Assembly: GCA_013151775.1 (NCBI GenBank)
Contig: JAADHO010000355.1
Location: 1 to 55,546 of the forward strand
DNA from: Deltaproteobacteria bacterium
Lineage (GTDB): Bacteria > Myxococcota_A > Polyangia > Polyangiales > Houyiibacteriaceae
DNA: 55,546 bases
Direction: 5' to 3'
Of the stretch, positions 1 to 55,546 are shown in pieces (position 1 is the stretch's first letter; each line of letters starts with the position of its first letter). The notes beneath the pieces were generated by a model, which did not search any database, was not told the DNA's origin, and saw nothing but the letters and a program-made list of their open reading frames with translations. The position numbers and the translations under genes were made by a program.

Positions 1-2789
1 GTGGCGCTCAGGTCATCGTGATCGATCCGCGGCGCACGGAGACGGTGGAGCGCACGGACGCCGAGTGGATCCCGATCCGCCCGGGCACGGACGGAGCGCT
101 CGCGCTGAGCATGCTCGAGGTGTTGATCGAGGAGGAACTCTACGACGAGAAGTTCGCCAAGGAGTGGTGCCACGGCTTCGACGAGCTGCGAACCTACGCG
201 CAGCACTTCACGCCCGAGGTCGCGGCAGACATCACGGGCGTGCCGGCTGAGAGCATCCGGCGCCTCGCGCGCGCCATCGCCAACACCAGCGGCGCCTGCC
301 CCGTGACCTACACCGGTCTCGAGTACTCCGACTCGGGCGTGCAGGCGATCCGCGCCGTGCACACGCTCTTCGCCTTGGCCGGTCAGCTCGACGTGCCCGG
401 AGGCGTCGGGCTCGCCATGCGCGGCGGACAGTTTCCGATCAACCGCAGCATGAACCAACCCAACCCGGACATCGCGCGCGCCGTCGCCCGCGACAGGTTC
501 CCCGTCTACAGCCACTACCGCGGCGAGTCCCACGCCCTCGGCTTGATCGACGCCGTGCAGAAGGGCGAGCCCTACCCGATTCGCGGCCTGATCATCCACG
601 GCGCGTCCATCCTCACGTCATGGCCTCAGACGCCCGTGTGGCGGGAGACGCTCGCCGCGCTCGACTTCCTCGTCTGCATCGACAGGCAGCGCACGGCGGA
701 CATGGCCTACGCCGACATCGTCCTGCCAGCGACGACGGGTTTCGAGATCCACTCCTACAACGTGTACGGCTCGATCTTTCGCGAGCGCGAGCGCTTGATC
801 GAGCCCGTGGGCGAGGCACGCAACGACTACCTGATCATGGCGGAGCTCGCGGCCCGTCTCGGCTATGGCGAACTCTATCCGCAGACGGAAGACGCCCTGC
901 TCGACGCCGTGCTCGAGGGCAGCGGCTACGGCATCGAGGACGTGCGCGAGGCGGGCGGCACGCTGCGCGTCGACGCGCCCATGATGGAGTACAAGAAGTG
1001 GGAGAAGGGCGGCCTGCGCGCCGATGGCGAGCCCGGCTTCGACACGCCGACGGGGAAATTCGAGATCCACTCGACGCTGCTCGAGGACTTCGGCTACGAG
1101 CCCTTGCCCAAGTACACGGAGCCCAAGGAGGGCCCGCTCGCGCAGCCCGAGCTCGCGGCAGACTTCCCGCTGGTCTTCAACTCGGGCGCGCGACCGCACA
1201 CGGATTTCCGCTCGCAGCATCACGGCATCAAGAGCCTGAACAGGGACAACCCGGAGCCCACCATCGAGCTCAATCGCGCAGACGCCGAGGCCCGCGACAT
1301 CGCCACGGGCGACTTGGTCTTGGTGTCGAGCCCGCGCGGCAGCGTGCCCTTCCGCGCTCGCGTCACGGACGACATCGTCGCCGGAGCCGTCGAGTGCAAC
1401 ATGGGTGGAGGCACCCCTGTGGGGGATACGGCGTGGCGCGAGTGGAACGTCAACCTGCTCACGGACGTGACGAACACAGACGAGATCTCCGGCTTCCCCG
1501 TCTACAAGGCGCTGCTCTGTCAGGTCGAGAAGCTCGAGAGCGGAGACGAGGCGAGTCGCGCTCGGGCCGAGAAGCGTGTTCGTGGTCGGCGGGCGACCTT
1601 CGCGGCGGCCAAGCAGAGGGCGAAGCCGAGTCGCCTCGTCTACCTCGACAACTCGGCGACGACGCCCGTGCTGCCCGCGGTGCGTGAAGCGATGGCGCCC
1701 TACCTGAACGAGGCCTTCGGCAACCCCTCGAGCATCCACGAAGCGGGGCGCGTGGCGCGCGAAGCCGTGGCAGAGTCGCGACGACGCATCGCCACTCTGC
1801 TCGGAGCGAGACCCAAGCGCATCATCTTCACGGGCGGCGGGTCCGAAGCGGACAACCTCGCCTTGATGGGCGTGATGTCCCGGCACGCGCCCGGCGACGC
1901 GCATCTCGTGGTGTCGGCCATCGAGCATCCGGCGATCCTGCGCACGGCGGAATTCCTCGAGCGCATGGGCTACGCCGTGACGCGCCTCGGAGTGGACGGC
2001 GCGGGCTTGGTGTCACCGGATGAGCTGCGCGCGGCGCTGCGTCCGGAGACCAAGCTCGTGAGTGTGATGCTCGCCAACAACGAGGTGGGCACCATCGAGC
2101 CCATCGCCGAACTCGCCGCCATCGCGCGCGAGGCGGGCGCCCTCTTCCACACGGACGCCGTGCAAGCCGTGGGCAAGATCCCCGTGGACGTCGCGACCCT
2201 CGGCGTCGATTTGCTCAGCCTTTCGGGACACAAGATCCACGCGCCCAAGGGCGTCGGCGCGCTCTACGTGCGCCGCGACGTCGAGCTGTGGAGCTTGATC
2301 CACGGCGGCAAGCAAGAGGGGGGCCTGCGCGCGGGCACGGAGAACGTCCCCGGCATCGTGGGGCTCGGAAAGGCGGCGGAGCTCGCGCACGAGAGCGTGA
2401 AGCAGGCGGACGTCATCGCTGTGCTGCGCGACGCGCTCGAGGCGGAGGTGAAGAAGCTCATCCCCGAGGCGCGGCGCAACGGCTCGAGCGAGCATCGCCT
2501 GCCCAACGTGCTCAACCTGACGCTGCCAGGCTTGCGCGGCGAGTCCCTCGTGATCGCCATGGATCAACGCGGCGTCGCGCTGTCGAGCGGCTCCGCCTGC
2601 AAGTCGGGCAGCCCCGAACCCACGCACGTCCTGCGCGCCATGGGCCTCAGCGACCCCGACGCCCACCAGAGCGTGCGCTTCTCCCTCTCCCACATGACCA
2701 CGCGGGAGGATCTCGACTACGCCACCACGGCGCTCGGCGAGGTGCTCGCGGAGCTCGCCACCACGGTGCGCTTCCTCTCGTGCAAGTGA
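1..2789 (+). CDS. Molybdopterin oxidoreductase (C-terminal part) fused to a complete NifS/IscS-type cysteine desulfurase; 5' end outside window
   Basis: The frame is open from base 3 to the TGA at 2787-2789, so the gene starts upstream of the window. Numbering from the in-frame GTG at 18, residues 1 to about 515 are the C-terminal two thirds of a DMSO-reductase-family (Mo/W-bis-PGD) subunit: nucleotide-binding segment with IDPRRTET, then GLIIHGASIL, ADIVLPATTGFE, DTPTGKFEI and the C-terminal domain (SQHHGIKSLN, ATGDLVLVSS). A basic linker of about 25 residues follows. From about 535 it is a class V aminotransferase fold: YLDNSATTP, GNPSSIH, FTGGGSEADN, SGHKIHAPKG with the PLP lysine K739, and SSGSACKSG with the sulfur-accepting C861. 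Cysteine desulfurases give persulfide sulfur to Fe-S and molybdenum cofactors; fusion to a molybdoenzyme suggests dedicated sulfuration of its own metal site (inference). The iron-sulfur N-terminus lies outside the window, so the substrate cannot be named. Confidence 0.93.
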   Translation, partial: GAQVIVIDPRRTETVERTDAEWIPIRPGTDGALALSMLEVLIEEELYDEKFAKEWCHGFDELRTYAQHFTPEVAADITGVPAESIRRLARAIANTSGACPVTYTGLEYSDSGVQAIRAVHTLFALAGQLDVPGGVGLAMRGGQFPINRSMNQPNPDIARAVARDRFPVYSHYRGESHALGLIDAVQKGEPYPIRGLIIHGASILTSWPQTPVWRETLAALDFLVCIDRQRTADMAYADIVLPATTGFEIHSYNVYGSIFRERERLIEPVGEARNDYLIMAELAARLGYGELYPQTEDALLDAVLEGSGYGIEDVREAGGTLRVDAPMMEYKKWEKGGLRADGEPGFDTPTGKFEIHSTLLEDFGYEPLPKYTEPKEGPLAQPELAADFPLVFNSGARPHTDFRSQHHGIKSLNRDNPEPTIELNRADAEARDIATGDLVLVSSPRGSVPFRARVTDDIVAGAVECNMGGGTPVGDTAWREWNVNLLTDVTNTDEISGFPVYKALLCQVEKLESGDEASRARAEKRVRGRRATFAAAKQRAKPSRLVYLDNSATTPVLPAVREAMAPYLNEAFGNPSSIHEAGRVAREAVAESRRRIATLLGARPKRIIFTGGGSEADNLALMGVMSRHAPGDAHLVVSAIEHPAILRTAEFLERMGYAVTRLGVDGAGLVSPDELRAALRPETKLVSVMLANNEVGTIEPIAELAAIAREAGALFHTDAVQAVGKIPVDVATLGVDLLSLSGHKIHAPKGVGALYVRRDVELWSLIHGGKQEGGLRAGTENVPGIVGLGKAAELAHESVKQADVIAVLRDALEAEVKKLIPEARRNGSSEHRLPNVLNLTLPGLRGESLVIAMDQRGVALSSGSACKSGSPEPTHVLRAMGLSDPDAHQSVRFSLSHMTTREDLDYATTALGEVLAELATTVRFLSCK

Positions 2790-2797
2790 GCCCGGCG
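2736..2797. repeat. Direct repeat a, intact copy (3' end of the cysteine desulfurase)
   Basis: The last 17 codons and the stop of the cysteine desulfurase, plus 8 bases, align without gaps to 3335-3396 (about 53 of 62 identical, with a 26-base identical core). The two copies enclose the lipoprotein gene at 2818-3270 and its promoter. This copy is the one that belongs to the intact gene. Confidence 0.8.
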
Positions 2798-2817
2798 ACG
2801 AACCTAGCGCACCCGGG

Positions 2818-3270
2818 TCAAGGAGGGCACTCGGCGGGACCGGTCGAGCTCCACGTGCCGTCTTCGCAGGCCATGGTCTCGATGCAGCAGTGGCCGTAGC
2901 TGCAGCGACGCGTGCTGTCGTCGCAGGCGCTGCCCTGGGCGGGCATGCGACCGGGGCAGCCGTCGTCGCGGACGACTCCCTCGTTGTAGCCGCAGCGCCA
3001 CGCGTAGCGGGGAGGCCTGCCGTCATCGCCCATGTCGACGCCAGTGCAGCTGCTCACGACGCCGCAGACGCAGGTCTGTTGATCGGCCGCGCAGGTCGCA
3101 CCCGCGTGGTCGGCGTCGCATGGCATCTGCTCGCAGGATTCACCGTCGCCCGGAGTCACCGTCTGCATGGCGCCGGAGCCTGGCGTGACGGCCCGGACGC
3201 TGCCCGCGCCCGCGGAACCACATCCGAGGGCGAGTGAAAAGAGAAGGCTCAGAGCACCCTTGCTAGGCAT
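2818..3270 (-). CDS. Small Cys-rich lipoprotein
   Basis: A 150-residue protein with a short signal peptide and the lipobox LALGC, so it should be lipid-anchored in the envelope. After a linker of about 25 residues it has some 15 cysteines spaced as in the disulfide-rich modules common in myxobacterial lipoproteins (SCEQMPCD, TCAADQQTCVCG, SCTGVD, RCGYNEG, RRCSYGHCC). No catalytic motif is visible and function is unknown. The ATG is set by a promoter whose -10 box lies 6 nt upstream. The gene is convergent with the cysteine desulfurase and is enclosed by a duplication of that gene's 3' end, which suggests it was inserted here. Confidence 0.75.
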   Translation of the reverse strand: MPSKGALSLLFSLALGCGSAGAGSVRAVTPGSGAMQTVTPGDGESCEQMPCDADHAGATCAADQQTCVCGVVSSCTGVDMGDDGRPPRYAWRCGYNEGVVRDDGCPGRMPAQGSACDDSTRRCSYGHCCIETMACEDGTWSSTGPAECPP

Positions 3271-3276
3271 GAATAC

Positions 3277-3305
3277 AGTGTAGGCGAGGCGGGCAGAGCG
3301 CTCAA
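3277..3305 (-). promoter_or_regulatory. Sigma70-like promoter of the Cys-rich lipoprotein gene, leaderless geometry
   Basis: On the minus strand TTGAGC (3305-3300), a 17-nt spacer, and TACACT (3282-3277) sit 6 nt before the ATG at 3270. With the usual 6-7 nt from -10 to the transcription start, the transcript would begin at or next to the A of ATG. Confidence 0.6.
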
Positions 3306-3334
3306 TGGCCTGACGCGCCTTGCCGGGGCAGCGC

Positions 3335-3396
3335 GGCGAGGTCCTTCAAGCGCTCTCCACCACGGTGCGCTTCCTCTCGTGCGAGTGAGCGCGGCG
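3335..3396 (+). pseudogene. Direct repeat a, remnant copy: orphan 3' end of a cysteine desulfurase gene
   Basis: In frame this reads GEVLQALSTTVRFLSCE and stop, against GEVLAELATTVRFLSCK and stop at the end of the fusion gene 600 bp upstream. An in-frame TGA at 3311 and absence of anything else desulfurase-like upstream show that only the tail exists. It lies just before the convergent Fic gene and probably marks the original desulfurase/Fic boundary duplicated when the lipoprotein gene came in. Confidence 0.75.
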
Positions 3397-3401
3397 CTGA
3401 C

Positions 3402-4766
3402 CTACTCAGACTGCGCGGCCTCTTGCTCCGCGTGAAGCGCGCGCAGACGCCCGGCCATGTCGGATACTCCCCGGTAGCGGAACTGCTTGCCCACACGTCG
3501 GCGGGTGACGAGTCCGAGCATGTGAAGACCCTTCATGTCCGCATGCGCGGTCGGATACGTGACAGCATGCGTGCGACCATGACCACCTGTCGTGAAGCTC
3601 GCGCTTGGCCTCCGAATGGCCGCCGCCAAGAGGCTTCGCTGCCGGTGGTTCAGTCCATCGAGTTCGTCCAGTAGCATGTCCGCTGCGTGCGTGCGCTCCA
3701 GGCTTCGATCAAGATAACTGTGCAACGCATCGATCGCTTGTTCGAGCGCATCGAGCTGATGCACGACGAAGTAGGTGAGATCGAAATCGTCGGTCTCGGT
3801 GTGGAGGAATGCGCGAGCGTATTGCATTGGAGCGCGCGCGATGAACTCCGAGATCGATACATATTGCAGCAGCCAATAGCCATGATGGAGCATCGACCAA
3901 TAAAAGAGAGCACGAGCCGTGCGGCCATTTCCATCCAAGAATGGGTGATCGTACGCAAGCCAGAAGTGCAGGATGATGGAGCGCACTGCGGGGTGTACGA
4001 AGGGCTCCGTGGAGGCGCCATTGGCGAAGGCGAGCATCGCCTCGAGGCGGCTCGGCAGCTCGTCGGACGGAGGCGGACGGTGAGCCACGAAGCCTTCGGA
4101 ATCCGCGACCTCGACCGGCGGATCCGAACCGATCCGCAGACGGCCCTCCGCGCTCGCGTCCTTCATCGTGCCGGTCGTGACCAAGCGGTGGAGTTCGAGC
4201 AGAAGCGCGGCACTCATGGGCTGCTGTCGGACCTCGGAGATGCGCTGCATGGTGACATAGTTGTTGACGATCATGCGCTCACTGCGATCGCGCGGAGGGC
4301 GCCCTTCGCGCAGCATCCTGCGCGCCACTTCGCGAGTGGATGAAGCGCCTTCGATGATGGACGAGCTGATGGCCTCCTCGATCATCGAACGCAGCAGGTA
4401 TTGCTGCTTGCCCGCCGCGTCCACCAGCGGCGCCGCGGCCTGGATGCTGCCTGCGGCGCGCATGTCGAGGTCGTGAAGCCACGCCTCGATGCACGCCACC
4501 CCAGGCGCCATCGAGAAGCTCTCCGCTCCGTCCACGGCCCGCATGCCGGGAACGCGTAGCCCTCCCGTGCGAGCCATCTTCAGGCCGAACCACCACTGCT
4601 CGTGCGTGAGCCCGTCCGGCGGATTCCGGCGGCGGAGCTCATCCCAGTGCAGGTACTTCCCGCGAACGGTAGCCGAGGAGACGCTCTCGCGCAGACGACG
4701 CCACGCCGCTGGCGGCAGCGATTCGGCGAGCTCTCGAAGGGATGGAGCGGTAGCGGGAAGACGCAT
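3402..4766 (-). CDS. Fic-domain protein (class II, AMPylase type) with C-terminal winged helix
   Basis: 454 residues. The Fic core motif HPFLDGNGRTAR (H274 catalytic, acidic residue then GNGR for the nucleotide) is complete. An N-terminal inhibitory motif of the form S/T-x3-E-G is present (S135 to E139-G140, SSIIEG), placing it with the autoinhibited class II enzymes. The last 70 residues look like a winged helix-turn-helix (ARMADMKGL-like recognition region, then TRRRVGKQFRYRG wing), as in Fic proteins that regulate their own transcription. Such enzymes transfer AMP from ATP to hydroxyl side chains of proteins. No antitoxin partner is adjacent. The gene begins next to an AT-rich palindrome (4774-4788) that could be its operator. 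Intact, no missing catalytic residue. Confidence 0.92.
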   Translation of the reverse strand: MRLPATAPSLRELAESLPPAAWRRLRESVSSATVRGKYLHWDELRRRNPPDGLTHEQWWFGLKMARTGGLRVPGMRAVDGAESFSMAPGVACIEAWLHDLDMRAAGSIQAAAPLVDAAGKQQYLLRSMIEEAISSSIIEGASSTREVARRMLREGRPPRDRSERMIVNNYVTMQRISEVRQQPMSAALLLELHRLVTTGTMKDASAEGRLRIGSDPPVEVADSEGFVAHRPPPSDELPSRLEAMLAFANGASTEPFVHPAVRSIILHFWLAYDHPFLDGNGRTARALFYWSMLHHGYWLLQYVSISEFIARAPMQYARAFLHTETDDFDLTYFVVHQLDALEQAIDALHSYLDRSLERTHAADMLLDELDGLNHRQRSLLAAAIRRPSASFTTGGHGRTHAVTYPTAHADMKGLHMLGLVTRRRVGKQFRYRGVSDMAGRLRALHAEQEAAQSE

Positions 4767-4773
4767 CGAGTTG

Positions 4774-4788
4774 GTATAAAATATATAC
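4774..4788. promoter_or_regulatory. AT-rich palindrome, candidate promoter/operator of the Fic gene
   Basis: GTATA-AAATA-TATAC, a perfect 5-bp inverted repeat with a 5-nt centre, lies 8 nt upstream of the Fic ATG inside a 30-base AT-rich island that stands out from its GC-rich surroundings. It can supply a -10 element for the Fic gene, and its symmetry fits binding of a dimeric repressor such as the Fic protein's own winged helix. The divergent gene at 4808 could share it. Confidence 0.5.
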
Positions 4789-4807
4789 TATTTTTTATTC
4801 GTAGCAA

Positions 4808-5659
4808 GTGACTGGGAGCGACTTGCTTCAGCCGGTGCCGGACGAATTGGCCACGACGGCGTGCTGTCGTGTAAGTAGCCGTGCCGTGGAGAAGAAGAAG
4901 AAGTCCAAGGCGGTCTCGGGCCTGATCGGCTGTACGGTGTTGGCGCTGGCGACCGTGGGGATCTGCGTGGCCTTGGCCACGTTCGTGGATCTCACGCCCG
5001 AGCCTCGGACGACCATCCGCGGCAGCTACGACTGCCCTGGCCACGCCGTCGAGTTGATCGACTGGAGCACGAACATCAACTGGCTCGAGGGCGTGTGGCA
5101 CCACGACCTCTTGGTCCGAGTTGATGGAAGCATCCGACTCGACACTCGCCTCGGGAAGTTTCCGTCGCATTTGGTCGACACGCTGATGCCGAGGCACACG
5201 CTGGTCGGCGACCCGGACGCCTTCATGCTGCAGGTGTATCTGGATCCCGCGGTGATCGACGGGGACGCCGCGAGCGCCATCGCGAGCTGTCTCGAAGAAA
5301 AGCGGCAGGCGCTACTGAACGACGCGGTGGACGATGCATGGGGACGCGAACAAGTCGCCGGCAACAGCGAGCCTTCCATCACGCTGTGGTACGCACCGAA
5401 GGGCGCTGAGGAGCCGCGCTTCGTCCATGGATCGAGCTCTCTCCTCTTGCGGCAGGACGGCCTCCTCTGGCACCAGCACGAGCACGGCGGTGGAGTCGTA
5501 GGCGACGTGGTCCACACCCAGGCAGGCGACCAGCTCCGCTGCTGCAGAGGCGGCACCCGCGAAGTCGAGAACATCCGCGACTATCGCGACGCGGAGGGCG
5601 CCGATCTGACGACCTACTACGGCCCCGCCGAAGCCTTCGTCGACCCCTTCCGCCGATGA
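4808..5659 (+). CDS. Single-pass membrane-anchored protein, function unknown
   Basis: 283 residues from a GTG at 4808; an in-frame GTG at 4886 (reading VEKKKKSK) is an equally good start and would give a Lys-rich N-terminus before the membrane segment. The membrane helix covers about residues 37-62 (GLIGCTVLALATVGICVAL). The rest is a soluble domain with no motif I recognise: four or five scattered cysteines, CPGHAVELIDWS, a HQHEHGGG stretch and CCRGG. It is divergent from the Fic gene and shares its AT-rich upstream region. No functional inference is justified. Confidence 0.65.
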   Translation: MTGSDLLQPVPDELATTACCRVSSRAVEKKKKSKAVSGLIGCTVLALATVGICVALATFVDLTPEPRTTIRGSYDCPGHAVELIDWSTNINWLEGVWHHDLLVRVDGSIRLDTRLGKFPSHLVDTLMPRHTLVGDPDAFMLQVYLDPAVIDGDAASAIASCLEEKRQALLNDAVDDAWGREQVAGNSEPSITLWYAPKGAEEPRFVHGSSSLLLRQDGLLWHQHEHGGGVVGDVVHTQAGDQLRCCRGGTREVENIRDYRDAEGADLTTYYGPAEAFVDPFRR

Positions 5660-5768
5660 GAGCAGCCGAATCCAGCCCGCGAGCCCGGCTCCGCGGAACT
5701 CCAAGAGGCGCCTCGATCCTCACCTGAGTCGTGTGATAGCGTCGTCTGCATTGGGGAACACCCAGGCC

Positions 5769-7295
5769 ATGCCCGACGACGAGACCGGATACGATCCTTA
5801 CCGCGAACTCTTCGAGCGCTCGGCGGACGCGATCTTGATCATCGAGGGAGACCGCTTCATCGACTGCAACGAGGCGGCCGTGCGGATGTTCCGAGCGAAG
5901 AATCGTGAGCACGTGCTCCAGACGCACCCCTCGGAGTTGAGCCCGGTGACACAGGAGTGTGGGAGAGACTCGCGCGAGATGGCGAACGAGATGATCGCCA
6001 AGGCCTTCGCCGATGGAGTGCACCGCTTCGAGTGGATGCATCGGCGGGCGGACAGCGTGGACTTCCCGGCCGAGGTTTCCCTCACCTCCGTGAGGTCCGG
6101 TGGGCACATGACTCTGCATTCGATCGTCCGCGACATCTCGGATCGCCGCCGGCTCGAAGAAGAGCTGCGTCACACCCAGAAGATGGAGGCTATCGGCAAG
6201 CTCGCGGGCGGTATCGCACACGACTTCAACAACCTCTTGGTGGCGATCCTCGGCCACGCCGAGTTGCTCTCCTGCGATCTACGAGATCAGCCGGCGCTGC
6301 TCACTCACGTCAGGGAGATTCACAACGCCGGCAACCGGGCCGCAGACCTGGTGCGACAGCTGATGCTCTTCGGGCGCAAAGGCGCTCGAAAGAAGAGCAT
6401 CTTTGACTTAGGTGAGCTCTTGCGTGAGTCGAAGAAGCTGCTGGAGCGCGTGATCGGCGAAGATGTACGTCTCGAGATCGAGATCGAATCGACGCAGCTG
6501 CACATCGAGGCCGACTCGACACAGCTGCAGCAGGTGGTGATGAACTTGGCCAGCAACGCGCGCGACGCCATGCCCCGTGGAGGGGAGCTCGAGCTGCGTC
6601 TACGGAGCGTCGTCCGCCGTGGGGGCGACCTCGACGTGGACGCGCTGAGCCCCGGAGGCTACGCCGAGCTCTGCGTCTCCGACACGGGCGAAGGCATGGA
6701 CGCGGAGACCATGCGGCACGCCTTCGACCCCTTCTTCACCACCAAAGCGGTGGGTAAGGGAACCGGGCTCGGGCTCGCCACGGTGCACGGCGTGGTGGAG
6801 CGAGCGGGAGGTCGCGTCAGCGTCCGCAGCGCTCCGGGCCAAGGGACGACCTTCGAGATCCTGCTGCCTCTGGTGGACGCACCACTAACGGAGAAGGTGA
6901 TCCGCGACAGCTCGCCCTCGGCAGGCGCAGGCGAGACTCTGCTGGTGGTGGAGGATGAGAAGGCGGTCTCCAGGCTGGTCGTCGAGGCGCTCGAGGGAGC
7001 GGGCTATCGGGTCATGGTGGCGCACGATGGAAACGAGGCGCTGTCGATCTTCGACGAGCATCACGCGGAGATCGACCTGGTGCTCAGCGACGTGATCATG
7101 CCGGAGCTCGGAGGTCCCGCGTTCCTGCGCGAGCTGGCCAAGCGTGGCGAACATCCACGCGCGCTCCTGATGAGCGGCTACACCGGAGACGCCCTCGAGC
7201 GCAGCGAAGACCTGCCGCCCGAGGTCGAGCTGCTCGAGAAGCCCTTCTCGCCGAGGGAGCTTCTGCAGAGACTGCGAACTCTGCTCGACCGCTGA
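5769..7295 (+). CDS. PAS-containing hybrid sensor histidine kinase with C-terminal receiver domain
   Basis: 508 residues from the ATG at 5769. Order: PAS domain (about 10-125, [24 protein letters not shown]), dimerisation/phosphoacceptor helix with [11 protein letters not shown] (H151), ATPase domain with N box ([11 protein letters not shown]), [14 protein letters not shown] and [10 protein letters not shown], then a receiver domain (about 392-505) with acidic pocket VVEDE, phosphoacceptor D441 in [13 protein letters not shown] in LLMSGYTG and the lysine of LLEKPFSP. No transmembrane segment, so it is a cytoplasmic sensor that autophosphorylates and passes phosphate to its own receiver. No DNA-binding output partner is next to it, so the downstream regulator must be elsewhere. 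Confidence 0.95.
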
Positions 7296-7309
7296 GGGGA
7301 CTCTCAATC

Positions 7310-7363
7310 GGGGACGGTCCTAAGCAATTAAGTTGTTGGGGACGATCCTAAGCAGCCAAGTTG
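7310..7363. repeat. Two tandem REP-like units
   Basis: Units at 7310-7337 (GGGGACGGTCCTAAGCAATT...) and 7338-7363 (GGGGACGATCCTAAGCAGCC...) repeat with a 28-bp period and share GGGGACGRTCCTAAGCA and AAGTTG. The same unit forms both arms of the long hairpin at 8721-8797, so the family occurs on both sides of the hydrolase gene. The GGGGACGGTCC head resembles REP sequences moved by RAYT (Y1 tyrosine) transposases. Confidence 0.8.
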
Positions 7364-7434
7364 CGGCTCGGGTTCGTCCTTTGCTCGCCGGATCGCTTTC
7401 CCGGCACGCTCGCGACGTCCCCATGCGCGGCTGC

Positions 7435-7440
7435 TATGCT
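7435..7440 (+). promoter_or_regulatory. -10 box TATGCT of the hydrolase gene
   Basis: TATGCT ends 6 nt before the GTG at 7447, the spacing seen before several other start codons in the window, and is the reason for choosing that start. No convincing -35 is visible. Confidence 0.45.
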
Positions 7441-7446
7441 GCGGGC

Positions 7447-8736
7447 GTGCCGCGCTCATCCGTCGTCTCACGCATCGCTCACGATGTGATGGAGCATTCG
7501 CCAAGCCTGATGCCGCCACCTCCTGGGGCAGCGTGCGAAGAGCTGGACGCTGCGGACAAGACGCCTTGGTGGCGAGCCCTGTCGGCGGATTTCAGTCGGC
7601 GGCCCGAGCCTTTTCAGCTCGCCCTCGGCGACGCCCTGAGCGTGCGGGCCTCCGCCGCGAGTGACGTGCTCGTCCGCACGGCCGCCGCCTCCCTGCTCGC
7701 GAGCCTGGCCATGCCCCTGGGCTATCACCCCTGGCGTCTGCGCCAAGCGCTGAAGGACCTCGAGTTCTATCGCGAGCTGATCCACGGCGGCGACGCGTCC
7801 CGCTTCTTTCGCGCCCCGGAGCGCCCAGCGCAGGTTCACTCACGACGCTCGCGCAGCGTTCCCGACTTTCGTCCGGTAGGGGGCGCACGCGAGATCCTGA
7901 CCTTCGACAGCCCCTTCATGCCCACGGTGGCGTCGCAGCACTCCGACTACCTCCGGCACCGGCGCAATCGCCAAGCCCACGCCCGCTACTTTCGCCACGA
8001 AGACGGACCGCGCCCGACCCTGATCGCCATCCACGGCTTCAGCGCGGACCTCTACCTCGTGAACGAGTGGCTCTTCGCCCTGCCCTGGTTCTTCCACATG
8101 GGCTGCGACGTGCTGCTCTTCACGCTGCCCTTCCATGGCCCGAGACGTATGAACGGAAGCCTCTTCTCGGGTCACGGCTATTTCGCCGGCGGCCCCTCGC
8201 GCATCAACGAGGCCGTGGCCCAATCCGTGCTCGACCTGCGCGTGTTGATCGACTGGCTGGAGCGCGAACGCGGCGTCACGCAAGTAGGTGTGACGGGCGT
8301 CAGCCTCGGCGGCTTCACCGCAGCGGCCTTGGCCTGCGCGGAGCCGCGCTTGCAGTTCGCGATCCCCAACGTGCCCGTGGTCTCCCTAGGCGACCTGGTG
8401 ATGGAGTGGGAGCCCATCGGCAGCATCGTCCGAACGGCCATGAAAGCCATGAAGCGCAACGTCGAAGACCTGCGTGAGCTGCTGGCCGTGAGCTGCCCCT
8501 TGACCTGGAAACCAGCCATCCCGCGGGAGCGCTTGATGATCGTGGCGGGCGTGGGCGACAGGCTCGCGCCGCCAAAGCACTCACGAATCCTCTGGGACCA
8601 TTGGGGACGCTGCCGCATCCATTGGTTCCCCGGCAGCCACCTCCTGCACCTCGATCGCGGGGCCTACCTCAAGGAAACCGCACGCTTTCTCGCTGACATC
8701 GGCTTCTTGCCCCGCGCTTCTGGGGGACGGTCCTAA
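7447..8736 (+). CDS. Alpha/beta hydrolase, cytoplasmic
   Basis: About 429 residues from GTG 7447 (ATG 7489 is an alternative; the longer open frame begins inside a REP unit and is rejected). The fold is shown by the oxyanion strand TLIAIHGFSADLY, the nucleophile elbow GVSLGG (serine codon at 8302), an acidic-residue turn GVGDRLAPP and the catalytic histidine in GSHLLHLD. The size and the N-terminal helical extension resemble ABHD18-like hydrolases, but substrate is unknown. No signal peptide is seen. The stop codon (TAA at 8734-8736) and the last residues GGRS lie inside the left arm of the long hairpin, so the repeat has rewritten the C-terminus. Confidence 0.85.
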   Translation: MPRSSVVSRIAHDVMEHSPSLMPPPPGAACEELDAADKTPWWRALSADFSRRPEPFQLALGDALSVRASAASDVLVRTAAASLLASLAMPLGYHPWRLRQALKDLEFYRELIHGGDASRFFRAPERPAQVHSRRSRSVPDFRPVGGAREILTFDSPFMPTVASQHSDYLRHRRNRQAHARYFRHEDGPRPTLIAIHGFSADLYLVNEWLFALPWFFHMGCDVLLFTLPFHGPRRMNGSLFSGHGYFAGGPSRINEAVAQSVLDLRVLIDWLERERGVTQVGVTGVSLGGFTAAALACAEPRLQFAIPNVPVVSLGDLVMEWEPIGSIVRTAMKAMKRNVEDLRELLAVSCPLTWKPAIPRERLMIVAGVGDRLAPPKHSRILWDHWGRCRIHWFPGSHLLHLDRGAYLKETARFLADIGFLPRASGGRS

Positions 8737-8797
8737 GCAGCCAAGTTGTTGTAAAACATTGTTTCACAACAACTTGGCTGCTTAGGACCGTCCCCCA
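8721..8797. repeat. Near-perfect long inverted repeat (REP pair), 32-bp arms
   Basis: Arms 8721-8752 and 8766-8797 are exact reverse complements over 32 bp; within the 13-nt loop AAAC/GTTT adds four more pairs. Each arm is a REP-like unit beginning TGGGGGACGGTCCTAAGC. A T-tract does not follow, so it is not a standard intrinsic terminator, although the hairpin could stop or stabilise transcripts from either side. It contains the stop codon of the hydrolase gene. Confidence 0.93.
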
Positions 8798-8848
8798 ACG
8801 GCCCCGGCGCACGACGAGTAAGCTCATTGCCGGTAGACTGGCGCCCTC

Positions 8849-11800
8849 ATGCGTGCACCCGCTCCTCGTATCACCGCTTTACGCGGTCTTCCGCTTCTCG
8901 TCGCCCTTGGCCTCGCAGCCTGCAGTACCGGAGGGCTGCCCCAGGGGCTGGGCTCGCCGACGCCTCTGGAGGGTGGGCCGCGCATCGTCTGGGATTTGGC
9001 CGCGGAGCCCTTGCCGGAGCTACCCTTCCCCAACGACGTCGCGACCTGGCCGGACCCCAGCTCACCCACGGGTCTGCGCATCAACGTCAGCCTGGTCGCA
9101 CCGACTCAGTTCGAGCGCGACACTCGGCGCCACTTCGACGAGCTGGACGGCTGGGGTACCTACGGGCCGGTCAGCGTCTCCTTCGATGCACCCCTCGACG
9201 TCCAGGACATCTACGATCGACAAGGGGGCAGCGCGCACTTCAGCGCGGCGGACTGGCCCAACCACGCCCTCTACCTGATCGACCTCGACACGGGCCTACC
9301 CGTGCCCCTCGACGTCAACAGCGGGAACTTCCAGTACGTGCTCGACAACCCCAACCAGTATTGGGAGAACGATCCCCACGCGGGCGAGTCGAACCTGATC
9401 CTCGAGACGCGCGAGGAGGACACCAACGGCAACGGCGTGCTCGACCCTGGTGAGGACACGGACTTCGACGGTGTGCTCGACCACCCGAACACCTTCGACC
9501 GTTTGGCGTCAGCCGATCCGGCCGAGCAGGTGGATGACACCCTGTGGTTCTACGAGCGCGAGACGAACACGCTCTTGCTGAGGCCGATCCTGCCGCTCCA
9601 AGGCCGGCATCACTACGCCATGGTCGTCACCGAACGAGTTCATGGCGAAGACGGTCTGCCCGTGCGCTCGCCCTTCGACGCTCGACAGCACGTGGCGCAG
9701 CGCGAGGCCTTGGCGGCGCTGCCGGACATCTTCCGCACGCGCCCCGATCTCTACGGCAACCTGGCCGAGGAGGGCTGGGACGGCGTGGCCTTCGCCTGGA
9801 AGTTCACCACCCAGTCGACCACCAACGACCTCGACGCCCTGCGCGCAGGCCTCTACGGAGAAGGCTCGCTCTCCTGGTTGAAGGACGAGTTCCCGCCGGA
9901 CTTTGCCCCGGCCCCCATGCAAGGCGGCCGAGCCTCCGACGGCTGTGTGAACGACGGACCTCAGATCTACATCGCTACCGCCGACCAGTTCATTCGCGCC
10001 CTCGACACGATCGCGCGCACGGTGCTCGGGCTAGACCCCGATCAGGCCGACGTGGTGCGCCTCAGCTACGGCAACCTGTCCCATGTGGTGATCGCCTACT
10101 TCGACACGCCCTACCTGCTCGGTGAGCCCTACCCCGAACCGGGCACCTCGAACATCCGCGAGGTCATCGAGATGGACGCCGACAAGGGCACGCTGCGGGT
10201 GGTCCACCAGACGATCACTCTGCTCGCCTTCGTGCCCAAAGAGTCGCCCAGCAACATGCAGCCATTCCCCGTGGCCTTCTATGTGCACGGCCACGGCAGC
10301 AACGCCGCCGAGCCGCTGCCCTTCGCGGGCTTCATGATCGAGCACGGGGTGACGGCCGTGATGATCAACGCCGAGAACCACGGCCTCGCGCTGCCGCCAG
10401 GCTCGGACATCATCGTGCGCAGCTTCTTCTCCAACGAGTGCTTGAAGCCCATGTTCGACGCCATCGTCTCGGGTCGAGGCCATGACATCAACGGCAACGG
10501 AGAGATCGACAGCGGCGGCGACTTCTGGACCGCCTACGTCTTCCACACGCGCGACGTCGTGCGACAGACGGCCTTCGATCACATGCGCACGCTTCAGCTT
10601 CTGCGCTCCTTCGACGGACGCATGAGCGACGCCGTGACCTTCGAGCACGGCCCCGGCAACGATCCCATCGTGTTCGACGGAACGATCCCAGGCGTCGGCC
10701 CGATGGTCGCGGGGGACTTCGACGGCAACGGGCGACCCGACTTCGGCGGCCCCGACGGACGCTATTTCTTCACCGGTGGATCCCTCGGCGGGATCATCAG
10801 CGGGGTGATGGCGGGAGCAGAGCCGGCGATCTCGGCCTCCGCGCCCATCGTAGGCGCCGGCGGACTGATGGACGTCGGCGTACGCACGGTGAACGGCGCC
10901 GTGCTGCCCGCGATGCACCTGCGCATGATGGGCCCCTTCGTGATGAGCGCGCCCAAGGCCGAGCGTGGCGACGACACCTCCTGCGCAGAGGGCGAAAACA
11001 GCCTCTACTGGCTCACCAACAATGTCGCTCGCAAGTCGCGCACGGAGATGGCGTGCATCAGCGACGAGGACGCCGCCAGCGACTCCGTGATGGTCGTCCG
11101 CAACTTGAGCAACGGCGAGGTCACGTGCAGCGGGGCGGCCGGTGGCGTGACTGGACGCTTCCGCGCGCCGATCCCGAGCGACGCGGACGACCTGATCCAG
11201 ATCGAGTTCTACCGCTCGGCGGCCATGGACATGGACTACGCCAACTGCCAGTTCCGCTCGGGGCGTCGCGTGCCCGACCGACAGGTCACGACCTGGGAGG
11301 TGGGCAACGGCCGCAACGGCACCGGAATGTGCCGCACATGCGCGAGCTATCAGCAGCGGACCTGGAGCGCCGGGGACACCTTGGTCGCGCCCTCCGAGGG
11401 CTTCGGCCTGCGACGACAGACGCCCGACCTGAGGCGCCTGCTCTTCTTGGCGCAGGTCGGCCTCGATCCGGGCGATCCCATCAACTACGCGCGGCGCGTC
11501 TTCCTCGACCCCGTGCAGCAGGCGGACGTCACGCCACATCCGGTCAACCTGCTGGTCGTGAACTCCATCGGCGATCCCAACGTGCCCGTCTCGACGGGCA
11601 ACGCCTACGCGCGCGCGGCCGGCGTCCTGCCCTTCATGCCCGCGGACGCGCCGGACGACTTCGCCGACTACCGCGCGCCCGCTAGCTTCGCCGGACGCTA
11701 CCCGGGCGCGGCCTCGCCCAACGACGTGCTGATCCAACACCATGTGCTCGAGGGCGTTGACCGCCTCGGCCGCAACCCGATCGCCGGTGGCCCGACGGAC

Positions 11801-12215
11801 TACCTCTTCGACGCGGACGACATGTCGGAGGGTCGGCAGGTCTTCACGGCCGACGGAAGTCGCCAAGAGTCCGATCCTACGGTCGAATCCTGGCAGGCGC
11901 CTCGCCTCGCTCCGCCCCTGCGCTGGCGCGAGCCGAGCCGCGACCTCCCCGTCGGACGACGTGTGGAGCCCCGAGATCGGTCAAGGCATCAGCGGAGTCT
12001 TGAACAACTACGCGATCCCGGACGGTGTACACGGCTTCGATCAGATCGTGTATGGACCCGATGTTCCATGGGATACATCTCAGTTTGTGATCAACTTGGT
12101 CGCACGCTACGGCGCCACCGGTGGCACGGACATTCGCTACTTCACGGACCCCGACGGCTACACCTGCCTCGAAGACTCGTCCTGCGACTTTCTACCGAGC
12201 GCGTCGACTCCCTGA
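8849..12215 (+). CDS. Very large secreted lipoprotein with alpha/beta-hydrolase core, carrying a one-base frameshift near 11945-11951
   Basis: From ATG 8849 a signal peptide with lipobox LGLAAC leads into about 1,120 residues. Seen: Asp-rich calcium-type loops (DTNGNGVLDPGED, DFDGVLD, DINGNGEIDSG, DFDGNGRPDF), an oxyanion-type YVHGHGSNAA and a nucleophile elbow GGSLGG (S645), giving a bacterial secreted hydrolase architecture. Up to about 11945 the protein is in the frame of the start. Beyond it that frame turns into Arg-rich nonsense, while the +1 frame continues as sensible protein (DDVWSPEIGQG, PDGVHGF, TGGTDIRYF) to the TGA at 12213-12215. The break coincides with a CCCC run (11947-11950); removal of one C restores one frame. 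The likely catalytic histidine (GVHGF) lies after the break. Whether this is a mutation, a sequence error or slippage cannot be decided here. Confidence 0.85.
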
Positions 12216-12226
12216 ACGCAGCGGTC

Positions 12227-12316
12227 ATGTGTGACTGTGCCTGCATGTGTGACTGTGCCTGCATGTGTGACTGTGCCTGCATGTGTGACTGTGCCTGCAT
12301 GTGTGACTGTGCCTGT
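12227..12316. repeat. Five tandem copies of an 18-bp unit
   Basis: ATGTGTGACTGTGCCTGC is repeated five times head to tail (one mismatch in the last copy), 11 bp after the restored stop of the large lipoprotein. In the unshifted frame it would code for a Cys-rich MCDCAC hexapeptide repeat, but that frame is reached only through the frameshift, so I treat it as non-coding minisatellite DNA. Confidence 0.9.
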
Positions 12317-12471
12317 GTGTGCCGTGCCTTTGCGTCACGCCGTGAAGAAACGGACACAGGGATCACAGCGCGAAATCGGCCAGGGGGTCAGTTTCCCGCA
12401 GGTTGTGGAACTTGGGAGCCCGTCGCTGCTTGGCATCGACTGTGCAGTAGCTAGCGGATGCTGCTGCACCC

Positions 12472-12478
12472 AAGGAGG
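12472..12478 (+). promoter_or_regulatory. Strong ribosome binding site fixing the next start
   Basis: AAGGAGG followed by 6 nt and ATG at 12485. This sets the start 27 bases inside the longer open frame that begins at 12458. Confidence 0.75.
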
Positions 12479-12484
12479 GTCATC

Positions 12485-13231
12485 ATGGAAGCTCATCGGA
12501 TCCCGCTCGCCGCGATGGTGGTGTGTCTCACTGGATTGTCGCTCGGGCACGGACGCGCGCAGGCTCAAACCGTGATCGTGACGGGCGGCACCGTCGTTCC
12601 AGCGCAAGCGGCGGCTCCACGGGCTGCGGCTCCCGCCCAGAGTTCGGCCCAGGCCCTCGGCGCACCCAACCCGGGTTGCGTGATGGTGCTGTCGAACGGG
12701 CAGCAGACCCAATGCCCCGTGGTGGTGATTCAGGCGAATCAGCCGCCCCCTCGGACCGCGCCACCCACTCGGGCCTACGCCCAACCCTACCGAGCCTATC
12801 CCGCCTACGCCAACCTGTCGGGACGGCGCCACCGAGTCCGCTACAGGCCCGGCATGCAGCTTCCGCCTGGCGGCAGCATCGTCGAGCGACGCCATTGGGG
12901 CTTCGCCATCCCGGGCCTCGCGCTCTTCGCCAGCCACTACCTCGCTGTCTTCTGGGTCGGCGCGACGGTCGAGGGCGGCATCAGCGCGGCCAACTATGTG
13001 CCCGTCATCGGTCCCTTGCTCACTCTGAGCGACGCCGGCTACGAGGGCGACCGAAGCATCCGCATCTATGACAGCTTGGTGCAGGCCCTGGGTCTCGCCC
13101 TCTTCATCGGCGGCATGCACAAGACGGCCTACGTGGAGTGGCGCGCGGACGACGGCGTGCGCCGCAGCTTCGCCCTCGCTCCGGGCGCGGGTCCCAGGGG
13201 CGCGTCCCTGACGGCGCGCCTCGAATTCTAG
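12485..13231 (+). CDS. Exported protein of unknown function
   Basis: 248 residues. N-terminal signal peptide (MEAHRIPLAAMVVCLTGLSLG...AQAQ), then an Ala/Pro-rich region, a Pro/Tyr-rich region (about 90-110, PTRAYAQPYRAYPAYA), and a C-terminal part with two or three hydrophobic stretches (GFAIPGLALFASHYLAVFWVG, LVQALGLALFIGG) that could insert in a membrane. I do not recognise the family. The start is decided by an AAGGAGG site. It follows a minisatellite and precedes a lipid kinase gene that has its own promoter, so it is probably monocistronic. Confidence 0.75.
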   Translation: MEAHRIPLAAMVVCLTGLSLGHGRAQAQTVIVTGGTVVPAQAAAPRAAAPAQSSAQALGAPNPGCVMVLSNGQQTQCPVVVIQANQPPPRTAPPTRAYAQPYRAYPAYANLSGRRHRVRYRPGMQLPPGGSIVERRHWGFAIPGLALFASHYLAVFWVGATVEGGISAANYVPVIGPLLTLSDAGYEGDRSIRIYDSLVQALGLALFIGGMHKTAYVEWRADDGVRRSFALAPGAGPRGASLTARLEF

Positions 13232-13256
13232 CCTCGGCGCCCGCGCCATGCGCTGA

Positions 13257-13262
13257 TATGCT
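13257..13262 (+). promoter_or_regulatory. -10 box TATGCT of the lipid kinase gene
   Basis: TATGCT ends exactly 6 nt before the GTG start at 13269, implying a transcript starting at the start codon. Confidence 0.5.
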
Positions 13263-13268
13263 CGGCGC

Positions 13269-14282
13269 GTGGCCGAGATAGGCGTGATCGTCAACCCGCG
13301 GGCGAAGAAGAACAGACGGCGTCCGGGGCGCATCGCGCGCCTCTGCCGCAGGCTCGAGGGTGTGGGCGCCGTGGCCCTCACCTCTTCGGTGGCCGAGATC
13401 CGGCCCGCCGTGGCGCAGATGCTCCGCGAGGGGGCGCGTGTGCTCGTCTCCGACGGAGGCGACGGCGCGCTGCATCAGGTGTTGCACGCCCTCGACGAGC
13501 TCGACGCCACGGACGACGTGCTCGTGATGCCCACGGGCGGCGGCACCATCGACTTCGTGGCCCAGAAGGTCGGCATCCGTCGACGCGCAGAGGCCTTGGT
13601 CGAGCGCCTGATTCCCTACGCCCTCCAAGGTCAGCTTCCGCCTCACCGGGATCTGCCGAGCTTGGTTGTCAGCGGCGTGCGCGTCGACGGGCGGCCCTTT
13701 CGACGTCGCGGCTTCGCCTTGGCCGCAGGCGGCATCGGGCAGCGCTTCTTCGAGGCCTACTACCGCGAACCCGAGTCCGGCACGCGAGCCATCCTGCGCG
13801 TGGTGAAGCGAGGCGCCTCGGGCCAGCTCGCGCGCGCCACGCACGCGCCCTTCTCCGAGCGACGGGAGTACGCCGAGCGCCTCTTCCGCCCAACCCACGC
13901 ACGCGTGACCATCGACGGCGAGGAGCTCCCGGCGACGCAGCAGGGCGCGCTGCACGCGGGCGCCTTCGACATCGTCCTCGGCCCCTTCCGCGTCTTCCCC
14001 TTCGCGCGCGAGCCCGGAGCGATGCATCTGCAGGCCGGAGAGCTCAGCGCGTGGGATGTACTCAGCAACATCCCGCGCCTGACCATGGGGTCTGCGATTC
14101 GCGCCGACGGCCTGACGGAGACACGCGGTCGGCACATGTCCGTGGAAGCCCTCGGCGACGAGAACCTCGACCCCGTGATCGATGGAGAACTCTACTTCGG
14201 GCTGCGCTCACTCGAGGTGCGCCTCGGCGAGCCCGTGCGCATCGCCTGCCCCGAGCGCCCCGCCGGTCGGCGACGATCCTGA
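13269..14282 (+). CDS. Diacylglycerol/lipid kinase-family protein (DAGK catalytic fold)
   Basis: 337 residues from GTG 13269. The N-terminal catalytic domain shows the family's three landmarks: VNPRAKKN (8-15) near the nucleotide phosphate, SDGGDGALHQ (61-70) as a variant of GGDGT, and PTGGGTIDFV (88-97) in place of the usual GTxNDFAR. The C-terminal beta-sandwich half is also present (LHAGAFDIVLGPFRVFPF). Members phosphorylate diacylglycerol, sphingosine or related lipids using ATP at the inner membrane. The altered GGDGA/TIDF residues mean the substrate may differ. The start is supported by a -10 box 6 nt upstream. Confidence 0.85.
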   Translation: MAEIGVIVNPRAKKNRRRPGRIARLCRRLEGVGAVALTSSVAEIRPAVAQMLREGARVLVSDGGDGALHQVLHALDELDATDDVLVMPTGGGTIDFVAQKVGIRRRAEALVERLIPYALQGQLPPHRDLPSLVVSGVRVDGRPFRRRGFALAAGGIGQRFFEAYYREPESGTRAILRVVKRGASGQLARATHAPFSERREYAERLFRPTHARVTIDGEELPATQQGALHAGAFDIVLGPFRVFPFAREPGAMHLQAGELSAWDVLSNIPRLTMGSAIRADGLTETRGRHMSVEALGDENLDPVIDGELYFGLRSLEVRLGEPVRIACPERPAGRRRS

Positions 14283-14301
14283 CGCGTCTGGGGGGCTCGA
14301 G

Positions 14302-15666
14302 TCATTCGGGAAGCGCGTCGCTCCCCACGTGTCCCGCCTCGATGATCTGCACCGACCCGTCGCGGCGGAACTGCACGTCGAAGATGGGCAAGCCTCGAGC
14401 GAGGAAGCCCAAGGTAACCTGCACCTGTTCCTCGCCGAGCAGGTCGATGATCTCGCCCAAGCTCACCCGGTCCGGCGGCGCGATGGCCACTAGGTCAGTC
14501 TGCTCCGAGAGCACGGCGGCCAGCTCGTGGCGCACGTAGGCAGCGACCTGTGGGTGGTTGACGAACATCTGCCCCTCGGCGCAGCGTGGGGCGATCAGCG
14601 GAATGGCGCTCGTGCCGTGGAGATCACCCTCGACGTGCACGTCGAGCACGGCCGCCTCGTCGTGACCGCCAGGCAGCACGACGAGCTCGAGCTGCGCGGC
14701 GCCACGCCAACGCAGATTGGTGAAGGCTGAGATCACCTCGCGCACGAGATCGGGGCGCACGCCGTAGTCCTCGCGGTGCTCCAACATCAATCGAAGATGT
14801 CCGCAGCCCACATGCTCCGCGGTGAGCAGGTGTTCGAGCACCAGCGGGCGCAGGTGTTCGGGCGGCGCCGCGAGCCAACGCCACCACGCCAGCGGACCTT
14901 CGACGCCCGAGGTGCTCAGCCGAGGATCGTCCATCAGCGTCGCGATCAGGCGGTCGCGCGCCTGCGTGTCCGTGTGCATGTAGAGATTGCCCATGGCGTC
15001 CGCCACTCGCTCCACCAGCGCGTCGACCGTCTCGGGCTCGAGTCGACAACCCAAGAAGCGCTCCAGGGCGTGCAGCGCGAGCACCAGCTCACCCACGTCA
15101 CCGCCGGGCGTGCCGATCACGCCCATGTCCCCTCGCCCATCGACACAGGAGCGATGTGCGTGCAGCAACACGGCCGCCAACTTCACCCATTGAAGCTCGG
15201 ACGGATCACCGATGTGCGCCTCGATCTCCGCACGCGTGAGCTCTCCGTCGAGGTCCATCGTCAGGCGAGGCGCGTCGCGCAGCTGACCCCGCCGCTGCAG
15301 AATCTCCGGATCCCGCGTGCTGCGATAGCCACCGCTGACCCAAGCGAGCATGCCGCCGCGCATGCAGGCGACGAACTCGAGCCCCGCCTGCTCGAGCCTC
15401 GCGGCCAGCACGGAGCTGCGTTCGCCGGCGCCCGAGACCAGGATGACGGGTCGCTTCGCGTCGAGGCGAGCGGCGAGTCCGTCGCAGCTCCCCTGGGGAA
15501 CCCAATCCGAACCGGGGACGTAGCCGAGGGGCCCCAGGAGCTCGTCCGCCTCACGCAGGTCGATCACTCGCACTCCGCGGCCCTGCCTCGCCACATAGGT
15601 CGGAGGATGCATGGGCACCCCAGCGGGTGAACGCTCGAGGCTCGCCAACCAGTCGAGCCGATACAT
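14302..15666 (-). CDS. Rhodanese-like domain fused to a domain with carbonic-anhydrase-like metal motifs
   Basis: 454 residues. Residues about 30-115 read as a rhodanese fold (VRVIDLREADEL, ILVSGAGERSSVLAARL, GGMLAWVSGGY), but the active loop is SGAGERS, with serine where the catalytic Cys should be, so sulfurtransferase activity is unlikely. The middle contains C-x-D-x-R at 174-178 (SCVDGR) followed by TPGGD (186-190), and later H-x-x-C at 285-288 (EHVGCGH). That pair is the zinc signature of beta-type carbonic anhydrases, and the PGGD context recalls the cadmium-type enzymes; the spacing between the two halves is longer than usual. Function is inferred, not shown. It starts 2 nt after the VWA lipoprotein gene ends, so both are one operon. 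Confidence 0.7.
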   Translation of the reverse strand: MYRLDWLASLERSPAGVPMHPPTYVARQGRGVRVIDLREADELLGPLGYVPGSDWVPQGSCDGLAARLDAKRPVILVSGAGERSSVLAARLEQAGLEFVACMRGGMLAWVSGGYRSTRDPEILQRRGQLRDAPRLTMDLDGELTRAEIEAHIGDPSELQWVKLAAVLLHAHRSCVDGRGDMGVIGTPGGDVGELVLALHALERFLGCRLEPETVDALVERVADAMGNLYMHTDTQARDRLIATLMDDPRLSTSGVEGPLAWWRWLAAPPEHLRPLVLEHLLTAEHVGCGHLRLMLEHREDYGVRPDLVREVISAFTNLRWRGAAQLELVVLPGGHDEAAVLDVHVEGDLHGTSAIPLIAPRCAEGQMFVNHPQVAAYVRHELAAVLSEQTDLVAIAPPDRVSLGEIIDLLGEEQVQVTLGFLARGLPIFDVQFRRDGSVQIIEAGHVGSDALPE

Positions 15667-15668
15667 CG

Positions 15669-16868
15669 CTAACGACCCTCGATGGCGTCTGCGATGCGAT
15701 TGACCAGGGTGCGAATGGGCGCGCTGTAGTCCGCTTGGCAGATGGAGCCAACGCTGGTGTGGGCACCTGAGCGCTCGAGATCACGCGCGACCTCGACGAG
15801 GCGCCGCGGGGGAAAGGCGAGTCCACGGCCGGGCACGTTGCAGGAGGGCAAGAGCCGACTCGGCATGGACGGGTCGGGTTGTTCCCGCATGCGCGGATCC
15901 GCGAGGATGTCGCCAAAGCGCGTGCGATCGCGAGCCAGGGTCAGGTCGACGGGCACGCCGGCGATGACCGTGAAGACGAGCCGCGAGGGGTCGGCGCGCA
16001 GGTCGAGCAGCCCGCTGACGTAGCGGTCCACTGGGTAGAGGGCTTCTGGAAACATGAAGCAGCGCAAATTGAGATCGCCCATGTAGCGCGGGCTAGACTG
16101 ATTGTAGAGGTCGGGATCCGACGCGGAGCAGTCGTCCTCGTCCGTGAGCAGGACCACGGCGAGGATCGAATTGGGACGCAGGAAACCCGCGTTCTCGGTG
16201 TCGCCATGACCTCGCGTGCCCCTGTAGAAGGTGGTGGCTGAGGTGGTCGGGGTCAGCGCCTTGAGCACGGCGTCGAGGGGCTGCTCGAAGCCGCAGCCGC
16301 CCGTACCGAGGCTCGCGAGACAGGAGGCGTCTGCGGCAAAGGTGGTGGCCGAGTCGCCCGCGCGAAAGCTCAGAAAGCTCGGATAGCTGCTGCTGCAGCC
16401 GCCCGCGCTCACGTCGCCTCGGGTGCGAAGGATGCCGTCGTCGCCGAAATTCGACTCCGAACAGGTGGGCACCAAGTAGCCGCCCGTGCCCATGTCCGAG
16501 TCGACGACGCCAAGGTGAATGTCGTCCACGGGCGGGAAGCTGCGCACGGCGTCGGCGCGACCTCCGACCTCGCCCGAGGTGAGGCTGTCGACGAGCTCGG
16601 GGAAGCGCTCCTTCAGCGACACCTGCTCCTCGATCATCGAGTTGGAGTTGTCGACCAAGAAGAGCACATCCACAGGAGGCGCGGCGGTGGGCGGCCGCGG
16701 CACGAAGGCGTCGACCCGCGGCGGAGTCGCGTCACGTCTGGGAGGCCGCGCATCTCGTCTGGGCGGACGTCCGCCGTCCAAGCCGCTATCGAGGCCATGG
16801 CTCTGATAGCAACTCGCAAAGAGCAGAAGCGCCAACGGCGCGAGCGGAACGTGTCGATACCGAAACAT
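15669..16868 (-). CDS. VWA-domain lipoprotein
   Basis: 399 residues. Lipobox in LLLFASC, then an Asp/Arg/Pro-rich linker, then a von Willebrand A domain whose metal site DNSNS is intact (VLFLVDNSNSM). Repeated cysteines and LLTDEDDCS are typical of myxobacterial VWA lipoproteins, which bind ligands at the cell surface. The ATG at 16868 is preferred over one 75 bases upstream because it directly begins the signal peptide and has AAGGAG (16886-16881 on the minus strand) 12 nt before it. It leads an operon with the rhodanese-like gene downstream. A second VWA lipoprotein at 29785 is of the same general type. Confidence 0.88.
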   Translation of the reverse strand: MFRYRHVPLAPLALLLFASCYQSHGLDSGLDGGRPPRRDARPPRRDATPPRVDAFVPRPPTAAPPVDVLFLVDNSNSMIEEQVSLKERFPELVDSLTSGEVGGRADAVRSFPPVDDIHLGVVDSDMGTGGYLVPTCSESNFGDDGILRTRGDVSAGGCSSSYPSFLSFRAGDSATTFAADASCLASLGTGGCGFEQPLDAVLKALTPTTSATTFYRGTRGHGDTENAGFLRPNSILAVVLLTDEDDCSASDPDLYNQSSPRYMGDLNLRCFMFPEALYPVDRYVSGLLDLRADPSRLVFTVIAGVPVDLTLARDRTRFGDILADPRMREQPDPSMPSRLLPSCNVPGRGLAFPPRRLVEVARDLERSGAHTSVGSICQADYSAPIRTLVNRIADAIEGR

Positions 16869-16976
16869 GGCTAAGTCGTACTCCTTGTGAGTCGAATTGC
16901 TAGGAGTGGAGTCGCTCGAAGGGCGCGAGATTTCCAAAGGCAAACCAACACGACGCTAGCGAACGGCGCCGCCGCG

Positions 16977-17573
16977 TCACATCGGAGAACAGAAGAGATG
17001 AAGAGCGCCCCGTGTGTCGAGGTCTTGGTGGATGCCGCAATCTGGCACGTCCACGCTGCGCGCGCTGCGGGCGCTGTCGAGGACGCGGCGCGTGTGGCTG
17101 CTCGCGGGGGCGTGCGCGACCCGCTCGAGCAGGTCGTCCGCGACGAGAATCGGGTGACCGCGACGTCCCGCATGGCTCGGGCGCAGGAGCTCCGCGGGCT
17201 CGTAGCGGTAGGCGTCGAGCAGCGCGGCGACGGTCGCCGGGGACACGCGTGGGTGGTCCACCAGGGAGACGACGAGCGCGTCGTAGCCGAAGGCGCGTGC
17301 GACCTCCGCCGCGCGCTTGATGGAGGCGAACATGCCCTGCTCGGGCGCGCTCACGCGCAGGCTGCGCTGCACACCGATTGCCGCGCGGATCTCGGCTTCG
17401 TGCGGAGGCGCGACGGTGGCCAGAGCGCGCTGACAGCCTCCGCGACACAGAGTCTCGAGGGCGCGCAGCACGAAGGCTTGGCCCTCGATCTCCGCCAGCG
17501 CCTTGACGCAGCGCGCGCGCCTCGAGGCGCCGGCCGCGAGCACGACACCGAGAGCCTGCGGTCGCGGGCTCAT
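16977..17573 (-). CDS. MobA/MocA-like nucleotidyltransferase (molybdenum cofactor cytidylyltransferase type)
   Basis: 198 residues from the ATG at 17573, which overlaps the stop of the preceding subunit gene by 4 bases (ATGA), so it is translationally coupled. It has the nucleotidyltransferase start VVLAAGASRRARCVKAL (a degenerate form of AAGxSxRMGxxK), VSLVDHPRVSP for metal binding, GRRGHPILV, and QDLDTRGAL at the C-terminus. MocA enzymes convert molybdopterin to the cytosine dinucleotide form carried by xanthine-dehydrogenase-family enzymes; being last in an operon for such an enzyme fits exactly. Loss of the usual Arg-Met-Gly in the loop is unusual. Confidence 0.85.
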   Translation of the reverse strand: MSPRPQALGVVLAAGASRRARCVKALAEIEGQAFVLRALETLCRGGCQRALATVAPPHEAEIRAAIGVQRSLRVSAPEQGMFASIKRAAEVARAFGYDALVVSLVDHPRVSPATVAALLDAYRYEPAELLRPSHAGRRGHPILVADDLLERVAHAPASSHTRRVLDSARSARSVDVPDCGIHQDLDTRGALHLFCSPM

Positions 17574-18577
17574 GCTTCGTCGGCGAGCGCCTCGATGGCG
17601 CGACGCACGAGCACCCGCAGCATGTGCCGGCGATGACCCGCCTCGTAGGGCACGTTCTCGAGCGGCTTGCATTGGCGATGGGCGAGCTCCGCCAACTCCG
17701 TCGCGAGCGCCTGATCGAGAGGGCGACCGAGGGCGACCTTCTGCACGGCGACCTGCTTCGGGCGCGCACCGAGCACGCCGACCACGAGCCGCGCCTGCGT
17801 CAGCGCGCCCGCGTCAAGGTCGAAGCGCAGGGCGGCGCTCACCAGCGGAAAATCGATGCTGCCGCGGACACGCCACTTCACATAGCGCTCGCGTCGCGCC
17901 CCAGCGTGCGTCGGCACGTCCACGCCGAGCAGCATCTCGCCAGGCTCGAGCGCCAGGTTCTGCACGCCGTCGTTCACATAGAGTTCAGCCAGCGGCAGCC
18001 GATGCGTACCCGAAGCGGAGGCGACGCGCGCCGTGGCGTCGAGGGCGATCAAGACGGGCACCGTGTCCGCGCTGATCGCCGCGACGCAGCGCTTGCCGCC
18101 GGGTACGACGTGACAGACGCCCGCCTGCGCGAAGCTCGCCTCCGGGTTCATGCCAGCGCTCTTGAGGCAGCCTCCGAGGGCGCCGCGCCAGAAGTCGCTC
18201 TGGTTCACCCAACGGCAGCGCGTGTCGAGGCAGACGTTGCCGCCCAGAGTGGCCATGTTGCGAATCTGCGGGCTCGCGACGGACTCCGCCGCTTCGGCGA
18301 GGCTCGGCGCCATGCGTTTCACGTCGCCCGAGGTCGCCACCTGAGTGAGCGTCGTGCCGGCGCCGATCGAGAGGCCCGCGTCGCCCACGGACACACCGCG
18401 CAGCGCGTCCACGGCGTGCAGTGACACCAGCGTGGATGGCGAGCCGAGGCCGCGCTTCAGGTTCGGCAGGATGTCCGTGCCGCCGGCGAGGATGCGCGCT
18501 CCGGGCTCGGCGAGCAGGCTGAGCGCCTCCTCCAGAGTGTGCGGCGTGGCGACGGGCGTTCTGAGCAGCGGCAGCAT
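17570..18577 (-). CDS. hcrB: 4-hydroxybenzoyl-CoA reductase-type FAD subunit (beta), with extra cysteine loop
   Basis: 335 residues. FAD-binding domain of the CO-dehydrogenase flavoprotein family (ILAGGTDILPNLK, SIGAGTTLTQV, ASPQIRNMATLGGNV). It also has the insertion typical of 4-hydroxybenzoyl-CoA reductase beta subunits: NVCLDTRC, NQSDFWR, GGCLK, CHVVPGGKRC. Cysteines C121, C137, C155 and C164 match the four that hold an additional [4Fe-4S] cluster in that enzyme, apart from about ten extra residues between the second and third. This loop is absent in ordinary xanthine dehydrogenases. Start overlaps the stop of the molybdenum subunit (TGATG). It would carry electrons between the small Fe-S subunit and the external donor through FAD and the extra cluster. 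Confidence 0.85.
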   Translation of the reverse strand: MLPLLRTPVATPHTLEEALSLLAEPGARILAGGTDILPNLKRGLGSPSTLVSLHAVDALRGVSVGDAGLSIGAGTTLTQVATSGDVKRMAPSLAEAAESVASPQIRNMATLGGNVCLDTRCRWVNQSDFWRGALGGCLKSAGMNPEASFAQAGVCHVVPGGKRCVAAISADTVPVLIALDATARVASASGTHRLPLAELYVNDGVQNLALEPGEMLLGVDVPTHAGARRERYVKWRVRGSIDFPLVSAALRFDLDAGALTQARLVVGVLGARPKQVAVQKVALGRPLDQALATELAELAHRQCKPLENVPYEAGHRRHMLRVLVRRAIEALADEA

Positions 18578-20883
18578 CAGACGCCTCCCTTCTCGGCCTG
18601 TGCCGCCAGAGCGCGCACGAGCTTGGCGGGCGTGACGGGCAGGTCGTCCACGCGCACACCGACCGCGTCGTAGATGGCGTTGACGATGGCGGGGATGGTC
18701 GAGTGCAGCGGGCCCTCACCGGCCTCCTTGGCGCCGTGGGGTCCGCGCGCATCGGGCGCTTCGACGATCAGGGCCTCGATCTCCGGCGTGTCGAGCGTCG
18801 TGGGCATGCGGTAGTCGAGCAGGCTCGGTCCGTGGTGGAGTCCGCCCATCTCGCTGTTCACGCCGTGGGACTCGAGCACGACCTCGGCCGCGCCCATGTA
18901 GCAGGAGCCCTCGATCTGTCCCTCGACCAAGCCGCGGCTGATCGCCGTGCCGCAGTCGTGGGCGCACCAGATCTTCACGAGCCCGACCTCTCCAGTCTCG
19001 GCGTCCACCTTCACCTCGGCGACATGCGCCGTGAAGCTGTAGGCGGGCGACGCGCCGATGGCGCCGCCGCGGTAGCTGCCATGTCTGTCCTTGGGCGTGT
19101 CGTAGCTGCCGACCTCGCCGAGCAGTCCGTGATCCGCCTCGGCCCATTGGAAGGCCTCGACCAAGGGCGCGCGCCGCTCGGGATCGTGCATGTCGATGGC
19201 CTCGCGTGCGACCAGGTTCACCTGCTTCGGTGAGCACTCCCAGCGCTTCGCCACGCTCTGCGTGACCTTCTTGCGCAGCTTGCGCGCCGCCTCGAGGCAG
19301 GCGTTGCCCACCATCAGCGTGATGCGCGAGGAGTAGGCGCCGAGGTCCACGGGGCAGAGATCGGTGTCGGCGCTGAGCACGCGGATGTCCTCCGTGGGCA
19401 GGCCGAGCTCTTCACCGGCGATCACGGCGAGCATGGTGTCGCTGCCTTGGCCGATGTCGCTCGCGCCGCTGAAGATGCGCGCGCGCCCGCTGCGATCCAG
19501 CGTGATCTGCACGGCCGCCTGCGGCATGTCGTTGGGGTAGATGCAGTAGTTCGTACCGCTGATGTACGTGCTGCCGGCCACGCCGAGGCCGTGTCCGAAG
19601 CCGAGCTTCGCGCGCCGCTGCTTCCAGCCCGACGCCTCTTCCACCGCGGCCAGGCAGTCGAGGAAGCCGTTGCTGCCCACGCGCAGCTCGTTCACCGTCA
19701 GGCAGTCCTCGCCCATGGCGTTCTTGCGCCGAAGGTCGATGGGGTCGATCCCGAGCTCGACGGCCGCCTTGTCCAGGCTGACCTCCATGGCGAAGCGCGG
19801 CTGCACGCTGCCATGACCGCGCTTGGGCCCACAGGCGGGCTTGTTGGTGTAGGCGCGCCGGCTGTCGAAGCGGTAGGCGCCGAGCTCGTAGGGCGCGCAC
19901 AGGAGCTGCCCCGAGTAGTAGGTCGTGACCAGGCCGAAGCTCGAGTATGCGCCGCCGTCGAGCACGGTCTTGGCGTCCACCGCCAGCAGCTTGCCGCTGG
20001 CATCGAAGCCCACGCGGTAGTGCATCTTCATCGGGTGCCGGCCGCGGTGGGCGTAGAAGACCTCTTCGCGCGTGTAGAGCAGCTTCACGGGTCGGCCCGT
20101 GATCTGCGAGAGCTTGGCGACGCAGAATTCGAGGTCGAAGGGCTCGGACTTGCCGCCGAAGGCGCCACCCAGAGGCGGTTGGATCACGCGGATCTGACGC
20201 GCCGGTGTCTCGAGCACCTTCGCCAGCTCGCGGTGCAGGTAGTGGGGCACCTGCGTCGCGCTCCAGACGGTCAAGAGTCCGTCGGCATCGACCTTCGCAA
20301 GCGCGCAGTGGGGCTCGATGGCGCCGTGGGTCGTGCCGTGGAATTCGTAGTCGGCTTCGATCACCAAGGCCGCGCCGTGGAGCGCAGCGTCCACGTCACC
20401 GAACTCGAGCTCCACCTTCTTGCTCAGGTTGCCCTTGCGCGCGTAGGGGTTGATCGTCTCCTCCGCCGCCAGCGCCTCCTCCGGATCGAAGTAGGCGGGC
20501 AGGACCTCGTACTCGACCTCGATGCCCTTCAGGGCGCGCAGAGCCAGCTCCTCCGACTCCGCGGCGACGCAGGCGACGCCATCGCCGACGTAGAGTGCCT
20601 TCTCGATCGCGAGCGCGTTCTCGTCGGTCGTCCACGGGATCACCCCATAGGGTGTGGGCATATCCGAGCCCGTGATCACGGCGATCACACCCGGCATGCC
20701 CAGCGCCCGGCTCGCGTCGATGGAGAGGATGCGCGCGTGGGCGTGGGGGCTGCGCAGGATCTTTGCGTGGAGCATGCGCGGAAGGCGCAGATCGTCCGTG
20801 TAGCGAGCGACGCCACGCATGCGCTCCATGGCGCCGAGCTTTCGGTGGCGGCCACCGAGCTGCCACTTGTCGCTGCTCGTCAC
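18577..20883 (-). CDS. hcrA: 4-hydroxybenzoyl-CoA reductase-type molybdenum-binding subunit (alpha)
   Basis: 768 residues from a GTG at 20883 that overlaps the stop of the small subunit (GTGA). Xanthine dehydrogenase family: PPLGGAFGGKSEPF, TREEVFYAHRGRHP, YTNKPACGPKRGHG, DIGQGSDTM, AYSSRITLMVGNA and the active-site region GAKEAGEGPLHSTIPAI with the catalytic glutamate. The Cys-Gly-Pro/Ala-x-Arg-Gly-His-Gly stretch, the YSSR motif and the end region resemble HcrA more than xanthine dehydrogenase or CO dehydrogenase. Known enzymes of this type remove the phenolic hydroxyl of 4-hydroxybenzoyl-CoA using reduced ferredoxin in anaerobic aromatic degradation. No other aromatic pathway genes are in view, so the substrate remains open. 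The longer open frame to 21246 is out-of-frame overlap with the small subunit and is not part of the protein. Confidence 0.88.
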   Translation of the reverse strand: MTSSDKWQLGGRHRKLGAMERMRGVARYTDDLRLPRMLHAKILRSPHAHARILSIDASRALGMPGVIAVITGSDMPTPYGVIPWTTDENALAIEKALYVGDGVACVAAESEELALRALKGIEVEYEVLPAYFDPEEALAAEETINPYARKGNLSKKVELEFGDVDAALHGAALVIEADYEFHGTTHGAIEPHCALAKVDADGLLTVWSATQVPHYLHRELAKVLETPARQIRVIQPPLGGAFGGKSEPFDLEFCVAKLSQITGRPVKLLYTREEVFYAHRGRHPMKMHYRVGFDASGKLLAVDAKTVLDGGAYSSFGLVTTYYSGQLLCAPYELGAYRFDSRRAYTNKPACGPKRGHGSVQPRFAMEVSLDKAAVELGIDPIDLRRKNAMGEDCLTVNELRVGSNGFLDCLAAVEEASGWKQRRAKLGFGHGLGVAGSTYISGTNYCIYPNDMPQAAVQITLDRSGRARIFSGASDIGQGSDTMLAVIAGEELGLPTEDIRVLSADTDLCPVDLGAYSSRITLMVGNACLEAARKLRKKVTQSVAKRWECSPKQVNLVAREAIDMHDPERRAPLVEAFQWAEADHGLLGEVGSYDTPKDRHGSYRGGAIGASPAYSFTAHVAEVKVDAETGEVGLVKIWCAHDCGTAISRGLVEGQIEGSCYMGAAEVVLESHGVNSEMGGLHHGPSLLDYRMPTTLDTPEIEALIVEAPDARGPHGAKEAGEGPLHSTIPAIVNAIYDAVGVRVDDLPVTPAKLVRALAAQAEKGGV

Positions 20884-21407
20884 GAGGCCGGCTCCCGCGT
20901 CCGGTCCGCGGCCTCGACGAGCTTCTCGCTCGCGTCGACCACGGCGTCGAGGATCTTGGTGTAGCCCGTGCAGCGGCAGAGGTTGCCCGACAGGGCGGCG
21001 CGCGCCTCGCCCTGCGAGACGACTCGGCGCTTGTCCATCAAGAGCGCCTCGGCGCTCATCAACACGCCCGGCGTGCAGAAGCCGCATTGGGCGGCGTCGT
21101 GGCGGTCGAAGGCGTCGAGCAGCGCCGCCGCCTCGCGCTCGGCCAAGGCCTCCACCGTGCGCACGTCTCGGCCCTCGACCTGCACGGCCAAGGTCAAGCA
21201 CGCGAGCACGGGGCGTCCGTCGAGCAGCACGGTGCAGGCGCCGCACTCGCCCGAGTCGCAGCCCTGCTTGGTGCCCACGCGATCGAGGCCGTAGCGCAAG
21301 AGCTCGAGCAAGGTCTGGTGGTCGGCCGTGGCGACGCTCAGGTCCTCGCCGTTGAGCCGAAAGCTCAGCAGCCGCGCGCCCGGCGGCGTCTCTCGTGGTT
21401 CGTTCAT
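20880..21407 (-). CDS. hcrC: 2Fe-2S subunit (gamma) of the HcrABC-type molybdoenzyme
   Basis: 175 residues. Both [2Fe-2S] domains are complete: plant-ferredoxin-type GCDSGECGACTVLLDG with the later Cys of VLACLT, and helical CGFCTPG plus LCRCTGYTKI. These small subunits pass electrons between the molybdenum centre and FAD. C-terminal extension of about 25 residues is short and charged. The gene starts 5 bp after the DJ-1/PfpI gene ends and overlaps the alpha subunit by 4 bp, so the whole set is one operon read leftward. Confidence 0.92.
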   Translation of the reverse strand: MNEPRETPPGARLLSFRLNGEDLSVATADHQTLLELLRYGLDRVGTKQGCDSGECGACTVLLDGRPVLACLTLAVQVEGRDVRTVEALAEREAAALLDAFDRHDAAQCGFCTPGVLMSAEALLMDKRRVVSQGEARAALSGNLCRCTGYTKILDAVVDASEKLVEAADRTREPAS

Positions 21408-21411
21408 GCCA

Positions 21412-22170
21412 TCATCCTGGAGCGGCCGGGAGCCTCGAGATGAAGCGCCGGGCGAAGAGGTAGGCGTCTCCGGGCCAGCGCGCGGAGACGTAGCGCCCGT
21501 CCTCTACCACGAAGGCGCTGCGGTCGTCGTCGTAGGTGCCACGTCGGACCAGGCTCGTGGGCCCACGCACGAACTGAGGCTTGGGGTCGGCCAAGCTCGC
21601 GCGCACCTCGTCCTCCACGAAGTCGGGGTAGGTGCGGTAGTAGCTCCCGAGCTTCCAGGCCGTCAGCCAGTGGGCGCTGCGCTCCATGTACTTGGGCAAG
21701 CAGGTCGTGCGCGACTCCGCGAGCACGCTCACGCCCGTGTCCGCATGCTTCGCCCGGGCCAACACCAACACGCCATGACAGATGGCGCCCACGGGTCGCC
21801 CGAGGCGCCAAAACTCGGCGACCTTCCGCTGCAAGATCTCGGAGCCCAGGTATTGGCGCATGCCGGGGGCGTGTCCTCCGGGCAGGATCAGGCCGTCGAA
21901 GTCCTCGACCGAGAGCTCGCCCCAGGGGACGGTCTGGGACAATTCGCGGCTGCGCTGCATCTCTTCGTAGAAGACCTTCGCCTCGGGCTCGGCCCCGAGC
22001 TCACCGAAGAGCACGCCCTCGATCAGCAGCGGATCGCAGTGGGGATGCGCGGCTCCGTGCTCGGTGGCGAAGACCACCTCGTGACCCGCTTGGGTCAAGA
22101 GCCGCCAAGGCACGGCGCTCTCCGTCGTGTCGTAGTCCGTGTCCGGTAGGGGCATCCAGATGCGAGCCAT
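21412..22170 (-). CDS. DJ-1/PfpI-family protein (class I glutamine-amidotransferase-like)
   Basis: 252 residues from ATG 22170; start supported by TATGGT 7 nt upstream. Features: LILPGGHAPGMRQYL, then the nucleophile elbow GAICHGVLVLA (Cys followed by His), and an upstream glutamate region. Fold and motifs are those of the PfpI/HchA side of the DJ-1 superfamily, which includes glyoxalase/deglycase, protease-like and isocyanide hydratase enzymes. It is the first gene of the HcrABC operon, only 4 bp ahead of the Fe-S subunit. A role in handling a substrate or damage product of that enzyme is possible but not shown. Confidence 0.85.
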   Translation of the reverse strand: MARIWMPLPDTDYDTTESAVPWRLLTQAGHEVVFATEHGAAHPHCDPLLIEGVLFGELGAEPEAKVFYEEMQRSRELSQTVPWGELSVEDFDGLILPGGHAPGMRQYLGSEILQRKVAEFWRLGRPVGAICHGVLVLARAKHADTGVSVLAESRTTCLPKYMERSAHWLTAWKLGSYYRTYPDFVEDEVRASLADPKPQFVRGPTSLVRRGTYDDDRSAFVVEDGRYVSARWPGDAYLFARRFISRLPAAPG

Positions 22171-22177
22171 GGCCGCT

Positions 22178-22183
22178 ACCATA
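22178..22183 (-). promoter_or_regulatory. -10 box TATGGT of the DJ-1/HcrABC operon
   Basis: On the minus strand TATGGT (22183-22178) ends 7 nt before the ATG at 22170. It is the only obvious promoter for the five-gene operon. Confidence 0.45.
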
Positions 22184-22220
22184 GCGCCTGAGTCGACAGA
22201 CGCGAGGGAGGATCGCGGGA

Positions 22221-22253
22221 TCAGGCGGAGACGCGCTCGCAATTCGCGACATC
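22221..22253 (-). pseudogene. Direct repeat b, remnant copy: orphan 3' end of the Ser/Thr kinase gene
   Basis: On the minus strand it reads DVANCERVSA and stop, against DVPIPERVSA and stop at the true kinase end (22914-22882). Eighteen bases (22221-22238) are identical, 25 of 33 overall. The two copies enclose the toxin-antitoxin pair. Confidence 0.7.
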
Positions 22254-22269
22254 CCATCTACAATGGATG
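22250..22269. promoter_or_regulatory. Imperfect palindrome over the antitoxin start, candidate operator
   Basis: CATCCCAT-CTACA-ATGGATG, an inverted repeat with one unpaired C, overlaps the antitoxin start codon at 22263. Such pairs usually repress themselves through a site here, but the symmetry is short. Confidence 0.3.
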
Positions 22270-22502
22270 TAGTGACAGACCCCGCTCAGAAGATGCTTGC
22301 CGAGGTACTCGCCCTTCCCGAGGCGGATCGCGCGCATATCGTCAAGGAGTTGCTCGCGAGCTTCGATGGTCCCGCGGATCCCGACTGGGAGACCTCGTGG
22401 CTGGCCGAGCTGGACCGCCGAGTCGACGCAGCGTCCGACGGCAGAGAGCTGGGGGTAGACTGGTCTGCCGTGCGTGCCGAGCTGCTCGCGGAGCTGCCGT
22501 GA
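22263..22502 (+). CDS. Antitoxin of a RelE/ParE-type pair (addiction module component family)
   Basis: 79 residues, acidic, largely helical. It matches the short addiction-module proteins that are co-encoded with ParE-like toxins: ALPEADRAHIVKELLASFDGP, then DWETSWLAELDRRVDA and a C-terminal WSAVRAELLAELP. In this family the C-terminal helix wraps the toxin and the protein is labile. It is followed 10 nt later by the toxin GTG, an arrangement that couples their expression. Confidence 0.85.
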   Translation: MDVVTDPAQKMLAEVLALPEADRAHIVKELLASFDGPADPDWETSWLAELDRRVDAASDGRELGVDWSAVRAELLAELP

Positions 22503-22512
22503 GGTGAGAACT

Positions 22513-22800
22513 GTGAAGCTCCTGCCGCCCGCGCGAGCGGAGGTGCGCGCCGCGATGCGTTGGTACGAGGCGCGTGAAGATGGTCTCGGGCGGGAGTTCC
22601 TACTGCTCCTCGACGAAGCCCTTCGCCAGCTCGCCGCTCGTCCGAGCGCGAGCCCGCTGTGGAGAAGCGACCGGCCCTACCGCAAGCAGCTCGTGCGCCG
22701 ATTCCCCTATGTGGTTTTCTTCGAGGTATCCGAGGAGGCTGTAACGGTGGTGGCCGTGGCACACCAGCGACGGCGTCCGGGGTATTGGCTCGACCGCTGA
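22513..22800 (+). CDS. RelE/ParE-family toxin
   Basis: 95 residues from GTG 22513, preceded by GAGGTGAG; the open frame begins earlier but would run through the antitoxin stop region. Typical small ParE fold: ARAEVRAAMRWYEAREDGLGREFL, LAARPSASPLW, YRKQLVRRFPYVVFFEV, and a C-terminal strand VTVVAVAHQRRRPGYW. Toxins of this type block translation or gyrase; which one cannot be said. The pair is enclosed by a duplication of the neighbouring kinase gene's 3' end and is a likely late arrival. Confidence 0.88.
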   Translation: MKLLPPARAEVRAAMRWYEAREDGLGREFLLLLDEALRQLAARPSASPLWRSDRPYRKQLVRRFPYVVFFEVSEEAVTVVAVAHQRRRPGYWLDR

Positions 22801-22881
22801 GCCGAGAGACGCGACGCTGAATCCTCGGATGCTCGGGCGGATCTGCCATGGGGACACACCCGTATCCGTCGCCTGGCCACC

Positions 22882-22914
22882 TCAGGCGGAGACGCGCTCT
22901 GGGATGGGCACATC
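22882..22914. repeat. Direct repeat b, intact copy (3' end of the kinase gene)
   Basis: The last ten codons and stop of the kinase; the 18-base identical part is 22882-22899. Partner copy at 22221-22253. Confidence 0.7.
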
Positions 22915-24828
22915 TCGTGTGCCCTCGGCGCTGTCGGCGTGGGGATACTCGAAGCTCCCGCGCTCGACCTCGAGCTCGCTCCAGAAGCGGCAGGCCTGTT
23001 CGCGGCTCCAGCTCGTGCAGGCGGCGCAGCGCCCCAGGGCCTCACGGACTTCGCGGGCGGAGGCCGGGCGATCGTCGGGATCCTTGGCCAGGCAGCGCAT
23101 GATGATGGCCTCGAGATCCGCGGGTACGGGCTCGCTCAGCACCTTCGAGAGCGCGCGCGGAAGCCTGTCGAGGTGCATGGCGCAGACCTCGGCGACAGAA
23201 CCCGCGCGATACATGTGATCGCCCGTGAGTAGGAAATAGGCTACGGCGCCGAGGGCGTAGAGGTCCGAGCGGGCGTCGACGCTCTCGGGTGAGCGGATCG
23301 CCTCGGGCGACATGTACATGGGCGTGCCCACCAGCCTCTTGGTGGCCTCGGCGCTCTCGTCCTCGAGCTCGCGCACGAGTCCGAAGTCGAGCACCTTGGC
23401 CACGTCGGGCTCGCCCCCCTGACGACAGATCATGATGTTTCCCGGTTTGATGTCGCGATGCACGAGGCCCGCTTCGTGCGCCTCATGGAGAGCCGCGGCG
23501 ACCTGCTCGAGGATGCGCTTCACGCGCCCGGGCGGCTGGCGGCCGAAGCGCTGCACCAGCTCCTTCAGAGTGATGCCGTCGAGCAGCTCCATGGCGTAGT
23601 AGAAGACGCCCTCCGGCGTGCGACCGTAGTCGTAGACCGTGATGGTGTTCGGATGCTCGAGGCGCGCCGTGGCCCGCACCTCGCGCTCGAAGCCCTCGAG
23701 ACGCGCGGGGCTGATCATGTCCGCGCGCAGCAGCTTCACCGCCGTCGGTCGACGCAGGAGCGCGTGGCGCGCCCGGTAGACCACGCCCATGCCCCCTTCG
23801 CCGATCTTCTCTTCGACGATGTACTGACCGAGGCGCGCGCTCTTGGCCTCGGCGCGCTCCAACCGGCGCAGGAAGATGATGCCCGCTGCGCCCAAGGCCA
23901 GCGCGATCAGCGCGACGAGCCAGAGCAGGAGCCGACGACGTCCCTCGTGCAAGGAGTGGGTGCGCGCGCGCACGGCGGCGGCGTCAGCCGAGTAGGCGAC
24001 CGAGAGCCCCGGATGATTCGGCACGGATTCATAGGCCAAGAGACGACGCGAGGCGTGACGTCCCACACCCCAAGGGTAGGAGCCCACGCCGCTCTCACCC
24101 GCGTCCATATGCGCGAGCAGCGGCTCGAGGGCGGCGCGCGTCTGCCTGCGCAGGTGATCGAAGGGGCGCGTGCCGGTGGCGCTCGTCTCCGGCGCGCTGA
24201 CGATCGTGCGATAGGCGTCCATCACCCAGATGTAGGCGTCGTAGTCTCCCGCGAGGGACGCGAAGAGGCGCTCATACAGGGCGTGCGGGTCGATCACGGC
24301 GGTGACGAAGAGGCCCGCGTGACCCGAGAGCGGTCGTGTAACCGTCGGGTAGTGGGCGCGCTCACCGCCTGCTAGCCACGCCCTTCGATCGGCCGGGAGG
24401 CGCTCCGGGCTCGCGACCACCGCGCCGGCCTCGTCATGCACGAAGACCAGAGTCGAGGCGTCGTCATGGTCCGCCCGCGTCAGGCGAGCCGGCCACTCGC
24501 CACGACTCGCGGGCAGGCGCAGATCGTTCAGGCGCTCGGTCCACAGATCTAGCAGACCACCGAGGCGCTCGGCCGCCAGCGCGGCGATGCGTGACTGCTC
24601 GCGCTGGTACTCGCGCTCAGCCAGCGCGTCCGCCTCGGCACCGAGGTGCTCCAGGGAGACATAGGTCACGGCGACCAGCGCGAGGGGCAAGAGGATGGCC
24701 AGCAGCACGCGCGGCCGGAACGCCAAGGGCGCAGCGGATCGCAGCCTCGCGCCCAAGCTCGTCCCAGCGAGCTCCGGCACGTCGACGCGCCTCCGATCGC
24801 GGGAAGAGGAACTCCTCATGCATGTCAT
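22882..24828 (-). CDS. Transmembrane Ser/Thr protein kinase with extracytoplasmic sensor domain
   Basis: 648 residues. Order: TM helix about 41-60, extracytoplasmic domain 61-298 resembling a Cache-type sensor (tandem strands with VFVHDEAGAVVASPE and YIWVMDAYRTIVSAPE), TM helix about 300-320, then a Hanks-type kinase: GEGGMGVVYRA, AVKLL (K365), HRDIKPGN (D459), DFGLVRE (D481), GTPMYMSPEA. All catalytic residues are present. A 45-residue Cys/Trp-containing tail (CAACTSWSREQAC) follows. It couples an outside signal to protein phosphorylation. Start may be ATG 24828 or 24819. Its 3' end was duplicated beyond the toxin-antitoxin pair. Confidence 0.94.
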   Translation of the reverse strand: MTCMRSSSSRDRRRVDVPELAGTSLGARLRSAAPLAFRPRVLLAILLPLALVAVTYVSLEHLGAEADALAEREYQREQSRIAALAAERLGGLLDLWTERLNDLRLPASRGEWPARLTRADHDDASTLVFVHDEAGAVVASPERLPADRRAWLAGGERAHYPTVTRPLSGHAGLFVTAVIDPHALYERLFASLAGDYDAYIWVMDAYRTIVSAPETSATGTRPFDHLRRQTRAALEPLLAHMDAGESGVGSYPWGVGRHASRRLLAYESVPNHPGLSVAYSADAAAVRARTHSLHEGRRRLLLWLVALIALALGAAGIIFLRRLERAEAKSARLGQYIVEEKIGEGGMGVVYRARHALLRRPTAVKLLRADMISPARLEGFEREVRATARLEHPNTITVYDYGRTPEGVFYYAMELLDGITLKELVQRFGRQPPGRVKRILEQVAAALHEAHEAGLVHRDIKPGNIMICRQGGEPDVAKVLDFGLVRELEDESAEATKRLVGTPMYMSPEAIRSPESVDARSDLYALGAVAYFLLTGDHMYRAGSVAEVCAMHLDRLPRALSKVLSEPVPADLEAIIMRCLAKDPDDRPASAREVREALGRCAACTSWSREQACRFWSELEVERGSFEYPHADSAEGTRDVPIPERVSA

Positions 24829-24902
24829 GACGCGCGAGCCGGGCTCTCGTTACTCCTGTGCGCTGCGTGTAACTGCCGCGGGTCGTTGGCGTATGGCCCG
24901 TC

Positions 24903-25553
24903 ATGATGAACACACCCTATGAACACGCGCGCCGAGGCTGTGTGATCGTCGCGGGCGAGCCCGACATCGGCTGCGCCGTGGCCTCGCGCTTCGCCTGGGG
25001 TGGCTTCGCGCCCGCCCTGTTGATCGAACGACCGCGGCGCGCGTCCGAGCGGCTCGCCCTGGACTCGGGGCCTGAGCGCCACATCTCGGTCCACCACGCG
25101 ATCCCGGACGACGCCGACGGGCTCTTGGCCGCCATGGACGAAGCGGAGGCGCAGGTCGGACTGCCCGCCATCGTCTGCTATGTCGCGCGACCTCCCGAAG
25201 GCGGAGAGGACGCGAGCTTCTCGGATCACCTCGACGCCTTGATGGCCAACGTCGCCTGCGCGTCGCTGCTCGCTCGGGAGTTCGTGCCGCGCATCGCCGA
25301 GGCCGGAGGCGGTGCCTTCTTGATGGTCGCCACGGACACCGCGGGACGCGAGTCATCCGGACTCATGGCCTTGGTGGCCGCGCTGCGACGGTCGGTCCAC
25401 GGCCGCTGCGTCGACGCCGAGCTCGTGCACCCGGCGAGCCTCTTGGGAGCGTCCGGGCTGGGCAGCTCCGCACCCTTGGACTTCGCCGACGCCTGCTGGC
25501 GCGCGCGCGTGCGCTCCACTCGTGATCCGAGTCGCCGGCCCTGGTTGAACTGA
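24903..25553 (+). CDS. Short-chain dehydrogenase/reductase-like protein, catalytic residues not apparent
   Basis: 216 residues. A Rossmann-like order can be followed (GCVIVAGEPDIGCAVASRFAWGGF at the N-terminus, HHAIPDDADGL, ANVACASLLAREFVPRIAEAGGGAFLMVATDTAGRE), which resembles SDR enzymes. However the glycine motif is altered and the Tyr-x3-Lys pair expected after the AGGGAFLMVAT strand is missing, with GLMALVAALRRSVHG in its place. It may be a non-catalytic relative. A TATGGC hexamer ends 5 nt before the start. No operon partner. Confidence 0.65.
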   Translation: MMNTPYEHARRGCVIVAGEPDIGCAVASRFAWGGFAPALLIERPRRASERLALDSGPERHISVHHAIPDDADGLLAAMDEAEAQVGLPAIVCYVARPPEGGEDASFSDHLDALMANVACASLLAREFVPRIAEAGGGAFLMVATDTAGRESSGLMALVAALRRSVHGRCVDAELVHPASLLGASGLGSSAPLDFADACWRARVRSTRDPSRRPWLN

Positions 25554-25558
25554 GCTCG

Positions 25559-26545
25559 CTACTCCTCCAGCTCGTCCTCGTCTTCGTCCCCGAGCTCGTC
25601 GTCCCCGAGCTCGTCTTCGTCTTCGTCCTCCAGCTCCTCGAGTTCGCGCGCCAGCCGTTCAGCCAAGGCGGAGGCGGGCCCCTCGGGTCGCGACGCTCGG
25701 CCCAGGGCGCTCGCGCCCACCGACTCCAGCGCGGCGCAAAGCTCACGCTCGGCGCCTGCCTCGTCGGCACGCGCGGCCAGCACGTGGGCCCTCACGATGC
25801 AGCGTGAGGCGAGCAGCGCCGCGTCCTGATCTTCAACGTCCGGGCCGAGCTTCTCGAGCGCCGCCTCGGGCTGCTCGCCCACCGCCAAGAGCAGGGCGCG
25901 GGTCGCCGTGAGCCACGCGCTGAGCACGGGATCGACGCCAGACTCCGGGACCGCGTCGAGGGCCTCGGCGGCGCCCTCCACGTCCCCCGACTCGACGCGG
26001 CAGGTGGCCAGCGTCTGGGCGCGCAGGGCCGCCGTGCGCGGATCGAGGCCGTGGGCGGGCGCGTCACTCAGCCACACCTCGAGCTGCTCGCTCAGACCGA
26101 AGGCGGTGAGCGGCGCGGCCAACATCAAGAGCAGCTGAACGTGCGACGTGGACGGGCGACCAGACCTGGGACGCGAGCGCCTCACCAGACGCGTGAGAGC
26201 GCTCAGGGATTGCTCGCGCACCATCTCGTCCTTCAGCCGATAGGCGAGCAGCAGCGCGCCGCGCATGCGACGCCGCCGCGCGGACGAGAGCAGCACCAGC
26301 GGAGTCGCTAGCGCGAGCCCCACGCCGGCGGCCCACAGACCGAGCTCCGGCGGAGTGAGTGGCAAGATGAAGATCGAGCACACGCGTGCCAGGGCCCCAA
26401 AGACCACGACCGTCATCGCCGCGGAGACGAAGGAGCGCAGCGCCATGCCGATGGAGAGCAGCCCCAAAGGGACGCCCATCATCAGCGCGCGCAAAACAGG
26501 GGCCACGACTCCGAGGAGCGTGGCGGCGGCCAGGGTCGGGAGCAT
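25559..26545 (-). CDS. Membrane protein with helical repeats and an acidic tail
   Basis: 328 residues. Two or three N-terminal membrane helices (about 1-90), a basic loop RRRRMRG, another hydrophobic stretch (LLLMLAAPLTAFGL), then helical hairpins that look TPR-like (TCRVESGDVEGAAEALDAVPE, RALLLAVGEQPEAALEKLG) and a final 40 residues of nearly only Glu, Asp, Leu and Gly (DELGDDELGDEDEDELEE). Function unknown. The acidic tail is repetitive at DNA level too. It lies 18 bp upstream of a TPR-like gene on the same strand and may be transcribed with it. Confidence 0.7.
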   Translation of the reverse strand: MLPTLAAATLLGVVAPVLRALMMGVPLGLLSIGMALRSFVSAAMTVVVFGALARVCSIFILPLTPPELGLWAAGVGLALATPLVLLSSARRRRMRGALLLAYRLKDEMVREQSLSALTRLVRRSRPRSGRPSTSHVQLLLMLAAPLTAFGLSEQLEVWLSDAPAHGLDPRTAALRAQTLATCRVESGDVEGAAEALDAVPESGVDPVLSAWLTATRALLLAVGEQPEAALEKLGPDVEDQDAALLASRCIVRAHVLAARADEAGAERELCAALESVGASALGRASRPEGPASALAERLARELEELEDEDEDELGDDELGDEDEDELEE

Positions 26546-26563
26546 GGCTCGATGGGTTCTGGC

Positions 26564-27208
26564 CTAGCGCCGCCCGCGCCCACGCCTGCGTCGCTGGGGT
26601 CGCGCCGCCTCGGCGGCCTGCTGAGCCAGCTCTTGCTCACGGGCGGCGATGCGCTGCCGCACCTCGATGTAGACGCGCTCCTGCTCACTCGCGCGGTCGA
26701 TGGCCGTGATCCGGGCGCGCGGCAGCTCGGTGGCGATCGCGCCCGCGTTGCCTTGGGCGAAGGCGAGCAGCTGCGACCAGGCCTCGCGCGCGTCACCCAA
26801 GCGTCCCGGGAGATTCTCCAGCACCTCGGCGGCGCCCTGCATGCCCCGCACCTGCCAGATAGGCTCACTCACGGCGCTGCCCATCTGAGCGGTGGCCTGA
26901 TACTCGGCCAGGGCCTCTTCACCGCTGCCCTTCGCGCGCAAAGCCACGGCGAGATAGTAGTGCGCCTCGGGCCGACCGGGCTCCAGACGCAGCGCCTCGC
27001 GCGCATCTACCTCCGCACCGTCGAAGTCACGCGCGACCAGCTTCTCGATGGAGTGACGCACGGCCTGCGCGTAGGGCGGAGCCGTGGGCGTGGGGTGCTC
27101 CTCGGCTGCGGGGGTCTCGGCGGCGGCGTCCTGCGCGGAGGCGCGAGGCGCGAGGGAGACGAGTGAGAACGCCAAGAGGGCGAAGAGGCAGAGGCGAAGG
27201 GAACTCAT
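26564..27208 (-). CDS. Exported TPR-type protein
   Basis: 214 residues with a cleavable signal peptide (MSSLRLCLFALLAFSLV...ASA) and about three helical repeats of TPR type (RDFDGAEVDAREALRLEPGRPEAHYYLAVAL, EEALAEYQATAQMG). The end is very basic (RPQRRRRGRGRR), so it may contact nucleic acid or a surface. A promoter with TTGAGC and TAGGCT 7 nt before the ATG fixes the start; the upstream open frame has no support. Confidence 0.75.
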   Translation of the reverse strand: MSSLRLCLFALLAFSLVSLAPRASAQDAAAETPAAEEHPTPTAPPYAQAVRHSIEKLVARDFDGAEVDAREALRLEPGRPEAHYYLAVALRAKGSGEEALAEYQATAQMGSAVSEPIWQVRGMQGAAEVLENLPGRLGDAREAWSQLLAFAQGNAGAIATELPRARITAIDRASEQERVYIEVRQRIAAREQELAQQAAEAARPQRRRRGRGRR

Positions 27209-27215
27209 GGAGTGG

Positions 27216-27244
27216 AGCCTACTCGATCCGGCCGCGACGCTCAA
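27216..27244 (-). promoter_or_regulatory. Sigma70-like promoter of the TPR gene, leaderless geometry
   Basis: On the minus strand TTGAGC (27244-27239), a 17-nt spacer and TAGGCT (27221-27216) end 7 nt before the ATG at 27208. Same -35 hexamer and spacer as the promoter at 3277-3305. Confidence 0.6.
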
Positions 27245-27284
27245 AACCGATGGCGCCGACCACGGACACGGGCCGACCCGCGGC

Positions 27285-27902
27285 TCAGCCGCGACGGAAG
27301 GCGTAGTAGAAGGAGAGCACTCGGCGCACGTAGCGTCGCGTCTCGTCGTAGGGGGGCACGCCTCGATAGCGTGTGACGGCGCCGCCGCCCGCGTTGTAGG
27401 CGGCCACCGTGAGCACGAGATCGCCGTTGAAGCGGTTGGCGAGGACGCGCAGGTAGCGCGCGCCACCGAGGATGTTCTGGCGCGGATCGAAGGGCGCGGT
27501 CACGCCCATGCTCGCGGCCGTGCGCGGCATCAACTGCATCAGGCCCATCGCGCCATCGCCGCTGACCACGTCGGGCACGAAGTCGCTCTCCACCTTGATC
27601 ACGGCGCGCAGAAACGCCTCCGGCAGCTGATACAGGCGCGCGGCCTCGCGGATGTGAGCGTTGTAGAGGGCGTAGCGGTTCGGATCGCGCGACGCTGCGG
27701 AGACGCGTCGCGGCGTGACGCCGGGCCTGCTCGCGCGCGGGCGCCTGCGCTCCCGCACGATCACCACGCAGCGCTGCCCCGCGGGCCGCACATTGGTGAA
27801 GGTCAGCCCTCCGGAGGCGTCCGTGCAGCGGTACATGTCGGCGCGCGCACCCAAGGGAGCGAGCGAAACGAGCGCGAGCGTGAGCGTGAAGCGGAGACGC
27901 AC
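27285..27902 (-). CDS. Lytic transglycosylase (SLT fold) with N-terminal DUF4124-like domain
   Basis: 205 residues from GTG 27902, which begins a signal peptide (VRLRFTLTLALVSLAPLGARA) and lies 6 nt after TACACT. Mature N-terminus MYRCTDASGGLTFTNVRP matches the short DUF4124 module. Then the SLT lysozyme-like domain: AVIKVESDF with the catalytic Glu, GAMGLMQLMP, NILGGARYL, AAYNAGGGAV and YVRRV. It cleaves the MurNAc-GlcNAc bond in peptidoglycan, releasing the anhydro product, in the periplasm. Complete. Confidence 0.92.
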   Translation of the reverse strand: MRLRFTLTLALVSLAPLGARADMYRCTDASGGLTFTNVRPAGQRCVVIVRERRRPRASRPGVTPRRVSAASRDPNRYALYNAHIREAARLYQLPEAFLRAVIKVESDFVPDVVSGDGAMGLMQLMPRTAASMGVTAPFDPRQNILGGARYLRVLANRFNGDLVLTVAAYNAGGGAVTRYRGVPPYDETRRYVRRVLSFYYAFRRG

Positions 27903-27908
27903 GCATGC

Positions 27909-27914
27909 AGTGTA
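27909..27914 (-). promoter_or_regulatory. -10 box TACACT of the transglycosylase gene
   Basis: TACACT on the minus strand ends 6 nt before the GTG at 27902; identical to the -10 at 3277-3282. A -35 is not clear. Confidence 0.5.
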
Positions 27915-28064
27915 GGCCGAGGTGCGCGGGCGGGCCAGAAACGCGCCCATGGGCACGAGCAGCGCTCCGGGAAAACGCACATGGCGACTCATTGAGGTCG
28001 TGGAGTCGAGCGGCGCATGGACGAACAGGTTGTGAGCCCATCGCGCCTTCGGCAGGATGCTCGC

Positions 28065-29726
28065 ATGAGACCAGCCTCCGCCACCCACCTCCGCTGGGGA
28101 CTCTGTCTCCTCGCCTTCACACTCACGCTCTCCGGTTGCGGCGGCGAGCAGGCCGAATCGGACGCGGGACCAGAGCCGGACGCGGGGCCACGGGCTGACG
28201 CCGGAGACGCCGGAGCGCCTGATGCGGGGACGCCTCCGGACGCCGGGCCCTCAGGGGACGCCTCGGCGCCAGACTCGGGGACGCCCATCGGTCCATCGGA
28301 CGACCGAGATCTCGACGGCTTCGACACCAGCGTCGACTGCGACGACGCCGACCGCCGCGTCTACCCCAGCACCCAGCGAGCCTGCACGGCCGCCTGCGGC
28401 ACGGGCGTTCAGACCTGCGGTGCGGACGGCACCTACAGCGAATGCTCATGCGATCCGCTGTGTGAAGCCATCGGCACCGGACGCTGTTACTACATCTCCG
28501 GCGCCTCGGGCGACGACACCAACCCGGGGACGTTCGATCAACCTTGGGCGACCGCGCTCAACCTCAACTACTACTACCGACCTCCCTCGACCCACGTCGT
28601 CCTACAACCGGGAGACGTGGTCTACTTCCTCGAAGGCAGCTACTTCAGCCCCTACGCGTGCTGCGACGGAGACGCAGATCAGGGAATCTACCTCAGAGGT
28701 ATCGACGGCACGGCGGAGGCGTCTATCACCATCCGCTCCTACCCGGGTCAGGCCGTCGACCTGACGGCGGAGACCTGGGACGTCATGCGCTTCTTTGGTG
28801 TGTCCTACCTGCGGATTCAGGGCTTCGACGTGCACGGCGGCTTCGGTGCCGGGCTGCGCGTGTCGGGCGACAACCTCGAGTTTCGGGACATGCGAATTCA
28901 CGACGTCGACGGTCTCGGCAGGAACAACACCTCCGGAGTCGTGTTTCTCGGAGCTACAAATGTCGACTTTCACCACAACGAACTATTCGATAACTACGAT
29001 CGTACGCTCGCAGCTGAGCGCAGGGACCACAAACAAAATATAATCGCCTTTCGTGGCGGCAACATTCGCATACATCACAACGAGATCTACCAGACGTCGT
29101 CAGATCCTCAGATCGTAAACTCTGGCGTTCTCTACAAGCATATGGCGCAGCTTGAGGGCAGCAGCTTCGAGCTCGACCACAACGTCTTCCGAAACCTCGC
29201 GGGCTTCTGGGCGGGCTCTGGCACACCGAGGACGCACATTCACCACAACCTCGTGATCGACGCGGGGCGGCTGCGGGTCGCGAACTTCGGCGGCCCCACG
29301 CAAAACAGCGACGTGGTGATCGACTTCAACACCATGGTCGGCGTCGAGGCGCTGTCCTACAACCCAAACCTAGATCCTGCCCCAGGCCCCTTCAGCTACC
29401 AGAACAACATCGTGATCGGCGCCAGCGAGAGCTACTCGGGCGACGGCGCCTTCAGCATCATCGGCACCTATCTCGGAAGGGACGTCTACGATCTGGTCGT
29501 GCCCACCGGCACGCTCTCCTTTGGCTCGAACTGCTACTACAACCCGAACACCGGACTGCGCTTCGGACTCTTCGCGGCGCTAGACGCTGGCGACTGGTAC
29601 GACCTCGCGGGTTGGCAAGCGCTGGGCTACGACGTCGACTCGATCTTCGCCGACCCGATGTTGGACGCGAGCTACGCGCCCGAGAACCCCGACTGCGCGA
29701 TGGCGGGCCACCTCGCCGGTCCCTGA
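28065..29726 (+). CDS. Parallel beta-helix lipoprotein
   Basis: 553 residues. Lipobox LTLSGC, Asp-Ala-Gly-Pro linker, a Cys module (YPSTQRACTAACGTGVQTC) and then a right-handed beta-helix of the pectate-lyase/DUF1565 type: GASGDDTNPGTFDQPWATAL at its start, FLEGSYFSP, and repeated His-His-Asn-x turns (FHHNELFDN, IHHNEIYQT, IHHNLVIDAG). These fold enzymes and adhesins that bind or cut polysaccharide; a catalytic site is not certain. Between about 28,960 and 29,130 codons are unusually AT-rich relative to the rest, which may reflect recombination with a foreign allele. ATG 28065 starts the signal peptide. Confidence 0.85.
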   Translation: MRPASATHLRWGLCLLAFTLTLSGCGGEQAESDAGPEPDAGPRADAGDAGAPDAGTPPDAGPSGDASAPDSGTPIGPSDDRDLDGFDTSVDCDDADRRVYPSTQRACTAACGTGVQTCGADGTYSECSCDPLCEAIGTGRCYYISGASGDDTNPGTFDQPWATALNLNYYYRPPSTHVVLQPGDVVYFLEGSYFSPYACCDGDADQGIYLRGIDGTAEASITIRSYPGQAVDLTAETWDVMRFFGVSYLRIQGFDVHGGFGAGLRVSGDNLEFRDMRIHDVDGLGRNNTSGVVFLGATNVDFHHNELFDNYDRTLAAERRDHKQNIIAFRGGNIRIHHNEIYQTSSDPQIVNSGVLYKHMAQLEGSSFELDHNVFRNLAGFWAGSGTPRTHIHHNLVIDAGRLRVANFGGPTQNSDVVIDFNTMVGVEALSYNPNLDPAPGPFSYQNNIVIGASESYSGDGAFSIIGTYLGRDVYDLVVPTGTLSFGSNCYYNPNTGLRFGLFAALDAGDWYDLAGWQALGYDVDSIFADPMLDASYAPENPDCAMAGHLAGP

Positions 29727-29784
29727 ATCACGACCTGTTCGCCAGCGCGCGAAGGCCTGAGCGCGGGCGATCCCGAGGACGCCG

Positions 29785-31128
29785 TCAGATCAGCAGGCTG
29801 GCGCAGCCGAGCTGTACGTCGAGGCCGGTGTCGGGTTCTGCGAGGGTCGCCTGTGCGGCATCGCAGGAGGTGGGGCAGAGGATGACCTGGGTCGGAGCCG
29901 TGGGGTCGTCGTAGTACCAGCCGCCCATCACGTCGCAAGCGGAGGCGTCGACGCGCTTGGGCAGGTAGGTGGCGTCGGCGCTCGAGCGCACGATCACGTT
30001 CACCAGCGCCGGGTCGAAGGTCATGCCCGCGGGAGGCGGCGGGATGGTCACGTTGCAGTCGATGCGCGAGGTGCGCGTGACGGCCGTGGCCACGGCGTCG
30101 AAGAAGGGACCCCAGGCCGCAGAGCCGTCGCAGATCTGCGCGCGCACGCCGCCCGTGCGCCGGACCAGCTCGGTGTAGGTCTGGCCGGAGGCGGGGGGAC
30201 GTGACCCGCCCGGGTAGGTGCAGGTGACGCTCGGATCGGTCTCGGAACCCCAGCCGTAGAGGGCGTTGAAGGTGTAGCCGTCGAAGAGAGGCGCGTAGGT
30301 CGCCGAGAGCAGGCCGGGGCCGAGCTCGCGCGAGTTGAAGGGGTTGGGACCGCCCGGGAAGTCCTCGAGGGAGCTGGTCGTGAGCGGCGGATCGCCCGCG
30401 TTGCAGGGTGAGCCGCGAGGCAGGTCGCAGGTCCGGGAGTTGTCGTCCGTGACTACGACGAGCGTCTTGGTGGCGTCGGCGCGCAGCAGCGGCAGCCAGG
30501 GATCCGAGCCGCGATCGTCGGTGGCGAGGTAGCCGGTGGTCTGACCGAGGGTGCCCAGGATCTGTTCGATGGGCTGGGTGCTGCGGATGTCGACCTCAAC
30601 CTGGAAGAAGCGGGGCCCGTCGCCGCAGCTCGCGTCTCCCGCGAGGGGCGCCGGGATGCAGACCCCGAATCTGTCGCGACCGCCCACGGTGATGCGTCCC
30701 GAGCCGCGCAGAGCCAGCATGATCACGCGATAGTCGATGCCGCTGGCGCCGATCAGCGCCGCGAAGTTGTTGAGCCCCGCGTTCACCTCGGTGATGGCCG
30801 GCTCCATGCTGACGGAGTTGTCGACCACCCAGATGATGTCGACGGGCAGGCGCTCCACAGTGGCCGCGACCACGGCCGAGGCGCAGGCGGCGTCCGGATC
30901 GAGGCGCGCGTCACGCGGGCCGACGTCGCGAGGAGGCGGCCGCGAGTCGAAGGGCACTGCGGTGTCCGCGATGTCGCCGTCTCCCATGCCCCCATCTCCG
31001 ATACCCGTGTCGCCCGCGCCCGTGTCGGTGACCCCGGTGTCGCGAGTCGGGTTGCGGTTTCCAGCGGCGCAAGCGACGACGAGCGTCGACATGGCGGCGA
31101 GCGAGGTGGCGAAGACGGCGAGGCGCAT
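29785..31128 (-). CDS. VWA-domain lipoprotein
   Basis: 447 residues. Signal peptide and lipobox STLVVAC, a linker built of TDTG/GDTG-like repeats, then a von Willebrand A domain with intact metal site (VDIIWVVDNSVSM). Further parts resemble the 15669-16868 protein (LVVVTDDNSRTC, cysteine-spaced segments) and it ends in VQLGCASLLI. Probably displayed on the outer membrane and involved in adhesion or binding. The ATG is 6 nt after a TATGAT box. Confidence 0.88.
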   Translation of the reverse strand: MRLAVFATSLAAMSTLVVACAAGNRNPTRDTGVTDTGAGDTGIGDGGMGDGDIADTAVPFDSRPPPRDVGPRDARLDPDAACASAVVAATVERLPVDIIWVVDNSVSMEPAITEVNAGLNNFAALIGASGIDYRVIMLALRGSGRITVGGRDRFGVCIPAPLAGDASCGDGPRFFQVEVDIRSTQPIEQILGTLGQTTGYLATDDRGSDPWLPLLRADATKTLVVVTDDNSRTCDLPRGSPCNAGDPPLTTSSLEDFPGGPNPFNSRELGPGLLSATYAPLFDGYTFNALYGWGSETDPSVTCTYPGGSRPPASGQTYTELVRRTGGVRAQICDGSAAWGPFFDAVATAVTRTSRIDCNVTIPPPPAGMTFDPALVNVIVRSSADATYLPKRVDASACDVMGGWYYDDPTAPTQVILCPTSCDAAQATLAEPDTGLDVQLGCASLLI

Positions 31129-31134
31129 GGATGC

Positions 31135-31140
31135 ATCATA
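31135..31140 (-). promoter_or_regulatory. -10 box TATGAT of the second VWA lipoprotein gene
   Basis: TATGAT on the minus strand (31140-31135), one base off the -10 consensus, ends 6 nt before the ATG at 31128. Confidence 0.55.
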
Positions 31141-31173
31141 GTGCAGATCGCGTCCGTCTGGGGTGCTCGCGTG

Positions 31174-31578
31174 TCAGTTGGCGCGCACCACGCGCGTCGC
31201 GCCATGCGCCTCGAGCCAGTCGGCCACCCGCGCCACCAGCGAACCGAGCAGGACGAGGTCGCCCCCTTCGACGCTGGCGCCGCAACCGAGGGCCTTCTTC
31301 ATCTTCTTCGCCAGCAGCCTGAGTTCGCCACCCAGGCCCGAGATGCGGGTGACGGTCTTGCCGCCACGTCCCTTGGTCTCGCGTCGCACGACGATCTTGC
31401 CGCCGGGCGTGGCGCTGACAACGCCCGCGGCCGCGACTCCGGAAGCGCTCTCGACCGCGATCGGCGCCTCCGGGGCTGCAGGCAGCGCGTCACGCAGCTT
31501 CGCCAAGGCGCCAAAGGGATTGTTCAGCGCCTCAGGCGCGCTTGGGGTCGACTCGGGCTGACGACGTCGCTTGGCCAT
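31174..31578 (-). CDS. SUI1/YciH-family translation-initiation-like factor
   Basis: 134 residues. The C-terminal 75 residues are a SUI1 (eIF1) fold: VVRRETKGRGGKTVTRISGL, LRLLAKKMKKALGCGASVEGGDLVLLGS. The bacterial relatives (YciH) bind the 30S subunit and influence start-site selection. The N-terminal 50 residues are a Pro/Ala-rich extension. Start ATG 31578 is supported by TATGCT 5 nt upstream. Longer overlapping frames are not supported. The abundance of apparent leaderless genes in this window makes an initiation factor here worth noting, but there is no direct link. Confidence 0.88.
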   Translation of the reverse strand: MAKRRRQPESTPSAPEALNNPFGALAKLRDALPAAPEAPIAVESASGVAAAGVVSATPGGKIVVRRETKGRGGKTVTRISGLGGELRLLAKKMKKALGCGASVEGGDLVLLGSLVARVADWLEAHGATRVVRAN

Positions 31579-31583
31579 GCCAG

Positions 31584-31589
31584 AGCATA
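31584..31589 (-). promoter_or_regulatory. -10 box TATGCT of the SUI1-type gene
   Basis: TATGCT on the minus strand (31589-31584) ends 5 nt before the ATG at 31578. Confidence 0.45.
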
Positions 31590-31616
31590 GGGACTCGGGG
31601 ACGGCGGGCCAGCGGC

Positions 31617-32507
31617 CTAGGGCATCAGCGCCCAGGGGGTGAGGTGGTCGCGGTTCAGGCGGTAGGCGCCGTCGCCCTTGACGGCGTGGCGACGACACAA
31701 GACACGAGTGCAGACGCGGTCGCGCGTGATGGCGAGCAGCCCCTTGGTCGAGCCATCCGCGAGGTCGACAGGCGCCAAGCAGAACTCTTCGTGTTCGCCG
31801 GTGGAGGCGGCGCGCAGCAGGCCCCTGAAACGCCGCCTGGACCACAGGCCCGCCCCGATCAGAGCCAGCCCACCGAAGAGCAAGAAGCCGAGGCCCAGCG
31901 CCATCGGCAGCGGCTCGGCGCCGTGAACGAGGGCGTATGGCTCGCGGCCGGTCAGAGGCCGAAAGCGCGGCGCCGCCAAGGCGATGGACGCGGCAGAGAG
32001 CGCCGCCAGACCGAGGACACCGGCGCCGAGGCGCAACATCAGGCTCGGAACATCCATCAGCGCGGGGTGCTGCTCCGCCCGGGAGAAGCGCGTGAGCGTG
32101 GCGAGCCAGGCCAGACCGAAACCCGCACCGAGCGCGCCCGAGGCCGGAGAGAACACGATGGCGCCGAAGAGCGCGTAGCCCATCAGCTGAGCGTAGCTCT
32201 CGACGCCCATGGCGCTCGGCCCCGCGAGCACGGCGACCACCGGCGCGTTCAGCGCGCCGAAGAAGGCGGCTACGGCGAGCACCCCTAGGAAGTGTCGTCG
32301 CTTGGGCGCGCCGAGGCGCAGAAACACCAGCAAGGACGCGAAGAAGGCGGTGCTGATGGCGCCCGCGAGCGGGAGCTGCCACTTCACGGGGTTCACCTGC
32401 ATCACGATGAGCCCACCCGCGACGGCCGAGAAGAGAGGCACCACCACGAACATCCGCAGGCGTACGCGCCGCAGGATCAGCTCACGTGTCGGACGATGGC
32501 GGGTCAT
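31617..32507 (-). CDS. Polytopic membrane protein, function unknown
   Basis: 296 residues with about six membrane helices (for example MFVVVPLFSAVAGGLIVMQV, LPLAGAISTAFFASLLVFL, HFLGVLAVAAFFGALNAPVV, LMLRLGAGVLGLAALSAASI, LGLGFLLFGGLALIGAGLW) and a soluble C-terminus of about 65 residues (HEEFCLAPVDLADGSTKGLLAITRDRVC...). No family recognised. Its start codon and upstream region form one copy of a 130-bp direct repeat (32500-32629), with an AAGGAG site 7 nt before the ATG inside it. Upstream on the same strand are the genes at 34339-35428, from which it was separated by an insertion. Confidence 0.75.
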   Translation of the reverse strand: MTRHRPTRELILRRVRLRMFVVVPLFSAVAGGLIVMQVNPVKWQLPLAGAISTAFFASLLVFLRLGAPKRRHFLGVLAVAAFFGALNAPVVAVLAGPSAMGVESYAQLMGYALFGAIVFSPASGALGAGFGLAWLATLTRFSRAEQHPALMDVPSLMLRLGAGVLGLAALSAASIALAAPRFRPLTGREPYALVHGAEPLPMALGLGFLLFGGLALIGAGLWSRRRFRGLLRAASTGEHEEFCLAPVDLADGSTKGLLAITRDRVCTRVLCRRHAVKGDGAYRLNRDHLTPWALMP

Positions 32508-32629
32508 GCGTCTTCTCCTTTCCGCTTCATTCTACCTCAGGAGCTTCGGTCGTCTTCCCGTCAGGCTGAGTTTCTGTCGCCAGCCACTCCTTTGGACACG
32601 TCGCCGTCCGCTCCACCCTGCTGGGGATC
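32500..32629. repeat. Direct repeat c, left copy, 130 bp
   Basis: 127 of 130 bases match 34278-34407 in the same orientation. This copy contains the ATG and Shine-Dalgarno of the leftward gene at 31617-32507 and a truncated piece of the 3' end of the gene at 34339-34614. The two copies enclose 1,648 bp with the lipoprotein gene 32693-34276. Confidence 0.95.
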
Positions 32630-32692
32630 ATCAACTGCAAGAGACATGTAAAATCCATTGCCGAGGACTGTCTGGGAACATACCATGGGCTC

Positions 32693-34276
32693 ATGGAACA
32701 CGGTATTCTGCTCGCAACGCGCCTTGTGCTCATCTTATCTAGCATCCTGTTGGCTGGATGCGGGAGCCCACGGAACTCCGGACCTGGCGCCAGCTTTGGA
32801 GCTACATGTGTGGCGTCGACAGACTGTGAATCGGGACTGTGCGTGACCGCCGGGGCATCGCGCTTCTGTTCGAAACGGTGCAACTCTGATTGTGATTGCA
32901 GCGGCTCTTTCGTCTGCGTGAGCGCGGGGGCTGATCGTGTTTGCGGTCCCGGCACGAACACTTGCGGTGCTCCGCCACCTGATGCGGGAACGGCGCCCGA
33001 TGCGGGTCCGCCGGATACCGGTGTCGAAGCGCCGCCGAGCCTTGGCTTCGATCCATCGAACCTCAACGGTTGGATCCATGGGCAGAGTCTGGGCACGGAC
33101 CAAGATGTCCTCATCGGATGTCCATCGTGCCGCTGTCGCAGCGCCTACTTCAACACGGACACTGGCGAAGCCATGTGTCTGAATAGGCGGTCGGAAGAGA
33201 CGATATTGGACGTGCCATTCCATGTTGTGATGCAGCCTGGAGCACCCGTTCCGGCCGATTCTCTCGGGGTGTTCCTCGTCAACAGCCTAACTATCCAAGA
33301 TGGAGGAACGATCGCCTTCAACGGTGACCGTCCGGGCGTACTGGTCGCCATGGAGCACATCACGGTCACGGACGGCAAAATCGTTGCCAACGCCGGTGGT
33401 TGGGTGTTTCCTGACCTCGCCTCTGGAGCCCAACGAGGCTTTGGGCCGGGAGGCGGTGGATTCTCCACAGCGGTTCGCCCGAGTGGTGGGGCCGGCGGTG
33501 GGGCCGGCGGCAGTTTCTGCTCGGGCGGAGGCCTCGGCGCAAGCATGACGGTCGGCGCCGGGGCTACATACGGCAGCGTGAGTTGCTCCCCGCTCCTCGG
33601 TGGGTCGACCGGTGCAACCCCGGGCGGCATCGGCTCTGGCGACGGTGGCGACGGTGGCGGAGCTCTCCAACTCGTCGCTGGCACGAAGATCGAGATCGGG
33701 TCAGCTGGCGTGGTAGTCGCAAACGGCCACAACGGTGGAGGCTCGAGCGTGGGCTCCGGCGGTGGCAGCGGCGGGGCTCTTCTGCTGGAGGCTCCAACTG
33801 TGGTGATCGGCGGGCAGCTCAGCGCCAATGGCGACCGAGGAGGCACACGCTTGGGTGGTGCGGGCGCATATGACGAATTCCAGGCCGGCAACGGAACGGA
33901 GGATTCGTCAGCCTACGGTGGTGGAGGCGGAGGCATCGGCCGGATCAGAATCAATACCGACCCGAGTGGCTACATGGCGGCCATCGACTCACTCATCTCA
34001 CCGTTTCTCGCCACAGGATGCACGACGTTGGGTCGGCTACAGCCCAGATCCAGCCCACCGCCCACCGCGACCTGTTCTGGAGTGACCCTTGCCAGCGACT
34101 CCTGCGGTGCATGCCTGGGAGAGCAATGTTGCGCGCGACTGCAAGCATGTGAGGGTTCTGCACTCTGCCAAACGTGTCGCACGTCGGCTACGCCAGGCCC
34201 GGCCTGTGGAACGGACGCTCTCGTGTTGGCTGTGCAGACTTGCCAAGACGACCGTTGCCCGGGCGCCTGTCGCTAG
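32693..34276 (+). CDS. Large Cys-rich, Gly-rich lipoprotein (cargo between 130-bp direct repeats)
   Basis: 527 residues. Signal peptide and lipobox SILLAGC, N-terminal cysteine module (FGATCVASTDCESGLCVT, CSKRCNSDCDCSG), Asp-Ala-Gly-Pro linker, then a long Gly-rich region with beta-helix-like repeats (SGGAGGGAGGS, GGGGGGIGRIRIN) and a C-terminal cysteine cluster (CGACLGEQCCARLQACEG). Such proteins are myxobacterial surface lipoproteins of unknown function. Opposite in orientation to both neighbours; noticeably lower GC and more AT-ending codons than they have. The TAG at 34274-34276 ends one base before the right repeat, so this is a compact inserted unit. Confidence 0.82.
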   Translation: MEHGILLATRLVLILSSILLAGCGSPRNSGPGASFGATCVASTDCESGLCVTAGASRFCSKRCNSDCDCSGSFVCVSAGADRVCGPGTNTCGAPPPDAGTAPDAGPPDTGVEAPPSLGFDPSNLNGWIHGQSLGTDQDVLIGCPSCRCRSAYFNTDTGEAMCLNRRSEETILDVPFHVVMQPGAPVPADSLGVFLVNSLTIQDGGTIAFNGDRPGVLVAMEHITVTDGKIVANAGGWVFPDLASGAQRGFGPGGGGFSTAVRPSGGAGGGAGGSFCSGGGLGASMTVGAGATYGSVSCSPLLGGSTGATPGGIGSGDGGDGGGALQLVAGTKIEIGSAGVVVANGHNGGGSSVGSGGGSGGALLLEAPTVVIGGQLSANGDRGGTRLGGAGAYDEFQAGNGTEDSSAYGGGGGGIGRIRINTDPSGYMAAIDSLISPFLATGCTTLGRLQPRSSPPPTATCSGVTLASDSCGACLGEQCCARLQACEGSALCQTCRTSATPGPACGTDALVLAVQTCQDDRCPGACR

Positions 34277-34277
34277 C

Positions 34278-34407
34278 CGGGTCATGCGTCTTCTCCTTTC
34301 AGTTTCATTCTACCTCAGGAGCTTCGGTCGTCTTCCCGTCAGGCTGAGTTTCTGTCGCCAGCCACTCCTTTGGACACGTCGCCGTCCGCTCCGCCCTGCT
34401 GGGGATC
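34278..34407. repeat. Direct repeat c, right copy, 130 bp
   Basis: Same orientation as 32500-32629, three mismatches. It includes the 3' end of the leftward gene at 34339-34614 with its stop codon, and, at its left, a promoter/start-region copy for which the coding sequence has been replaced by the inserted lipoprotein gene. Confidence 0.95.
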
Positions 34408-34614
34408 CGCCGACTCGGAGTCGTCCGTAGCCGAGTCCAGAGTCGCCACGACGGCGGCCAGCAGCGCGGCGCCGGCGACGGCGGAGACGAAGAGGAAGTC
34501 CACGACGCTGCCCACCGACGAGCAGTTCGCGGCGTGGCCGAGGTGCACGGCGAGGATGTGCGAGTCCATGTCGTCGTCTTCGAGGGCACTCGCCGCGTCT
34601 TCGTCGACCGCCAT
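34339..34614 (-). CDS. Small single-pass membrane protein
   Basis: 91 residues, ATG 34614 overlapping the stop of the preceding gene (TGATG). Acidic N-terminus (MAVDEDAASALEDDDMDSH), one membrane helix (VVDFLFVSAVAGAALLAAVVATL), and an acidic/Gly tail (SATDDSESADPQQGGADGD) whose last 20 codons lie in the right copy of repeat c. No family recognised. Translational coupling to the upstream membrane gene suggests a shared complex. Confidence 0.6.
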   Translation of the reverse strand: MAVDEDAASALEDDDMDSHILAVHLGHAANCSSVGSVVDFLFVSAVAGAALLAAVVATLDSATDDSESADPQQGGADGDVSKGVAGDRNSA

Positions 34615-35059
34615 CACGTGGCCCCGAAGCTGCGCGTGGAGGCGACCCACACACCGAGCACGATGACGACCAGCGCGCACACGAAGGCCGCGGCGAAGAC
34701 GCGTGCGGCAGCCCGGGCGAGTCGGCGGGCGCGAGCCAAGCCGCCACGGAGGCGCCCCAGGCCATGCTGAAGGCCGCGTAGCTGAGGTGTTCCTTGGTCT
34801 CGAAGAGCAGACCCACGGCCGGATTCTGGACGAAGAGCTCACGCTTCACCAGCGCGCGGTAGTCGCCATAGAAGTAGAGCCCCAGGCCAAAGGACGCGGT
34901 GAGCAGCAGGAGCCCGAGGCCGATGACGACGCGCAGGCGTCGGGTCAGAGGCCGCCCCTGCCACAGCAGGATGGCCGGGTGCAGCAGGGCCGCCGCGCCG
35001 AGCACACCGAGGTGCCCGTGGATGCGCTCGAGCAGCACCAGCGTGTTCACAGCGCCCAC
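34614..35059 (-). CDS. Four-helix membrane protein with an apparent frameshift near 34735
   Basis: From GTG 35059 (a second GTG nine bases further is possible) the frame gives helices LGVLGAAALLHPAILLW, VVIGLGLLLLTASFGLGLYFYG and HLSYAAFSMAWGASVAAW. After about 34740 that frame becomes Pro/Arg-rich, while the -1 frame reads LARAAARVFAAAFVCALVVI with a last membrane helix and stops at TGA 34616-34614, overlapping the next ATG. One missing base in the GCGCCC stretch explains it. As written the gene is broken; an assembly error is equally possible. Function unknown. Confidence 0.6.
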
Positions 35060-35080
35060 CTGCTCATGGCAACCGCCTGC

Positions 35081-35428
35081 TCATGGCAACCACAGGGCCA
35101 AGGCCGGGATCAAGATGGCCCAGAGCAGGGCGACGCGCCCGAGCCCCACGCTCCACGCCTGCGCCTCACGCCCACGCAGCCAACGCCAGGCCGCGATGGC
35201 GAGCAGCCCCGCCCACCACGAGGCGATGGCCGCCCGCCAATAGAAGCCGGCGTGGGTCGAGCGCAGGATCAGCGCCGGGTTGGGCGTGGCGCCGTGGGCG
35301 ATGGAGACCTCGAAGGCGCGCTGCAACATGTAGGCGAGGGGCGCCACCACGGCGATCAGCAGGGCGGCCCCGGACGCCGCGCGGCGCTGTCCGTCGGAAT
35401 CCGTCGTCTGGGTCGTGAAAGCCGTCAT
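35081..35428 (-). CDS. Small polytopic membrane protein, function unknown
   Basis: 115 residues with three hydrophobic segments (AALLIAVVAPLAYML, AIASWWAGLLAIAAW, GLGRVALLWAILIPALALW). Its stop lies in the second of two 17-bp tandem copies (35059-35091) that contain GGTTGCCATGAGCAGG on the minus strand, separating it from the next gene. It heads a small leftward membrane-protein operon (35428 to 34339). Confidence 0.6.
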   Translation of the reverse strand: MTAFTTQTTDSDGQRRAASGAALLIAVVAPLAYMLQRAFEVSIAHGATPNPALILRSTHAGFYWRAAIASWWAGLLAIAAWRWLRGREAQAWSVGLGRVALLWAILIPALALWLP

Positions 35429-35527
35429 GCTGAAGCCGAACTCGAACTCGACCCGGTGTACGCGAGTCTCCCCGCGCTGACCAACCCACCCTTGCCCAGG
35501 CCACGCGCGGCGGGCATCGTGAAGCCC

Positions 35528-37549
35528 ATGCGCACCCTGCTCAGCTTGGCGCTCGTGTCTGCCATCGCACTCGCCTGCGGCGACGACTCCGCGCCCACGG
35601 ACGCCGCGGTCGACGCTGACGCCGCCGTCGACGCGGGGCCGTCCGTGATCACCGGCTTGCCCGACACGCGCGAGGCGTGCAGCGATCGCGACCCTCTGCG
35701 GCGCCCCTTCTTCGGCGATCTCCACGTGCACACGGCCTTCTCCTTCGACGCCGCCGCCTACGACGTGCGCAACCGCCCGGCGGACGCCTACCGCTTCGCG
35801 CGCGGAGAGGCCGTGGGCCTGCCACCCTACGACGCCGACGGCAACGCCACGCGCACCGTGCAGCTGCGGCGCCCCCTCGACTTCGCGGCCGTGACCGACC
35901 ACTCGGAGCTGCTCGAGGAGACCACCATCTGCACCGACCCGACGAGCGAGGGCTACGACTCGTCCACCTGCCAGAGCTACCGCGGCGGCGACGCCCACGT
36001 CGCAGACTTCGGCGACTTCATCCAGGCCATCGGCCTCGCGAGCCCGCGCAAGACGCGCCTGTGTCGGGCCGACCGGGCGCTCTGCGCGCGTCAGCTCGAG
36101 ACCGTCTGGGGCGAGACCATGGACGCCGCCGAGGCCGCCTACGATCGCAGCTCGGCCTGCACCTTCACCTCCTTCGTGGGCTACGAGTGGACGGGCTCCG
36201 CGGGCGGCGGCGGACGCAATATCCACCGCTGCATCCTGTTCAAGAACCGCACTGTGTCGCGCACGCCCACGAGCTATGTGTCGGCGAACACGGCCGACGC
36301 CATGTGGCGCGCCCTCGAGCGCGACTGCCTCGACACGGACACGGACTGCGATCTGCTGGCCATCCCGCACAACTCCAACATCTCCGTCGGCCAGATGTTC
36401 GTACCCATCACCGAAGACGACGTGCCCTACACGCGCGCCGAGGCCGAGCGCCGCGCGCGCCTCGAGCCGCTGATGGAGATCTACCAACACAAGGGCGCGT
36501 CGGAGTGCATCGCGGGCATCCCCGACCCCTTGGCCAGCGAGGACGAGCTGTGCGAGTTCGAAGAGGTCCACGAAAACCTCTGCACGGGCGCGGCGAGCGA
36601 CCCGAGCGACTGCACACCCGTCTGCGACGCGTCGAGCATGGGCTCGAGCTTCCTCGGTCCGGGCTGTGTGGCGGTCAACGACTTCGCGCGGGGCGCCCTG
36701 CGTGAAGGCCTCAGTGAGTACGCGCGCGTCGGCGCCGACCCCTTCATGCTCGGCTTCGTCGGCAGCACGGACACGCACAACGGCACGCCCGGCGCCGTAC
36801 AAGAAGACGCCTGGCAGGGACACGTGGGCAACACGGATGACGAAGCCGAGGAGCAGCTCGAGCCGCCGGGCAGCATCGCCGTCAGCCAGCGCACCAGCTC
36901 GCCTGGAGGGCTCGCCGTGATCTGGGCCGAAGAGAATTCCCGCGACTCCCTGTTCGACGCTCTGCGCCGGCGCGAGACCTACGCCACCAGCGGCAACCGG
37001 CCCGTGGTGCGCGTCTTCGGTGGCTACGGCTATCCCGACGACATCTGCTCGCGCACGGATCTCGCCGAGGTCGGCTACGCAGGCGGCGTGCCCATGGGCG
37101 GTCAGCTCGCGGTGGCGGCAGTGGGCATGACGCCGGTGATCGTGGTGTCGGCGCAGCGCGACAGCCTCGGCGCGCCCTTGCAGCATGTGCAGGTGATCAA
37201 GGGCTGGCTCGAGGCGGGCACGACCCACGAGCAGATCTACGAAGTGGCGGGCGACCCGGCGGACGGCGCGACCGTCGACGTGGACACCTGCGAGCCCAGC
37301 TTCGCCGGCGTCGACTCCTTATGCGGGCGCTGGGTGGATCCCGACTTCGATCCCAGCGAGCCCGCCTTCTACTACGTGCGCGTGCTCGAGGATCCCACCT
37401 GTCGCTGGAGCCGTCGCGTCTGCAACACCGCCCGCGTCGACTGCGCCAGCGTCACACCGGGCAGCGCTCTCGCCTCCTGCTGCGACGGATCCATCCCCGA
37501 CACCATCCAGGAGCGCGCCTGGACCAGCCCCATATTCTACCTGCCTTGA
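35528..37549 (+). CDS. DUF3604-family exported lipoprotein with PHP-like metal motifs
   Basis: 673 residues from ATG 35528. Lipobox region SAIALAC, an Asp/Ala linker, then the DUF3604 domain: FFGDLHVHTAFSFDA (HxH metal motif), DFAAVTDHSELLEE, FVGYEWT, AIPHNSNIS, MEIYQHKGASEC, GSTDTHNGTPGA and RRRETYATSGNRP. The His/Asp pattern is that of PHP phosphoesterases, so a metal-dependent hydrolase in the envelope is likely; substrate unknown. The C-terminus has paired cysteines. The open frame upstream of 35528 is a chance extension on the strand opposite the membrane operon. Confidence 0.88.
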   Translation: MRTLLSLALVSAIALACGDDSAPTDAAVDADAAVDAGPSVITGLPDTREACSDRDPLRRPFFGDLHVHTAFSFDAAAYDVRNRPADAYRFARGEAVGLPPYDADGNATRTVQLRRPLDFAAVTDHSELLEETTICTDPTSEGYDSSTCQSYRGGDAHVADFGDFIQAIGLASPRKTRLCRADRALCARQLETVWGETMDAAEAAYDRSSACTFTSFVGYEWTGSAGGGGRNIHRCILFKNRTVSRTPTSYVSANTADAMWRALERDCLDTDTDCDLLAIPHNSNISVGQMFVPITEDDVPYTRAEAERRARLEPLMEIYQHKGASECIAGIPDPLASEDELCEFEEVHENLCTGAASDPSDCTPVCDASSMGSSFLGPGCVAVNDFARGALREGLSEYARVGADPFMLGFVGSTDTHNGTPGAVQEDAWQGHVGNTDDEAEEQLEPPGSIAVSQRTSSPGGLAVIWAEENSRDSLFDALRRRETYATSGNRPVVRVFGGYGYPDDICSRTDLAEVGYAGGVPMGGQLAVAAVGMTPVIVVSAQRDSLGAPLQHVQVIKGWLEAGTTHEQIYEVAGDPADGATVDVDTCEPSFAGVDSLCGRWVDPDFDPSEPAFYYVRVLEDPTCRWSRRVCNTARVDCASVTPGSALASCCDGSIPDTIQERAWTSPIFYLP

Positions 37550-37628
37550 GGGGCCACTGAATCGAATCGACCCGAGCGCGTCTGAGTGTACGGTTGCCAA
37601 TCACTCGATTGCCGGAGATCATCTCGCC

Positions 37629-38198
37629 ATGAAGAAAATCCTCCCCATTCTCGCCGCCCTCGCGCTGGTGTTCACTACGACCTCCGCCCAGGCTCGACGC
37701 TGCGGCGGCGTGACCTATCCCGCCCACGTCAGCGTCGGCGGCACGCAGCTCACGCTGAACGGGCTCGGCATCCGCGAGGCCACGATCTTCAACGTGGACG
37801 TGTATGTAGCCGCGCTCTACCTCGAGGCCGCCAACCGCGACGGCAACGCCGTCAGCGACTCGGAGACGAAGAAGCGCCTGGTGCTGCACTTCGTCCGAGA
37901 CGTCGACGGCTCCGACATCCAAGAGGCGTGGAGCGAAGGCTTCCAGGGACAAGGTCGCGCCTCCGCCTTCCGCGCGCAGATCCGGCGCCTCAACGGCTGG
38001 ATGAGCGACATGAGCGAGGGCGACGTGATGACCTTCACCTACGAGCCGGGCACGGGCCTGACCGTCAGCGTGCGCGGACGTCGCAAGGGCACCATCGAGG
38101 GCGCCGACTTCGCCCACGCCTTCTTCCGCATCTGGCTCGGCGCGCACCCGCCCAACCGCGGCCTGAAGGTGGGTCTGCTCGGCGGCCACTGCGGCTGA
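37629..38198 (+). CDS. Chalcone-isomerase-like exported protein
   Basis: 189 residues with a signal peptide (MKKILPILAALALVFTTTSAQA). The mature part matches the chalcone-isomerase-like family of bacterial periplasmic proteins: LTLNGLGIREATIFNVDVYVAALYLE, LHFVRDVDGSDIQEAWSEGF, MSEGDVMTFTYEPGTGLTV, and a final FAHAFFRIWLG. These are fold relatives without proven isomerase activity in bacteria, perhaps fatty-acid binding. Complete; no clear operon partner. Confidence 0.88.
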   Translation: MKKILPILAALALVFTTTSAQARRCGGVTYPAHVSVGGTQLTLNGLGIREATIFNVDVYVAALYLEAANRDGNAVSDSETKKRLVLHFVRDVDGSDIQEAWSEGFQGQGRASAFRAQIRRLNGWMSDMSEGDVMTFTYEPGTGLTVSVRGRRKGTIEGADFAHAFFRIWLGAHPPNRGLKVGLLGGHCG

Positions 38199-38214
38199 GC
38201 CCGCGGGCCCGACC

Positions 38215-39630
38215 TCAGTCGAAGCGCGGCCAGTCCGTGTGGACGACGGTGTCGGGATCGTCGAGGCGGCGATAGGTGTGGCTGCCGAAGTAGTCGCGCT
38301 GCGCCTGGATCAGGTTGGCGCTGCCGTGGGCGGTCGTCAGGGTGTCGAACCACGAGAGCGACGCCGCGAAGCCGGGCACGGCGAAGCCGGCGGACGTGGC
38401 GCGTGAGACGACCTTGCGCCACGCCGGGACGCGGGCGCCGAGGTCCGTGACGAAGCTCGGCGCCAAGGCCAAGAGCGCGGGCGAGTCGCCGGCGTAGACC
38501 TCGCGGATGCGGTCGAGGAAGCGCGCGCGGATGATGCAGCCCGCGGTCCAGATGCGCGCCACCTCGCCGAGATCGGTGCCGAAGTCGAACTCCGCGCTGG
38601 CCGCCTCGAGCAGCTGAAATCCCTGCGTGTAGCTCGCGATCTTGGAGGCGTAGAGAGCGCGACCGATGTCGTCCACGCTGAGATCAGCGAGCTCGCCTTG
38701 GCTCGGCGCGTAGGCGGCCTCGGCCTCGACGCGCAGCGCCTTGAAGGACGAGAGGGCGCGCGCGTCCACGGCGGCGGCGATGGTCGGCACGGGGACGCCG
38801 AGCTCGATGGCCGTGAGCACGGTCCAGCGACCCGTGCCCTTCTGTCCCGCCTTGTCGAGGATGGCGTCGACCAGAGGCGCGCTCGCCTGCTTCGGGTCCG
38901 GCGTACGTAAGATGTTGGCCGTGATCTCCACCAGGAAACTCTCGAGCTCGCCCTCGTTCCACGCGGCGAAGATCTCGCCGACCTCCGCGGCGCTCTTGCC
39001 GAGGCCACGACGAAGCAAGACGCTGGCCTCCGCCACCAGCTGCATGTCGCCGTACTCGATGCCGTTGTGCACCATCTTGACGAAGTGCCCCGCGGAGGCG
39101 CGGCCGCAGTAGCCCACGCAGGGTCCAGAGTCGCTGCGCGCGGCGATGGACTCGAGCACGGGCTTCAGCCGCTCCCACGCCTCGGCGTCGCCGCCCGGCA
39201 TCATGGCTGGTCCGAGCAGCGCACCCTCGGCGCCTCCGCTCACGCCCATGCCGACGAAGCGCCACGGCCGCTCCTGCGCCCGCGCGTCGCGCCTGTCCGT
39301 GTCGCGAAACAGACTGTTGCCACCGTCCACGACGATGTCGTCCTGCTCGAGCAGCGGGTCGAGGCTGTCGAGCACGGCGTCCACGGCGCGCCCGGCGTTG
39401 ACGAGCAGCACGATGCGCCGAGGTCGCTCGAGGCGTCCAAGCAACTCCTCGGCGCTGGACGCGATGTCGAGCTTCGCCTCGGGGTACTTGGCGGCCATGG
39501 CGCGCGCGCCCTCGACGTCGAGGTCGAAGCCGCCCACGGAGAAGCCGCGGCTGGCGAAATTGCGAGCGAGGCTGCTGCCCATGACGCCGAGGCCGATGAC
39601 GGCGACGTCGTTGAGTTTCCGTTCGTTCAT
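38215..39630 (-). CDS. gnd: 6-phosphogluconate dehydrogenase, decarboxylating
   Basis: 471 residues, the normal length. Rossmann start VIGLGVMGSSLARNFASRG, VSGGAEGALLGPAMMPGG, catalytic region GHFVKMVHNGIEYGDMQL, the family signature ILDKAGQKGTGRW and the NADP/substrate tail DYFGSHTYRR. It oxidises 6-phosphogluconate to ribulose 5-phosphate and CO2 with NADP+, giving NADPH. The ATG (39630) overlaps the pgl stop by 4 bases (ATGA), so pgl-gnd is an operon divergent from zwf. Open frame upstream of 39630 is in the pgl gene's other frame. Confidence 0.97.
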   Translation of the reverse strand: MNERKLNDVAVIGLGVMGSSLARNFASRGFSVGGFDLDVEGARAMAAKYPEAKLDIASSAEELLGRLERPRRIVLLVNAGRAVDAVLDSLDPLLEQDDIVVDGGNSLFRDTDRRDARAQERPWRFVGMGVSGGAEGALLGPAMMPGGDAEAWERLKPVLESIAARSDSGPCVGYCGRASAGHFVKMVHNGIEYGDMQLVAEASVLLRRGLGKSAAEVGEIFAAWNEGELESFLVEITANILRTPDPKQASAPLVDAILDKAGQKGTGRWTVLTAIELGVPVPTIAAAVDARALSSFKALRVEAEAAYAPSQGELADLSVDDIGRALYASKIASYTQGFQLLEAASAEFDFGTDLGEVARIWTAGCIIRARFLDRIREVYAGDSPALLALAPSFVTDLGARVPAWRKVVSRATSAGFAVPGFAASLSWFDTLTTAHGSANLIQAQRDYFGSHTYRRLDDPDTVVHTDWPRFD

Positions 39631-40310
39631 GCTTGGCTCCCGGAGCTGAGGTCGAGGTCGGTGAAGAGGCTCAGGTGGGGCAGACCCACCGCAGGTAGAC
39701 GGGCGTCGCCCGCGAGCAGGCCCATCAGCGCGGTGCGCTTGGACTCGCCCGTCGCCAGCAGGATCGAGGCCCGGGCCGTGCACAGCAGATCGCGCGTGAG
39801 CGTCATGCGCCGCGGCGGCGGCTTGGGGCTGTCGTCCACGAAGCGCACGAGCTCGCCATCCCACGCGCGGCCGGGAAAGAGCGAGGCGATGTGACCGTCG
39901 GCGCCCATGCCGAGCAGCGTGACGTCGAGGGCCGCTCCCCAGCGACGCAGCTCGGACCGCACCCGCGCGACGGCCTCGGCCGGAGACTCGTCGTCCAACC
40001 ACAGGGGCAGCTCCTGCGCCGCGCGCGCCGGGCTGATGCGATGGGTCGCGCCTCGGTTGCTGCTCGCGTCCGCGACGGGGACGCAGCGCTCATCGACCCA
40101 GGTGAGGCGCAGGGCGCTCAGCGCCTCACCGAGCTTGCGAGCGGCGATGGGCCAGGCCTTCGAGGCCGAGCCGCCCGAGAGAGCGATCCGCACGCAAGGC
40201 TGCGCGCCGGGCGCTCGCTGCGCGCGCAGCGCCGGCTCGATGGCGTCGACCAAGGCCTGGGCCGCGGCCTCCACCGGATCGTCGCAGCGGGCGTGCAGGT
40301 CGATGCTCAC
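39627..40310 (-). CDS. pgl: 6-phosphogluconolactonase
   Basis: 227 residues from GTG 40310. Family motifs: LSGGSASKAW, LTWVDERCVP, the SNRG loop and LLGMGADGHIASLFPG. It hydrolyses 6-phosphogluconolactone made by Zwf, feeding Gnd. The start is set by TAGCAT 7 nt upstream (40323-40318) and by alignment with normal length; an earlier in-frame ATG would overlap the divergent zwf start. Overlaps gnd by 4 bp. Confidence 0.93.
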   Translation of the reverse strand: MSIDLHARCDDPVEAAAQALVDAIEPALRAQRAPGAQPCVRIALSGGSASKAWPIAARKLGEALSALRLTWVDERCVPVADASSNRGATHRISPARAAQELPLWLDDESPAEAVARVRSELRRWGAALDVTLLGMGADGHIASLFPGRAWDGELVRFVDDSPKPPPRRMTLTRDLLCTARASILLATGESKRTALMGLLAGDARLPAVGLPHLSLFTDLDLSSGSQA

Positions 40311-40317
40311 CGCGGCG

Positions 40318-40323
40318 ATGCTA
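40318..40323 (-). promoter_or_regulatory. -10 box TAGCAT of pgl-gnd in the divergent pgl/zwf gap
   Basis: TAGCAT on the minus strand ends 7 nt before the pgl GTG. Only 52 bp separate the two divergent starts; on the plus strand GATGAT (40352-40357) ends 5 nt before the zwf ATG and may serve it. Confidence 0.4.
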
Positions 40324-40362
40324 CGCCGATCCCAAGCAGGGCGCGATGTGCGATGATGCGGC

Positions 40363-41841
40363 ATGAGCCAAGCGCAGCCGGAACCGAGCCTCTTCATCAT
40401 CTTCGGCGGCACGGGCGATCTCGCTCGACGCAAGCTCTTGCCCGCCCTCGCGCGCTTGTCGGCGGCGGAACAGCTCGGGAGATGCCACGTGGTGGGCGTC
40501 ACGCGAGACACGAACTTCAACGACGACTCCTACCGCGAGCTGGTCGCCGAGTCCCTCGACGCGGCGGGGCTGAACGAGCAGCAGCGACACGCGCTGTGCA
40601 CCGCGACGCTGCACTATCACGGGATCGGCGAGGGCACGCAGGAGGACTTCGAGGCCTTGGGCGCGCGCCTCACGGCGCTCGAGGAGCAGCACGGCTTGGA
40701 CCGTCAGAACCGCACGTTCTACCTCTCGCTGCCGCCCAAGGCGTTCCCCATCACGATGGAGGGGTTGGCCAAGGCCGGGCTGAACCGGAGCGCCGGCTGG
40801 ACGCGGCTCGTGGTCGAGAAGCCCTTCGGCCGGGACCTCGCGAGTGCGCGCGCGCTGACCGAGATCACACACCGATACTTCGAGGAAGAGCAGGTGTATC
40901 GCATCGATCACTATCTCGGAAAAGAGACGGTGCAGAACCTGCTCGTGTTCCGCTTCGCCAACACCATGTTCGAGTCCATGTGGAATCGCGACCGAGTCGA
41001 GAGCGTGATGATCACGGTGTCCGAGAGCCTCGGCCTCGGCTCGCGAGCGGGCTACTACGACGGCATCGGTGCGCTGCGGGACATGGTGCAGAACCACATC
41101 ACGCAGCTGCTGACGCTGGTCGCCATGGAGCCGCCGAGCAGCTTCGACGCCGAGGCGATCCGCTACGAGAAGATCAAGGTGCTGCGCTCGATGGCGCCGA
41201 TCGATCCGAGCCAGGTGATCCGCGGTCAGTACGACCACGGCGTGGTGGATGGCGAGCAGGTGCAAGGCTACCTCGAAGAGGAAGGCGTGCCCTCGACGTC
41301 GACCACCGAGACCTTCGTGGCCATGCGCCTCAGCGTCGACAACTGGCGCTGGACGGGCGTGCCCTTCTACATCCGCAGCGGCAAACGCCTGGCCGCCAAG
41401 AGCTCACAGATCGCCGTGCGCTTTCGCGACGTGCCCGTGAGCCTCTTCCAGAGCATGGGCGCCAAGCTCGACACCTCGGACGTGCTGCTGATCACCTTGC
41501 AGCCCGACGAGGGCTTCTCCATGCACCTCGACGTGAAGGCGCCCGGCGACCCCTTCCGCACCAAGCAGATCCCCTTATCCTTCCGCTACTCCGAGCGCTT
41601 CGGCGAGATCCCGCCCGCCTACCAGACGCTGCTGCTCAACGTCCTGAACGGAGATCAGACGCTCTTCGTCCACGCCGACGAGGTCGAGCACAGCTGGCGC
41701 CTGTACACACCTCTGCTCGAGAACCCCGGCATCATCCACCGCTACCGAGCCGGCTCATGGGGCCCCAAGGAGGCGGACGCCCTCGCCATCCCCGAGAAGC
41801 AGCTGTGGCAAATCGACGGCGCTCTGAAGGACGAGGCCTAG
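40363..41841 (+). CDS. zwf: Glucose-6-phosphate 1-dehydrogenase
   Basis: 492 residues, normal length. NADP site IIFGGTGDLARRKLLPAL, EKPFGRDLASA, active-site signature RIDHYLGKE with the catalytic His, QNLLVFRFAN, VMITVSESLGLGSRAGYYD, and FYIRSGKRL. Commits glucose 6-phosphate to the oxidative pentose phosphate pathway with production of NADPH. Divergent from pgl-gnd, so all three enzymes of the branch lie together. No OpcA-like partner is present. Complete. Confidence 0.97.
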   Translation: MSQAQPEPSLFIIFGGTGDLARRKLLPALARLSAAEQLGRCHVVGVTRDTNFNDDSYRELVAESLDAAGLNEQQRHALCTATLHYHGIGEGTQEDFEALGARLTALEEQHGLDRQNRTFYLSLPPKAFPITMEGLAKAGLNRSAGWTRLVVEKPFGRDLASARALTEITHRYFEEEQVYRIDHYLGKETVQNLLVFRFANTMFESMWNRDRVESVMITVSESLGLGSRAGYYDGIGALRDMVQNHITQLLTLVAMEPPSSFDAEAIRYEKIKVLRSMAPIDPSQVIRGQYDHGVVDGEQVQGYLEEEGVPSTSTTETFVAMRLSVDNWRWTGVPFYIRSGKRLAAKSSQIAVRFRDVPVSLFQSMGAKLDTSDVLLITLQPDEGFSMHLDVKAPGDPFRTKQIPLSFRYSERFGEIPPAYQTLLLNVLNGDQTLFVHADEVEHSWRLYTPLLENPGIIHRYRAGSWGPKEADALAIPEKQLWQIDGALKDEA

Positions 41842-41929
41842 TCGATCGAGTCTCGCCGCGCGCCGCCGCTCGCGCATGTGGCGGGTGACGCGCTGCGCCT
41901 GAAGTTCGTTCTGTGCGTGCGTTCTCGTG

Positions 41930-41935
41930 TACCTT
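41930..41935 (+). promoter_or_regulatory. -10 box TACCTT of the methyltransferase gene
   Basis: TACCTT ends 6 nt before ATG 41942; used to choose that start. Confidence 0.45.
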
Positions 41936-41941
41936 GCGTCC

Positions 41942-42517
41942 ATGCGAGCGACGAAGCTGAACCTCGGCTGCGGCAGCCGGAAGCGCGATGGCTACCTGAA
42001 CGTGGACGTCTCGGAGGAGTGCGCCCCGGATCAGGTGGTGGACCTCGAGTCTCTGCCCTGGCCCTTCGAGGACGACTCGGCCGACGAGATCCTGATGAGC
42101 CACGTGCTCGAGCACCTCGGCGCCGACTCCCGCACCTTCCTCGGCATCGTGAAGGAGCTGTATCGTGTCTGCCGCCATGACGCCGTCGTCCACGTGATCG
42201 TGCCCCATCCGCGCCACGACGACTTTCTGATCGACCCGACGCACGTGCGTCCGATCCTGCCGGAGACCTTTCAACTCTTCAGCAAGGCTCGGAACGTCGC
42301 CTGGCGGAAGAAGGGCGCGGCCAACACGCCCCTCGCGCTGATCCTCGACGTCGACTTCGAGATCGCGCGCGTGAACTACACCATCGACGAGCCCTGGCTC
42401 ACGCTCCTGGGATCGGGCGAGCTGGATCGAGACGGCCTCGAGCTGGCGATCCGTCAGCACTTCAACGTGGTCAAGCAGGTCGAGGTCGATCTGAAGGTCA
42501 TCAAGAGCGAAGGCTGA
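41942..42517 (+). CDS. Class I SAM-dependent methyltransferase
   Basis: 191 residues from ATG 41942. SAM-binding motif I KLNLGCGSRKRDGYLNVDV (an acidic residue ends strand 2), then LPWPFEDDSADEILMSHVLEHLG typical of the Methyltransf_11 group, and KELYRVCRHDAVVHVIVPHPRHDDFL. Related proteins sit in polysaccharide or lipopolysaccharide clusters, but the substrate cannot be told here. Start supported by a -10 box 6 nt upstream. Confidence 0.88.
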   Translation: MRATKLNLGCGSRKRDGYLNVDVSEECAPDQVVDLESLPWPFEDDSADEILMSHVLEHLGADSRTFLGIVKELYRVCRHDAVVHVIVPHPRHDDFLIDPTHVRPILPETFQLFSKARNVAWRKKGAANTPLALILDVDFEIARVNYTIDEPWLTLLGSGELDRDGLELAIRQHFNVVKQVEVDLKVIKSEG

Positions 42518-42573
42518 GCACGGCGCAGCCTGCATACACCAAGTGCATTCCATGTACAGCCGTGCCACGTTTT

Positions 42574-42602
42574 CCCCCAATGCTTCCAGGATGAATTGGG
42601 GG
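42574..42602. terminator. Hairpin after the methyltransferase gene, possible terminator
   Basis: CCCCCAAT (42574-42581) and ATTGGGGG (42595-42602) are perfect 8-bp complements around a 13-nt loop, 57 bp past the methyltransferase stop. No T-run follows, so function as an intrinsic terminator is uncertain. Confidence 0.35.
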
Positions 42603-42658
42603 TCCACTGCGCGCGATCTGCTGCTATCCTGCCCAGCGCTCGTGCACGGAGAGACCAA

Positions 42659-44074
42659 ATGACCCACAACTCCCGCCTCGTCCTCGTCGCCGCGATATTC
42701 GCTGCCGCCTGCTCGGGATCCGGCCCGTCCACGGAGGACTCCGGCGTCTCTCGCGATGGCGCCATGGCCGACGCGACCACACCCACGGACGCGACCACAC
42801 CCGCGGACGCGACCTCGCCCACGGACGCAGCTCCGAGCGACGCTGGCGCCGTCCCGCCTGGCAGCATGCTGTTGCCGAGCGGGGTCACGCTGCGCATCCC
42901 CGCGGCGCCCGATGTGACGGGCGACTACGATTGCGGCGGCGCCAACGTGCTCTGCGTGCCGAGCGAGTTCGCCAGCCCACAGCTCGCGGCCGACGCAGCG
43001 ACGGCGGGCGACACGGTGCTGGTGAGCGCCGGGAGCTATCAGGGCTTCGTGGTCACGAAGACGGGCACGGCGGAGAGCCCGATCCGCTTCATCGCGCGCC
43101 CCGGCGTCGTGATCGACAGCTTCCCCGCGTCTGGCCACGGCATCGTGCTGCGCTCCGACTTCGAGCGCGACTTCTACGTCGACTACATCCAGATCGTGGG
43201 CTTCACGATTCAGGCCCCACCGGCTCGCTGCATCTACCTGACCAAGGCCATCGCCTCACGCCCCTCCGTGGGTCAGTTGATCGCGCAGAACACCTGCGTC
43301 GACGCTGGCACCGAGGGCTTCGTGCTCTCGCAGATGAGCCGCTCGGTGGTCGAGGACAACGTGATCCTGAACGCTGGCAACGGCAGCTCCATCGACGCCC
43401 GCGACCACGGCATCTACCTCTCCAACGGCGGCGTGGGTGACTCGCTGATCCGCCGCAACGTGATCATGGGCTCGAGCACCAACGGCATCCACTTCAACGG
43501 GGATCGCTTCGTCGACACGGGCGGCACGGACGGTGTCATCAGCGGCCTCGTGCTCGACGGGAACATCATCATCGGCAACGGGCAGAACGGCTTCAACATG
43601 GACGGAGTGCAGCAGTCGCTGTTCATCAACAACGTCTTCTATGCCAACTCCCGCCACGCCATCCGCGGCTACGCCATCGACGGCGCCGAAGGTCCGCGCG
43701 ACATCGTCGTCATCAACAACACCTTCATCGAGAACAACTCGGGCGTGAAGCTCTCGGACAGCCTCGGTGGTCACGTGGTGTTCAACAACCTCTTCGTCGA
43801 CATGCGCGACGAGGCCATCGTGGTGCCGTCGTCCGATCTCACCGAAGGCGCGAACGTGATCAGCACGTCCCTCGCGCTCGGATCGTTGCCCGCGGATCTC
43901 GAGCACGCCACACCCGCGCAGATCGCCGCCTTCGACTTCGCCGTCACGGCAGCCGGAAGAGCGGAGCTGGTGAACATGGGCCGGGCGATGATGGCCGGTG
44001 AGCGCGCGCCCACACATGACCTCTCGGGCGCGCCTCGCACAGGCCGACCCGACGTCGGCGCCGTAGAGTATTGA
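42659..44074 (+). CDS. Parallel beta-helix lipoprotein
   Basis: 471 residues from ATG 42659, preceded by a GGAGAG site. Lipobox FAAAC, a linker with ATTPTDATTPADATSPTDA repeats, then a right-handed beta-helix of the NosD/pectate-lyase type: DAATAGDTVLVSAGSYQGF, GIYLSNGGVGDSLI, NIIIGNGQNGFNMDGV, VINNTFIENNSGVKLSD, VVFNNLFVD. End GRPDVGAVEY is characteristic of this family. Likely binds or processes polysaccharide at the surface. Its last 54 bases are duplicated at 45509-45562, beyond the next gene. Confidence 0.85.
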   Translation: MTHNSRLVLVAAIFAAACSGSGPSTEDSGVSRDGAMADATTPTDATTPADATSPTDAAPSDAGAVPPGSMLLPSGVTLRIPAAPDVTGDYDCGGANVLCVPSEFASPQLAADAATAGDTVLVSAGSYQGFVVTKTGTAESPIRFIARPGVVIDSFPASGHGIVLRSDFERDFYVDYIQIVGFTIQAPPARCIYLTKAIASRPSVGQLIAQNTCVDAGTEGFVLSQMSRSVVEDNVILNAGNGSSIDARDHGIYLSNGGVGDSLIRRNVIMGSSTNGIHFNGDRFVDTGGTDGVISGLVLDGNIIIGNGQNGFNMDGVQQSLFINNVFYANSRHAIRGYAIDGAEGPRDIVVINNTFIENNSGVKLSDSLGGHVVFNNLFVDMRDEAIVVPSSDLTEGANVISTSLALGSLPADLEHATPAQIAAFDFAVTAAGRAELVNMGRAMMAGERAPTHDLSGAPRTGRPDVGAVEY

Positions 44075-44102
44075 GGCGACTCAGTCCGCGTCGAAGCAGA
44101 TC
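44021..44102. repeat. Direct repeat d, left copy, 82 bp
   Basis: 77 of 82 bases match 45509-45590 in the same orientation. It holds the functional 3' end of the beta-helix gene (VGAVEY and stop) and, on the minus strand, an orphan copy (ICFDAD and stop) of the 3' end of the convergent gene at 45569-46495. Confidence 0.93.
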
Positions 44103-44606
44103 CCAATATCATTCGCTTGCGTTGGATGCCCATAGTAGGGGCTGGTGCCCCCGGTAGAGCATGATCCTCCCCGTCCGTGGCGCGCGGGACTCGTCCCGCG
44201 CAGCGTGCGTCCTGCTCGTATCCGTCCCCAACGGGCTCAGGCACGCCCAAGGGCGTCCCGCCACGGGAGACCATGATCCTCCCCGTCCCTGGCGCGCGGG
44301 ACTTGTCCTGCGCAGGGGTAGAGGATGATCAGCGCCCTCATTCGCTTGCATTGGATGGATAATACGAGGTATGTCTCAATGAGACCACTTCAGAGCGGGA
44401 GAATCCACATGTTCAGTCGCACACCGTCCACCTCCGCGGAGTTCGCGCCCGCTAACTAGCTGGCGGTCCTTCACCTACGTGATGTTGGTCTTGCTGTCAT
44501 CGCTGCCCTTGTTGGCCGCAGATTGCAACCCACCGCTCGCCGCGCTCTTGGGCTACGGCGTCTCGCCGCTCCGGCGTGTCAACGGCTCGTGCCCGGGCAT
44601 CACGCC
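44103..44606. other. Gene-free stretch with short direct repeats
   Basis: No convincing gene. A 19-bp element (CATTCGCTTGCRTTGGATG) occurs at 44110-44128 and 44339-44357. A 44-bp element occurs at 44160-44203 and 44272-44315 (41 of 44 identical); each contains a hairpin GCGCGGGAC/GTCCCGCGC (perfect in the first, one mismatch in the second). The order is A-B-B-A, all direct. The rest, from about 44,360 to 44,600, is plain sequence with one 15-codon open frame that has no support. Confidence 0.8.
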
Positions 44607-45494
44607 ATGACGCGTGGGGCGCTGGTGCTGCTGGCTTCCTTCGCGCTATGCGCAGGCTGTTACGCCAAGCACGGACCGAGGCGCGACACCGGCGCCAACG
44701 ACAGCGGCCTGGACGCCAGCGTGGACGCGCGCGTCGACGCTGGCGATCCCGCCTGCCCGTGGCTGGGTCCGTATCGTCCCTGCGGCGATGGCTGTGCACA
44801 CGAGCCCTTTCCCTACGACAGTTGTCGATCCGAGACTGAGTTTTGCGACTTGAATCTGGATCTCTGCTTCCCTGTCGTGAACTCCGATCCTCGTGGCGAG
44901 CTCGGCTGCTTCGTGGGGTACCCCGATCCACACCCCCAGCCGCAGGTACCTCCGACCTACTGCTGGGATGGCAAGCCCTGCCTGGCTGGTCATTGCGTCG
45001 ATGACTCCATCTGTCGCATCGCGCCCGAGTTTCGCGAGGGTATGCAGTGCGTCTACTCGGACGGCACGCTCTACGAGAACGGCCCGCCCTATCCCGACTC
45101 CTGCCCCAGCGCCGGGGACCCGCGCACGCCCTTCTGCGGCGGACCTTGCGGCGAGTGTCCCATCTTCGACTATGGGGAGAGCAGCTTGTACTTCGATCCC
45201 TGGCCTCAGAGCAGCTGCATCGGCGTGTCGGAGACGCGAGGTCTCGGCATCTGTACGTTCTACCAACCCAACGGCTGCGCTCGCGGATCGGTGGACCCCT
45301 TGGATGTCTTCGGACAATTCGAGATCTTCGGTCTCGGCCTCCCCGCCTGCCTCGTGCTGCTCGACCCCTCGAAGCCCGACGGCTTCGAGGACATCGGTAC
45401 ACCGACCATGGCAAGCTCCTGTCGTGCCTGGCTCAGCCGCTTCCCCGACGCCCCCTACGCCTGCCTCGACCGAGACTGGAACCCGATCCCGTGA
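44607..45494 (+). CDS. Cys-rich lipoprotein (cargo between 82-bp direct repeats)
   Basis: 295 residues. Lipobox FALCAGC, short Asp-Ala linker (NDSGLDASVDARVDAGD), then a domain with about 24 cysteines and many Pro/Tyr (CPWLGPYRPCGDGC, SCRSETEFCDLNLDLC, FCGGPCGECP). It ends in DRDWNPIP. No known enzymatic motif. Between duplicated copies of the 3' ends of both neighbours, so it was most likely inserted at their junction together with the repeat-bearing upstream region. Confidence 0.78.
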   Translation: MTRGALVLLASFALCAGCYAKHGPRRDTGANDSGLDASVDARVDAGDPACPWLGPYRPCGDGCAHEPFPYDSCRSETEFCDLNLDLCFPVVNSDPRGELGCFVGYPDPHPQPQVPPTYCWDGKPCLAGHCVDDSICRIAPEFREGMQCVYSDGTLYENGPPYPDSCPSAGDPRTPFCGGPCGECPIFDYGESSLYFDPWPQSSCIGVSETRGLGICTFYQPNGCARGSVDPLDVFGQFEIFGLGLPACLVLLDPSKPDGFEDIGTPTMASSCRAWLSRFPDAPYACLDRDWNPIP

Positions 45495-45508
45495 TCTCCC
45501 GAGCTGGC

Positions 45509-45590
45509 CTCTCGTGCGCGCCTCGCACAGGCCGACCCGATGTCGGCGCCGTGGAGTATCGAGCCGACTCAGTCCGCGTCGAAGCAGATC
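45509..45590. repeat. Direct repeat d, right copy, 82 bp
   Basis: Contains the functional 3' end of the minus-strand gene at 45569 and an orphan copy of the beta-helix gene's end in which the stop TGA has become CGA (RPDVGAVEYR). Confidence 0.93.
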
Positions 45591-46495
45591 TCGACGCTGG
45601 CGACGATCAGGCTGTTGGACGCTGGCCCGGCTTGGATGCGCAGCAGCACGCCGCTGTCGCCGATGACGAAGGCGCTGGTGGCGTCCGCGCCATACCACTC
45701 GTAGGGCGCGCCGTTGGAGACGAAGTTGCGCGGCGCCGCGCCGCTGCCGCTGAAGGTCATCCAGTTGAAGCTGCCGCTGGTGGTGGTGTTGTAGCTGCGC
45801 CCACGGATGGCGATGGTCACGTTGCGGATTCTGGAGAGCCCCGTCGTGCTCAGCTCCACGTCGATGAACACGCTGCCGCTGAGCTCGAGCCCGCCGTCGC
45901 CCAAGAAGGGATCGCGGAAGACCGGGCGGTAGCCGATGGAGCGGGACGCCGCCGAGACGCGCCAGCGCGACGAGTCGGGCAGGCTGTTCTCGTCGTAGCG
46001 CACGTAGGCGGTGGAGCCCGAGCCGGAGCCGAGCCAGCGGAAGCGCGCGGCGTAGCGCCCCGTGGCGCCCGAGATGCAGCGGCCCGCGGGCGGTCCTGTG
46101 TCTGCGACGCCCGAGTCGGCAACGCCCGAGTCCGCCACGCCAGAGTCCGCTGCGCCAGAGTCGAGGGCGCCAGAGTCCGCCACGCCAGAGTCCGCTGCGC
46201 CAGAGTCCGCTGCGCCAGAGTCGAGGGCGCCAGAGTCCGCTGCGCCAGAGTCGAGGGCGCCAGAGTCCGCTGCGCCAGAGTCGATGCCGCTGTCATCTGC
46301 GCCCGAATCCAGCGCAGCTCCGTCGATCGAGCCCGCGTCTGCGCCGCCCGCGTCCATCGACGCGTCCAGCGTGTCGGAGTCGAAGGCGCCGCCATCGTCG
46401 AGCGTCGCAGCGTCCGCGCGTCCGCCTCGGCGCGAGCCGCTATCCGCGCAGCCTGTCGCCCCGCAGGCGATCACCAGAGCCAAGACGAGTCTCAT
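45569..46495 (-). CDS. Lipoprotein with a long Ala-Asp-Ser-Gly repeat linker
   Basis: 308 residues from ATG 46495, 6 nt after TATCTT. Lipobox ACGATGC, then about 100 residues of low complexity dominated by ADSG[A/V] and LDSGA pentapeptides, then a compact beta-rich C-terminal domain of about 170 residues (YAARFRWLGSGSGSTAYVRYDE, VFIDVELSTTGLSRIRNVTIAI, PYEWYGADATSAFVIGDSG) ending VEICFDAD. The C-terminal part looks like a beta-sandwich; function unknown. Ten near-identical 15-bp DNA repeats encode the linker. The linker would hold the domain away from the membrane. Confidence 0.78.
   Translation of the reverse strand: MRLVLALVIACGATGCADSGSRRGGRADAATLDDGGAFDSDTLDASMDAGGADAGSIDGAALDSGADDSGIDSGAADSGALDSGAADSGALDSGAADSGAADSGVADSGALDSGAADSGVADSGVADSGVADTGPPAGRCISGATGRYAARFRWLGSGSGSTAYVRYDENSLPDSSRWRVSAASRSIGYRPVFRDPFLGDGGLELSGSVFIDVELSTTGLSRIRNVTIAIRGRSYNTTTSGSFNWMTFSGSGAAPRNFVSNGAPYEWYGADATSAFVIGDSGVLLRIQAGPASNSLIVASVEICFDAD
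46141..46290. repeat. Ten tandem 15-bp coding repeats
   Basis: Units of the form CAGAGTCCGCTGCGC or CAGAGTCGAGGGCGC repeat with an exact 15-bp period, coding for the ADSGA/LDSGA linker on the minus strand. Length variation by slippage would change the linker in steps of five residues without a frameshift. Confidence 0.9.
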
Positions 46496-46501
46496 GTTCG
46501 G

Positions 46502-46507
46502 AAGATA
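46502..46507 (-). promoter_or_regulatory. -10 box TATCTT of the repeat-linker lipoprotein gene
   Basis: TATCTT on the minus strand ends 6 nt before the ATG at 46495. Confidence 0.45.
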
Positions 46508-46566
46508 CCACGCGGGCCGTGGAGACCTTCCTCGCGGCGCGCCTGACCTGCGGGCCCGGGACGCGC

Positions 46567-46572
46567 TATGTT
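46567..46572 (+). promoter_or_regulatory. -10 box TATGTT of the radical SAM gene
   Basis: TATGTT ends 7 nt before the ATG at 46580 (MDYVGN) and favours it over the earlier in-frame ATG, which lies inside the box itself. Confidence 0.45.
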
Positions 46573-46579
46573 GCCGGCG

Positions 46580-47455
46580 ATGGACTACGTCGGGAACATC
46601 TATCGTCCGCCGAGCGAGGCGCACAGCCTGCTCTTGCAGGTCACCGTCGGCTGCTCGCACAACGCCTGCACCTACTGCCAGATGTACAAGGGCGAGCGCT
46701 TCAAGACCAAGGCGTGGGAGGTCGTCGAGGCCGACATCGAGGAGGCGCGGCGCATGGGTCCGCGCTTCGATCGCGTCTTCCTCTGCGACGGAGACTCCCT
46801 CGTGCTCTCGCAGCGCAAGCTCGAGCAGATCTTACTGCGGGTTCGCGAGCGTCTGCCGTGGGTGACGCGCGTGGGCACCTACGGCGACACGCGCAGCGTG
46901 CTGCGCAAGAGCGTCGAGCAGCTGACGCGCCTGCGCGAGTTGGGCCTCGGCATCGTGTATCACGGCGTCGAGAGCGGTGACGCCGAGACGCTGCGACGCG
47001 TCGACAAGGGCGGCACCGTGGAGGAGTGCGTGGAGACCGCCGAGCGTCTGCGCGCCGCGGGCATCACCCACTCGGTGATGGTGCTGCTCGGCATCGCGGG
47101 CGCAGAGCGCAGCGACGAGCACGCCTCCGCGACGGCGGCGCTCCTGACTCGTATGCAGCCCGGATTCGCGGGCGCGCTGACCACCACCGTCGTGCCGGGG
47201 ACGCCCTTGGCCGAGCAGCAGGCACGCGGCGAGTTTCGGCTCCCCGACAAGCTCGGGCTCCTGCGCGAGCTGCGCACCATCGTCGCCGAGAGTGAGCTCC
47301 GGGCCACGCGCTTCAGCGCCAACCACGCCAGCAATTACCTGCCCATTCGTGCCAGTCTCCCGCGTGACAAGCAGGCCGTGCTCGCCCTGCTCGACGAGGT
47401 GCTCGAGAGCGGCGACGAGTCGCGCCTGAAGCCGGAGCACCTGCGCGCGCTGTGA
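46580..47455 (+). CDS. Radical SAM protein
   Basis: 291 residues. Cluster motif GCSHNACTYCQMYKG places C25, C30 and C33 as Cx4Cx2C, a variant of Cx3Cx2C found in a group of uncharacterised radical SAM proteins with the same SHN-x-C-T-x-C-x-MYK pattern. The barrel is supported by FLCDGDSLVLS (GGE-like region), RVGTYGD, LGIVYHGVESGD and SVMVLLGIAG. It should cleave SAM reductively through a [4Fe-4S] cluster; product unknown. No second cluster domain is seen. Confidence 0.88.
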   Translation: MDYVGNIYRPPSEAHSLLLQVTVGCSHNACTYCQMYKGERFKTKAWEVVEADIEEARRMGPRFDRVFLCDGDSLVLSQRKLEQILLRVRERLPWVTRVGTYGDTRSVLRKSVEQLTRLRELGLGIVYHGVESGDAETLRRVDKGGTVEECVETAERLRAAGITHSVMVLLGIAGAERSDEHASATAALLTRMQPGFAGALTTTVVPGTPLAEQQARGEFRLPDKLGLLRELRTIVAESELRATRFSANHASNYLPIRASLPRDKQAVLALLDEVLESGDESRLKPEHLRAL

Positions 47456-47535
47456 GCCGCGAGCCCGAGTCGGGCGCCAGGGATGACCGCGGGGCAAGCT
47501 TCCGCTATCGTTGCCGCGACCAACAAGGAGTCTCC

Positions 47536-48627
47536 ATGCTTCGTGCTTCGTGTATTTCCGCTGCGCTCTCCGCGCTCCTTCTGATCACCGCTTGCTCCAA
47601 GAGCTCGACCGCAACACCTCCTCTAGATCAGGTGCCGGCGCGCTTCGCCAACGACATCTGCGATCGCTTCGAGAGCTGTGTGGGGCCGTTAGTGGACCTC
47701 TTCTTGTCGGGCGCGGACTGCCGCCAGACCTTCACCCAGAGCGCCGAAGACAACCTCCTGCCGCTGTGGCAGGCGGCCGTGACGGACGGCAGCTTGATCT
47801 ACGATGGTGCCCAACTCGACGCGTGCCTCACGGCGCTGACGGGCTCGAGCTGCGGTTCGCTGAACCAGCGCGACCTCGCGCCCTGCGACCAAGTCTTCCA
47901 GGGCCAGATCCCCGTGGGCGGGAGCTGCAACGTCGAGGCCCAATGCCAGGGTGCGCGCTACTGCGACTCCTCTAGCACCTGCCCCGGCACATGCACCGAC
48001 CGCAAGGACGAAGGCGCCGCCTGCACCGACGACGCGGAGTGCATCAGCGGCCTCACCTGCGATGGCGATCCGGGCACCTGTCAGCGCCCTCGGAACGCGG
48101 GAGAGAGCTGTGGTGGCGGCAGCCTGCCGGGCTGCGGGCTGCCGACGGTCTGCATGGGTGACGACGCCGAGGCGGGCACACCCGGCACCTGCCGCTCGCT
48201 CTCCGATGCGCTCACGGCCGCCGTGGGTGAGTCCTGCGATCCGGGCGCCGGCACCCTTTGCGTCGAAGGCGCGTCCTGCGCCTTGGTCTCCTACGACCCC
48301 GCGACCATGGACCTGACCTGGACCTGCGTCGCGGCCTACGCCGCCGGCGCAGACTGCAGCCTCGCGGTGCCAGACGCTTGCCCCAGCGGTCAGGTCTGCA
48401 GCGCCAACCCGGCCGGCGGCACCTTCAGCGGCAGCTGCACGCCGCTGCCCACGGCTAGCGAAGCCTGCCGCACGGGTAGCGGGGGGCCACAATGCGCTCC
48501 GGGCCTGGTGTGTGACGGTGGCAGCTGCGCCGTGATCGGGCGGCTCGGCGAAGGCTGCGTGACCGACAAGGGCTGCGCGAGCGGGAAGTGCACCGGAAAC
48601 CTCTGCGTCGCCCCGGTTTGCGGCTGA
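47536..48627 (+). CDS. Cys-rich lipoprotein (Dickkopf-like cysteine pattern)
   Basis: 363 residues; ATG 47536 with AAGGAG (47525-47530) 5 nt upstream. Lipobox LLITAC. N-terminal helical segment with FANDICDRFESC, DCRQTF and a SLNQRDLAPCDQVF end, then about 30 cysteines in repeats such as VGGSCNVEAQCQGARYCDSS, EGAACTDDAECISGLTCDGDPGTC and GEGCVTDKGCASGKC. This arrangement is common in surface lipoproteins of myxobacteria; no function is assigned. A TATCGT hexamer at about 47508 could be its -10, which would leave a leader that carries the ribosome site. Confidence 0.82.
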   Translation: MLRASCISAALSALLLITACSKSSTATPPLDQVPARFANDICDRFESCVGPLVDLFLSGADCRQTFTQSAEDNLLPLWQAAVTDGSLIYDGAQLDACLTALTGSSCGSLNQRDLAPCDQVFQGQIPVGGSCNVEAQCQGARYCDSSSTCPGTCTDRKDEGAACTDDAECISGLTCDGDPGTCQRPRNAGESCGGGSLPGCGLPTVCMGDDAEAGTPGTCRSLSDALTAAVGESCDPGAGTLCVEGASCALVSYDPATMDLTWTCVAAYAAGADCSLAVPDACPSGQVCSANPAGGTFSGSCTPLPTASEACRTGSGGPQCAPGLVCDGGSCAVIGRLGEGCVTDKGCASGKCTGNLCVAPVCG

Positions 48628-49853
48628 TCTCCCGCGCGTGGATAGCAGCGACCCTCTGGGCGCTGCTGTTCACCTTCGGCTGCGGTGGTGGCGCGCGCGT
48701 CTCGGACGCGGGCGGGGCGCTCGACGCTGGCGTGGACGCGCCCCGCGACGCCACCGGCGAGGCCTCGCAGGACGCCGCTCCAGAAGACGCAGGGACATCC
48801 CTCGACGCCGCGATCGACGCCGCGATCGACGCAGATGCAAGCCTAGACGCCGGAGCGCCGCCAGCGCCTGCGCTGCTCGCGTTGAACCTGCGCTGCCTCG
48901 ATCAGACCGACACTCCCTACGCGAACGTCGCTGAGCGCATGCGCGCCATCGCCGAGTTGGCGCTGCGTGAGAACGTCGCCGCCATGCTGCTCGAGGAGGT
49001 CTGCGACGACGGTACGACGAGCGCACTCGAGCTGCTCACCTCCGAGCTCTCGACGCGGAGCGGGCAGGCGTGGAGCGCCGACGAGAGCTTCGCCCACATC
49101 GGCTGGGAGGGCACGCCGCGTGAGGCGCGCGAGAGCATCGCTGTGCTGTCGCGCACGACCCGCGGCTCCGTGCGCAGCGTCGAATTTCGCGCCCAAGGCG
49201 GTCTGAGACGCGTGGGCTTGCTGGCCACCCTCGGTCCGCCCTTCGAGGGGCTGCGCGTGATGACCGTGCACTTCGACTTTCGCGACGCGGACGTGCGCAT
49301 CGGCCAGGCGCGGGAGTCCGCCGTGGCGGCCCTGGCCAGCTATGGCGCGGCGGGCGCGCTGATCGGAGGCGATCTCAACGCGCGTGTCGGCAGCCCGCCC
49401 GTGCTCGCGCTGGAGTCCATGGGCTTCGTCAATCGAGGTGACGCGCTGCCCGCTTCGCGCATCGACCACGTCCTGCTGCATCGCGGCGCGGCCTTTCGCG
49501 CCTTCGACGAGCGTCTGGTCTTCGACTCCCGAGCCACTCGCGTGTCGGACCATCCTGGGATCCTGATTCGCCTCGAAGCTCAGGCCGCACCGACGCTCTC
49601 CTGGACGCGCGTGGTCGCGCACGTCGACCCGGGCGCTGGACGTCATCTCGCCCTGCGTGGCGACACTTCGCCTCTCGACTGGATGCGCGGCTGGCCCATG
49701 TTTCCCGTGGACGCCTCCAGCTGGATTTTCGCCACGAGCGAGGTCGCTGGCGACTTCGAGTACAAGGTCTTGCTCGACGACGCGACCTGGATGACGGGCG
49801 CCAACGCCGCGGGAGTCGCGGGCGCAGACAACGACGTCACGCCGAGCTTCTAG
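48588..49853 (+). CDS. Lipoprotein with endonuclease/exonuclease/phosphatase fold
   Basis: 421 residues; start overlaps the previous gene by 40 bp because the signal peptide (lipobox LFTFGC) needs it. After an Asp/Ala linker comes an EEP-type domain: ALLALNLRCLDQ, MLLEEVCDD with the metal glutamate, VMTVHFDF, LIGGDLNARVGSP, and SDHPGILIRL with the catalytic Asp-His. The C-terminal 100 residues have strands like a starch-binding/CBM20 domain (HLALRGDTSPLDW, SSWIFATSEVAGDFEYKVLLDD). So an envelope-tethered nuclease or phosphodiesterase with a possible glycan-binding module. Inferred from motifs. Confidence 0.82.
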   Translation: MHRKPLRRPGLRLISRAWIAATLWALLFTFGCGGGARVSDAGGALDAGVDAPRDATGEASQDAAPEDAGTSLDAAIDAAIDADASLDAGAPPAPALLALNLRCLDQTDTPYANVAERMRAIAELALRENVAAMLLEEVCDDGTTSALELLTSELSTRSGQAWSADESFAHIGWEGTPREARESIAVLSRTTRGSVRSVEFRAQGGLRRVGLLATLGPPFEGLRVMTVHFDFRDADVRIGQARESAVAALASYGAAGALIGGDLNARVGSPPVLALESMGFVNRGDALPASRIDHVLLHRGAAFRAFDERLVFDSRATRVSDHPGILIRLEAQAAPTLSWTRVVAHVDPGAGRHLALRGDTSPLDWMRGWPMFPVDASSWIFATSEVAGDFEYKVLLDDATWMTGANAAGVAGADNDVTPSF

Positions 49854-49859
49854 GGCGCC

Positions 49860-50528
49860 TCAGAACGCATAGCCGACCGCTGTTCGACCCGTGGCGATCA
49901 GTCCGTCACTCACCACGCTGCCTGCGAGCTCGAAGCGCACGTAGCTCGACCCGGCGCCCACGGAAAGGGTGAAGTGGCCCCACTGCCAGGTGTAGCCCAG
50001 CATACCGCCGAGCATCACGCCTAGGCCGCGATCGGCGCCATCGTCGAGCACGAGGACCTCGAAGCGCGGACCGATCCACACCCCGGTCGGGGCGGGGCCG
50101 ATCAGGTGGAAGTCGACGCCGAGGATCAGGCCGCCGCCGGACAGGCCGTCGATGAACACGTCTGGGAGCAAGAACTCGGGGCCGACGTAGAACGAGACGC
50201 TCTCTCCGAGGGCGCGCTGATAGCGCAGGATCAGCAGACCCTGGAACGCGGCCACGGGATCGGTCGTGATCATGTTTTGGTGGACCGGAGGCGGGGCCAC
50301 ACTCACGGGCGGCGCGAAGCTCGGACGCACGACCGGGAAGCTGACGCGTTGCCTGCCGCCATAGCCCGACGGTGTGGTCGGCGTGCCTACGGGATCCGCC
50401 AATCCGTCGGCGCCGTCTCGGGACGCTTCGTCCGAATTCTGCGCTCGAGCGTGTGCCGCAGTGGACAGCAGGAGCGCGACGCTCATGGCGAGAAAAGGTC
50501 GCGGCATGACGCGGGCACGCTCGCTCAT
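49860..50528 (-). CDS. Putative outer-membrane beta-barrel protein
   Basis: 222 residues from ATG 50528, which overlaps the DUF190 stop (TGATG). Signal peptide, a Pro-rich segment, then alternating amphipathic strands (LLILRYQRALGESVSFYVGPEF, LILGVDFHLIG, LGVMLGGMLGYTWQWGHFTLSVGAG) and a C-terminal Phe after YAF, the usual sign of an outer-membrane barrel. It is the third gene after crcB and DUF190, apparently one transcript; no link to fluoride is known. Confidence 0.7.
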   Translation of the reverse strand: MSERARVMPRPFLAMSVALLLSTAAHARAQNSDEASRDGADGLADPVGTPTTPSGYGGRQRVSFPVVRPSFAPPVSVAPPPVHQNMITTDPVAAFQGLLILRYQRALGESVSFYVGPEFLLPDVFIDGLSGGGLILGVDFHLIGPAPTGVWIGPRFEVLVLDDGADRGLGVMLGGMLGYTWQWGHFTLSVGAGSSYVRFELAGSVVSDGLIATGRTAVGYAF

Positions 50529-50869
50529 CAATGGCGCTTGGCCGCGTACTTCAGCACGTGCACCTTCTCCATGGTCACGAGCCCCTCGTGCACCATCTCG
50601 TCCAAGATCGGCTCGAGCGCGGCCATACGTTCTTCGGCGTCGACGATCTCGATCACCACGGGCAGATCTTCGGAGAGGCGCAGCAGGTTGGTGGTGTGGA
50701 GCACGCTGTGGGCGCCAAAACCGGCGACCGCGTGAAAGACGGTCGCTCCAGCGAAACCCTCCTTGCGCAGCCGCTCGAGCAAGGCGATGGAGAGGGGCTG
50801 ATGCCCGTGGCGATCGGACTCTCCGATGAAGATCCGCACCAGGATTTGCTCTCCTGTCAATACACGCAT
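50528..50869 (-). CDS. DUF190 protein (PII-like, fluoride operon partner)
   Basis: 113 residues matching DUF190: RIFIGESDRHGHQPLSIALLERLRKEGFAGATVFHAVAGFG, LSEDLPVVIEIVDAEERM, LVTMEKVHVLKY. These small proteins resemble PII signalling proteins and are often next to crcB. The role is unproven, perhaps sensing or regulating fluoride export. It lies 6 bp after crcB and overlaps the next gene. Confidence 0.92.
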   Translation of the reverse strand: MRVLTGEQILVRIFIGESDRHGHQPLSIALLERLRKEGFAGATVFHAVAGFGAHSVLHTTNLLRLSEDLPVVIEIVDAEERMAALEPILDEMVHEGLVTMEKVHVLKYAAKRH

Positions 50870-50875
50870 GATGCT

Positions 50876-51259
50876 TCAGCTTGCCACGAGTAGGCGCCCC
50901 ACGGCCACCCCCGCGAAGCTGGCGACCAGGCAGACGACGACGGTCAGGCCGACGTTGAGCGCGGCTAGGCCGTAGGCGCCCTCTTGTACGTAGCGCATGG
51001 TCTCGTAGCTGAAGGTCGAGTAGGTGGTGAAGCCGCCCATGGCGCCCGTGGTGATGGCGATGCGAAGGGTCGGAGAGATGCTCTCGCTCGAGACCCCGAC
51101 GACCATCAACAGGCCGAGCAGGAAGGAGCCGACGAGGTTCACGGCGAAGGTACCGTAGGGGAAGCTGGCCCCCAGCGCCTTCTGCGCCCAGCCCGCCACG
51201 AGGTAGCGCGCGCCGGTTCCGACGGCGCCGCCGAGAGAGACGAAGAGGAGTCGTTCCAT
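50876..51259 (-). CDS. crcB: Fluoride exporter CrcB/Fluc
   Basis: 127 residues with four membrane helices. Motifs GGAVGTGARYLV, TFAVNLVGSFLLGLL and GGFTTYSTFSYE are those of the dual-topology fluoride channel, whose Asn and Phe/Thr-Ser box line the pore. It lets F- leave the cell passively. The first gene of a crcB-DUF190-barrel operon. I found no fluoride riboswitch in the 140 bp upstream. Confidence 0.95.
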   Translation of the reverse strand: MERLLFVSLGGAVGTGARYLVAGWAQKALGASFPYGTFAVNLVGSFLLGLLMVVGVSSESISPTLRIAITTGAMGGFTTYSTFSYETMRYVQEGAYGLAALNVGLTVVVCLVASFAGVAVGRLLVAS

Positions 51260-51401
51260 GCGCCCGCGAGTGTCCGCCGTCTACGCGCGATCGGCAAGTC
51301 TCACGTGCTGGACGCTGATCTGGATCTTGACACGTGGCGGCCAGGATGCGACGTCGCAGTTGCCTTGCACGATGTGTTCGTCGTCAGGGGAGGAGTGGAA
51401 G

Positions 51402-51815
51402 ATGCGTCAGAATCTGGCTTGGGCCTTTGCGCTCGCGATGATGGTGGGCTGTGGTGCGCCCCAAGGGCCCCACGTGCGTTACGTTCAGGCGTCGCCCGAA
51501 CAGCTCGCCTCGGTCGAGGGCGAGCAGGTGGTTTGGTACGAGTTCCAGGCCGGCGACGAGGTCCCCATGGGCTTCGCCTTCCTCGGCATGGCCGAGCTCG
51601 GCAGCAACAACCTGCGCATGACCGTGCGGCGACCCTTCTGGATCGTCGTCTTCCAGAGCGGGCGCACGAGCTTCAGCTTCGACGGCCACACGCTGGTCGA
51701 CAACCCCTTCAGCCGCTGGGGCATGATGGTCGGCCGCGGTGATCAGCGCGGTTCCATGGCGCTGTTGATGTACGTGGGGCCCGCCAACGAGGCGCCCCCC
51801 GCCTTGCGTCGCTGA
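51402..51815 (+). CDS. Small lipoprotein, function unknown
   Basis: 137 residues from ATG 51402, with GGGGAGGAG (51387-51395) at 6 nt. Lipobox AMMVGC. The mature domain of about 115 residues is beta-rich with LASVEGEQVVWYEFQAGDEVP, TVRRPFWIVVFQSGR and GMMVGRGDQRGSMALLMYVG. No homologous family comes to mind. It ends 16 bp before the convergent YiiX-like gene, with a hairpin over the junction. Confidence 0.75.
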   Translation: MRQNLAWAFALAMMVGCGAPQGPHVRYVQASPEQLASVEGEQVVWYEFQAGDEVPMGFAFLGMAELGSNNLRMTVRRPFWIVVFQSGRTSFSFDGHTLVDNPFSRWGMMVGRGDQRGSMALLMYVGPANEAPPALRR

Positions 51816-51837
51816 GCAGCCCAGCGAGGGCTCAGCG
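51810..51837. terminator. Hairpin over two convergent stop codons, candidate bidirectional terminator
   Basis: CGCTGAGC (51810-51817) pairs with GCTCAGCG (51830-51837) around 12 nt that can add CCC/GGG pairs. It includes or touches both stops of the genes at 51402 and 51832. No T-run. Confidence 0.4.
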
Positions 51838-53277
51838 TCGCGTCGCCGTGCGCACGTCACGCGCCTGTTCGAGCAGGCGCCAATAGGGCGGGGCGTGTCC
51901 CTCGCGGCGCTCGTAGGTCGCGACGCGTTCGAGCAGAGCTCCGCGCACCTCGGCGTATTTGGAGCGCAGAGACTCCACGCGCAGCGCCACGGTGGCGCTC
52001 ATGCCTTCGGGCACCGGACCCACACGCCCCAGGAGCACGAGCAGGCTGGACCAGCCCTTGGCCAAGCGCGCCAAGGGCAGCTGATCGCGATCGTAGCCCA
52101 CGTCCTCACCCGCCGCGGCGCCTTCGAGCATGACGTCGACGATCGCGTTGTCCACGTGGTCCTTCAGCAGCTTGTCGCGAGCGCGCCACTCGGCCACGAC
52201 GCGGAGCTGTGGATCGTATTCGAGATCGCTGGGGCCGTAGGTGACGAAGTGGGTGACTCCGAAGGACGCGAGCCAACGCGCCACGCCCGGTTGGGACGTG
52301 CTCGTCAGGCCCTGCCATAGCTGCACGCCGCGACCTTCGTAGGCGGCCGAGGCGACCTCCGAGCAGAACTGCGCGGAGTGATCCTCGTAGTCCATCTCGA
52401 AGTCGTAGGGGATGTGGGACGCGCGCGCGCCGCGGAGCGCGTCGTTGGCCGCTTCCGCGGGTAGCTGTGGGCGCGCCTGCAAGGCGGGCAGGTCCGCGCG
52501 CGGGCGCAGCACCATCAACCTCAGCTTCTCGTCCGCCAGATACTCTTCGAGGCTCGAGACCACGACGCCGCGCTCGATGTGCGACTCGATCACGCTCACG
52601 ACGCCCGCCTCGTCCACGTGCACCAAGGCGACGTGGGAGAAGTTTCCGGGATAGTCGTTGCCTCGGGCGATCATGGCGGAGGTCGGCGCGCCGCCCCGCG
52701 AGAGCAGCAGATCACCGCTGTGGACGCGCACCCCATGCACCAAGGCGGAGGGCGCGCTCGAGGGCTCGTCGGTTCCGGGTTGAATCGCCGGCAGAGTGCC
52801 CTCGGGTGCCGCCAAGAGCACCTCCTCCACGGCGGCGCGCGTGCCGTAGAGCAGTCGATAGAGCGTGTCGCGCACCGACCGGGAGCTCATATCCCAGCGC
52901 GTGGAGAGGTCTTTCACCACGCGGCGCAGGCGACGTGCGCGCTCCACGAAGTCCGAAGCTCGCGCCGGGCAGGCGGCCACGTCCGCGCCAAGCTTGGAGA
53001 TGTAGCGGAAGAGCGAGTCGAGTCGCGCGTCGTCCACTTCGACTCGCCCGGGTTCAGCCGCCAGCCCCGACAGGATCGCGTCCAGCATGCCGAGGTTCGA
53101 GTCGATGGAAGACTCCGCACAGCCGCGCGCTCGCGTGCTCTCGTAGCGCGCCTCCAGCGCTTGGAAGAGGCTCGCGTCGCCGCCGTGCTGCGCCCACTGA
53201 AAAGGCACTCCGTCGACGCCGCTGGGCGTGGGCACGGGGCCCTCTGGGATCGAGAGCAAGGCGTAGACGCTGGCCAC
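51832..53277 (-). CDS. YiiX-like permuted papain-fold hydrolase
   Basis: 481 residues from GTG 53277; the frame stays open upstream for another 25 residues with a hydrophobic run (RRAAFAFVGVASVYALL), so the true start may be an upstream non-ATG codon and the N-terminus a membrane anchor. The central part has the circularly permuted NlpC/P60-type motifs: VRVHSGDLLLSRG, NFSHVALVHVD with the catalytic His, and SAQFCSEVASAAY with the Cys. Relatives cleave amide or ester bonds in cell-wall or lipid substrates. The flanking helical regions (about 1-160 and 330-481) are unrecognised. Confidence 0.8.
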   Translation of the reverse strand: MASVYALLSIPEGPVPTPSGVDGVPFQWAQHGGDASLFQALEARYESTRARGCAESSIDSNLGMLDAILSGLAAEPGRVEVDDARLDSLFRYISKLGADVAACPARASDFVERARRLRRVVKDLSTRWDMSSRSVRDTLYRLLYGTRAAVEEVLLAAPEGTLPAIQPGTDEPSSAPSALVHGVRVHSGDLLLSRGGAPTSAMIARGNDYPGNFSHVALVHVDEAGVVSVIESHIERGVVVSSLEEYLADEKLRLMVLRPRADLPALQARPQLPAEAANDALRGARASHIPYDFEMDYEDHSAQFCSEVASAAYEGRGVQLWQGLTSTSQPGVARWLASFGVTHFVTYGPSDLEYDPQLRVVAEWRARDKLLKDHVDNAIVDVMLEGAAAGEDVGYDRDQLPLARLAKGWSSLLVLLGRVGPVPEGMSATVALRVESLRSKYAEVRGALLERVATYERREGHAPPYWRLLEQARDVRTATRR

Positions 53278-53345
53278 TCCGACGAATGCAAAGGCGGCGC
53301 GTCGAAGGATCCTGCGTCCGCGTCCAACGCTCGCGGTCGCGTTGT

Positions 53346-53657
53346 TCAGAGTTCGCCCGCCTCAGCCTTGTCGACCCACTTCTGGATCTCACGCTCGATC
53401 ACGCTGATGGCCTTGCGTTGGAAGGGACGAAAGAGGAACGGCACGTTCAACTCCATGCCGATGCCGCCGGGTTCGAGAGAAAGCGCGCCCTTCAGGCTGA
53501 CGCCCTTCACCTTGAAGCCGATGTTGGCGTGGGACTCGGTGGTCCAGTCGGCGCTCGGATGGTACTGGGCGAAACGCTCCGAGTAGGATTTCCAGGCGGC
53601 GAGGGCGGCCTTCTTGGCGGTTGCGTGATCCAGCTTGTGCTTGACGACGTGCTTCAT
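53346..53657 (-). CDS. Polyhydroxyalkanoic-acid-system-type protein
   Basis: 103 residues from ATG 53657 with AGGAG 4 nt upstream. Matches the small PHA_gran_rgn family: VKHKLDHATAKKAALAAWKSYSERF, HANIGFKVKGVSLKGAL, MELNVPFLFRPFQRKAISVIEREIQKWV. Found near polyester granule genes in Proteobacteria; no PHA synthase is in this window, so the link is family-based only. Confidence 0.85.
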   Translation of the reverse strand: MKHVVKHKLDHATAKKAALAAWKSYSERFAQYHPSADWTTESHANIGFKVKGVSLKGALSLEPGGIGMELNVPFLFRPFQRKAISVIEREIQKWVDKAEAGEL

Positions 53658-53787
53658 TCGACTCCTCGTGAGTTCGCGGAGAGTAGTGCCTCGAGCCCCC
53701 GTGCGGAAGTACGTTTCGTGCGTGAACGGGCGCGAAGTGCACGGCGTACCGCTGGCGAAGTGGGGTGCGTGGTCCCATAGTCGGGCC

Positions 53788-54141
53788 GTGAACGACAACT
53801 TCCTCTACCTCGCCTTTGGCGCCTTCCTCGTCTTCGTGATCGGCAAGCAGATCATGGCCGCTCGCAGGCGCATCTCCGGCTCCGAGGCCCAGCGCTTGGT
53901 CGAGGCGGGCGCCGCGCTCGTGGACGTGCGCACGCCTGGTGAGTTCGCCTCGGGACATCTGCCCGAGGCCGTGAATCTGCCGCTCCACGAGCTGGGCAAG
54001 CGCCTCTCCGAGCTGCCCGAGGATCGTGCCATCGTGGTCTACTGTCGCTCGGGCGCTCGCTCTGGCCGCGCGGCGGGCATGTTGAAGCGCGCGGGGCGTG
54101 ACGTGCATGATCTCGGGCCACAGCACGCCTGGCCGAGCTGA
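53788..54141 (+). CDS. Membrane-anchored single-domain rhodanese
   Basis: 117 residues from GTG 53788. N-terminal helix (YLAFGAFLVFVIGKQIM), then a rhodanese domain with ALVDVRTPGEFASGHLPEAVNLP and the complete active loop YCRSGARSGRAAG with its catalytic Cys. It transfers sulfane sulfur from thiosulfate or protein persulfides near the membrane face. Unlike the rhodanese-like protein at 14302-15666, this one keeps the catalytic cysteine. Divergent from the PHA-type gene. Confidence 0.9.
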   Translation: MNDNFLYLAFGAFLVFVIGKQIMAARRRISGSEAQRLVEAGAALVDVRTPGEFASGHLPEAVNLPLHELGKRLSELPEDRAIVVYCRSGARSGRAAGMLKRAGRDVHDLGPQHAWPS

Positions 54142-54201
54142 TTCGCCCTTCGGGCCGAAGCGGCCCTCAAGGATCTCCGTGCAGCCGCCGTTGGCTCAGG
54201 G

Positions 54202-55227
54202 ATGGACGAGTCGATCGGGGCGCGCGATTCAGAGTCTGGTCCCTGCGGGCCGGTGTCCACGCCGTGCCCGGTCGCGGAGGACTTGCCCGAAGGCAAGCAG
54301 CACGCGGGCGCACGATTCGCCGGGCGTGACCTGCGGGGCGCCGACTTCGCGGGGGCCGACCTGTCGGGCGCAGATCTTCGCCGCTGCGATCTGCGCAACG
54401 CGCGCCTGATGGGCGCTAACCTCTCGGGTGCCGACCTGCGCAGCGCCGACCTTCGAGGCGCCGAGTTCATGCAGGCGAACCTGAGCGGCGCGAAGCTCGA
54501 CGAGTGCCGCGCCTCGAGCACGGGATTCGTGGGAACCACCCTCGCAGGCGCGAGCTTCTTCGGAGCGGACCTGACCCACGCCGCGCTGGCTGGCGCGAAC
54601 CTCACGCGATGTCAGCTGGTGCGCGCCACGCTGAAGAACGCCCGCTTGCGGGAAGCGGATCTGACCGAGGCGGATCTGCGAGGTGCAGATCTCTCCGGCG
54701 CCGACCTATGCAAGGCCGAGGTGGGCCACGCCAGCTTCCGCGAGGCGGATCTGCGAGGCGCGCACTTGGCGGGTCTGCGCGCCTTCGAGAGCGCAGATTT
54801 CGTCCAGGCTGACATCCGAGACGTGGATTTCTCCGGCGCGTACTTGGTGCGACGCGTGATCCTCGACGACAACTACCTGCACGAGTTCCGCGCGCGCAGC
54901 CGGCTGCACGCCGCCATCTACGCCCTGTGGTGGGCGACCAGTGACTGCGGTCGAAGTCTCGGGCGTTGGGCCCTGTTCACGGCGGCGCTGACGCTGGCCT
55001 TCGGGCTCGGCTTCACACAGCTCGCGGTGGACTACGGCTCGCATCCGACGTGGCTCTCGCCCTACTACTTCAGCCTCGTGACCCTCACGACGCTGGGCTA
55101 TGGAGACGTGCTCCCGGCCTCGGCCGGCGCCCAAGCGCTGGTGATGTTCGAGGTGGTGGTCGGTTACATGATGCTGGGCGGTATGATCAGCATCTTCGCA
55201 AACAAGATGGCGCGGCGCGCCGAGTAG
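54202..55227 (+). CDS. Pentapeptide-repeat protein fused to a potassium-channel pore domain
   Basis: 341 residues. From about residue 36 to 215 there are some 30 A(D/N)LxG-type pentapeptides (ADLSGADLRR, ANLSGAKLDE, ADLRGADLSG) that form a right-handed beta-helix. A short linker leads to two membrane helices (ALFTAALTLAFGLGFTQLA and MFEVVVGYMMLGGMISIFANKM) flanking the pore helix and selectivity filter TLTTLGYGD (T294-D302). The filter is canonical for K+. The repeat domain would be cytoplasmic and could gate or localise the channel. A complete gene, 9 bp before the HDOD gene. Confidence 0.93.
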   Translation: MDESIGARDSESGPCGPVSTPCPVAEDLPEGKQHAGARFAGRDLRGADFAGADLSGADLRRCDLRNARLMGANLSGADLRSADLRGAEFMQANLSGAKLDECRASSTGFVGTTLAGASFFGADLTHAALAGANLTRCQLVRATLKNARLREADLTEADLRGADLSGADLCKAEVGHASFREADLRGAHLAGLRAFESADFVQADIRDVDFSGAYLVRRVILDDNYLHEFRARSRLHAAIYALWWATSDCGRSLGRWALFTAALTLAFGLGFTQLAVDYGSHPTWLSPYYFSLVTLTTLGYGDVLPASAGAQALVMFEVVVGYMMLGGMISIFANKMARRAE

Positions 55228-55236
55228 GGGAAAGCC

Positions 55237-55546
55237 ATGTTCGGTTGGTTCAAGAAGACGAAGGATCCGAAGCGTGCGCTGAAGGAGCGTCTGGGCGACT
55301 TCGAGGTTCCGTCCTTCCCCGAGGCCGTGCTGCGCGCGCTGTCGAAGCTGCGCGATCCGAACTCGGCGCTGACAGAGATCGCGGACGTGGTGGCGGTGGA
55401 TCCGGGGCTGACGGTGCGCGTGCTCGGTGTGGTCAACTCGCCGGCCTACGGGCTGAGGCGCGAGTGCGCCAACGTGGGTCACGCCATCTCGCTGCTCGGG
55501 CGCTCGCAGATGGAGTCGATCCTGCTCTCGGCAGGCGCGCGGCAGT
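55237..55546 (+). CDS. HDOD-domain protein, 3' end outside window
   Basis: 103 residues visible from ATG 55237, with a GGGGAAAG site 3 nt before it. After a basic start (MFGWFKKTKDPKRALKERL) the HDOD fold begins: FPEAVLRALSKLRDPNSALTEIADVVAVDPGLTVRVLGVVNSPAYGL and AISLLGRSQMESILL. These domains, related to HD phosphohydrolases, act in signal transduction, often c-di-GMP or motility. Nothing can be said of the C-terminus. Nine bases after the channel gene, so co-transcribed. Confidence 0.88.
   Translation, partial: MFGWFKKTKDPKRALKERLGDFEVPSFPEAVLRALSKLRDPNSALTEIADVVAVDPGLTVRVLGVVNSPAYGLRRECANVGHAISLLGRSQMESILLSAGARQ

Follow-up and report, generated by a model that had tools for sequence, protein, structure and literature searches.

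The metallopterin-dependent ergothioneine synthase MES was described by Beliaeva and Seebeck (JACS Au 2022; PMC9516567) as a single chain in which an N-terminal acetylene-hydratase-like bis-MGD module is followed by a C-terminal cysteine desulfurase. The enzyme of Caldithrix abyssi, CaMES, is 1136 aa long, and desulfurase activity was found for its C-terminal module. E. coli carrying any of four MES produced the antioxidant ergothioneine; production was lost in CaMES mutants of C153, K952, C1074 and C1135, and the C1097S mutation caused a two-fold loss, with half of production kept. Two complementary inactive variants did not rescue each other, so sulfur stays on a single chain during transfer; exchange of sulfur between ergothioneine and trimethylhistidine persisted in a variant whose desulfurase was dead (PMC9516567). 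The imidazole was tentatively proposed to attack a sulfido group on Mo(VI), which a persulfide restores in every cycle; both the precise relay and this attack on Mo(VI)=S are unproven proposals, and purification of full-length CaMES failed (PMC9516567). The discovery criterion for MES was a genome without EgtB or EanB, and the enzyme was described as encoded exclusively in anaerobes. EgtB, an O2-dependent non-heme iron enzyme, and the rhodanese-like EanB likewise serve sulfurization of N-alpha-trimethylhistidine (TMH) supplied by EgtD-type methyltransferases, and both are unrelated to MES (PMC9516567).

The window, i.e. the whole analysed stretch of 55,546 nt from a myxobacterial genome of the family Houyiibacteriaceae, is a contig end of an assembly in 460 contigs. 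Its third reading frame is open for 928 codons, from base 3 to a stop ending at 2789, with zero internal stops. A whole-genome search located the upstream half of the gene, which the preliminary description had left to be found: within this genome, contig C118 terminates with the 29 residues that open the window frame, and the 91 bases at its end recur exactly at the start of the window. Merging the two contigs yields one frame from ATG to stop, encoding 1144 aa. The features are as follows, with residues numbered on the joined protein.

Contig C118 end, L119:6699-7435: residues 1-216 of the predicted MES, plus the 91-base overlap
Window 3..2789, + strand: predicted MES gene, residues 217-1144 and stop (open frame, exact 91-base overlap, homologues of the same length)
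Window 3..1535, + strand: C-terminal part of the bis-MGD metal-binding module, Molybdopterin and Molydop_binding (Pfam; relative of 2e7z)
Window 1536..1634, + strand: basic linker of ~33 residues, variable, no stop (length and sequence differ among homologues)
Window 1635..2786, + strand: PLP cysteine desulfurase module of NifS/IscS type (TIGR03402, E 1.9e-147; solved IscS and NFS1 relatives)
Window 2232..2234, + strand: K960, PLP lysine, equivalent to CaMES K952 by position and motif (essential in CaMES)
Window 2598..2600, + strand: C1082, persulfide cysteine, equivalent to CaMES C1074 (99 % conserved; essential in CaMES)
Window 2667..2669, + strand: Q1105, where CaMES has C1097 (Cys in 94 % of homologues)
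Window 2781..2783, + strand: C1143, penultimate cysteine, equivalent to CaMES C1135 and proposed relay (in 66/66 covering rows; essential in CaMES)

The 928-residue frame has Pfam matches to Molybdopterin over residues 2-284, to Molydop_binding over 396-503 and to Aminotran_5 over 546-906, confirming the earlier reading of an uninterrupted frame that joins the C-terminal part of a DMSO-reductase-family molybdoenzyme to a complete NifS-type enzyme. The PLP lysine and active cysteine given there as K739 and C861 are correct if numbered from the GTG at base 18, which places them on the codons AAG (2232-2234) and TGC (2598-2600). The basic linker was likewise seen, with ~33 residues (ESGDEASRARAEKRVRGRRATFAAAKQRAKPSR) rather than about 25. 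The N-terminal part contributes the motif C-x2-C-x3-C-x25-C (C23, C26, C30 and C56), the pattern expected for a 4Fe-4S cluster. The solved structure closest to the metal module is that of acetylene hydratase (2e7z, E 5.8e-51), and searches with either module found no solved MES structure. Acetylene hydratase is a W-bis-MGD enzyme with a cysteine ligand that hydrates acetylene; unlike the protein of this genome, it has no desulfurase module. NifS and IscS share the PLP lysine and persulfide cysteine of the C-terminal module, but they are free-standing and serve several acceptors, whereas here the desulfurase is fused and carries a conserved C-terminal cysteine.

Acetylene hydratase was also reported as the nearest solved relative of the CaMES metal module (PMC9516567), and the likeness to MES of C. 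abyssi and its relatives extends to domain order, length, the presence of EgtD in the genome, the four Fe-S cysteines, the metal-ligand cysteine, the PLP lysine and both essential persulfide cysteines. By the numbering published in PMC9516567, as opposed to an aligned CaMES sequence, C153, K952, C1074 and C1135 map to C161, K960, C1082 and C1143 with a constant offset of +8; C161, the metal ligand, is 99 % conserved. Differences from CaMES are the glutamine at the position of C1097, which is shared with the homologue L115 from Oligoflexia, the location of egtD on another contig and the presence of heme-copper oxidases. C1097 is not treated as defining, because the C1097S mutant kept half its production. 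The product is, at a probability of roughly 0.93, an MES making ergothioneine from TMH and cysteine sulfur. The claim that this architecture was undescribed does not stand, since it has been in print since 2022 (PMC9516567); the enzyme is already known, and only the host and the breadth of the gene's spread are new.

By analogy with the studied homologues, EgtD, encoded elsewhere in the genome, would make TMH from histidine, and the PLP desulfurase would draw sulfur from cysteine and bind it as a persulfide at C1082. From there the sulfur would reach a Mo or W atom in the bis-MGD cofactor held by C161, with C1143 at the chain's own C-terminus as the probable relay. Attack of the TMH imidazole on the metal-bound sulfido group would yield ergothioneine, and the persulfide would supply the reduced metal with new sulfur before the next turnover. 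The suggestion that a tethered desulfurase feeds a terminal sulfido ligand agrees in this respect with the published proposal, which draws on mutants and isotopes, though not as a permanent ligand. Formate dehydrogenase maturation, the frame in which the idea was first put, is inapt: in MES the metal-bound sulfur goes to TMH and is replaced at every turnover.

The host genome contains one EgtD, on contig C457 (TIGR03438, 307 bits against a cut-off of 290.9), which is related to solved EgtD structures and does not adjoin the MES gene; no EgtB over cut-off was found in this genome. Elsewhere EgtD exceeds the cut-off in 42/50 other fusion-bearing genomes, with a match of any strength in 46/50, and in 22 loci egtD is found beside the fusion or not far from it. 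Because 100/179 genomes of the order Polyangiales also have EgtD over cut-off, co-occurrence of EgtD and the fusion alone is weak evidence, and more weight falls on adjacency and on the matching residues. EgtB over cut-off accompanies MES in 7/50 carriers, L097 and L098 among them; egtB directly adjoins egtD in the genomes of L097, L098, L046 and L063. Thiorhodococcus mannitoliphagus DSM 18266 has MES together with EgtB.

A search for EgtD found no match in the genomes of L042, L079, L095 and L096, which speaks for a member of the MES fold using the same chemistry on a different heterocycle or histidine derivative; the authors of the MES study themselves suggest that further heterocycle-sulfurizing enzymes may exist (PMC9516567). 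For the present protein such a substrate is improbable, as its genome has EgtD, lacks EgtB over cut-off, and every residue known to be essential is retained. The L095 and L096 proteins are among the more divergent fusions, at 56 % identity, and their hosts may rely on a different methyltransferase or take up TMH from outside, or the enzyme may act on a different substrate.

Less probable still is that the protein is a molybdoenzyme with a redox function whose tethered desulfurase acts as a maturase, placing a lasting Mo=S ligand on it. The sequence does resemble formate dehydrogenases and DMSO reductases, and IscS-derived sulfido ligands are known from formate dehydrogenase. However, the protein without its N-terminal 216 residues scores 188 bits with TIGR01591 (formate dehydrogenase alpha), far under the curated 666, the recurrent neighbour is egtD, and in homologues the sulfur goes to TMH (PMC9516567). 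A formate dehydrogenase as such is rejected because of the neighbours and the published homologue.

In public genomes, taken at one per species, 80 loci with homologues were found, most of which match the entire 928-residue query at 55-70 % identity; L115 reaches 83 %. A single frame, typically of ~1130-1190 residues, spans both modules in nearly all loci, and more than 60 homologues from many phyla carry the same fusion uninterrupted. In an alignment of 72 rows (frames over 1000 aa, own protein included) the four Fe-S cysteines, C161 and C1082 are present in 99 %, the penultimate cysteine is kept in all 66 rows covering its position, and the linker is variable. Recurrence of the two-domain order in other genomes, set beforehand as a test of the fusion, is thereby borne out, and among these loci no relative was found with two separate genes and an ordinary stop at the junction. 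Where loci are broken, the causes are contig ends, N-masked stretches (L086, L108) or frame changes within the metal module, away from the junction (L113, L117). On the gammaproteobacterial contig of L116 (1-1700) the MES frame gives way to unrelated sequence close to where the metal module ends, through either a rearrangement or a chimeric contig. The window's position at a contig end of a 460-contig assembly could invite the reading that an assembly error or frameshift merged two adjacent genes, but the chance of this is negligible and the artefact is excluded, because the fusion is conserved in dozens of independent assemblies across many phyla, including that of the cultured Thiorhodococcus mannitoliphagus, and an enzyme of this architecture is already published. 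The fused gene is real.

Going by record titles, carriers of the fusion include members of Gemmatimonadota, Calditrichota, Chloroflexota, Acidobacteriota, Planctomycetota, Myxococcota, Bdellovibrionota, Actinomycetota and Pseudomonadota, with one bin labelled Thaumarchaeota; most are metagenome bins. There is no new enzyme here, and MES is spread more broadly than reported, across many bacterial phyla. The additional homologues, one of them from a cultured purple sulfur bacterium, widen the choice for purification. The host genome has three heme-copper oxidase genes, and a CtaD-like match (E up to 1e-60) occurs in 27/51 carriers, 12 of them over the curated cut-off. Since oxidases of this kind are encoded by the host and by roughly half of the carriers sampled, the description of MES as exclusively anaerobic no longer fits, although an oxidase gene is no proof of aerobic growth; the distribution bears on whether ergothioneine made by MES serves anaerobic life only.

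Among the searched genomes of Houyiibacteriaceae the fusion is found in the host alone, and an EgtB match is present in 26/34 genomes of the family. The only other genome of the host genus (G018) is 81 % complete. With EgtD of five genomes of the family the host EgtD shares 51-61 % identity, but with EgtD of the L115 genome 36 %. In a quick tree the MES protein clusters with L115. The simplest reading of this quick tree and these incomplete genomes is that MES was gained by transfer beside a resident EgtD and that EgtB was lost. Joint transfer of egtD and MES from an L115-like donor is rejected on the EgtD identities. Tentatively, and at somewhat less than even odds, an oxygen-respiring myxobacterial lineage may have replaced its O2-dependent EgtB with a horizontally acquired MES while keeping the ancestral EgtD, in which case MES would function in oxygen-exposed organisms and would not be confined to strict anaerobes. 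Contamination of the bin is thought unlikely: the window gene at 8849-12454 has counterparts of 54-60 % identity in eight genomes of the same family, and the G+C content is even.

A search for MobA gave a best score of 60.7 bits against a cut-off of 151.85, which only 1/14 control genomes exceeded. Within the window, 17046-17549 (- strand) gives a very weak MobA-like match of 25 bits, probably another nucleotidyltransferase. On contig C418 (L122) of genome G000 a second NifS-like desulfurase seems to be broken into neighbouring pieces at 1249-1941 and 1943-2362; one TGA was counted in the first of them.
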